The notes under the pieces are model-generated. The model had not been told where the DNA came from and did not search any database. It saw only the letters and a list, made by a program, of their open reading frames with translations. A stretch of 39,445 nucleotides of DNA from an uncultured Planctomycetales bacterium (lineage in GTDB: Bacteria > Planctomycetota > Planctomycetia > Pirellulales > Thermoguttaceae). Below are positions 1-39,445 of the stretch, piece after piece (position 1 is the stretch's first letter; every line of letters starts with the position of its first letter). The stretch spans positions 1-39,445 of the forward strand of contig CAMNJU010000006.1 in NCBI GenBank assembly GCA_946541595.1. Direction: 5' to 3'. The position numbers and the translations under genes were made by a program.

Positions 1-94
1 CGTCCAACTTGACGACGGGTCGCTCTTTACGCTGTGGTATGAACTCATGGAAGGGCGCTCGAAGCTGCGCGCGGCGCGCTGGACTCTGTCCTGA
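1..94 (+). CDS. C-terminal fragment of sialidase/BNR-repeat-like protein (5' truncated by window)
   Basis: Frame 2 reads VQLDDGSLFTLWYELMEGRSKLRAARWTLS*, closely matching the C-terminus of the next gene (VQLDDGSLYTVWYEVQEG..KLRAARWSID). Confidence 0.75.
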   Translation, partial: VQLDDGSLFTLWYELMEGRSKLRAARWTLS

Positions 95-195
95 CGCAAG
101 CGCGGGCCGCTTAACTTTAACGGCGGCGAGCGCTTGACCCATTTGGCGATAAGGCGCGCGCCGTTCCGATTCCTCTTTTGACAAGGTCGTTTTTT

Positions 196-1395
196 ATGTC
201 AGCACGAACTTACAACCGCCGCGAATTTCTTGCGCGCGGAACGTCGGCGGCCGTTCTCGGCGCGTTTGCAGCTCCGTTTATCGGTAAAGTTGCGTATGGC
301 GCGAGCGCGACGCCGAAATATGAGATTCTCGAAACGAAGACGATTAGCTTTCCCGGCGACTGCTATTACGGTTGGCCGACGGTCGCTAAACGCGGAAACG
401 AACTCCTCGTCGTAACGTCGGGGGGCCGGGAAGGGCATGTGTGTCCGTTCGGGCGCGTCGAGCTCTTCCGTTCGCACGATAACGGCGCGACGTGGACGTA
501 TCCTCAGGTAATCTACGACTCTCCGATCGACGACCGGGACGCGGGCATATGCGTTACCGACAAGGGAACGATTCTCGTTACGACCTTTACGTCGATTGGC
601 TTCGTCGATATGGTCATGGAAGAGAAGAATTTGCGCGACCAGGGAAAGGGACGTCCCGAAATCTGGTCGGACGGCCGGTTCGATAAATGGATGCGCGTGT
701 GCAACCGGATATCCGACGAGCAGAAAAAGAGCGATCTTGGCTGCTGGATGTTCCGTTCGACGGACGGCGGCGTAACGTGGTCTGAACGGTACGCGACGCC
801 GTTCAACAGTCCGCACGGCCCGATCCAGCTCTCGAACGGAACGCTCCTTTATGTCGGGGACGAGCTCGTTACGCCGGAACACCGCGTCGGCGCGAGCGTT
901 TCCGAGGACGACGGTCAAACGTGGCAGATCAAAGGGTATCTCGAGCCGCGCGACGGAGACGATATCCGCGGCTATTACGAGCTTCACGCGGTCGAGGCGG
1001 ACGACGGGCGAATCGTCGCTCAGATCCGCAACGGGAACCAGAATAATCCGGACGAGAACTTGCAGACGGTCTCGAAGGACGGGGGCGCGACGTGGACAAA
1101 GCCGCGCGCGATCGGCGTGTGGGGCATTCCGTCGTTCCTCATGAAGCTCAAGGACGGCCGGCTCCTCATGACGTACGGCTATCGCCGCGCGCCGCTTGGC
1201 GTTAAGGCGCGCGTGAGCGACGATAACGGCGACACGTGGTCCGAAGAAATGACGGTCTACGCGGAAGGCAAGTCGGGCGATATTGGCTATCCGTCGACGG
1301 TTCAACTGGACGACGGGTCGCTCTATACCGTATGGTACGAAGTTCAGGAAGGCTGGTTCGCGAAACTGCGAGCCGCGCGCTGGTCGATCGACTGA
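196..1395 (+). CDS. Sialidase-family (BNR/Asp-box repeat) exo-alpha-sialidase-like protein with Tat-type signal
   Basis: Repeated S.D.G.TW Asp-box motifs (SHDNGATWTYP, STDGGVTWSE, SEDDGQTWQ, SKDGGATWTK, SDDNGDTWSE); N-terminal RREFLARGTSAAVLGAF twin-arginine-like signal; ATG at 196 preferred over the TTG at 178. Confidence 0.85.
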   Translation: MSARTYNRREFLARGTSAAVLGAFAAPFIGKVAYGASATPKYEILETKTISFPGDCYYGWPTVAKRGNELLVVTSGGREGHVCPFGRVELFRSHDNGATWTYPQVIYDSPIDDRDAGICVTDKGTILVTTFTSIGFVDMVMEEKNLRDQGKGRPEIWSDGRFDKWMRVCNRISDEQKKSDLGCWMFRSTDGGVTWSERYATPFNSPHGPIQLSNGTLLYVGDELVTPEHRVGASVSEDDGQTWQIKGYLEPRDGDDIRGYYELHAVEADDGRIVAQIRNGNQNNPDENLQTVSKDGGATWTKPRAIGVWGIPSFLMKLKDGRLLMTYGYRRAPLGVKARVSDDNGDTWSEEMTVYAEGKSGDIGYPSTVQLDDGSLYTVWYEVQEGWFAKLRAARWSID

Positions 1396-1424
1396 CGCGC
1401 CGGAAATGTAAACGGAGGTTTGAT

Positions 1425-2252
1425 ATGAAACGGTTTTGCTTCTGCGCTTTTACGGTTCTTTGCCTTGCCGCCGCGCTCTTTGCCGTACGGGGGGCCGCGA
1501 ACGCCGCGGACGGCTCTGTCTACGAGCCGGGTAAGGAAGCGGGCGAGCGGCGCGTTGTCGCGGTCGACGGGGTCGAGTACGCTTTCAGGTGGGCGCCCGC
1601 GGCGACCTTTATGATCGGAAGCCCCGAAGACGAGCCTGAACGCGACAGTTACGAGACGCAGCATTCGGTAACGCTCACGCGCGGTTTCTGGATTCTTGAG
1701 ACGGAAACGACTCAGAAGATGTGGCGCGGCCTGACGGGCGAGAATCCAAGCAAGTGGCAGGGTGATTGCAAGCCGGTTGATTCGGTCGGTCTCGAAGAGA
1801 TCGCCGCGTTTTGCGCGAAGTTCCGCGAGAAGACGAACGCGCCCGAGGGCGCGGCCGTTGGACTGCCTACGGAAGCGCAGTGGGAATACGCGGCGCGCGC
1901 CGGTTCCTCGGAAATCTACGCCGGCTTAACGCTTGACGAAGCGGCTTGGTATGGGGACGAGGATTACCGCGGAACGCACGACGTCGCCACGAAGAAACCG
2001 AACGCGTGGGGCCTTTACGACACTTGCGGGAATCTCTGGGAATGGTGCTCCGACCGGTACGGCGCGTTTACCAAGGAGTCGGCGACAGATCCGACGGGCG
2101 CGACTCCGGAAGAATGTCCGGGCAACGTGCGCGTCGACCGCGGCGGATGCTGGGACAGTAAGCCGTACGAATGCCGCGTCGCGAATCGCGGGTTCTATAA
2201 CCACGACCGGAAAAGCCCTTACGTCGGGTTTCGGTTTGTCGTGATTCCCTAA
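1425..2252 (+). CDS. Secreted SUMF1/FGE-sulfatase-domain protein
   Basis: MIGSPEDEPERD..H.VTLTRGFWILETETTQ..W.., LPTEAQWEYAARAG, NAWGLYDTCGNLWEWCSDRYG, RGGCW..., GFRFV motifs; N-terminal signal peptide from the internal ATG at 1425. Confidence 0.85.
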   Translation: MKRFCFCAFTVLCLAAALFAVRGAANAADGSVYEPGKEAGERRVVAVDGVEYAFRWAPAATFMIGSPEDEPERDSYETQHSVTLTRGFWILETETTQKMWRGLTGENPSKWQGDCKPVDSVGLEEIAAFCAKFREKTNAPEGAAVGLPTEAQWEYAARAGSSEIYAGLTLDEAAWYGDEDYRGTHDVATKKPNAWGLYDTCGNLWEWCSDRYGAFTKESATDPTGATPEECPGNVRVDRGGCWDSKPYECRVANRGFYNHDRKSPYVGFRFVVIP

Positions 2253-2280
2253 TGCGGCGCTTACAGGAACGGCGGCTTTC

Positions 2281-2320
2281 ACAGACCGAGAAGGGCGTCC
2301 TTCCCGGTCTGTTTGCTTTT
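2281..2320 (+). terminator. Intrinsic terminator after SUMF1 gene
   Basis: acagaccgagaagg-gcgt-ccttcccggtctgt stem (one mismatch) followed by ttgctttt. Confidence 0.7.
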
Positions 2321-2552
2321 CGGTTCGGTGGGCGCAACGGGGATTGAGCGCATGTAAGATTATAACGAATATACCGGCAATTCAGGGGGCATAATCGCGG
2401 CCGCGTTCTTTTCGCAACTTGACTCACGCGACCGGGAATGTACAATAGCCGGTAGGGCGCGCCGCGCCCTGACAGAAATCGGCGCGCGCCTGTCGTTTGA
2501 TTCGTTTTTACGCATGTTCGGCCCTTAGGCCGGGAGGAGACTGGAGGTCGCT

Positions 2553-3023
2553 ATGTACGTGCAAAAAACGCCGCCGCCTTCGCAGTCGCCCGGGGCGCCT
2601 TCGGAACAGATAGAGATTTGGCTCGACGGCCGCGGAGCGCGGCTGTATTACCCCGGCGAGACGCTTGCGGGCAGTTTTTCGCTCTCGGGAATCTACAGCT
2701 CTCCCGTCGAGGCGGTCGAGGTGTCGATTCTGTGGCGCACCGAAGGGAAAGGGAACGAAGACGTCGGGGTTCACGAGTTCTGGCGTCTGACAAACGACGA
2801 AGAGAACCGATGGCTCGATCCTCTCAGACCGAACCGGTTCAGCTCCGTCCTGCCGAAGAGCCCTTTGAGCTACGACGGCTGCCTAATCAAACTCCGCTGG
2901 TACGCGCACGCGCGCGCATTCCTTTCGAGCGGCAAGCAACTCGTCGACGAGACGCCTTTCCGGCTCGGCGATCTGCCCGATATGCGCGCGCTGAAGCTGT
3001 GTTCCGACCCGGAACTGTATTGA
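2553..3023 (+). CDS. Hypothetical protein, possible arrestin-like beta-sandwich
   Basis: ATG preceded by ctggaggt SD; pattern YYPGETLAGSFSLSG...VEVSILWRTEG...FSSVLPKSPLSYDGCLIKLRWYAHA resembles arrestin-N-like domains (by eye only). Confidence 0.6.
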   Translation: MYVQKTPPPSQSPGAPSEQIEIWLDGRGARLYYPGETLAGSFSLSGIYSSPVEAVEVSILWRTEGKGNEDVGVHEFWRLTNDEENRWLDPLRPNRFSSVLPKSPLSYDGCLIKLRWYAHARAFLSSGKQLVDETPFRLGDLPDMRALKLCSDPELY

Positions 3024-3103
3024 CCGTCAGTCTGTACGAGGAGCGTTGATTCTCCGCGATCCCCCAATCGCGAAACCTTCCCGATACCTGAAACCGCGTA
3101 CGA

Positions 3104-4579
3104 ATGTCCAATCCTTCTCCGAAATTCCCTAAGAGCAACCCGTTTTCGACGTGCTACACCGCGCCGGGCAAGACGCCTTATTTTTTTGAGGCGGCCTATA
3201 TGCGGCAGTTGAAGTCGGCGCATCCCGCGAAATTCGAGGAGTATTTCACGCGCAATCTCGGTTTGGGGGAAGATCAGCTTCGGCATAAGGTCGGCGTTAA
3301 CTTTCTCGTCGATAAATTTGAGTCTCATTCGTGCCGCGGGCAAATTGTCGGCAATCACGGGAGCGGCAAGACGACGCTTCTCTATTCGCTTCGTACCGTG
3401 TTTCTCGAACGCGGATACGAAATTTTCTCGTGGGAACTGCACGATCAGCAGAGTTTTTTGCCCGACGTCTTTTGGTTTGAGCTTCAAAAGTTTTTGCGCG
3501 CGGCGCCGAACTTTCTGCCGACGCAGTGTCTGCTTCCTCCGCCGGTCGTTTCTCAGAAAGATTATCTCGAGCAGCGCCGCGCGGTCGCGCGCGAATTCAT
3601 GCCCGACGACGCCGAGCCGGTCCCCGAAGAACAGGAAGAAGAGTTAGAGTTTCGCGTTCCCGACCGTCCTGAGGACGCGCCGAGCGCCGAGACCTCCGCG
3701 TCTGACGGGCCGGAAAAGGGCGGCGAATTGGCGAAGGACGGCGCGGCCGAGCGGAACGAAGAGCCGCATGAAACAGAAGGGTCGGAGGATTCAGAACGGT
3801 CGGAAACGGAATCGGATCAGAAGATCGAAACGCCCCTTATGACGCTCTTGCGAACGCCCGCGGTCGAGAATTTCCGCGAGTTCAGCGAAGAACGCAAGAG
3901 CCGGAACAAAGGCGTCTTGGGCTTTAACGAGGTCGGGAATTTCGGCCTGACGAACGGTAAGCGCGGCGGCGTGAGCGGCGGAATCGAAAGCGCGCGTTTC
4001 GGCGAGGAACAGTCCTCCGTGCCGTTCGCGCCGTTTCCCGGAATCGCGCCCGGCGTCGACGAACCCGCCGAGCCAAGCGAGTCGGGCGACGACGAGGAGG
4101 AGTACGACGACGTGCGCGTGGAACCGGCGTCGAACTTTCCCGCGCTTAAAACGTCGCGTGACAGGCGGCTTGCGATACCGACGCTGGAGGGTCTGAATTT
4201 CGAAAAGAGACGTTCTTTTTTTGAAAAGAAGGTTGTATTTTTCGACGGTTTTGAGCAGCTTTCGTACGTCAATCGGATTATCCTGCGAACGTTCTGCCGT
4301 ATGAACCGACTTGGACTGCTGATCACGTCGCACACCCCGGCGATTGGGATTCCCGTCCTGTTCCATACGCAGCCTTCCTTTGAAACGCTCAGCGCGCTTT
4401 TGGACCGTCTTCTCGACGATTACGACGTGAATCTTTCGAATCAGCGGGTCGCGGATCTGCTCCGGAATTTTCACAGCGACGTTCGCGCGATTCTTTTCTC
4501 GCTTTACGATCTTTATGAGAAGTATAATTTGGCGCCGGCAGAAATTCGCGATAAGTTGTCGCGCGGATATCCTCGGTGA
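3104..4579 (+). CDS. P-loop ATPase with long acidic low-complexity insertion
   Basis: Walker A GNHGSGKT, Walker B-like KKVVFFDGFEQL; Glu/Asp/Ser-rich segment between them. Confidence 0.7.
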   Translation: MSNPSPKFPKSNPFSTCYTAPGKTPYFFEAAYMRQLKSAHPAKFEEYFTRNLGLGEDQLRHKVGVNFLVDKFESHSCRGQIVGNHGSGKTTLLYSLRTVFLERGYEIFSWELHDQQSFLPDVFWFELQKFLRAAPNFLPTQCLLPPPVVSQKDYLEQRRAVAREFMPDDAEPVPEEQEEELEFRVPDRPEDAPSAETSASDGPEKGGELAKDGAAERNEEPHETEGSEDSERSETESDQKIETPLMTLLRTPAVENFREFSEERKSRNKGVLGFNEVGNFGLTNGKRGGVSGGIESARFGEEQSSVPFAPFPGIAPGVDEPAEPSESGDDEEEYDDVRVEPASNFPALKTSRDRRLAIPTLEGLNFEKRRSFFEKKVVFFDGFEQLSYVNRIILRTFCRMNRLGLLITSHTPAIGIPVLFHTQPSFETLSALLDRLLDDYDVNLSNQRVADLLRNFHSDVRAILFSLYDLYEKYNLAPAEIRDKLSRGYPR

Positions 4580-4607
4580 TTTTGTTTGACGCGATAAGGT
4601 ACGATCC

Positions 4608-5513
4608 ATGACTCTTTCGGTGAAACTCGGCCCGATCACGCTTTCTAATCCGATTATGGCGGCGTCCGGAACGTTTGGCTACGCGAAAGACGCGGCGCGT
4701 TTTGTCGACGTGTCACGTCTTGGCGGAATTGTGCCTAAGACGGTTACGAAGAATCCGCGGCAGGGCAATAAGCCTCCGCGCACCGTCGAGACGACCGCCG
4801 GCCTTCTCAACGCGATTGGGTTGGACAACGACGGGCTCGACGAATTTTGTGAAAAAAAGGCGCCGTATTTGCGTACTTTGGGCTGTCCGATCTTTGTGAG
4901 CGCCGCGCCCGGCTCCCCGGAGGAATGTCAGGAATTCGGCGAAAAGCTCAGCGCGCTCGAAGGCATGACTGCGGTCGAGATGAATATCAGCTGTCCGAAC
5001 GTCGAGCATCGCAACGACTGGGCGACGCCGGAATATTGCGCCGCGATGACTAAGGCGATGCGCAAATATCTCACGAAGCCCCTGTCCGTTAAGCTCACGC
5101 CGAACGTAACGAGTATCGTCGACTTGGCGAAAGCGGCGGAGGCGGAAGGAGCCGACATGATCTCCGCGATCAATACGTGCTACGGGCTGGCGATCGACTG
5201 GCGCAAGCGGAAATCTCGTATTGGCAACGGATACGCGGGCTATAGCGGCCCGGCGATTAAACCGATCGCGCTGCGCTGCGTTAAGCAGATCGCCGACGCG
5301 GTCAATATCCCCATTATAGGAATCGGAGGTATTGCGAACGCGGAAGACGTCTTTGATTTTCTCGTCGCGGGCGCGAGCGCCGTCCAGATTGGCACGGCGA
5401 ATTTCTATACGCCGGACGTCACGGTCCGCATTATAGAAGAAATGCCTCAAATTATGGCGCAGGAAGGGATTAGCGATCTCAGCGAGATCATTGGAACTTT
5501 GCCGAAGATCTGA
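4608..5513 (+). CDS. pyrD: Dihydroorotate dehydrogenase, class 1 catalytic subunit-like
   Basis: LGPITLSNPIMAASGTFGY, NISCPNV, KLTPNV, GIGGIANAEDVFDFLVAGASAVQIGTANF motifs. Confidence 0.9.
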   Translation: MTLSVKLGPITLSNPIMAASGTFGYAKDAARFVDVSRLGGIVPKTVTKNPRQGNKPPRTVETTAGLLNAIGLDNDGLDEFCEKKAPYLRTLGCPIFVSAAPGSPEECQEFGEKLSALEGMTAVEMNISCPNVEHRNDWATPEYCAAMTKAMRKYLTKPLSVKLTPNVTSIVDLAKAAEAEGADMISAINTCYGLAIDWRKRKSRIGNGYAGYSGPAIKPIALRCVKQIADAVNIPIIGIGGIANAEDVFDFLVAGASAVQIGTANFYTPDVTVRIIEEMPQIMAQEGISDLSEIIGTLPKI

Positions 5514-5611
5514 TAAAAGCGCCGCGAAAACGCCATACGTTGCACGGACTTATTACGACATCATCCCGGCGCGGAACGCCGGCAGACAGAATTTAGAACG
5601 GAAGGTTGACC

Positions 5612-7048
5612 ATGACGCAGCTTATCGAAGCGCGAGCGGGTAAGATTACCCCTGAAATGGAAATCGTCGCCCGAAAAGAACGACTCGACGCTGAGACGGT
5701 GCGCGAAGAAATTGCCGCCGGCCGAATGATTATTCCGGCGAATAAAAACCACTTGGCGAAGCAACTCGATCCGATCGCGATCGGGCGCAAAGCGTCGACG
5801 AAAATTAACGCGAATCTTGGCGTTTCGTCGCTCGCGGGCGACGCTCGGCGCGAACTGGAGAAGATTAAGATTGCGACGAAATACGGCGCCGACACGGTTA
5901 TGGATCTTTCGACGGGCGCCGATCTCGACGCGCTCCGCGTTCGCATGATCGACGCGGTAACCGTGCCCGTAGGCACCGTGCCGCTCTATCAGATTTGCGA
6001 GGAGCTCGACGACATTCTCGATATGACGCCGCAGAATATTCTCGACTGCGTCGAAAAGCAGGCGAAGCAGGGCGTCGACTACATGACGATCCACTGCGCG
6101 CTGCTGCAGCGGCATATTCCGCTCATCGATTCCCGGCTAACCGGGATTGTGAGCCGGGGCGGTTCTCTGACCGCGAAGTGGATGGGGGCGCCCCGCGCGG
6201 AAAATCCGTTCTACGAACATTTTGACGAGCTTTGTGAGATCATGAAGGCGTACGACGTTTCGTGGAGTCTTGGGGACGGCATGCGGCCGGGCTGCCTCCA
6301 CGACGCGAGCGACGAAGCGCAGTTCGGCGAGCTGTCCGTTATGGGCGAACTGACCAAACGCGCTTGGGAGCACGGAACGCAGGTCATGATCGAGGGACCG
6401 GGCCACGTACCGCTCGACCAGATCGCCGACAATATGCGCCGTCAGGCAAAAGAGTGTTTTGAAGCGCCTTTTTACGTGCTCGGTCCGGTCGTGTGCGATA
6501 TCGCGCCCGGCTACGATCACATCACGAGCGCGATCGGGGCCGCCGTCGCCGCGTTCAACGGCGCTTCGATGCTGTGCTACGTTACCCCGAAAGAGCATCT
6601 TGGACTTCCAAATATAGAAGACGTGCGCGTCGGCTGCGTTTCCTATAAGATAGCCGCGCACGCCGCCGATATCGCGCTCAAACGGCCCGGCGCCCGCGAC
6701 CTCGACGACGAAATGGCGCGCGCGCGGTTTGCGTTCGACTGGGAAAAACAGTTCGCGCTCGCGCTTGATCCGGAACGCGCGCGGGATTATTACGAGGAAT
6801 CGCGTTCGAATTCGGAAGATTTGGAGCGATCCAGTAAAACGAAAGCGGAAGACGCTGCGAAGAACGGAGTTAAGGCGACCGAAGTCCCGAAGAACTGTCC
6901 TCGCGGGCTTCATCCGACGCTCAATCCGGACGGCACGATCGCGAACGAGAATTACTGCACGATGTGCGGTCCGAAATTCTGCGCAATGCGCACGACCGCC
7001 GACCTCATCCGTCTGCGAAACGAACAGAAAAACGAAGAGCAACAGTAA
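5612..7048 (+). CDS. thiC: Phosphomethylpyrimidine synthase ThiC
   Basis: [54 protein letters not shown]-terminal radical-SAM CxxCGPKFC motif. Confidence 0.96.
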
Positions 7049-7107
7049 CCGCGAACGCGCCTCCCCGAAGCGCGCTACCGATTTAAATAAAAGAGAAAGG
7101 ATTGACG

Positions 7108-8271
7108 ATGAGTACGAACGTCGATCAAATTTATATGCGCCGCGCGCTGAAACTCGCGGCGAACGGGCAAGGGCTTGTCGAACCGAATCCGATGGTCGGC
7201 TGCGTGATTGTCCGGGAAGATATCGCCGCGAACAAAGTCGATTCTGACGCCGACGGGAACGAGGCGTACGCGCATATCGTCGGGGAAGGTTGGCACGAAC
7301 GTTTTGGCGGTCCGCACGCGGAAGTCAACGCGCTGACAGCGGCGGGCGAGCTCGCCAAAGGGGCGACGATGTACGTAACGCTCGAACCATGCTCCCATTT
7401 CGGCAAGACGCCGCCGTGCGCCGACGCGATTATCGGTTCCGGCGTGACCCGTGTCGTGATCGCGATGGAAGATCCGTTTCCCGCGGTCGCCGGCGAAGGA
7501 ATAAAGAAGCTTGCGGAAGCGGGAATCTCCGTAACCGTCGGCGTACTGCAGAATAAAGCGCGCGAACTCAACGCGCCTTACCTGACGCGGCTGGAAAAGA
7601 AACGTCCGTGGGTTATTGGCAAGTGGGCCATGACGCTCGACGGCAAAATCGCCACGCGTATCGGGTCGAGCTACTGGATTTCTTCCGACGAATCGCGCGA
7701 GCGCGTGCACGAATGGCGCGAGTGCGTCGACGCGATCGTTATTGGAAGCCGGACCGCGATGGAAGACGATCCGAAACTGACCGTTCGCCTCCCCGGCGGG
7801 CGCAAGCCGAAACGCGTACCCACGCGCGTCGTATTCGACTCGGGCGGGACGCTTTCCGTCTTTTCGGAGCTTGCGCTGACCGCACGCGACGTGCCGCTTC
7901 TGCTCGTTTACGGGCCGGATACTCCGGAAGGAAAAAAGGAATTTTGGGAATCGAAGGGCGCAGAAGTCGTGGTTGCCGACGCGCCGACCTACGAACAGCG
8001 CATGCTTATTCTCATGCAAACGCTTGCCGAACGCGGCATGACGAATATTCTCGTCGAGGGCGGCGGCGAGCTGCTCGGGCATATGTTCGATCTTGAACTC
8101 ATCGACGAGGTTCGCGTCTTCGTCTGTCCCAAGATCGTCGGCGGGCGGGAAGCGATCGTTCCGGTCGGCGGTTACGGGCGCGAACTCATGCGCAAGGCGG
8201 CGATCCTTGAGAACCGCAAGACTGAGAAGATCGGATCCGATATTCTCATTACCGGTCGCGTCGTCTACTAA
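7108..8271 (+). CDS. ribD: Bifunctional diaminohydroxyphosphoribosylaminopyrimidine deaminase / 5-amino-6-(5-phosphoribosylamino)uracil reductase
   Basis: YMRRALKLAANGQGLVEPNPMVGCVIV, HAEVNAL, LEPCSHFGKTPPCADAII, KWAMTLDGKIATRIGSSYWIS, VEGGGELLG. Confidence 0.95.
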   Translation: MSTNVDQIYMRRALKLAANGQGLVEPNPMVGCVIVREDIAANKVDSDADGNEAYAHIVGEGWHERFGGPHAEVNALTAAGELAKGATMYVTLEPCSHFGKTPPCADAIIGSGVTRVVIAMEDPFPAVAGEGIKKLAEAGISVTVGVLQNKARELNAPYLTRLEKKRPWVIGKWAMTLDGKIATRIGSSYWISSDESRERVHEWRECVDAIVIGSRTAMEDDPKLTVRLPGGRKPKRVPTRVVFDSGGTLSVFSELALTARDVPLLLVYGPDTPEGKKEFWESKGAEVVVADAPTYEQRMLILMQTLAERGMTNILVEGGGELLGHMFDLELIDEVRVFVCPKIVGGREAIVPVGGYGRELMRKAAILENRKTEKIGSDILITGRVVY

Positions 8272-8303
8272 TCTAATTCAAGAGAACGCGTTCAACGTCC
8301 CTG

Positions 8304-8342
8304 GGCGCCGCATGGATTTTGAGTCCTTGCGGCGCCTTTTTT
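8304..8342 (+). terminator. Intrinsic terminator after ribD
   Basis: ggcgccgca ... tgcggcgcc stem followed by tttttt. Confidence 0.8.
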
Positions 8343-8360
8343 ACAGAAGGCTTCGCCGGG

Positions 8361-10130
8361 TTACAGACTGACGTCTTTTGCCGAGGGCAGCGGGAAATAC
8401 TTGCTTTCGAAAGCTCTGTATTCCTGTTTGAAGTATTCGTCCGTATTGCGGAAGGCGCGCAGGTTCTCGTGAATATTCATGTTGCGTCCGATCGTGTCGA
8501 GGAAGTAGCCGGAAATATTAGAGCAGTGGTCAGAGACGCGCGCGAGATTCGTCAGCAAGTCGGACCAGATAAATCCCGCGTCGATTGAACATTCCCCTTT
8601 TTGAAGGCGCATAATGTGCCGCGTGCGCAACGCTTCCTTCAACGCGTCGATGATTTGTTCGAGCGGTTCCGTCTTTCTCGCCGCTTGGAGATCCTCTTTG
8701 GAAAACGCCTGATAGGACAGGTCGAGGATTTCGGAAACGGCGTTCTTCATAACGTCAAACTCTTTTAGCGCCGTGGCGGAGAACTCGATATTCTTGCGGT
8801 TCTTTTCTTCAGCCGCCATGAGAATATTAACGGCGTGGTCGGCGATGCGCTCGTAATCGCCGACGAGTTTCATGTATTCTGTCGCCTTAACGCTTTCTTC
8901 TTCGGCAATTTGGCGCGACGTCAGCTTGACGAGGTACGCGCTGATAATATCCTCTAGGCGGTCTGTCTCTTCCTCCGCTTGACGGATCGCTTGCGCTTTC
9001 TCTTCGCTGTACTCCGTTACGGTTTCAAGACTTGTTTTCAATGCGCAAATTGCGAGCGTCGCCATATAGTCGAGCTCCTGCCGACTGTGCTCAAGCGCCA
9101 GCGTTGGGCTTTTGAGGAGACGCTCGTCGAGATCCTGTTTCTTCTCCGGCTCTTTTGCGTCTGGGATGATTTTACAGACCGCCTTTTCGAGCAGCCCGCT
9201 CAGCGGAAGGATCATAAGCGTGCACAGGCAGTTAAAGAGCGTATGGAAAACCGCGATTCCTACGAGACTTGCCGACTGCGATAGGAGCGCCGGCGCAAAG
9301 ACCGCTTTGATAATCCAGAACGCCGTGAGCCAAACGAGCGCGCCTATGACGTTAAAACTAAGGTGGACGAGCGCGGCGCGTTTCGCGTTCTTATTCGTCT
9401 CGATGGACGAGATAAGCGCCGTAACGCACGTGCCGATATTCTGACCCATAATGATCGGAATCGCGGCTCCGTAGGTAACCGCGCCGGTAACGGCGAGAGA
9501 CTGCAGGATACCGACGGACGCGGAACTCGACTGAATAACCGCCGTGAGAACGGCGCCAGTCGCGAGACCTAGAATAGGATTGGTAAAGACGAGGAAGAGA
9601 CGCTGGAATTCCGGAACGTGCTGGAGTCCTGAAACGGCCGACGACATGGTCTCCATACCGAACATGAGGGTCGTAAAACTCAGAAGAATCGTTCCGGTAT
9701 CTTTTCTTTTGCTGTTTTTAGCCGTCATGTAGAGGACGACGCCGATTAGCGCGAGAATGGGAGTAAAGGAAGAAGGTTTGAGAAGATTGATAAAGAAGTT
9801 GTCGCTGTCGACGCCCGTTAGGCTTAAGATCCAAGCGGTAGCCGTCGTTCCGACGTTTGCCCCGATAATGACGTTAATCGCTTGCCGCAGCGACATAAGC
9901 CCCGAGTTGACAAATCCGACGACCATAACGGTCGTCGCCGACGAACTTTGAATAATCGCCGTTACTGCGACTCCGGTCGCCAAGCCGGCGAATCTATTTG
10001 TGGTAAACTTGCCGAGCAGCGACTTTAGCCTGTTCCCAGCGCGCCGTTCCAGCGCCTGCCCCATGAGCGACATGCCAAAGAGGAAGAGGCACAGCCCCCC
10101 GATCAAATTCAGTACTGCAAACGCGTCCAT
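8361..10130 (-). CDS. Na/Pi cotransporter family protein with PhoU-like C-terminal domain
   Basis: GLCLFLFGMSLMGQAL, duplicated IIQSSSATTVMVVGFV / VIQSSSASVGI repeats, NVGTTATAWIL; helical C-terminal PhoU-like region. Confidence 0.9.
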   Translation of the reverse strand: MDAFAVLNLIGGLCLFLFGMSLMGQALERRAGNRLKSLLGKFTTNRFAGLATGVAVTAIIQSSSATTVMVVGFVNSGLMSLRQAINVIIGANVGTTATAWILSLTGVDSDNFFINLLKPSSFTPILALIGVVLYMTAKNSKRKDTGTILLSFTTLMFGMETMSSAVSGLQHVPEFQRLFLVFTNPILGLATGAVLTAVIQSSSASVGILQSLAVTGAVTYGAAIPIIMGQNIGTCVTALISSIETNKNAKRAALVHLSFNVIGALVWLTAFWIIKAVFAPALLSQSASLVGIAVFHTLFNCLCTLMILPLSGLLEKAVCKIIPDAKEPEKKQDLDERLLKSPTLALEHSRQELDYMATLAICALKTSLETVTEYSEEKAQAIRQAEEETDRLEDIISAYLVKLTSRQIAEEESVKATEYMKLVGDYERIADHAVNILMAAEEKNRKNIEFSATALKEFDVMKNAVSEILDLSYQAFSKEDLQAARKTEPLEQIIDALKEALRTRHIMRLQKGECSIDAGFIWSDLLTNLARVSDHCSNISGYFLDTIGRNMNIHENLRAFRNTDEYFKQEYRAFESKYFPLPSAKDVSL

Positions 10131-10366
10131 TTTTCTTGCTCCATGTTATTTCATCCATTCAGACACAGCATATCAGACCAATGTCAAAAGCTCTATCACG
10201 GTTTTGTAAATTCCTTGTAAAGAGGCAAAAAAGAATCTAAGGCGCAAACAGACAGACTGCAAAGAGAATAGAGTCCAGGAGTAGAGTTGATTGACCGCGT
10301 AACGGCAAAGAGAACGGCTTTTCTGACGCGCCTGATTGACAAGACAGGCGCGTCCGCAACTAAGCG

Positions 10367-11722
10367 TTATGACGCCGGCGGTTCCGTCGGCAGAGAGACG
10401 GTAAATTCGGATCCTTCGCCTATGACGCTCTTGATTTTAATCGTTCCGTTATGATTTAAGACGGCGTGTTTTACGATGGACAGTCCGAGTCCCGTGCCGC
10501 CGACCTCTTTGCTGCGGCTCTTGTCGACGCGATAGAACCGCTCGAAAATCCGCGTCAGACTCTCTTCTGGAATTCCAATGCCCGTATCCTTAACGGTGAG
10601 TACCGTAAACCCGTCGGCCTGGCGTACGCAGACGTTAACGCTTCCTCCTTTGCGATTGTATTTAATCGCGTTGTCGCAAAGGTTGTATACGACGCCATAG
10701 AGCGATTGCGGGGTTCCTTTCATGGGCGCGTCCGTACCGGCGAGTTTGAGTTCCACGTTCGCGGCGGCCGCAGACGCCTCTAGGCTGTCGACGGCGTTTT
10801 CCGCGATTCGATAGAGATCGCATGTTTCCCATTCAGAGTCTGCGGCCCAGCTGTCGAGCTTTGTCAGTTCGATAATGTCCTCGACGAGCTTTGTGAGACG
10901 CGACGTTTCGGTTCGAATTTTACCTGCAAACGGTTTGATATCTTCGTCTTTAACCATTCCGTTTTCTAGAAGTTCGGCGTATCCGGAGACAGCGTGAAGC
11001 GGCGTCTTGAGCTCGTGAGAGACGTTTGCGGTAAATTCCTGGCGAATGAGCGCCGTTTTTTCAATTTGCTCCTGATCCCGTTTGACTTGCCGCTGCTGCG
11101 TCGAAATGTGCCGCAACAGGGGCTCGACCTCGCGGTAATTTTTTTTCCCGTAATACTGTTCCGGATTATTTAAATCGATTTCGTTAATCGGTTTGACAAT
11201 CTTTTTCGCAAGTTGTGAAGCGAGCGCGAACGAGAGCGCCATTGCGATAACAATAACGACGCAAATCGGCTGAGCGAATCCAAAGAGCAGAGTCCAAATC
11301 GCCTTCTGGACGATGGAGAGCCGGAGAATCGAACCGTCGGGCAGGCGTTTCGCTACGTAGAGCTGCTTCTCGGAAAGGGCGCTTGAATAGCGGCTCGCTT
11401 CGCCGTAACCCTGCCGAATCGCCTGTTTTACCTCTTCACGTTCCAAGTGGTTCTTCAGCCTCGCGGTATTTGCCTCGCTGTCGTAGAGGACTGAGCCGTC
11501 GGCGGCGATCCATGTAATACGGTAATTCTCCACGTTTAAACTGTCAAAAAAGGACTTTCCGCAAAGAACGACGCCTTGCGCGGCAAGTTCCGTTTCGTTT
11601 TTTAACTGGTTTTTCTGGAGCGTCGTGAAGTAGTTATACGAAATCCCCATAATGAAGATTAACGACGCGAGAAAGACCGACGCGGCGACGAGCCAGATTG
11701 ACTTAAAGATTTTATCGCTCAT
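10367..11722 (-). CDS. phoR: Sensor histidine kinase, PhoR-like
   Basis: FTANVSHELKTPLHAVSGYAELL H-box, NLCDNAIKYN N-box, VKDTGIGIPEE, FERFYRVDKSRSKEVGGTGLGLSIVKH. Confidence 0.88.
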   Translation of the reverse strand: MSDKIFKSIWLVAASVFLASLIFIMGISYNYFTTLQKNQLKNETELAAQGVVLCGKSFFDSLNVENYRITWIAADGSVLYDSEANTARLKNHLEREEVKQAIRQGYGEASRYSSALSEKQLYVAKRLPDGSILRLSIVQKAIWTLLFGFAQPICVVIVIAMALSFALASQLAKKIVKPINEIDLNNPEQYYGKKNYREVEPLLRHISTQQRQVKRDQEQIEKTALIRQEFTANVSHELKTPLHAVSGYAELLENGMVKDEDIKPFAGKIRTETSRLTKLVEDIIELTKLDSWAADSEWETCDLYRIAENAVDSLEASAAAANVELKLAGTDAPMKGTPQSLYGVVYNLCDNAIKYNRKGGSVNVCVRQADGFTVLTVKDTGIGIPEESLTRIFERFYRVDKSRSKEVGGTGLGLSIVKHAVLNHNGTIKIKSVIGEGSEFTVSLPTEPPAS

Positions 11723-12404
11723 TGGATTCCGCCATTTTGTAACCGACGCCGCGAACCGTTTGAATTAAGTCGCCTCCCTTGTCGAGCTTTGTGCGCAGGG
11801 TTCCGATATGGACGTCGACCGTTCGCGTTTCGCCGTAGTAATCCAAATTCCAGACGCTGGCGAGGATGTGATCTCTTGTAAAGACGCGTCCGGGATTCTC
11901 CATGAAGAGCTTAAGAAGTTCGTATTCTTTCAGGGTAAGCGAAACCGGCTTTCCGGCGACGGAGACGGCGTGCCTTCCTTCGTCAAGCGTTACGATTCCG
12001 CAAGTCAGGGTAACGGAGGGCTTATTCCGGGTACGGCGGAGCGCCGCTTTGATGTGCGAGACCATTTCCATCATGCCAAACGGCTTAGCGAGATAGGCGT
12101 CCGCGCCGGAATCAAGGCCGACGACTTTGTCGTATTCGCTGTCTTTTGCCGTTGCCATAATGACGGGTACGTCGGCGGTCGCCGGGGACGACCGAAGTTT
12201 ATTAAGAATCGTCAAGCCGTCTTCACCGGGGAGCATGACGTCGAGAATGACAAGTTCCGGCGTCTCGTTCCTTATCGCGGACCAGAAACTTTCATCGCTC
12301 TCAAATCCTTTAGCTTCAAAGCCCGACGCTTTGAGCGTATAAATCATTAGATTTCTAATGGCGTCGTCGTCTTCCACACAATAAATCATCGGGGAGTTCT
12401 CCAT
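11712..12404 (-). CDS. phoB: OmpR/PhoB-family response regulator
   Basis: Receiver domain (VEDDDAIRNLMIY, LVILDVMLPGEDGL, KPF) plus wHTH (LTLKEYELLKLFMENPGRVFTRDHIL..VWNLDYYGETRTVDVHIGTLRTKL); start at internal ATG 12404; overlaps the kinase ORF. Confidence 0.9.
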   Translation of the reverse strand: MENSPMIYCVEDDDAIRNLMIYTLKASGFEAKGFESDESFWSAIRNETPELVILDVMLPGEDGLTILNKLRSSPATADVPVIMATAKDSEYDKVVGLDSGADAYLAKPFGMMEMVSHIKAALRRTRNKPSVTLTCGIVTLDEGRHAVSVAGKPVSLTLKEYELLKLFMENPGRVFTRDHILASVWNLDYYGETRTVDVHIGTLRTKLDKGGDLIQTVRGVGYKMAESNER

Positions 12405-12569
12405 TTTTTTGCTTTCAGTATACTCCCTAATTGTAAATTCTCTAACTGCAGTTATGTAAAATCGAAGAAAAGTCCGGCGAGCGCCCTTTTGAGTCAACGA
12501 TGGGGGACGGATACGGCCGTTCCAGCATCCGAAGCTTCTCCAGTCCAAAGAAAGATCGGTTCCGTTTTT

Positions 12570-12609
12570 GGGGGACGGTGCAAAAAACTAAAAGATACCG
12601 TCAACCCCC
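12570..12609. repeat. REP-like imperfect inverted repeat (GGGGGACGGT...ACCGTCaaCCCCC)
   Basis: GGGGGACGGT at 12570-12579 complementary to ACCGTC (12597-12602) aa CCCCC (12605-12609); another gggggacgg occurs near 12504. Confidence 0.4.
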
Positions 12610-12714
12610 TCTCTTTCTCCTTGCCAAAAATAATCAATCATTGCGATGAATTGTAAACCCTTCTTTTTCACAAGTAACTGGTTTAAATTATTAATCGTCA
12701 ATAGGGATGTTTGT

Positions 12715-12968
12715 GTGATTTCTACAAAAGGCAGATACGCGCCGCGCGTCCTGATCGATTTGGCGGAGCAGGATTCGGGCGATTTCGTCCCCCTTACGGA
12801 AATAGCGCCGCGTCAGCAGATATCGCTCAAGTATCTCGGATTATTTTGAAGATACTTGTCCAAAAGAAGCTGCTCAAAGGGCGTCGGGGAAGGGGGCCGG
12901 CTATAAACTTACCCGCGCGCCGGAGGAGTACGTCGTAAGCGAGATTCTCGAACTGACTGCGGAATAAA
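12715..12968 (+). pseudogene. Degraded Rrf2-family regulator, remnant A
   Basis: Homologous to the 5' half of the intact Rrf2 gene at 24779; single-base deletions (e.g. tatctcggattatt vs tatcttgagattatt) cause frameshift/stop; lacks the Cys-rich 3' part. Confidence 0.85.
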
Positions 12969-12990
12969 CGGCCGACGCTCAATACGAAAC

Positions 12991-13030
12991 GCGGCGCGAA
13001 GCTCTTTTGAACTTCGCGCCGCGCGTGTTT
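12991..13030 (+). terminator. Intrinsic terminator (possibly bidirectional) between Rrf2 remnant A and ATP-grasp A, copy 1
   Basis: gcggcgcgaag-ctcttttgaa-cttcgcgccgc followed by gcgtgtttttt. Confidence 0.7.
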
Positions 13031-13044
13031 TTTACTTTTGTCCG

Positions 13045-14235
13045 CTACTCCCTCTCATGGACGAAGCGAATGAATTCGTCGACCTCTTCTTTTGTATCGA
13101 CCCGAACGGTGTACATCTGCCTTCCCATCGTTTCATGCATCATTTCCGGCATTTCCTCGCACATTTTCATAACGGCGCCGTATCGGTCTAAAATCTCTTC
13201 GTGAGTGTGCGCGTAACGTTTGCCGTCTTTTCTGCTTGCGTAAGCGCAATAGTAGTTTTGGCGCGGCCTGTCGTCCTTCCAGACGCCGTTGACGACCATT
13301 TCCGCCCAAATCTGATAGACGTCGACGCTGTGCGCGAAATTCATCATGTCGGGGGTGTAGCCTCCCGCCGGACGCATATTGACTTCCAGCGCGACAAAGT
13401 CGCCGACGTCGGCAAGGTTCTTTTTGGGCTGCGTAAGCCTGAAAAATTCAAGGTGAATAAACCGATTGAACGCATTGAACGCTTTCGCCGTCCGCCTCCC
13501 TAATTCGTACAGCTTGGGAAGGTCGTCTCTGTTTACGTAATACGCCAAATCCAAACCTTTATTGACGATATCCGCGATCGAGGGCGGCCAAACGGTCGAC
13601 GACTCGAAGAGAGGCGTCGCGTTTGCGTCGGTAATGGCGTCGTACGAATAGACGTCGCCCGTAATAAACTCTTCACAGACGTACGGTTCGTCCGGCTTCT
13701 CTTTGAAAAACCGCCGAACGTCGTCCAGCGATTCCAGTTTGTACGTATGCGCCGCGCCCACGCCTTTTTCCGGCTTGGCGATTGCGGGAAAACCGACGGC
13801 CTCGAGAAACGCCGCCGTTTGCTCCCAGTTCTCCACTTTGGCGCATCGCGCCGTCGGAACGTTCGCCTGGGCGTATTTGATCTTCATTTCCGCCTTGCTT
13901 TTAAAGAAGCGGACTTCGTCCGGCTGGACGCCCGTCTTTATGTTAAAGTCTTGACGGAGCCGCGCGTCCTGCTCGAGCCAGTATTCGTTGTTCGACTCGA
14001 TCCAGTGAATTCTGCCGTACTTCGACGCGAAGAAGGCGACGGCGCGCCGCATCTCTTCGTAGGATTCCATATTCGGCAGATAGTAGTATTCGTCGAGCGA
14101 ACGCGTAACTTCCGGGGCGAGCGAGTCGTAAGGCGCGTCTCCGATTCCCAATACGCGAACGCCCATTTTCTTTAAACGGTCGCAAAAGTTCCAATAGGTT
14201 CTAGGGAAATGTGGGGAAACGACAATGAAATTCAT
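13045..14235 (-). CDS. ATP-grasp carboxylate-amine ligase A (copy 1)
   Basis: Pre-ATP-grasp NFIVVSPHFPRTYWNFCDRLKKMGVRVLGIGDAPYD; GFPAIAKPEKGVGAAHTYKL; CEEFITGDVYSYDAITD; ALEVNMRPAGGYTPDMMNFA. Confidence 0.88.
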   Translation of the reverse strand: MNFIVVSPHFPRTYWNFCDRLKKMGVRVLGIGDAPYDSLAPEVTRSLDEYYYLPNMESYEEMRRAVAFFASKYGRIHWIESNNEYWLEQDARLRQDFNIKTGVQPDEVRFFKSKAEMKIKYAQANVPTARCAKVENWEQTAAFLEAVGFPAIAKPEKGVGAAHTYKLESLDDVRRFFKEKPDEPYVCEEFITGDVYSYDAITDANATPLFESSTVWPPSIADIVNKGLDLAYYVNRDDLPKLYELGRRTAKAFNAFNRFIHLEFFRLTQPKKNLADVGDFVALEVNMRPAGGYTPDMMNFAHSVDVYQIWAEMVVNGVWKDDRPRQNYYCAYASRKDGKRYAHTHEEILDRYGAVMKMCEEMPEMMHETMGRQMYTVRVDTKEEVDEFIRFVHERE

Positions 14236-14251
14236 AATACCGTTCTCTCAG

Positions 14252-15028
14252 TTAGAGTTCCGCGAAGTCCATGTACAGGTACTTTGTTTTCGCCGCGTCG
14301 TCGACGTACTGAGCGCCGTGATTCGTGCCCGCGGCGACGAATTCGCCCTCCTGATACGCGGTAAGCGTTGTAAATTCGACCGGATTCCACTTTTCTTCGT
14401 CGAGCGGCACGGTCGAAAAGAACGCCGAATCGCCGTCCTGCCGAACGAACAGACTGTTTTTGTAGTTCGTGTGGACGTAAAAGAGTTCGCCGTCGTGGAT
14501 AATCAGATTCAGCTTGTTGTTCGGCGCCAGTTCGCAAACGATCGAGTTTACGGTTTCGAAGCGTTCTTCACGTCTGAGTATTCTGCGCTGGCCGTCCTGC
14601 TGGGCGTTAATTTTATCTACCAGGTAGAACAGAATTCTCTCGCTGTCCGTGAATCCCTCCTGAACGCGGACGTACTTGTCTAAAACAGGCGCTTCGAAGA
14701 TCGTTCCGTTATGAATGAGCGTCCATGCGCGTCCGGAATTGTCGCGCCGCACGAAAGGATGGCAGTTTTCATAGTCCATATTGCCTCGCGTTGCCAGCCG
14801 CAAATGGGCCATCATTCCGCGCGTTACGATCGGCCGGCGGATTCTTTCGCGTAAATATCTGCTTTTAAACGCCGGCTGAGGTTCCTTTTCCAAATTGACC
14901 GAATCGCCCCCGTCAAAGAGCGCAAGCCCCCATCCGTTGGGCATGTCGATACTGTGCGACATAAATCTTTTCAAAATGTCGTTGACTCGAATCGGCGTTT
15001 TACTTGAGATTGCCAGCAGTTCGCACAT
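14252..15028 (-). CDS. Class II glutamine amidotransferase (Ntn-type, YafJ/EgtC-like) (copy 1)
   Basis: Met-Cys N-terminus (MCELLAISSKTPIRVNDILKRFMSHS), NGWGLALFDGG, MMAHLRLATRGN...CHPFVRR, WTLIHNGTIF. Confidence 0.88.
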   Translation of the reverse strand: MCELLAISSKTPIRVNDILKRFMSHSIDMPNGWGLALFDGGDSVNLEKEPQPAFKSRYLRERIRRPIVTRGMMAHLRLATRGNMDYENCHPFVRRDNSGRAWTLIHNGTIFEAPVLDKYVRVQEGFTDSERILFYLVDKINAQQDGQRRILRREERFETVNSIVCELAPNNKLNLIIHDGELFYVHTNYKNSLFVRQDGDSAFFSTVPLDEEKWNPVEFTTLTAYQEGEFVAAGTNHGAQYVDDAAKTKYLYMDFAEL

Positions 15029-16304
15029 TTAACAGTTCCTCCTGTCGTTCTTTTGCTAACCGAATTCCTTTTCCCACATAATTATCCGCGTATTCGTTCC
15101 GTATAATCCATGCGTAACGGCAGTCCGGGTCGACAAATTTCTCAGCTTCAAAATCGAGAATATCCCTGATTTCAGGCGGAAAATCTCTGTAGAAGTTTTT
15201 CATGGCGATAATCATTTTCAGGGCCGCGTCCTCGACCGATTCAAATATCTTGTTCGGGGCGCCGACGTTGACCATGCGAAGGTCGTATCGCGCCGCGTTT
15301 TTGAAGTTCTGAACCGCCTGAACTTGATCGCGAACGGTCAGTTTGGGACGCGACATACTCAGCAGCCATACCATGAGCAGCTGCGCGAAGATTAAGTCTT
15401 TCTTATTGACTCCGGAAGGTTCAAGCGGGTTTAAGTCGAACATTCTCAGCTCAATATGATTGACGCCCTCTTCGCGCAGCGTCTGCAGGAGGTTCTGTCC
15501 TCTCGGTTTGAGACGGATCGGATAGTACAGTTCCGTCGGGGCCGCGAGGAGCTGTTCGTCGACGTAGCGCTGAATGCTGTCGGCGTACGTGTCGACGCTG
15601 TCGTAGTTAAAAACGGGCGTAAAGTAGTTCCAGTATCCCAGTTCTCCGCAGCGCAGGCTCGCAAATCCGCTAAAGGTTGTGCGCCCCATAACGCCCTCTT
15701 CAACGTAACTCGAATCGAAGAGCGGACTTGCCGCGGTTATCGCCGTAAGTATCCATCCGTAAGCGGCGAGCTGTTCCGCGAGCGTCAGGTAGAGTCTGTT
15801 TTTGTACTCTTGGAAATCTGTTTCGTTTCCCGCTTCAAAATCGGCGCGCAGAAGCTCGTCTGAGAACGAGTAGTTCACGTGAATTCCGCACAGCGCCATT
15901 TTGTACTTTCCGTACCGTCTGGACAGATATTCGCGATAACTCGTTTTGGGGGAAAGAACGCCGGTAAAGGACGCCGTCGGCACGTCGTCTTCGTCTTCGA
16001 TAAAGGGCGGATTCGAGAATTGCCAAAGGAGTTCCGGTTCAGGGAGCCGCGCAACCGTTTCGTTGACTTTGCGCGTATACCGGAGCAGCGCGTCGACCGC
16101 GCCGTCTGCGGAATCGTAGACCGACGTGTTGATTTCAGTCTGGTTCTCGCAAAAATCGCGGACGATATGCGTTTCGCTCAGCGGAAACGGATGCGGCGTA
16201 TGAGAGAACGACCCGTTGCGAAGGACGCGCAGCGACTCTTTTTCCAAGCCGAAGTTTCCTTGCAGCAGCAGACGTTTAACTCTTTTATCGTCGATATGAA
16301 GCAT
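15000..16304 (-). CDS. Glutamate-cysteine ligase (GshA-type) (copy 1)
   Basis: LLQGNFGLEKESLRV, ENQTEINT, GIHVNYSFSDELL, SLRCGELGYWNYF, HIELRMFDLNPLEPSGV motifs of the GshA/GshF N-domain family. Confidence 0.85.
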   Translation of the reverse strand: MLHIDDKRVKRLLLQGNFGLEKESLRVLRNGSFSHTPHPFPLSETHIVRDFCENQTEINTSVYDSADGAVDALLRYTRKVNETVARLPEPELLWQFSNPPFIEDEDDVPTASFTGVLSPKTSYREYLSRRYGKYKMALCGIHVNYSFSDELLRADFEAGNETDFQEYKNRLYLTLAEQLAAYGWILTAITAASPLFDSSYVEEGVMGRTTFSGFASLRCGELGYWNYFTPVFNYDSVDTYADSIQRYVDEQLLAAPTELYYPIRLKPRGQNLLQTLREEGVNHIELRMFDLNPLEPSGVNKKDLIFAQLLMVWLLSMSRPKLTVRDQVQAVQNFKNAARYDLRMVNVGAPNKIFESVEDAALKMIIAMKNFYRDFPPEIRDILDFEAEKFVDPDCRYAWIIRNEYADNYVGKGIRLAKERQEELLNVRTAGNLK

Positions 16305-16319
16305 AAGTCTTGATCCCTG

Positions 16320-17066
16320 TTATTGAAGGCCGAGCAGCCAAGGGAGGAAATACCGGATTTGTTTGCGCCACCATGGCCAGTCATGATTGACGTCGTATCC
16401 CCAAAAATCGACCCATGCATGGATTCCTTTTTTCTGAAAGACGTCGCGCAGGATAGCGGCCGTTCTTCTCCCTTCGTCTTCCCACGCGCCCTGACCGACG
16501 CAAATAGCGATTTTGCGCTGGTTATACAGCTTGACGTATGGGTGGTCCTCCGGCATGTTTGCCAGAAAATGAACGGGCGAATTATCGTAAAGAACGCCGT
16601 TGAGCCAGTTTCCCCAAAAATAGGCTGCGTCGTAGCATCCGGAACATCCCAAGACGCCGCCGAACAAATCTGGCCGCCGCAGAAAGACGATCGCCGCGTG
16701 CGTCGCTCCCAAGCTGAAGCCCGTCGTTATGGGTATCCCTTGCTCGCCGTTGATTCCTTTAATGAACGGGAGCGCCTCGTCGACTATATAGCGGTAATAA
16801 TTTTCCTGAACGTTCGCTCGGCGCTCTTTATCCCCCGTCTTGTCGGACCAGCTTTCGGCGTCGACCGTATCTACGCTGAATAATTGAATTACGCCCTGTT
16901 CGATGTAATCGGAAAGGGTCTCCTGCATATGAAAGCTTTCCCAATTGTCGCACATGCCGTCCTGGCATGGGAACGCGATCAGGGGCGTTCCGGCATGTCC
17001 GTGCGTGAGAATATTCATGTTTCTTGCGAGCCGTTCGCTGTAGTGGGTGTGAAGTTCTCTTTTCAT
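16320..17066 (-). CDS. Alpha/beta-hydrolase esterase (copy 1)
   Basis: GFSLGATHA nucleophile elbow, LGCSGCYDAAYFW, C-terminal DVNHDWPWWRKQI; start at internal ATG giving an ATGA overlap with the upstream ATP-grasp gene. Confidence 0.82.
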   Translation of the reverse strand: MKRELHTHYSERLARNMNILTHGHAGTPLIAFPCQDGMCDNWESFHMQETLSDYIEQGVIQLFSVDTVDAESWSDKTGDKERRANVQENYYRYIVDEALPFIKGINGEQGIPITTGFSLGATHAAIVFLRRPDLFGGVLGCSGCYDAAYFWGNWLNGVLYDNSPVHFLANMPEDHPYVKLYNQRKIAICVGQGAWEDEGRRTAAILRDVFQKKGIHAWVDFWGYDVNHDWPWWRKQIRYFLPWLLGLQ

Positions 17067-18259
17067 ACCGACGCCTTTCGTTGCAAAATATCGCGAACCT
17101 GTTCGTTTCTTTCCTCGAGCGAATCCGCCCTGAGCAGCCACGCGTGGTTTCCCATTTCGTTCGCAAGGGCCGGAGCGACGTCGAATTCTTCAACGACGTT
17201 TGCCCCCCACCGCGCTCGAATTTCTTCCTCGCTTTTCGCGTAGCCGATCGAATCTTTTCTTCCGACGTGCGTTATATAGCGTTTGAATTCGCCGCTCATG
17301 AAACGTTTATCGTAGATAAGGCTGTCCGCCCAAATCGTGTAAACGTCTGTGTCGTACGCGTAATTCATCTTGTCGGGTATGCGTCCGCCCGGCGCGCGCA
17401 TATTGACTTCGAGGCCGAGGAGCGTTCCTTTTTTGCCGAGTCCCTCTTTGTCCCGATCCAGCCGGAAGAATTCGAAGTGGAAAAAGATATTTCTCGTGTC
17501 GAACTGCTTTAATATCTGTTTTCCCGCTTCTTCGAGATCGGGCGTCGGAGCCTGGCAGTAGCTTACGACGTCCTCGCCGTTATTGACTGCGTCCATGAGA
17601 CTGACCGGAACAATCTGGCTCGCCGCGAATAGGACGTTGCGGTCCGAGTCGGTAATTCCGTCAAAGGTTTCGACGTGGCCCGGAACGTATTCTTCCTCAA
17701 TGAACTGCACGTTGGGGTCGCGCTTTTCCCAGACGATTTCCAATTCGACGCTGTTGTCGGCCCTGCCTGTATTCGAAGCGCCGACTCCCTTGTCGGGCTT
17801 TAAGACGACCGGATACCCGACGTCTCTCGCGAAAATTAACGCGTCCTCAAGCGACTGGGGCAGAGTCCACCGCGCCGTCGGTATGCCCGCGTCCTGATAG
17901 GCCTTTTTCATGAGCGATTTATGGGTCATGCGTTCCGTTTCGGCCGTCTTCGGACCCGTCGTTATATTGAAATCTTCGCGGATATGCGCGTCTAAGTCAA
18001 GCCAATATTCGTTTTCACTTTCGATATAGTCGATTTTGCCGTAATGGAAAATGTAATCGGCGACCGCGCGGTAAACGGCGTCGTAATCGTGAAGATCGCC
18101 GATAAACCTGTATTCTGTCAGCGAGTTCCGGCATGGAGCGCCAATCGCGTCCCAAGGCGCGTCGCCGATCCCCAATACGTTTACTCCGCGTTCTTTAAGC
18201 CGCGCGCAAAAATTGAAGAAGTGACTGGGAAAATGAGGCGAAATAAAAATTACGTTCAT
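17063..18259 (-). CDS. ATP-grasp carboxylate-amine ligase B (copy 1)
   Basis: NVIFISPHFPSHFFNFCARLKERGVNVLGIGDAPWD; GYPVVLKPDKGVGASNT; IEEEYVPGHVETFDGITD; LGLEVNMRAPGGRIPDKMNYA; paralog of ligase A. Confidence 0.88.
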   Translation of the reverse strand: MNVIFISPHFPSHFFNFCARLKERGVNVLGIGDAPWDAIGAPCRNSLTEYRFIGDLHDYDAVYRAVADYIFHYGKIDYIESENEYWLDLDAHIREDFNITTGPKTAETERMTHKSLMKKAYQDAGIPTARWTLPQSLEDALIFARDVGYPVVLKPDKGVGASNTGRADNSVELEIVWEKRDPNVQFIEEEYVPGHVETFDGITDSDRNVLFAASQIVPVSLMDAVNNGEDVVSYCQAPTPDLEEAGKQILKQFDTRNIFFHFEFFRLDRDKEGLGKKGTLLGLEVNMRAPGGRIPDKMNYAYDTDVYTIWADSLIYDKRFMSGEFKRYITHVGRKDSIGYAKSEEEIRARWGANVVEEFDVAPALANEMGNHAWLLRADSLEERNEQVRDILQRKASV

Positions 18260-18358
18260 GTGCCTCTCCTTTCCTTAAGTTTGAACGGCAGGACCGTCTG
18301 GGGCGCGGAAAGCGTCTTTCGGTTGAACCGTTCGATATTTGGGGCGTTCAAAACGCGC

Positions 18359-18390
18359 AAAAAAAAATCGGAATCTCTCGATCCCGATTT
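18359..18390 (-). terminator. Leader (attenuator) terminator upstream of operon copy 1
   Basis: Minus strand AAATCGGGATC-GAGA-GATTCCGATTT followed by T-run, located between promoter and first gene. Confidence 0.75.
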
Positions 18391-18442
18391 CAAGCGCGCC
18401 GTACTGGGCCGCCGCCGTCAAAATGAACGAACAAAGCGGCGC

Positions 18443-18544
18443 TTATGTCTCGACGGATAAGTCGGGATACTCCCTCCGTCGAGAACAACAGCGCATGTCC
18501 ATAAGCGAGCGGCTCTCTTGTTGAAGTGTAATCGACGCCATCAT
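18443..18544 (-). CDS. Putative Cys-Cys leader peptide, operon copy 1 (33 aa)
   Basis: Minus strand GGAGGcccaATGATG...: MMASITLQQESRSLMDMRCCSRRREYPDLSVET*. Confidence 0.55.
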   Translation of the reverse strand: MMASITLQQESRSLMDMRCCSRRREYPDLSVET

Positions 18545-18572
18545 TGGGCCTCCACGATTGTGATTGGCGCAC

Positions 18573-18600
18573 AATATATCCTATAAACCTACTATGTCAA
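18573..18600 (-). promoter_or_regulatory. Sigma70-like promoter of operon copy 1
   Basis: Minus strand TTGACA-16 nt-TATATT; spacer contains TAGGTTTATA, also present in the Rrf2 promoter. Confidence 0.6.
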
Positions 18601-18746
18601 TAGGAATAAAAAAGAAAATTTAAAAAATTTTTAAATTCAAACCGCGCCTTTTCATACGCAAGTCGCCGCGCATATATTTCCTGAGAAATAAAAAAATGCT
18701 TTTCTACGGGAAAAATAGGTTTATAATAAAGGCACAGGAGGCTTCT

Positions 18747-19000
18747 ATGATTTCTACAAAAGGCAGATACGCGCTGCGCGTTATGATCGATTTGGCGGAG
18801 CAGGATTCGGGCGATTTCGTCCCCCTTACGGAAATAGCGCCGCGTCAGCAGATATCGCTCAAGTATCTCGGATTATTTTGAAGATACTTGTCCAAAAGAA
18901 GCTGCTCAAAGGGCGTCGGGGAAGGGGGCCGGCTATAAACTTACCCGCGCGCCGGAGGAGTACGTCGTAAGCGAGATTCTCGAACTGACTGCGGAATAAA
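18747..19000 (+). pseudogene. Chimeric degraded Rrf2-family regulator, remnant B
   Basis: Up to 18783 matches the intact gene; from 18821 onward matches remnant A including the frameshift; encodes only ...ISLKYLGLF*. Confidence 0.88.
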
Positions 19001-19022
19001 CGGCCGACGCTCAATACGAAAC

Positions 19023-19062
19023 GCGGCGCGAAGCTCTTTTGAACTTCGCGCCGCGCGTGTTT
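19023..19062 (+). terminator. Intrinsic terminator between Rrf2 remnant B and ATP-grasp A, copy 2
   Basis: Same hairpin as 12991-13030 at +6032. Confidence 0.7.
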
Positions 19063-19076
19063 TTTACTTTTGTCCG

Positions 19077-20267
19077 CTACTCCCTCTCATGGACGAAGCG
19101 AATGAATTCGTCGACCTCTTCTTTTGTATCGACCCGAACGGTGTACATCTGCCTTCCCATCGTTTCATGCATCATTTCCGGCATTTCCTCGCACATTTTC
19201 ATAACGGCGCCGTATCGGTCTAAAATCTCTTCGTGAGTGTGCGCGTAACGTTTGCCGTCTTTTCTGCTTGCGTAAGCGCAATAGTAGTTTTGGCGCGGCC
19301 TGTCGTCCTTCCAGACGCCGTTGACGACCATTTCCGCCCAAATCTGATAGACGTCGACGCTGTGCGCGAAATTCATCATGTCGGGGGTGTAGCCTCCCGC
19401 CGGACGCATATTGACTTCCAGCGCGACAAAGTCGCCGACGTCGGCAAGGTTCTTTTTGGGCTGCGTAAGCCTGAAAAATTCAAGGTGAATAAACCGATTG
19501 AACGCATTGAACGCTTTCGCCGTCCGCCTCCCTAATTCGTACAGCTTGGGAAGGTCGTCTCTGTTTACGTAATACGCCAAATCCAAACCTTTATTGACGA
19601 TATCCGCGATCGAGGGCGGCCAAACGGTCGACGACTCGAAGAGAGGCGTCGCGTTTGCGTCGGTAATGGCGTCGTACGAATAGACGTCGCCCGTAATAAA
19701 CTCTTCACAGACGTACGGTTCGTCCGGCTTCTCTTTGAAAAACCGCCGAACGTCGTCCAGCGATTCCAGTTTGTACGTATGCGCCGCGCCCACGCCTTTT
19801 TCCGGCTTGGCGATTGCGGGAAAACCGACGGCCTCGAGAAACGCCGCCGTTTGCTCCCAGTTCTCCACTTTGGCGCATCGCGCCGTCGGAACGTTCGCCT
19901 GGGCGTATTTGATCTTCATTTCCGCCTTGCTTTTAAAGAAGCGGACTTCGTCCGGCTGGACGCCCGTCTTTATGTTAAAGTCTTGACGGAGCCGCGCGTC
20001 CTGCTCGAGCCAGTATTCGTTGTTCGACTCGATCCAGTGAATTCTGCCGTACTTCGACGCGAAGAAGGCGACGGCGCGCCGCATCTCTTCGTAGGATTCC
20101 ATATTCGGCAGATAGTAGTATTCGTCGAGCGAACGCGTAACTTCCGGGGCGAGCGAGTCGTAAGGCGCGTCTCCGATTCCCAATACGCGAACGCCCATTT
20201 TCTTTAAACGGTCGCAAAAGTTCCAATAGGTTCTAGGGAAATGTGGGGAAACGACAATGAAATTCAT
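19077..20267 (-). CDS. ATP-grasp carboxylate-amine ligase A (copy 2)
   Basis: Translation identical to 13045..14235. Confidence 0.88.
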   Translation of the reverse strand: MNFIVVSPHFPRTYWNFCDRLKKMGVRVLGIGDAPYDSLAPEVTRSLDEYYYLPNMESYEEMRRAVAFFASKYGRIHWIESNNEYWLEQDARLRQDFNIKTGVQPDEVRFFKSKAEMKIKYAQANVPTARCAKVENWEQTAAFLEAVGFPAIAKPEKGVGAAHTYKLESLDDVRRFFKEKPDEPYVCEEFITGDVYSYDAITDANATPLFESSTVWPPSIADIVNKGLDLAYYVNRDDLPKLYELGRRTAKAFNAFNRFIHLEFFRLTQPKKNLADVGDFVALEVNMRPAGGYTPDMMNFAHSVDVYQIWAEMVVNGVWKDDRPRQNYYCAYASRKDGKRYAHTHEEILDRYGAVMKMCEEMPEMMHETMGRQMYTVRVDTKEEVDEFIRFVHERE

Positions 20268-20283
20268 AATACCGTTCTCTCAG

Positions 20284-21060
20284 TTAGAGTTCCGCGAAGT
20301 CCATGTACAGGTACTTTGTTTTCGCCGCGTCGTCGACGTACTGAGCGCCGTGATTCGTGCCCGCGGCGACGAATTCGCCCTCCTGATACGCGGTAAGCGT
20401 TGTAAATTCGACCGGATTCCACTTTTCTTCGTCGAGCGGCACGGTCGAAAAGAACGCCGAATCGCCGTCCTGCCGAACGAACAGACTGTTTTTGTAGTTC
20501 GTGTGGACGTAAAAGAGTTCGCCGTCGTGGATAATCAGATTCAGCTTGTTGTTCGGCGCCAGTTCGCAAACGATCGAGTTTACGGTTTCGAAGCGTTCTT
20601 CACGTCTGAGTATTCTGCGCTGGCCGTCCTGCTGGGCGTTAATTTTATCTACCAGGTAGAACAGAATTCTCTCGCTGTCCGTGAATCCCTCCTGAACGCG
20701 GACGTACTTGTCTAAAACAGGCGCTTCGAAGATCGTTCCGTTATGAATGAGCGTCCATGCGCGTCCGGAATTGTCGCGCCGCACGAAAGGATGGCAGTTT
20801 TCATAGTCCATATTGCCTCGCGTTGCCAGCCGCAAATGGGCCATCATTCCGCGCGTTACGATCGGCCGGCGGATTCTTTCGCGTAAATATCTGCTTTTAA
20901 ACGCCGGCTGAGGTTCCTTTTCCAAATTGACCGAATCGCCCCCGTCAAAGAGCGCAAGCCCCCATCCGTTGGGCATGTCGATACTGTGCGACATAAATCT
21001 TTTCAAAATGTCGTTGACTCGAATCGGCGTTTTACTTGAGATTGCCAGCAGTTCGCACAT
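20284..21060 (-). CDS. Class II glutamine amidotransferase (copy 2)
   Basis: Translation identical to 14252..15028; overlaps the 3' end of the GshA-like gene by 29 nt. Confidence 0.88.
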   Translation of the reverse strand: MCELLAISSKTPIRVNDILKRFMSHSIDMPNGWGLALFDGGDSVNLEKEPQPAFKSRYLRERIRRPIVTRGMMAHLRLATRGNMDYENCHPFVRRDNSGRAWTLIHNGTIFEAPVLDKYVRVQEGFTDSERILFYLVDKINAQQDGQRRILRREERFETVNSIVCELAPNNKLNLIIHDGELFYVHTNYKNSLFVRQDGDSAFFSTVPLDEEKWNPVEFTTLTAYQEGEFVAAGTNHGAQYVDDAAKTKYLYMDFAEL

Positions 21061-22336
21061 TTAACAGTTCCTCCTGTCGTTCTTTTGCTAACCGAATTCC
21101 TTTTCCCACATAATTATCCGCGTATTCGTTCCGTATAATCCATGCGTAACGGCAGTCCGGGTCGACAAATTTCTCAGCTTCAAAATCGAGAATATCCCTG
21201 ATTTCAGGCGGAAAATCTCTGTAGAAGTTTTTCATGGCGATAATCATTTTCAGGGCCGCGTCCTCGACCGATTCAAATATCTTGTTCGGGGCGCCGACGT
21301 TGACCATGCGAAGGTCGTATCGCGCCGCGTTTTTGAAGTTCTGAACCGCCTGAACTTGATCGCGAACGGTCAGTTTGGGACGCGACATACTCAGCAGCCA
21401 TACCATGAGCAGCTGCGCGAAGATTAAGTCTTTCTTATTGACTCCGGAAGGTTCAAGCGGGTTTAAGTCGAACATTCTCAGCTCAATATGATTGACGCCC
21501 TCTTCGCGCAGCGTCTGCAGGAGGTTCTGTCCTCTCGGTTTGAGACGGATCGGATAGTACAGTTCCGTCGGGGCCGCGAGGAGCTGTTCGTCGACGTAGC
21601 GCTGAATGCTGTCGGCGTACGTGTCGACGCTGTCGTAGTTAAAAACGGGCGTAAAGTAGTTCCAGTATCCCAGTTCTCCGCAGCGCAGGCTCGCAAATCC
21701 GCTAAAGGTTGTGCGCCCCATAACGCCCTCTTCAACGTAACTCGAATCGAAGAGCGGACTTGCCGCGGTTATCGCCGTAAGTATCCATCCGTAAGCGGCG
21801 AGCTGTTCCGCGAGCGTCAGGTAGAGTCTGTTTTTGTACTCTTGGAAATCTGTTTCGTTTCCCGCTTCAAAATCGGCGCGCAGAAGCTCGTCTGAGAACG
21901 AGTAGTTCACGTGAATTCCGCACAGCGCCATTTTGTACTTTCCGTACCGTCTGGACAGATATTCGCGATAACTCGTTTTGGGGGAAAGAACGCCGGTAAA
22001 GGACGCCGTCGGCACGTCGTCTTCGTCTTCGATAAAGGGCGGATTCGAGAATTGCCAAAGGAGTTCCGGTTCAGGGAGCCGCGCAACCGTTTCGTTGACT
22101 TTGCGCGTATACCGGAGCAGCGCGTCGACCGCGCCGTCTGCGGAATCGTAGACCGACGTGTTGATTTCAGTCTGGTTCTCGCAAAAATCGCGGACGATAT
22201 GCGTTTCGCTCAGCGGAAACGGATGCGGCGTATGAGAGAACGACCCGTTGCGAAGGACGCGCAGCGACTCTTTTTCCAAGCCGAAGTTTCCTTGCAGCAG
22301 CAGACGTTTAACTCTTTTATCGTCGATATGAAGCAT
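21032..22336 (-). CDS. Glutamate-cysteine ligase (GshA-type) (copy 2)
   Basis: Translation identical to 15000..16304. Confidence 0.85.
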   Translation of the reverse strand: MLHIDDKRVKRLLLQGNFGLEKESLRVLRNGSFSHTPHPFPLSETHIVRDFCENQTEINTSVYDSADGAVDALLRYTRKVNETVARLPEPELLWQFSNPPFIEDEDDVPTASFTGVLSPKTSYREYLSRRYGKYKMALCGIHVNYSFSDELLRADFEAGNETDFQEYKNRLYLTLAEQLAAYGWILTAITAASPLFDSSYVEEGVMGRTTFSGFASLRCGELGYWNYFTPVFNYDSVDTYADSIQRYVDEQLLAAPTELYYPIRLKPRGQNLLQTLREEGVNHIELRMFDLNPLEPSGVNKKDLIFAQLLMVWLLSMSRPKLTVRDQVQAVQNFKNAARYDLRMVNVGAPNKIFESVEDAALKMIIAMKNFYRDFPPEIRDILDFEAEKFVDPDCRYAWIIRNEYADNYVGKGIRLAKERQEELLNVRTAGNLK

Positions 22337-22351
22337 AAGTCTTGATCCCTG

Positions 22352-23098
22352 TTATTGAAGGCCGAGCAGCCAAGGGAGGAAATACCGGATTTGTTTGCGC
22401 CACCATGGCCAGTCATGATTGACGTCGTATCCCCAAAAATCGACCCATGCATGGATTCCTTTTTTCTGAAAGACGTCGCGCAGGATAGCGGCCGTTCTTC
22501 TCCCTTCGTCTTCCCACGCGCCCTGACCGACGCAAATAGCGATTTTGCGCTGGTTATACAGCTTGACGTATGGGTGGTCCTCCGGCATGTTTGCCAGAAA
22601 ATGAACGGGCGAATTATCGTAAAGAACGCCGTTGAGCCAGTTTCCCCAAAAATAGGCTGCGTCGTAGCATCCGGAACATCCCAAGACGCCGCCGAACAAA
22701 TCTGGCCGCCGCAGAAAGACGATCGCCGCGTGCGTCGCTCCCAAGCTGAAGCCCGTCGTTATGGGTATCCCTTGCTCGCCGTTGATTCCTTTAATGAACG
22801 GGAGCGCCTCGTCGACTATATAGCGGTAATAATTTTCCTGAACGTTCGCTCGGCGCTCTTTATCCCCCGTCTTGTCGGACCAGCTTTCGGCGTCGACCGT
22901 ATCTACGCTGAATAATTGAATTACGCCCTGTTCGATGTAATCGGAAAGGGTCTCCTGCATATGAAAGCTTTCCCAATTGTCGCACATGCCGTCCTGGCAT
23001 GGGAACGCGATCAGGGGCGTTCCGGCATGTCCGTGCGTGAGAATATTCATGTTTCTTGCGAGCCGTTCGCTGTAGTGGGTGTGAAGTTCTCTTTTCAT
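22352..23098 (-). CDS. Alpha/beta-hydrolase esterase (copy 2)
   Basis: Identical to copy 1; start MKRELHTHYSERLARNMNILTHG at 23098 gives an ATGA overlap with ligase B. Confidence 0.82.
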   Translation of the reverse strand: MKRELHTHYSERLARNMNILTHGHAGTPLIAFPCQDGMCDNWESFHMQETLSDYIEQGVIQLFSVDTVDAESWSDKTGDKERRANVQENYYRYIVDEALPFIKGINGEQGIPITTGFSLGATHAAIVFLRRPDLFGGVLGCSGCYDAAYFWGNWLNGVLYDNSPVHFLANMPEDHPYVKLYNQRKIAICVGQGAWEDEGRRTAAILRDVFQKKGIHAWVDFWGYDVNHDWPWWRKQIRYFLPWLLGLQ

Positions 23099-24291
23099 AC
23101 CGACGCCTTTCGTTGCAAAATATCGCGAACCTGTTCGTTTCTTTCCTCGAGCGAATCCGCCCTGAGCAGCCACGCGTGGTTTCCCATTTCGTTCGCAAGG
23201 GCCGGAGCGACGTCGAATTCTTCAACGACGTTTGCCCCCCACCGCGCTCGAATTTCTTCCTCGCTTTTCGCGTAGCCGATCGAATCTTTTCTTCCGACGT
23301 GCGTTATATAGCGTTTGAATTCGCCGCTCATGAAACGTTTATCGTAGATAAGGCTGTCCGCCCAAATCGTGTAAACGTCTGTGTCGTACGCGTAATTCAT
23401 CTTGTCGGGTATGCGTCCGCCCGGCGCGCGCATATTGACTTCGAGGCCGAGGAGCGTTCCTTTTTTGCCGAGTCCCTCTTTGTCCCGATCCAGCCGGAAG
23501 AATTCGAAGTGGAAAAAGATATTTCTCGTGTCGAACTGCTTTAATATCTGTTTTCCCGCTTCTTCGAGATCGGGCGTCGGAGCCTGGCAGTAGCTTACGA
23601 CGTCCTCGCCGTTATTGACTGCGTCCATGAGACTGACCGGAACAATCTGGCTCGCCGCGAATAGGACGTTGCGGTCCGAGTCGGTAATTCCGTCAAAGGT
23701 TTCGACGTGGCCCGGAACGTATTCTTCCTCAATGAACTGCACGTTGGGGTCGCGCTTTTCCCAGACGATTTCCAATTCGACGCTGTTGTCGGCCCTGCCT
23801 GTATTCGAAGCGCCGACTCCCTTGTCGGGCTTTAAGACGACCGGATACCCGACGTCTCTCGCGAAAATTAACGCGTCCTCAAGCGACTGGGGCAGAGTCC
23901 ACCGCGCCGTCGGTATGCCCGCGTCCTGATAGGCCTTTTTCATGAGCGATTTATGGGTCATGCGTTCCGTTTCGGCCGTCTTCGGACCCGTCGTTATATT
24001 GAAATCTTCGCGGATATGCGCGTCTAAGTCAAGCCAATATTCGTTTTCACTTTCGATATAGTCGATTTTGCCGTAATGGAAAATGTAATCGGCGACCGCG
24101 CGGTAAACGGCGTCGTAATCGTGAAGATCGCCGATAAACCTGTATTCTGTCAGCGAGTTCCGGCATGGAGCGCCAATCGCGTCCCAAGGCGCGTCGCCGA
24201 TCCCCAATACGTTTACTCCGCGTTCTTTAAGCCGCGCGCAAAAATTGAAGAAGTGACTGGGAAAATGAGGCGAAATAAAAATTACGTTCAT
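23095..24291 (-). CDS. ATP-grasp carboxylate-amine ligase B (copy 2)
   Basis: Translation identical to 17063..18259; SD AAGGAGAGGCACATG. Confidence 0.88.
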   Translation of the reverse strand: MNVIFISPHFPSHFFNFCARLKERGVNVLGIGDAPWDAIGAPCRNSLTEYRFIGDLHDYDAVYRAVADYIFHYGKIDYIESENEYWLDLDAHIREDFNITTGPKTAETERMTHKSLMKKAYQDAGIPTARWTLPQSLEDALIFARDVGYPVVLKPDKGVGASNTGRADNSVELEIVWEKRDPNVQFIEEEYVPGHVETFDGITDSDRNVLFAASQIVPVSLMDAVNNGEDVVSYCQAPTPDLEEAGKQILKQFDTRNIFFHFEFFRLDRDKEGLGKKGTLLGLEVNMRAPGGRIPDKMNYAYDTDVYTIWADSLIYDKRFMSGEFKRYITHVGRKDSIGYAKSEEEIRARWGANVVEEFDVAPALANEMGNHAWLLRADSLEERNEQVRDILQRKASV

Positions 24292-24390
24292 GTGCCTCTC
24301 CTTTCCTTAAGTTTGAACGGCAGGACCGTCTGGGGCGCGGAAAGCGTCTTTCGGTTGAACCGTTCGATATTTGGGGCGTTCAAAACGCGC

Positions 24391-24422
24391 AAAAAAAAAT
24401 CGGAATCTCTCGATCCCGATTT
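24391..24422 (-). terminator. Leader (attenuator) terminator upstream of operon copy 2
   Basis: Minus strand AAATCGGGATC-GAGA-GATTCCGATTTTTTTTT; GNRA-type tetraloop and U-tract, ~100 nt before the first gene. Confidence 0.78.
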
Positions 24423-24474
24423 CAAGCGCGCCGTACTGGGCCGCCGCCGTCAAAATGAACGAACAAAGCGGCGC

Positions 24475-24576
24475 TTATGTCTCGACGGATAAGTCGGGAT
24501 ACTCCCTCCGTCGAGAACAACAGCGCATGTCCATAAGCGAGCGGCTCTCTTGTTGAAGTGTAATCGACGCCATCAT
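24475..24576 (-). CDS. Putative Cys-Cys leader peptide, operon copy 2 (33 aa)
   Basis: SD GTGGAGGCCCA then ATGATG; peptide MMASITLQQESRSLMDMRCCSRRREYPDLSVET*; tandem TGT TGT directly precedes a 10-bp hairpin. Confidence 0.58.
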   Translation of the reverse strand: MMASITLQQESRSLMDMRCCSRRREYPDLSVET

Positions 24577-24604
24577 TGGGCCTCCACGATTGTGATTGGC
24601 GCAC

Positions 24605-24632
24605 AATATATCCTATAAACCTACTATGTCAA
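24605..24632 (-). promoter_or_regulatory. Sigma70-like promoter of operon copy 2
   Basis: Minus strand TTGACA (24627-24632), 16-nt spacer, TATATT (24605-24610). Confidence 0.62.
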
Positions 24633-24648
24633 TAGGAATAAAAAAGAA

Positions 24649-24669
24649 AATTTAAAAAATTTTTAAATT
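24649..24669. promoter_or_regulatory. 21-bp AT palindrome between divergent operon and Rrf2 promoters
   Basis: AATTTAAAAA-A-TTTTTAAATT, perfect 10-bp arms; also present at 18617-18637. Confidence 0.45.
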
Positions 24670-24778
24670 CAAACCGCGCCTTTTCATACGCAAGTCGCCG
24701 CGCATATATTTCCTGAGAAATAAAAAAATGCTTTTCTACGGGAAAAATAGGTTTATAATAAAGGCACAGGAGGCTTCT

Positions 24779-25270
24779 ATGATTTCTACAAAAGGCAGAT
24801 ACGCGCTGCGCGTTATGATCGATTTGGCGGAGCAGGATTCGGGCGATTTCGTTCCCCTTACGGAAATTGCGTCGCGCCAGCAGATATCGCTCAAGTATCT
24901 TGAGATTATTCTGAAGATACTCGTCAAAAAGAAGCTGCTCAAAGGGCGGCGGGGAAAGGGGGGCGGCTATAAGCTTACCCGCGCGCCGGAAGAGTATAAC
25001 GTATGCGAGATTCTCGAATTGACGGAGGGCTCGCTGGCGGCCGTCGCATGCTTGGAGCCCGACGCTGACGAGTGTCCCCGAAGGAGCGTGTGCCGAACGT
25101 TCAATATGTGGGCTCAGTTCGACAGGCTGGTCCATAAGTTTTTCGAGAATATCTCTCTGGCGGAACTCATGGTCGAACCGGAAGCGCAGCTTGCGAATCT
25201 CGAAGCGCTTTCCTCCGTCGCGCTGTGCTCCGTTCAACCGAAAGAACGCAAATCCAAGAGCTCGAACTGA
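24779..25270 (+). CDS. Intact Rrf2-family transcriptional regulator
   Basis: MISTKGRYALRVMIDLAEQ...ISLKYLEIILKILVKKKLLKGRRGKGGGYKLTRAPEEYNVCEILELTEG...CLEPDADECPRRSVCRTFNMW; three-Cys cluster; AGGAGG SD and TATAAT upstream. Confidence 0.93.
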   Translation: MISTKGRYALRVMIDLAEQDSGDFVPLTEIASRQQISLKYLEIILKILVKKKLLKGRRGKGGGYKLTRAPEEYNVCEILELTEGSLAAVACLEPDADECPRRSVCRTFNMWAQFDRLVHKFFENISLAELMVEPEAQLANLEALSSVALCSVQPKERKSKSSN

Positions 25271-25296
25271 CGTATTCTTTTCCGCGCATAATAAAC

Positions 25297-25327
25297 GAGG
25301 CGCGTTCGGCATGACCGAGCGCGCCTC
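25297..25327. terminator. Bidirectional-type hairpin between Rrf2 gene and GH2 gene
   Basis: gaggcgcgttcgg-catga-ccgagcgcgcctc. Confidence 0.6.
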
Positions 25328-25357
25328 TTCGCGTTTTAAAACGGAGCTAATCGGCCG

Positions 25358-28300
25358 CTATTGGGCGTCGACCGTTTTCTGTTCCCACAATCCGGAATAA
25401 TGGGCGACGTGGAACCAGCGCAAACTCCCTTCGCCCAGCGATTTTACGGCGAACGTCGGACTTGCGCCGCTTTCGAGCAGAGCGTTGTCGACGGTCAGAT
25501 AGAATACGCCGAAGAAATCAGGGCCGGGCTGTTCAACGCGCCCAATCTGGAATTTCAGGGCAAGCTTTCCGTCTTCGGACCGCCATTCGACTTCGTCGCC
25601 GACTTTCGAGTTTTCGGCGGGCAAATCGAATTTCACGGCCGCTTTGCCGTTGACGCTCAGTTCAAAGCCGTCTGTTTTCGGCTCCGACCAGTAGCCGAGC
25701 GCTCCGACGAACGCGAAGGTCGTTTTTCCGTCGCCAAGCTCGCCGACGGGCCGGCCTTGCCAAACGACTTCCGCTTCTTTCGACTTCTGCCGGCAGTTCA
25801 TTTCAACGGAGCTTTCTTCGTACAGCGTCATCCACGGCATGAAGTCTGAAAGATTCGTTTTTACCGGCTTTTGGAATCCCCAAACGACGCCCTGCGGAAC
25901 CGTAAAGAACGTCGCGCGAAAGGAAGTCGAGCGCGTCTTAGGATCGAACGCGGGACTCGCGACGTAGTCGAGCAGGGAATCGAGGAGCGCGGTCGCTTCC
26001 GGCGTTCCCTGCGTCAGATCGAGCGCGTACGACGCGAGCAGTTTTCCTTTTCCTAAAACGGTTTGGCCAAGATAGAGGTAATAGGAATCGCGTCCTTCGC
26101 CGACGGCGAGCGGCTCAAATTCGCTTCCGATCGGTTTGCTCGCCAAGTCGGGCGCGCCGGTACGGACGAGCCGGAACCATAACTCGGTCATTTCAGGCGA
26201 ATTGGGAAATTCCGCGAACGCGGGCGAGTCGGCGAACGCCGTGCCGACCTGCGTGCCGAGCGCCCACCAGCCGAGGCTCACGTTGGGGGTAGGGGACGGC
26301 TGCGCGATCGCGAAGACGCGTCTGCCGGCCGCAAGACCTGCGTAATAGGCCTCTTCGTTCGGATCAACGATCCAGATTTTGCCGTCGTTCGGATCGGCGG
26401 CCGCGGGGTCGTCTGGAATCGGTTCGACGCCGTCGTAGAGTTTGGCGAACGCGTCGCGCCACGCTCTCGAGACGGCGAATCCGTCGAGCGAGCGCTTGGC
26501 GCGTTTCGGGAAGAGCCAGTAATCCCAACTGTTGACCGCGTCGGAACCTTCGACGGAAACGGCAAGTTCCGCCGCGATCGGCTTGGAGGCGGCTCCTTCC
26601 GGAATCGCGATTTCGCACGCGCCTACAGCGCCTGCGAAGCCCGGCTCAATGGCGTCGAACGGGAGCGTCCCTTCAAGAATCGTTTCGCCCGTCGCTTTAT
26701 CGCGCAGCGACCACGAGAGGTTGCCCGCGGGAATCGCGTTCGCGTCGTAGTGCGAGATCTTAAATTCCGCGTTGAACTTGGAGCCCGCGACGAGTATCGG
26801 GGCGGGAAGATCGGTCGTTACGAGGAGCGCGGTCGGGCCGTTAAAGCGGTAGAACGTCTTGGGCGCGTTTCCGTTCGGACGCGGTTCCCAGAAGGGATTG
26901 AGATATCCCTGCGCGGCGACGCACGAACCTTGCGGAATCGAGGCGTCGACGAGCGACCAGAAGAGGTATCCGTCGCACTTGGGATCGAGGCGCGCCGATT
27001 CCAGCCCGCGTTTCTGATAGATCGCCTGCAATTTCTCAGACGCGGCGATACACGCGGCGCCCCAGTTTTCATCCAGCCCTACGTCGTTGAGCTTTTTGAG
27101 CCACGCCGCTACGCTCACGGGCGCTTTGCGCACGCCGGTAAAGCGCGGTTCGTAACGCGGATCCATTTTGATCGCGAGATTAAGGTATTCGTGCGCGATG
27201 AACGGAACGGTCAGGTCGTCGTGCGCGCCCGGCGTCCACGGATTGATAATGGAGCCTCCGCTTGAGCCGTTTGTGGTAAAGTCGGAGGCGCCGGGCTTAT
27301 TGCCCATGCCTCCGTCCTGATGAATTACGAGCCGGTCGGGATCGTAGGCCTTAACCCAAGAGTAGAGCTCTTTATCGAGCGGCGAACCGAGGTAGCCTTC
27401 GTTTCCGTAAGAATATGTGGCGAACGAGACGTAGCGGCGGCACGTGCGGAAGAGCTCGTACATATCCCGCTTGGGATTAAACGGGAAGCCTTCGCAGGTT
27501 ACGTCGTGATAATAGGGCGTTTCGGGCTGCAGCAGTATCCCTTTTTCGTCGGCGCTTTCGAAGTATTCGGGGAGCGGACAGTGGGTATGGAACCGCATGT
27601 AGTTGAATCCGGCGTCCTTATAGGTCGTCATGTGCGCGCGGAATCGGTCGCGGTCGGCCGGCTCGATGAGATTGATCTGATCGTAGTTGTGGTCGCCCCC
27701 TCCGCGGAGGAAATAGGGCTTGCCGTTGAGAACGAATTTGTCGCCTTCGACTTTAAGTTCGCGCACGCCAAAACGTTCCGTCCAGCCGTGAATCGCCTTT
27801 CCGGACGCGTCTTTGAGAACGACGTCGGCAATATAGAGGTTCGGAGTTTCGGGCGTCCACAGTTTGCAGTTCTCAATTGGGACGCTGACGCGGAACGGTT
27901 TGGGGAGTCCGAATTCGCCCTTGGAGAGTTCGCCGGGAATCTCCGCTTTTCCGACCGGTTCGCCCGCGGGCGTTTTAATTGTAACTTCAATTGATTTGAC
28001 AAGTTCGGGGGCGCCAAGCTCAGACGAGAATTTCACGCCGTTCTTTTGCAGGACGGCGAACTGATCGCGGTCGTTCGGGGAGAGCTCGTCGTCGTAGAGC
28101 GGATACGGCTTGCCGTCGCTTCCGGTCGTCTTGACGTAAACGCGCACGTCCGCGGAACGCGTTTCGAAGTCGCCGCGCGCCCAGACGTCGTCGACGTACG
28201 TGTCGGGCGTCGCTTCGAGCTCGACGTCGCGGAAGAATCCGCCGAATTTTTCGTTAACCGCGGTAAGTCCAAGGCGGGAAGGGACGTCGTTTCGTACGAG

Positions 28301-28885
28301 CGCGGTGATTTCGTTCTGTTCGCCAAAGCGCACGAGATTGGTTACGTCGTACTTTCGCGCGCCGCAGTAGATTTCGACGTAAGCGGCGCGTTGGCCGTTA
28401 ATCCAAAGGTACGCGTTCGAGGCGACGCCGCCGACTTTGAGCCATACGCGGCCCCCTTTCCAGTCGTCGGGCAGCTCGAAAGTTCGACGGTAGAGCCCCA
28501 AGCCGACGTAGACGTGGTTGAGATCCCACATTCCGCAATCCCAACTCGGATCCCAGGTTCGGCCGCGGCCCGGCTCGCCGAGGCCCTGCGCTTCCCAAAT
28601 ACCGGGCACGGCCATTTTGCGCGCCTTCTCCCAGTTGTACGTGAATTTGCCCCAAACGCCGTCGCCGACGCCAAGTCGGTACGACTCCGGACGTTCCGTC
28701 ATGAAACTCCATTCTCCGGAGAGCGATTGGACTTTCGCAAACTCAGACCGTTCAACGGGATTGACGACCGCGAACGACTCGGGCGCGCCCCAGTCTTTTG
28801 CGTCGTTTCCAAAGGCGGCGCTTTGGAAACCGACGAGCAGACACGCGGCCGCAAACAGCAAAAACGCTTTACAATTTATACGCAT
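25358..28885 (-). CDS. Secreted glycoside hydrolase family 2-like protein (1175 aa)
   Basis: GEWSFMTERPESYR..., VPGIWEAQGLG, LGLYRRTFELPDDW, GWTERFGVRELKVEGDKFVLNGKPYFLRGGGDHNYD, MRFHTHCPLPEYFESADEKGILLQPE; signal peptide. Confidence 0.85.
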   Translation of the reverse strand: MRINCKAFLLFAAACLLVGFQSAAFGNDAKDWGAPESFAVVNPVERSEFAKVQSLSGEWSFMTERPESYRLGVGDGVWGKFTYNWEKARKMAVPGIWEAQGLGEPGRGRTWDPSWDCGMWDLNHVYVGLGLYRRTFELPDDWKGGRVWLKVGGVASNAYLWINGQRAAYVEIYCGARKYDVTNLVRFGEQNEITALVRNDVPSRLGLTAVNEKFGGFFRDVELEATPDTYVDDVWARGDFETRSADVRVYVKTTGSDGKPYPLYDDELSPNDRDQFAVLQKNGVKFSSELGAPELVKSIEVTIKTPAGEPVGKAEIPGELSKGEFGLPKPFRVSVPIENCKLWTPETPNLYIADVVLKDASGKAIHGWTERFGVRELKVEGDKFVLNGKPYFLRGGGDHNYDQINLIEPADRDRFRAHMTTYKDAGFNYMRFHTHCPLPEYFESADEKGILLQPETPYYHDVTCEGFPFNPKRDMYELFRTCRRYVSFATYSYGNEGYLGSPLDKELYSWVKAYDPDRLVIHQDGGMGNKPGASDFTTNGSSGGSIINPWTPGAHDDLTVPFIAHEYLNLAIKMDPRYEPRFTGVRKAPVSVAAWLKKLNDVGLDENWGAACIAASEKLQAIYQKRGLESARLDPKCDGYLFWSLVDASIPQGSCVAAQGYLNPFWEPRPNGNAPKTFYRFNGPTALLVTTDLPAPILVAGSKFNAEFKISHYDANAIPAGNLSWSLRDKATGETILEGTLPFDAIEPGFAGAVGACEIAIPEGAASKPIAAELAVSVEGSDAVNSWDYWLFPKRAKRSLDGFAVSRAWRDAFAKLYDGVEPIPDDPAAADPNDGKIWIVDPNEEAYYAGLAAGRRVFAIAQPSPTPNVSLGWWALGTQVGTAFADSPAFAEFPNSPEMTELWFRLVRTGAPDLASKPIGSEFEPLAVGEGRDSYYLYLGQTVLGKGKLLASYALDLTQGTPEATALLDSLLDYVASPAFDPKTRSTSFRATFFTVPQGVVWGFQKPVKTNLSDFMPWMTLYEESSVEMNCRQKSKEAEVVWQGRPVGELGDGKTTFAFVGALGYWSEPKTDGFELSVNGKAAVKFDLPAENSKVGDEVEWRSEDGKLALKFQIGRVEQPGPDFFGVFYLTVDNALLESGASPTFAVKSLGEGSLRWFHVAHYSGLWEQKTVDAQ

Positions 28886-29074
28886 GACTTTTACTCCGAG
28901 CGCGGACAGGACGGAAGAACGCCCCGATCGCCCGTGTTAGGGGAACGATATGCCAAACAAAAAACAGGGGCGGCGCCGGTAAAACGCCGTCCCTGTCATT
29001 GTACGCGACCCGCTCCGCAAGTTCAAGGAAAAACCGCTTTCACGGAGCGTTTTTTTCAGCCGTTTTCCGCGGCG

Positions 29075-32000
29075 TTATTGCGCGGCGGACGGCGCGAGAT
29101 CGGAAAAATCGGTGTAGAGATTGATTCCGAACCAGCGCGAGCTGCCGTCTCCGAGCGACCGAACCGATATATCCTGAGCCTGATTCGGTTTAACGAGACT
29201 TGCCGGAACGGTCAGTTTAAAGATTCCGTACTTGTCGTTGGGCGCCAGTTCCTTTTTCGCCTCGAATTCGAGAGTCGCGGAACCGTCGGCGGACGACCAC
29301 GCGAACGCGGTCGTTTGGCCGTCGAACGTCTCGACGACGTCGAACGGAATCAGGGCCTGTCCGTTGAACGAAAGCTCGAATCCTTTGGACTTAGCCGTAG
29401 TCGCATATCCAGTTCCGCCGGCGAAGAGGAACGTAACTTTTTCCGCGTCGGCCGATTTAACGGCCGCCGTCTTCCAGGAGACCGCGGAATCGACTTTGTT
29501 CTGCCGGCAGACCCAGTTTGGCACGTCGTGGTTCATGGAACGGTAGGAATTCCACACGCCGCTCTCCGAATAGGTTCCGAGCCGTTCGAATCCGAGCGTA
29601 ACGCCGTCGGGCACAACGATCTTCGGCATAATTGAATCGGCGTCCCACTGGACTTTCGCGGGCGCGTCGCTCGCCGCTTCGTCAATCATGCGCGCGAGGA
29701 GCCAGTTTCCGATCGGGGAATTCTGACCTTCCGCGTGATTGAGTCCTGAAACGAGCATCTTGCCTTTGTCGAGCCCGATTTCCAGCAGAAGCGCTTCGTC
29801 GCGCACGAGCACGAGGCTCGACAGAGCGCGCACAAAGATTTCCGGCCGCGGATTCTTCGTCTCGACGTTATACTTAACGGCGCCGTCGAGAAGCGGAGCC
29901 CACGCCGCGCCGCAGAAATTCCCGTAGACGACGTCGTCGGAGATCGCGTTCGGATAGACGTAAGTACCTGTGTTGTTTTGCGTTTCGGAGTCGCCCGCCT
30001 TCCACCATGTCTGCTGGAACCGAACCGGGAGTCCGGCGAAGAATTGCGAGCCGCCGAAATGGAGAACGCCCGCGCCCGCCTTAGCGGCCGCGACGATTTC
30101 CGGATCGGCCCAGGCGACCGCGTAGACCGCGTCGGTTGGCAATTCGCCGTTGAGCTCGGCGAGCGGCTTGACGTTCCACTCTTTCGGGAAGAACTGGATC
30201 GCGGTTTCGTCGGCGTAGACCTGCTTTGCCGTCTTCGGAGCGATCTCTTTCGGGAAGACGAACGCGTTCCACGTGTTTTCGTATTCCGTTTCGTCGTCGC
30301 CCTTCCACGAGAATTTGAGAATTGCCTGAGTCGGGCGTTCGACTTCAGGGCATACGAACCGGACGTCGGCGAGCGGCGTAAGTTTCCCATTGGGCGCGAC
30401 GGCGGGATCGGCGGTCAGTTTTGTTTCCTGAGGCCAATTCGCGTTTCCGGCGGCGTCGGCGTTGGCGGGCAGGAAGGACCAAGTCGCGACGCCCGTCTTC
30501 GCCTTAGGCGCAAAGTTCGAGATCATAAAGGTTAACTTCGCTTCGTCTCCGGAGCGGTACGTAAAGTCGAGCCCTTCCTGCAGGAGGACGACGTCGTTAT
30601 TGAACGGGAGCAAATCTTCCGGTTTGAGCGACTTCGGACGGAAGAAGAGATCGACGATTCCGTTCGACGTGGTCCAGTAGTCCTGAATGAGCCACCAGTG
30701 GTATCCGGAGAGCGCTTCGTTGCGGCGCACGCCTTCGACGTTGTATTTGTGGGACAGGAGATAGAGCTGCTCGGACGCGCGCGCCCACGCTTCCACTTCG
30801 CCGTCGAGCCCAAGCTCTTCGAGTTTCGCTTTTCCGGCCGTCATCCAGAACGGCTTATAATTGCTGTCTTTAAAGAGCTCGACTTGATCCTGGCGCGAGA
30901 AGGTCAGGAAGTTGCCCGCCTCGTGCGAGACGGTCGGTTTGTCGAACTTCGCGTCCGTCTTGAACTTATTGCGATTGAGAACGGGATTCGACCATTCGTC
31001 GAAGAGGATACTGTAGAATTCCTGAGCCGGTCGTCCGCCGAACGCGACGTAATCCTTGAGGAAGTCGCCGTCGCAGTCGGTGAAGTATCGGTCCGGGTCG
31101 AACTTTTTGGCGATTTCCATGCATTCGGGCCCGAGCGTCATGGCGTTCCAGCGGTCGAGACCGAGCATGCATAATTCGTTGCCGCCGACCCAGATAAAGA
31201 TCGACGGATGATTCCGGTATTCCTTAACGACCTGAGCCCAGCGTTCCTTAATTGTATCGAGGGCGGGCTTAGGATCGGCGCCTTCCGGGACGTTGCGCTT
31301 CCAGAGATCCCCTTCGCCGGGGAGCTGCTGCGGATAGCCGAGGAGCATCTCGCCGTTCGGGAGCATGCCGAGCTCGTCGCACGCGTCGTAATACTCGTGC
31401 GGGAGAATGCAGCTGTGATGACGGCAATGGTTGAAGCCAAACGACTTAATAATCTTGAGCCGCTCGCGGTACATATTGATATCGGTCGGCATGGAGAATT
31501 CGATCGGATAGATATGGTCGTCTCCGTAACCGCGCAGGAAGAACGGTTTGCCGTTGAGCAAAATGCGATTGCCGTCGAATTTAATTTCGCGCGCGCCGTA
31601 GGTCGATTCGAGAGCGTCGACTCTTTGCGAACGGACCAGCGTCGCTCTTACTCGATAAAGGTAGGGTGAATCGGGCGTCCAGAGTTTCGGATTCGGAATC
31701 TGAACGGCGGCGGAAACGTCGGCCTGGCCGGACGATAGATCAAGGTTGACGTCTTCCAGTTTGTCGTTGACGCAGTTTGAGTTTGAGTCGAATACTTGGA
31801 GCCTGAGCGTTCCTTTGAAGTCGGGCGTTTTATTCTCGTCGAGCACGGTCGCGTCGACCTGGCACACGGCGCGCGTAACGTTCGTCTTATCGTCGTACCA
31901 GAGTTTCGTGCGCAGATAGAGCGAATCGAGACGCGTTTTCGGGCGCGATTCGAGATAGACGTGGCCCCAAAGGCCGCCCCATTTAATTTCAAGGTAGTCG

Positions 32001-32572
32001 TTAAGAGACGCCGCGCCAAGGAGCGGATCGACGTCCCAGCGCTGCGCGGAATCGACGCAAATGGCGACGGTCGCTTCTTTTCCGGGCGTTAAGAACTGCG
32101 AGACGTTCCATTCGTGGCTTCCGATACATCCGATCGCTTCAGGCCCGACGAGGTTTCCGTCGATCCAGACTTTCGCGTAGCGGGAAATCCCCTGAAGGAC
32201 TAAGAAGATCGAGTCGTCTTTTTCCCAGTTTTTCGGGACTGAAATTGTTCGTTTGTACCAGCCTTTGCCGACAAAATTATGCTTGACTTTATCGTTTTCA
32301 ACGCCGTATCCCTGCGCGTCCCAAATACCGGGAACCTGGATTTTGCCGGGCTCTTTTGGGGCGTATCCTTCGGGGAGTTCCGCCGGGAGCGCGACGGACG
32401 CGTCGAACCAGCGGTTCGCTTCGCCCGTCCCGTCGGGATCGGTCGCAAAGTTCCACGTTCCGTCGAGATCAAGTCTTCCGCGATACGGGGCCGTTTCGCT
32501 CGAAAACGCCGCGGAACACGCCAGCGACGCTAGGAATAAAAGGACCAGAATAGGCGTTTGAAATGTTTTCAT
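29075..32572 (-). CDS. Secreted glycoside hydrolase family 2-like protein (paralog)
   Basis: LDLDGTWNFATDPDGTG, VPGIWDAQGYG, GWYKRTISVPKNW, YGAREIKFDGNRILLNGKPFFLRGYGDDHIYP, NHCRHHSCILPHEYYDACDELGML; start at MKTFQTPILVLLFLASLACSAA signal peptide. Confidence 0.85.
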   Translation of the reverse strand: MKTFQTPILVLLFLASLACSAAFSSETAPYRGRLDLDGTWNFATDPDGTGEANRWFDASVALPAELPEGYAPKEPGKIQVPGIWDAQGYGVENDKVKHNFVGKGWYKRTISVPKNWEKDDSIFLVLQGISRYAKVWIDGNLVGPEAIGCIGSHEWNVSQFLTPGKEATVAICVDSAQRWDVDPLLGAASLNDYLEIKWGGLWGHVYLESRPKTRLDSLYLRTKLWYDDKTNVTRAVCQVDATVLDENKTPDFKGTLRLQVFDSNSNCVNDKLEDVNLDLSSGQADVSAAVQIPNPKLWTPDSPYLYRVRATLVRSQRVDALESTYGAREIKFDGNRILLNGKPFFLRGYGDDHIYPIEFSMPTDINMYRERLKIIKSFGFNHCRHHSCILPHEYYDACDELGMLPNGEMLLGYPQQLPGEGDLWKRNVPEGADPKPALDTIKERWAQVVKEYRNHPSIFIWVGGNELCMLGLDRWNAMTLGPECMEIAKKFDPDRYFTDCDGDFLKDYVAFGGRPAQEFYSILFDEWSNPVLNRNKFKTDAKFDKPTVSHEAGNFLTFSRQDQVELFKDSNYKPFWMTAGKAKLEELGLDGEVEAWARASEQLYLLSHKYNVEGVRRNEALSGYHWWLIQDYWTTSNGIVDLFFRPKSLKPEDLLPFNNDVVLLQEGLDFTYRSGDEAKLTFMISNFAPKAKTGVATWSFLPANADAAGNANWPQETKLTADPAVAPNGKLTPLADVRFVCPEVERPTQAILKFSWKGDDETEYENTWNAFVFPKEIAPKTAKQVYADETAIQFFPKEWNVKPLAELNGELPTDAVYAVAWADPEIVAAAKAGAGVLHFGGSQFFAGLPVRFQQTWWKAGDSETQNNTGTYVYPNAISDDVVYGNFCGAAWAPLLDGAVKYNVETKNPRPEIFVRALSSLVLVRDEALLLEIGLDKGKMLVSGLNHAEGQNSPIGNWLLARMIDEAASDAPAKVQWDADSIMPKIVVPDGVTLGFERLGTYSESGVWNSYRSMNHDVPNWVCRQNKVDSAVSWKTAAVKSADAEKVTFLFAGGTGYATTAKSKGFELSFNGQALIPFDVVETFDGQTTAFAWSSADGSATLEFEAKKELAPNDKYGIFKLTVPASLVKPNQAQDISVRSLGDGSSRWFGINLYTDFSDLAPSAAQ

Positions 32573-32622
32573 GACGACTGTTCCATGAGGCTGATGGTGA
32601 TAACGAATAGAGAACAAACGCG

Positions 32623-34416
32623 TTACGCGCGTCCCGATTCTTCGGCAAGCGCGCGCAGCTCCGCTTCCAGCTCCGGGGTCAACTGGCCGTCGGCGAGCCG
32701 CCACGTCCAGTTCCCTTTTTTGACGCCCGGGTAATTGACGCACGAGTCGTTCGACAGGCCGATTGCGTCCTGAATCGGAAAGATCGCGAGTTTGCAGGGC
32801 GACTCGGCGACCGCGCGCATCGCCGGCATACGGAGTTCGGCCGTCGCCGCCGCCATAGGGCGAAACTTTTTGGAGACGCCCAACTTAGCGCGCTTGAAAC
32901 CGATCGGCTTGCGGAAGAATTCGCAAACGGGGCAAAGGTCCGACGGGACGTCGGGCACGCGGGCAGGTTTGTCGCCTCTGCGTCTGTACTTGTCGAGAAT
33001 GTTCGTAAGGGCCGCGAAATCGACGTAATTCCTCGCGCCTTCGCCGAGGCGGACAATGTCGTCTATCCAGCCGAGTACGGGCGCGGCGTCGTGCGTGCCG
33101 GTATAGCCGACGCTGTTTTCCCGCCATTTTCTGATCGGGTCCGGAGCGCGACCGGTCGCGGAATCTATTGTAACGCCGCCGAATGAAAATTGGAATACTT
33201 GCATGCCGGGAAGGTCGTATTTGTCGCGAAGGCGGACGACGCCGTCGTTCATTACGCCGAGATCTTCGGCGACAAACGCTTCTTTCGGACATTCGCTAAA
33301 GATCGCGTCGAAAAAGGCTTCCTGCGGACCCGGTTCCCAGCCTTTATCGTAAACGCGGCCGTCCTGCGGTTTCGGGGGGACAAGTTTGTCGCCGCGCAAG
33401 CCAGTTTCCGGATCGATCCTTTTCCGGGGAAAACTGAAATAGTTGTAGAAGCCGATGAAGTGATCGATTCGTACAAGATCGAAACGCTCGAGCATCTTCT
33501 TCATTCGGTTCACATGCCACCGGAAACGTTCGTCGACGTGCCGCGGCCAGCGATAGACGGGCGAACCCCACGGCTGGCCTTTGGGATTAAAGACGTCCGC
33601 AGGCGCTCCCCCTTCGCGGACGACGCCGAGCCGTTCGTCGACCATAAAGAGTTCGCGACGGGCCCAGACGTCGGCGCTAGCCGGCGCCACGTAGATGGGC
33701 GCGTCGCCGAAGAGCCGTATGTTCCGCTCGGCGCAGTACGCGCGCAGCTCTTTCCACTGCACGTCGAAGGCCAGCTGCAGGAAACGCCGATACGCGAGCT
33801 CGTCTTCATGTTCGCGGCTAAATTCTTTTACCGCCGACGGTTCGCGTTTTAGAATCGGGTCGGGCCAGCTCTTGAAACTCTCGGGCCGATTAGGCGAAAA
33901 GACGTCGACCGCCGTCTGAAAGACCGCATAATCGTCGAGCCAGTAGGCGTTTTCTTCTCTAAAGCGTTCTTCCTCCCGCCGATAGCGTTCGCCTCCTTCG
34001 CCCCGCGCGTAGCGCTCGAACGCCTTCTTCCAGCAGCGGCTTCGCCTCGCGCGCGCGTTGCGGTAGATAATCTCTTCGGAGCGCGCGTCGCGCAGCGGAA
34101 CTGAAGAGTCGCCCCGCTTAATATGGGTTGGCAGGAGCCACGCGTCGGCGAGGTCGTCGGCGTCGAGGAGCCCTTCGTCTCGAAATTCTTCCAGATCGAG
34201 ATAGAGCGGCTCGCCGGCGAACGCGGACGAGCTCAGGTAGGGCGAGCCGGATGAATCGATTGGGTTCGTGGGGAGCGTCTGCCACCAGCGCTGTCCGGCT
34301 GCGGCAAGAAAATTGACAAACGAACGCGCGCAGCGTCCGAGACTTCCCATATCTCTAACGCCTGGGAGAGAAAAGAGGGGCGCGAGAATTCCGGAAGAGC
34401 GAGTGAGAGAATCCAT
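32623..34416 (-). CDS. malQ: 4-alpha-glucanotransferase (MalQ)
   Basis: RSSGILAPLFSLPGVRDMGSLG..A..FVNFLAAAGQRWWQTLPTNPI, LFGDAPIYVAPASADVWARRELF, VRIDHFIGFYNYF, AEDLGVMNDGVVRLRDKYDLPGMQVFQFSF, TGTHDAAPVLGW. Confidence 0.92.
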   Translation of the reverse strand: MDSLTRSSGILAPLFSLPGVRDMGSLGRCARSFVNFLAAAGQRWWQTLPTNPIDSSGSPYLSSSAFAGEPLYLDLEEFRDEGLLDADDLADAWLLPTHIKRGDSSVPLRDARSEEIIYRNARARRSRCWKKAFERYARGEGGERYRREEERFREENAYWLDDYAVFQTAVDVFSPNRPESFKSWPDPILKREPSAVKEFSREHEDELAYRRFLQLAFDVQWKELRAYCAERNIRLFGDAPIYVAPASADVWARRELFMVDERLGVVREGGAPADVFNPKGQPWGSPVYRWPRHVDERFRWHVNRMKKMLERFDLVRIDHFIGFYNYFSFPRKRIDPETGLRGDKLVPPKPQDGRVYDKGWEPGPQEAFFDAIFSECPKEAFVAEDLGVMNDGVVRLRDKYDLPGMQVFQFSFGGVTIDSATGRAPDPIRKWRENSVGYTGTHDAAPVLGWIDDIVRLGEGARNYVDFAALTNILDKYRRRGDKPARVPDVPSDLCPVCEFFRKPIGFKRAKLGVSKKFRPMAAATAELRMPAMRAVAESPCKLAIFPIQDAIGLSNDSCVNYPGVKKGNWTWRLADGQLTPELEAELRALAEESGRA

Positions 34417-34730
34417 AGTCAACATCCTGCCTTTGAGAAATGTTTTATTTGGTATGATAGGGAGTTACAGACGAAAATACAGCGTGAACCGGGCGCGCCA
34501 AATTCAAAAGAACGCGCGCCGCGTGGACGAAAGTTACGCCTTCTTTAGCGCCGCTTTCCAACGACCGAGCACATTATAACATGGCGCAAATAAAAGTCAC
34601 GGCTCAGACGTTTGGCGAGAAGTTTTTTTGTCGAAAATTTGGGACGGCTCGCCACTGACTTCGAGGGTGATTTTGAGTAGGGTTGCGGGGCGATTTTTTC
34701 AAAAAAATTTGAAAAAGGGTCTGCGGGCGA

Positions 34731-34759
34731 TTGAACAAAAGCTTCGACGGCGCTACAAT
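34731..34759 (+). promoter_or_regulatory. Sigma70-like promoter for small ORF
   Basis: TTGAAC-17 nt-TACAAT. Confidence 0.5.
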
Positions 34760-34801
34760 AGATGCGGTTCGTTTAAATTTTCCGTCTGCGAGGAGGCTCC
34801 A

Positions 34802-34951
34802 ATGCGGCATACTGATTCGGTTGCAGTCGTCGGAGTCTTTCGCGGTAGGAAAAGCGCTCTTTCGCGTTGCGCGTCCCTCAGGCGCGGATTCCGGCGCGAA
34901 GTCGACGTTCCTTTCAAAACGAATACGTTTGCCGCTAGGGAACAGACGTAA
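34802..34951 (+). CDS. Small hypothetical ORF (49 aa)
   Basis: GAGGAGG SD before ATG; MRHTDSVAVVGVFRGRKSALSRCASLRRGFRREVDVPFKTNTFAAREQT; promoter-like sequence upstream. Confidence 0.35.
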   Translation: MRHTDSVAVVGVFRGRKSALSRCASLRRGFRREVDVPFKTNTFAAREQT

Positions 34952-35161
34952 GTCTATCTCTTAGACGGGCGCGTTAAGGTCGTCGGTCTATATTCGACGC
35001 GGTTCCGAGAAACCGCCGTTTCCGAGTGTCTCCCAGTTTGCTTAGGGGCTTTGCTTTGTTCGGGAGCGGTTTGCTGTTTTTGCCGTCTGCGTTGGGTTTT
35101 CTTTGAATGAACAGGCTGTATTTTAGAATGCGCGTACTTTTTGCACATTAGGAGCAACATC

Positions 35162-35671
35162 ATGGATTACGAATTTCTCGGCGTGATTAGCGACACCCAT
35201 AACGACTGCGCTAAACTTGAAAAGGCGATTAAGACGTTTCGCGATTACGAAGTTACCCGCGTCCTCCATTGCGGCGACGTCACGTTCCCGTCGACGCTCG
35301 CCTATTTACGCGGATATCAGGTTGATCTCGTCCTTGGCAACCGCGACTTGCGCTGCGCGGACGAGCTTCGCGACGCCTGCAAGGAACTTGGCTTTACCTT
35401 CTGGGGGCCCAACGGCCATATCGAATGGCGCGGGCATAAGATCTTCTTCACGCACGGCGATCCCGACAAAGAGTCCCTCGAAAACGCGAAATATTCCGGC
35501 GAATGGGATCTTGTCTGCTACGGCCATTCCCACTGCTACGACAGGCAGCGTTACGAGAACACGCTTATCCTCAATCCCGGTTCGGTAATGTGCGGCTCGA
35601 TGTGCCTCGTTGCGGCGGATCTTTCGGAAGTCGTTCATATCAACCTTTCAGACTACGGCTGCTTCTTCTGA
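35162..35671 (+). CDS. Calcineurin-like metallophosphoesterase, YfcE/MJ0936 family
   Basis: GVISDTHNDCAKLEKAIK, HCGDVTFPS, LVLGNRDL, FTHGD, YGHSH, ILNPGS motifs. Confidence 0.9.
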   Translation: MDYEFLGVISDTHNDCAKLEKAIKTFRDYEVTRVLHCGDVTFPSTLAYLRGYQVDLVLGNRDLRCADELRDACKELGFTFWGPNGHIEWRGHKIFFTHGDPDKESLENAKYSGEWDLVCYGHSHCYDRQRYENTLILNPGSVMCGSMCLVAADLSEVVHINLSDYGCFF

Positions 35672-35869
35672 CCCGGTTCCTCGGCTCGAACTGACTCTTC
35701 CTTCTCTCTCTTTGCGGCCGTCTGCCGCGTTTGCGTTTTTAAAGTTCTCCGCGCGTTTCACTTTCACCCCGGCAGGGGCGCCTCCGCGTCTTTGGGCCCG
35801 ATTCTTTGAGAAAAAAGGGAAATTTTTATATTCAACAGCCAATCCCTTTTTTTTTTCATATGAATTTGG

Positions 35870-35889
35870 TATATTGTAGCCAATATAAT
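35870..35889 (+). promoter_or_regulatory. Putative operator/promoter of dhaK operon
   Basis: TATATTG-tagc-CAATATA dyad overlapping TATAAT (35884-35889). Confidence 0.4.
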
Positions 35890-36018
35890 TAAGCGCGCCG
35901 TTCTTGAAGCGTAAGTCCACGCGGAACGAGCGCGGCGCCGCCGTTTTTCGCGCTTGCGAAGCGGCCCGTTAGGGCGTTTCCGAACGCGTTTTCGACTAAT
36001 ATATAAGGAATCGACGCG

Positions 36019-37023
36019 ATGGTAATGAAGAAGTTTTTGAACGATCCTCAACGAGTTACGAACGAACTCCTCGAAGGGTACGCCCTTTGCTTCCCCAACA
36101 AGATTAAAGTAGTTTCGGAAAAGATCGTCGTCCGCGCGACGCCGAAATCGAAAGACAAGGTCGCGGTCATTACGCTCGGCGGCGCCGGTCACGAACCTGC
36201 CCTAAGCGGATTTGTCGGGGAAGGCATGCTTGACGCGTCGGTCGTGGGCGATATTTTTGCGGCTCCCGGGGCTCCGAAAGTCGTCGAAGCGCTGCGGATG
36301 TTCAAAGATTACAAGGGAATCGTGCTTGTCGTCCTGAACCACGAAGGCGACCAGCGCAACGCGAATATGGCGCTCATGATGGCGCAGAAGGAAGGGATCA
36401 GCGTCAATAAGATCGTAACCGCCGAAGACATTGCTCCCGGCGTCGACGCGCCCGCTTCCGAACGCCGCGGTCTGGGCGGCTGCATTCCGCTCATTAAGAT
36501 TCTTGGCGCGGCCGCAGAAAAAGGACTCTCCGCCGACGAAATCGTCGCGATCGGCGAACGGTTCAATAAGCGCATGGCGACGCTCGCGGTTACGCTGAAG
36601 GTCGCGACGCATCCGCAGTCTGGCGGCGAAATCGGCGCGTTGGCCGACGACCAGATGGAAATCGGCATGGGTCAGCACGGCGAAGGTGGCGGAAACGGCC
36701 CCGAACCGATGCAGAGCGCCGACTGGGTCGCCGAAACGATGGCCAAGAAGGTAATTCGCGCGATCGACGCGAAGGCCGGCGAAAAGATTCTGCTTCTCAT
36801 TAACGGCAGCGGCGGCACGACCCTCATGGAAATGTTTGTGATCTTCCGCAAGGCGTATGAAGTCGTAACCGGCATGGGAATTGAAGTCGCGGCGAGCTAC
36901 TGCGGCGAAGTCCTGACCGTTCAGGAAGCGTCCGGATTCCAGATGATTGTCGGCGCGTTCGACGACGAAACGCTCGAACTCTTCAAGTCGCCCAGCGACG
37001 CTCCCTACTGGGTTACCCGCTGA
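36019..37023 (+). CDS. dhaK: Dihydroxyacetone kinase DhaK-like subunit
   Basis: MKKFLNDPQRVTNELLEGYALCFPNKI, VAVITLGGAGHEPALSGFVGEGMLDASVVGDIFAAP, NHEGDQRNANMA, GMGQHGEGG, INGSGGTTLMEMFV. Confidence 0.9.
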   Translation: MVMKKFLNDPQRVTNELLEGYALCFPNKIKVVSEKIVVRATPKSKDKVAVITLGGAGHEPALSGFVGEGMLDASVVGDIFAAPGAPKVVEALRMFKDYKGIVLVVLNHEGDQRNANMALMMAQKEGISVNKIVTAEDIAPGVDAPASERRGLGGCIPLIKILGAAAEKGLSADEIVAIGERFNKRMATLAVTLKVATHPQSGGEIGALADDQMEIGMGQHGEGGGNGPEPMQSADWVAETMAKKVIRAIDAKAGEKILLLINGSGGTTLMEMFVIFRKAYEVVTGMGIEVAASYCGEVLTVQEASGFQMIVGAFDDETLELFKSPSDAPYWVTR

Positions 37024-37150
37024 CTCCGTTGACGGCTCGAACCGAGCCAATAGAATTAACGCGTACGCCGACGGTCGCGCCGGCGTACGCCGCGTCTTGT
37101 TTGCATAGCGCAGACGCGACGCTCAAAACATTTATCCTCACGTTTTATCC

Positions 37151-37786
37151 ATGACAACCGAATTTACCAAAGACCTGCTGATCAAAGCTCTCAAAGGGGC
37201 TCTTGCCGCCGTAGAGGCGAATTTCGACTACTTAAACAAACTCGACGCCGCGACGGGCGACGGCGACCACGGCACGGCGATTCTGTCGACCATGAAGGCC
37301 GCGGTCGAATCCGCGGAAGCTCCCGGTTCTCTGTCCGACACGCTCTCGAACGTCGCCATGGGCGTCATGAGCGCGACGGGCGGCTCGACGAGCTCGCTCA
37401 ACGGTTCGTTCTATATGGGCCTTAGTTCGGGCGCGAAGTCGGACGCGCTCAGTCCGGCGGAGACCGTCGCGATGTACGGCGAAGGGCTCGCCATGATGCA
37501 GACGATGACGAGCGCGCAAGTCGGCGATAAGACGATGATGGACGCGATGATTCCCGCGATCGACGCAATGAAATCGGCGGTCGCAGAGAACGCGGACGTC
37601 ACGCTTCACGAGGTCTTTCAGAAGGCGGCGGACGCGGCGAAAGCCGGCGCGGAAAAGACGTCGGAATACGTCGCGAAGTTCGGCCGCGCGCGCAATCTTG
37701 GGGAACGTTCGAAGGGGAGTCAGGACGCCGGCGCGACGAGTTTGGCGCTGATCTTCCAGGCGTTCGCCGACGCGGCCGCCGAGTAG
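37151..37786 (+). CDS. dhaL: Dihydroxyacetone kinase DhaL-like subunit
   Basis: LNKLDAATGDGDHGTAI, MSATGGSTSSLNGSFYMGL, GDKTMMDAMIPAIDAM, GRARNLGERSKGSQDAGATSLALI. Confidence 0.9.
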   Translation: MTTEFTKDLLIKALKGALAAVEANFDYLNKLDAATGDGDHGTAILSTMKAAVESAEAPGSLSDTLSNVAMGVMSATGGSTSSLNGSFYMGLSSGAKSDALSPAETVAMYGEGLAMMQTMTSAQVGDKTMMDAMIPAIDAMKSAVAENADVTLHEVFQKAADAAKAGAEKTSEYVAKFGRARNLGERSKGSQDAGATSLALIFQAFADAAAE

Positions 37787-37888
37787 TATTTCCGCGCGCC
37801 GCTCTAAGACAGTAACCGGTCCGCAGTTCTCTTTCGGGGGATTCGCGCGGCCCATCCGTTAATAGATATAGAATAGGAAATTTAAACG

Positions 37889-38773
37889 ATGGCTGATAAC
37901 GAAGGCAACATCGACGCAAAAGATTTTGGCATTGGCGTTCCGCAAAAGCAGGAAGGCTTCTTCCTCAAGGGCAACGAACACGCTTCTTACGGTATTAAAT
38001 CCCGTCTTTCTCAGATTTTCAACGCGAAGTCCGGGCATACCGTCATGCTGGCGTTTGACCACGGCTTCATTATGGGCCCGACGTCCGGTCTGGAACGCAT
38101 CGATCTGACGATCAATCCGCTTCTCGAATACGCCGACTGCATTATGTGCACGCGCGGTATTCTCCGCAGCGTCATTCCTCCGACGACGAACAAGCCGATT
38201 TCGTTCCGTTTCGACGCCGGCACGACGATTCTCACGAGCCTCAACGACGAGACGCTCGAGGATATCGAAGAAGCGATCCGCCTGAACGTATCGCTCCTCG
38301 CCGTCATGGTCGCGATCGGCGATCCTGACCACGAAGGCGGCACGATCCGCAACCTGACCAAAACGGTCGATATGGGCCAGCGTTACGGTATCCCGACGCT
38401 CGGCGTTACCGCAGTCGGTAAGAATCTTACCCGCGACGCACGATACCTCGGACTCGCGACCCGCGTTTGCGCGGAAAACGGCGCCAACGTCATCAAGACG
38501 TACTACTGCGACGAGAATTTCGAGCGCGTTACGAACAGCTGCCCCGTCCCGATCGTTATCGCCGGCGGAAAGAAGCTGCCCGAAAAGGACGCTCTGCAGC
38601 TGGCCTACAACGCAATTGCGCAAGGCGCTTCCGGCGTCGATATGGGGCGCAACATCTTCCAGTCGGACAGCCCCGTCGGAATGCTGCTCGCCGTTCGCGA
38701 AGTCGTTCATAACGGCGCGACCGTCGATCAGGCTTTCGACTGCTACGAGACGTACAAGAATCAGAACAAGTGA
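37889..38773 (+). CDS. lsrF: Class I aldolase/thiolase of the LsrF (DhnA-type) family
   Basis: GHTVMLAFDHGFIMGPTSGLERID, IMCTRGILRS, VIKTYYCDENFERVTNSCPVPIVIAGGKKL, GASGVDMGRNIFQSDSPVGMLLAV. Confidence 0.8.
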   Translation: MADNEGNIDAKDFGIGVPQKQEGFFLKGNEHASYGIKSRLSQIFNAKSGHTVMLAFDHGFIMGPTSGLERIDLTINPLLEYADCIMCTRGILRSVIPPTTNKPISFRFDAGTTILTSLNDETLEDIEEAIRLNVSLLAVMVAIGDPDHEGGTIRNLTKTVDMGQRYGIPTLGVTAVGKNLTRDARYLGLATRVCAENGANVIKTYYCDENFERVTNSCPVPIVIAGGKKLPEKDALQLAYNAIAQGASGVDMGRNIFQSDSPVGMLLAVREVVHNGATVDQAFDCYETYKNQNK

Positions 38774-38810
38774 TTGTTTCCTTGTTTAGGCGGTAAAGAA
38801 CGTCAAACCG

Positions 38811-38845
38811 GCCCCGGTTCTCTTCGGAGAGCCGGGGCTTTTTTT
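38811..38845 (+). terminator. Intrinsic terminator after LsrF-like gene
   Basis: gccccggttctc-ttcg-gagagccggggc followed by ttttttt. Confidence 0.9.
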
Positions 38846-39117
38846 CTGGCGCGCCGGGGCAGCGCAGAGTTTGTGAAATAATTATTGACAACTAACTTTT
38901 ACTTGGCAGGCTTTTTATCTTCGAACGGGATTATCTAAGGCTGAGAATTCTGTTTTTGACCTGCCGACGTGTTGATATCACTTGCGATTTGTTTGGTTAT
39001 TATTCGTTAAAGGATATGTAATTCTACATAGAACCGTATTTAGAATGACGATTATTTCTTTTTTGTCAGATGAAACGAAGCGCTAATAAATAATTCTTGC
39101 TTTTGCATTGAAAGTTA

Positions 39118-39145
39118 TTGACAAGTTAGAAGACACTAATACAAT
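39118..39145 (+). promoter_or_regulatory. Strong sigma70-like promoter for candidate ncRNA
   Basis: TTGACA-16 nt-TACAAT. Confidence 0.6.
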
Positions 39146-39151
39146 TAGGCC

Positions 39152-39301
39152 TGTTTAACAGATGCGCCTTGTGAACGGACGTTTGTCAATTGCTTTTCGC
39201 CGAGTTGAATAGCAGGACGCGAAGGGTAACCTCCCTCTGTTATTTCGGCGAAACCTTATGTTGGAGCACGGTTTGATTGCGGAAGGACCGCGATTTTTTT
39301 T
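39152..39301 (+). ncRNA. Candidate ~150-nt structured RNA of unknown class
   Basis: Promoter upstream; nested hairpin 39195-39253 (TTTCGCCGA/TCGGCGAAA, AATAGCAG/CTGTTATT, AGGG/CCCT with 5'-side bulges); terminator ATTGCGG-aagga-CCGCGAT + T8 at 39276-39301. Confidence 0.5.
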
Positions 39302-39392
39302 GACTTGAAAGTTAGATTAATCTAATTAAGAAGGCAAAGAGATTTGTTCTTTGCCTGTTTGGGCGTCTTGAACGCTGTAAAGGAGAGTTATC

Positions 39393-39445
39393 ATGGCTCG
39401 CTCGCTTTTTGAAGTCGCCGAGAAGTCGAAGTCGGCGCCTCGAAT
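39393..39445 (+). CDS. N-terminal fragment of unknown protein (MARSLFEVAEKSKSAPR...)
   Basis: ATG with aaaggaga SD; truncated by window end. Confidence 0.55.
   Translation, partial: MARSLFEVAEKSKSAPR

Follow-up and report, generated by a model that had tools for sequence, protein, structure and literature searches.

In the 39,445-nucleotide stretch of rumen planctomycete DNA analyzed here (the window), an operon of thiol-related enzymes is preceded by a dyad over its -35 element and by a leader containing tandem cysteine codons, a perfect stem and an intrinsic terminator. New in this analysis is the dyad, a predicted operator which lies before cysteine/sulfur genes and tracks with an Rrf2-family regulator in the genus. 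Cysteine-responsive attenuation, added as a lineage-specific, ribosome-mediated and uORFC-8-2-like layer on top of initiation control by Rrf2, is the most likely single reading of the leader, though a tentative one, and Rrf2 control at the promoter only is its main rival. The fuller picture of a two-layer cysteine switch in a planctomycete, in which an Rrf2 regulon was joined by a recently acquired Cys-codon leader peptide that, together with an intrinsic terminator, would add Cys-tRNA sensing, is put forward more guardedly still.

The leader region lies between the divergent Rrf2-family gene and AG1, the first gene of the operon, and the promoter, Shine-Dalgarno sequence, 33-amino-acid upstream open reading frame (uORF), Cys doublet, 10-bp stem and terminator that the sequence-only reading had placed there were each found in the minus-strand sequence at the positions it had given. 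The sigma-70-type promoter TTGACA-N16-TATATT (24605-24632) agrees with the consensus at 11 of 12 positions, with a 16-nt spacer between the -35 (TTGACA, 24632-24627) and the -10 (TATATT, 24610-24605). The Shine-Dalgarno sequence GGAGG (24585-24581) is followed by the uORF MMASITLQQESRSLMDMRCCSRRREYPDLSVET (24475-24576; 33 aa, TAA stop), whose codons 19-20 are the tandem Cys codons TGT TGT (24517-24522). On the base directly after these begins hairpin 1 (24480-24516), a perfect 10-bp stem with the arms TCTCGACGGA (24516-24507) and TCCGTCGAGA (24489-24480); it encloses ATCCCGA (24494-24500), the proposed antiterminator strand, which can form 7 bp with 24413-24419. The intrinsic terminator (24391-24423), with its GAGA loop and T9 tract and counted here as 12 pairs (24423-24396), stands on the same strand ~200 nt 3' of the promoter and ~100 nt 5' of the first gene, and a minus-strand scan from there to the AG1 start (24291) revealed no promoter-like site. 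This arrangement is the one expected of an attenuated leader. Having its own promoter, terminator and ORF, this unit might instead be an independent gene for a small RNA or small protein, with the operon transcribed from elsewhere, but we consider this very improbable: the scan offers no such start between terminator and AG1, the same operator-promoter directly drives the operon in relatives, and the peptide, which matched no protein family, is without homologues beyond the near-identical genome described below.

The operon, encoded on the minus strand, consists of AG1 (ATP-grasp protein, 23095-24291), EST (putative esterase, PF00756, 22352-23173), GSH (glutamate-cysteine ligase family, PF04262, 21032-22336), GAT (EgtC-like class-II glutamine amidotransferase, below the EgtC cut-off, 20284-21060) and AG2 (second ATP-grasp protein, 19077-20267). 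The NCBIfam model nearest to GSH is the bifunctional GshA/GshB model, with a score below its cut-off. The arrangement AG1-EST-GSH-GAT-AG2 (19077-24291; L033-L056; L123-L127) is common to gut and rumen bacteria of several phyla, and none of the papers searched joins its four enzyme terms. The operons of same-genus species have additional upstream genes for a cystathionine gamma-synthase-type PLP enzyme and a PatB C-S lyase (score 425 against a 340-bit cut-off). A potassium efflux transporter of the Kef/YbaL type is encoded divergently to one same-genus operon (L124, 2226-4310), and two other loci (L125 and L126) have genes like it. The E. coli transporters KefB and KefC are gated by glutathione, and by analogy a thiol link of this neighbouring transporter is possible.

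An exact 6,032-bp tandem repeat (12752-18820 versus 18784-24852, no mismatch) takes in the whole operon, and an identical copy of the leader is therefore found on the minus strand at 18359-18600, which adds no independent support because it belongs to the exact duplicate. The duplication junction falls inside the Rrf2 gene. Its copies at 18744 and 12715 carry frameshifts, which leaves the copy at 24779 as the single intact one. The tandem duplication is explained by unequal exchange between Rrf2 copies; in a metagenome-derived genome it could also be an assembly error.

The sole intact regulator (24779-25270, plus strand) is an IscR/CymR-like member of the Rrf2 family that scored above the cut-off for the superfamily (TIGR00738, 121.4 versus 73.3 bits) and below those for CymR (NF047409, 77.6 versus 195 bits) and IscR (110.8 versus 207.6 bits). 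Over the -35 of the operon promoter lies the 17-bp dyad CCTATTGACATAGTAGG (CCTA-N9-TAGG, 24620-24636, minus strand), with a second copy in the window at 18588-18604, and its form CCTATTGAC-N4-TAGG over the -35 is common to the window and the operon promoters of five same-genus species. Exact matches numbered 14 in 20 genus genomes, against none for a reversed control pattern. They precede the same-genus operons, cysK (L128), O-acetylhomoserine sulfhydrylase (L129, L137) and Ni-CO dehydrogenase (L130, L139), these target names being read from the sequences; among them, a family-library score was obtained for the window's own-genome cysK, which is above its family cut-off. In that genome, sites with one mismatch lie before cysK and CO dehydrogenase; such weaker sites are unreliable because the control count rises at one mismatch. 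A homologue of the window's regulator with at least 40% identity was present in all 11 genomes with an exact site and missing in seven of the nine without one (Fisher p = 0.0005, uncorrected for relatedness).

The dyad is probably the operator of the Rrf2-family regulator, and it probably marks a cysteine/sulfur regulon in the genus (the two window sites and L128-L141) that comprises cysK, O-acetylhomoserine sulfhydrylase, Ni-CO dehydrogenase and the thiol operon. A second Rrf2 gene, with 29% identity, adjoins cysK in some genomes, and the cysK sites may be read by its product. In the window's own genome (L143, C89), the stretch between the operator and cysK forms a leader of ~300 nt with a strong hairpin (GAAGACGCGCC...GGCGCGTCTTC) that lacks a U run. 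The earlier guess that cysteine matters at the thiol operon gains backing from the -35 operator it shares with cysteine/sulfur genes. Placement inside this regulon makes Cys sensing by the leader plausible, and since the operon is grouped with cysK its expression would be expected under cysteine shortage, the same direction as Cys-codon attenuation would give. That a glutamate-cysteine ligase would use up cysteine remains a difficulty for an operon that is on at low cysteine.

Chance expectations for the leader were obtained from dinucleotide shuffles of its sequence. A Shine-Dalgarno-led uORF with a Cys doublet arose in 0.08% of the shuffles, any uORF with a Cys doublet in 1.4%, and a Shine-Dalgarno-led uORF of any kind in 14%. 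Perfect stems of at least 10 bp were likewise rare (0.2%), and the fold of the leader (z = -3.36) was equalled in stability by none of 200 shuffles; in the MFE fold the stem of hairpin 1 continues outward and pairs through the Cys-codon region. For ATCCCGA, which the sequence-only reading had proposed as antiterminator, the complementarity to the terminator arm is present, but a 7-bp complement of this kind is ordinary, occurring in 12% of shuffles, and the pairing is thus not significant by itself.

The leader is confined to a very narrow group of genomes. A search with AG1 yielded 24 loci across many phyla, to which same-genus genomes were added, and the leader was present in just one other, near-identical genome (G072, L033), with none found before the first gene in the 23 more distant loci. 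For the Bacteroidales loci, where AG1 mostly comes directly after the esterase gene, this refers to the stretch before AG1 rather than to the operon promoters. A Cys uORF followed by a terminator was found neither at the operon promoters of the five same-genus species, whose operons are 50% identical and have short leaders, nor at the ~70%-identical operons in Oscillospiraceae, Alphaproteobacteria and Lachnospiraceae. Among 120 family genomes, G072 alone had a homologue of the uORF peptide. Weaker matches to the peptide were judged to be chance, as they read through coding regions, and a short ORF with a Cys doublet at a further locus (L040) was rejected by eye, its ATG overlapping the -10. 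Searches for Cys uORFs before cysS (genus) and cysK (own genome) and for codon-matched uORFs before trpE and leuA (own genome) gave no convincing case. The uORF, its Cys codons and the terminator are hence kept only in the near-identical genome; the sequence-only reading had named a lack of conservation of the Cys codons or the uORF in related loci as evidence against itself, and as far as the data reach this is what was observed.

Within the one comparable pair, the 186 nt from uORF to terminator show no substitution relative to G072, against a divergence of ~4-5% at third codon positions in most genes nearby and of 1.5% in the intergenic sequence alongside. The Poisson probability of zero substitutions is 0.0002 at the codon-position-3 rate and 0.06 at the local intergenic rate, and for this single pair of sequences the identity suggests constraint.

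Both the shuffles and the relatives bear on the possibility that the Rrf2 promoter operator is the sole control, in which case the leader would be a folded 5' UTR whose terminator is partly read through and whose Cys doublet is a coincidence. This would agree with an operator that is conserved across six species when uORF and terminator are not, with an antiterminator pairing within chance, and with the frequency at which shuffles contain some Shine-Dalgarno-led uORF. We nevertheless regard it as the less likely of the two, given that most transcripts would be lost at a strong terminator with no promoter behind it if antitermination could not occur, that a Cys doublet in a Shine-Dalgarno-led uORF, rare in shuffles, here belongs to a cysteine regulon and stands beside a 10-bp stem, and that uORF and terminator span a stretch free of substitutions.

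Cysteine-responsive attenuation was further examined by RNA folding with a masked ribosome, applied to the leader with four footprints and also to five E. coli attenuators (trp, thr, phe, leu and his). For trp, thr and phe, a ribosome on the signal codons leaves the terminator arm paired with upstream sequence, and one at the stop leaves it free; leu and his show no clear switch, so the method misses some real cases. For the planctomycete leader with the A site on Cys20/Ser21, the 7-bp helix reached modelled probabilities of 0.0-0.93 depending on footprint and transcript length, arising before the 3' arm of the terminator is made, and it was absent in the model without a ribosome. To this extent the model is compatible with the proposal that a stalled ribosome frees the antiterminator, but three of the four footprints also give the helix when the ribosome is at the stop codon; with the footprint of 18 nt upstream and 15 nt downstream it is mostly absent there. 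Folding of the full-length RNA invariably favours the terminator, as it does for most of the E. coli controls. A Cys-stall switch is possible under the fold model, in a footprint-dependent manner. The Arg codons, which the sequence-only reading had offered as an alternative signal, are disfavoured, the modelled antiterminator probability being 0 with the A site on Arg24.

These results also touch on an attenuator that does not sense Cys-tRNA and responds to uORF translation generally (Arg/Ser codons or overall rate), which would set the choice of hairpin 1 or read-through, or to a ligand or protein bound to the leader. Such a device would be consistent with a modelled antiterminator at several ribosome positions, the stop codon included, with the unusually well folded leader and with the five Arg and five Ser codons of the uORF. 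It appears distinctly improbable in view of the zero probability at Arg24, an Rfam riboswitch/T-box scan of the window and seven relatives that returned no match, and a regulon context that indicates cysteine.

According to the preferred reading, cysteine-responsive attenuation on top of Rrf2 control, the Rrf2-family regulator would bind the dyad over the -35 and control initiation within the cysteine/sulfur regulon. The transcript, whose start we infer near 24597, would carry the uORF, the stem and the intrinsic terminator. With ample Cys-tRNA the uORF would be read through, hairpin 1 would re-form and transcription would end at 24391; with Cys-tRNA scarce, the ribosome would stop at Cys19-20 and hairpin 1 would stay open, so that part of its loop could compete for the 5' arm of the terminator and allow read-through into the operon. 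The antiterminator pairing is the weakest step of this proposed mechanism.

This reading is favoured because the parts stand in the right order and spacing, with a rare Cys-doublet uORF and stem and a stable fold; because the operator is the same as that of cysK, O-acetylhomoserine sulfhydrylase and the related operons with cystathionine-synthase and PatB genes; because the transcription unit contains a strong terminator that is followed by no promoter-like site; and because of the absence of substitutions relative to G072 and a modelled antiterminator helix at Cys20/Ser21 that does not form without a ribosome. It is weakened because the leader occurs in two near-identical genomes only and its antiterminator pairing is commonplace among shuffles, because under most footprints tested a Cys stall and a ribosome at the stop look alike in the model, because the full-length RNA favours the terminator (true of most E. 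coli controls too), and because the genomes checked have no comparable uORF before cysS, cysK, trpE or leuA. The original claim of Cys-responsive attenuation is supported in part, by the parts themselves and by the cysteine/sulfur regulon found here, but not by conservation or by the 7-bp antiterminator, which is within chance. If true, it extends leader-peptide attenuation by cysteine to the Planctomycetota and assigns to cysteine metabolism an uncharacterised operon for a glutamate-cysteine ligase, a class-II amidotransferase, two ATP-grasps and an esterase, an assignment that would include the PatB and cystathionine-synthase homologue in the relatives' operons. Whatever the fate of the attenuator, the predicted operator would define a cysteine/sulfur regulon in uncultured rumen planctomycetes and is testable in vitro.

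Several known systems invite comparison. Like the CymR and IscR regulons, the probable planctomycete regulon would unite a protein of the Rrf2 family with a dyad operator over the promoter and with targets that include cysK and sulfhydrylase genes; unlike them, its regulator falls below both curated cut-offs, and its operator is one derived here. The leader shares with the E. coli trp, thr and phe attenuators a uORF with signal codons, potentially competing structures and a terminator before the operon, but those switch sharply in the model and the planctomycete leader does so only for some footprints. As in ribosome-mediated attenuators, a Shine-Dalgarno-led uORF with tandem codons of the proposed regulating amino acid, Cys, lies between promoter and terminator and an intrinsic terminator lies 5' of the first gene; conservation of signal codons and stems in related operons, a supporting feature rather than a strict requirement, was observed only in the near-identical G072. 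Polycysteine uORF attenuators of mycobacteria, described as leaderless (Canestrari et al. 2020, as cited in PMC13236596), had been predicted earlier, with no conserved terminator hairpins and with Rho suggested (PMC1262725). They are likewise short Cys-codon ORFs 5' of cysteine-related operons, but the planctomycete leader, unlike the leaderless ones, has a Shine-Dalgarno sequence and an intrinsic terminator. The uORFC-8-2 motif upstream of cysS in Rhodobacterales, known from 145 examples and read as ribosome-mediated attenuation, has two tandem Cys codons, usually codons 14-15, contained in stem 1, and an intrinsic terminator with a U run as stem 2 (PMC8632094). Here, too, tandem Cys codons adjoin stem 1, which in the MFE fold extends through them, and stem 2 is a terminator, but in another phylum (near-identical record RUG13182), before a thiol-related operon and not cysS, at codons 19-20, and in one locus type with covariation support absent. 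The Rfam scan gave no uORFC-8-2-type match, although Rfam may not contain that motif, and by its definition uORFC-8-2 does not include the planctomycete leader. By analogy, and with some reserve, we suggest that it works like uORFC-8-2 of Rhodobacterales cysS and, less closely, like the mycobacterial Cys uORFs.
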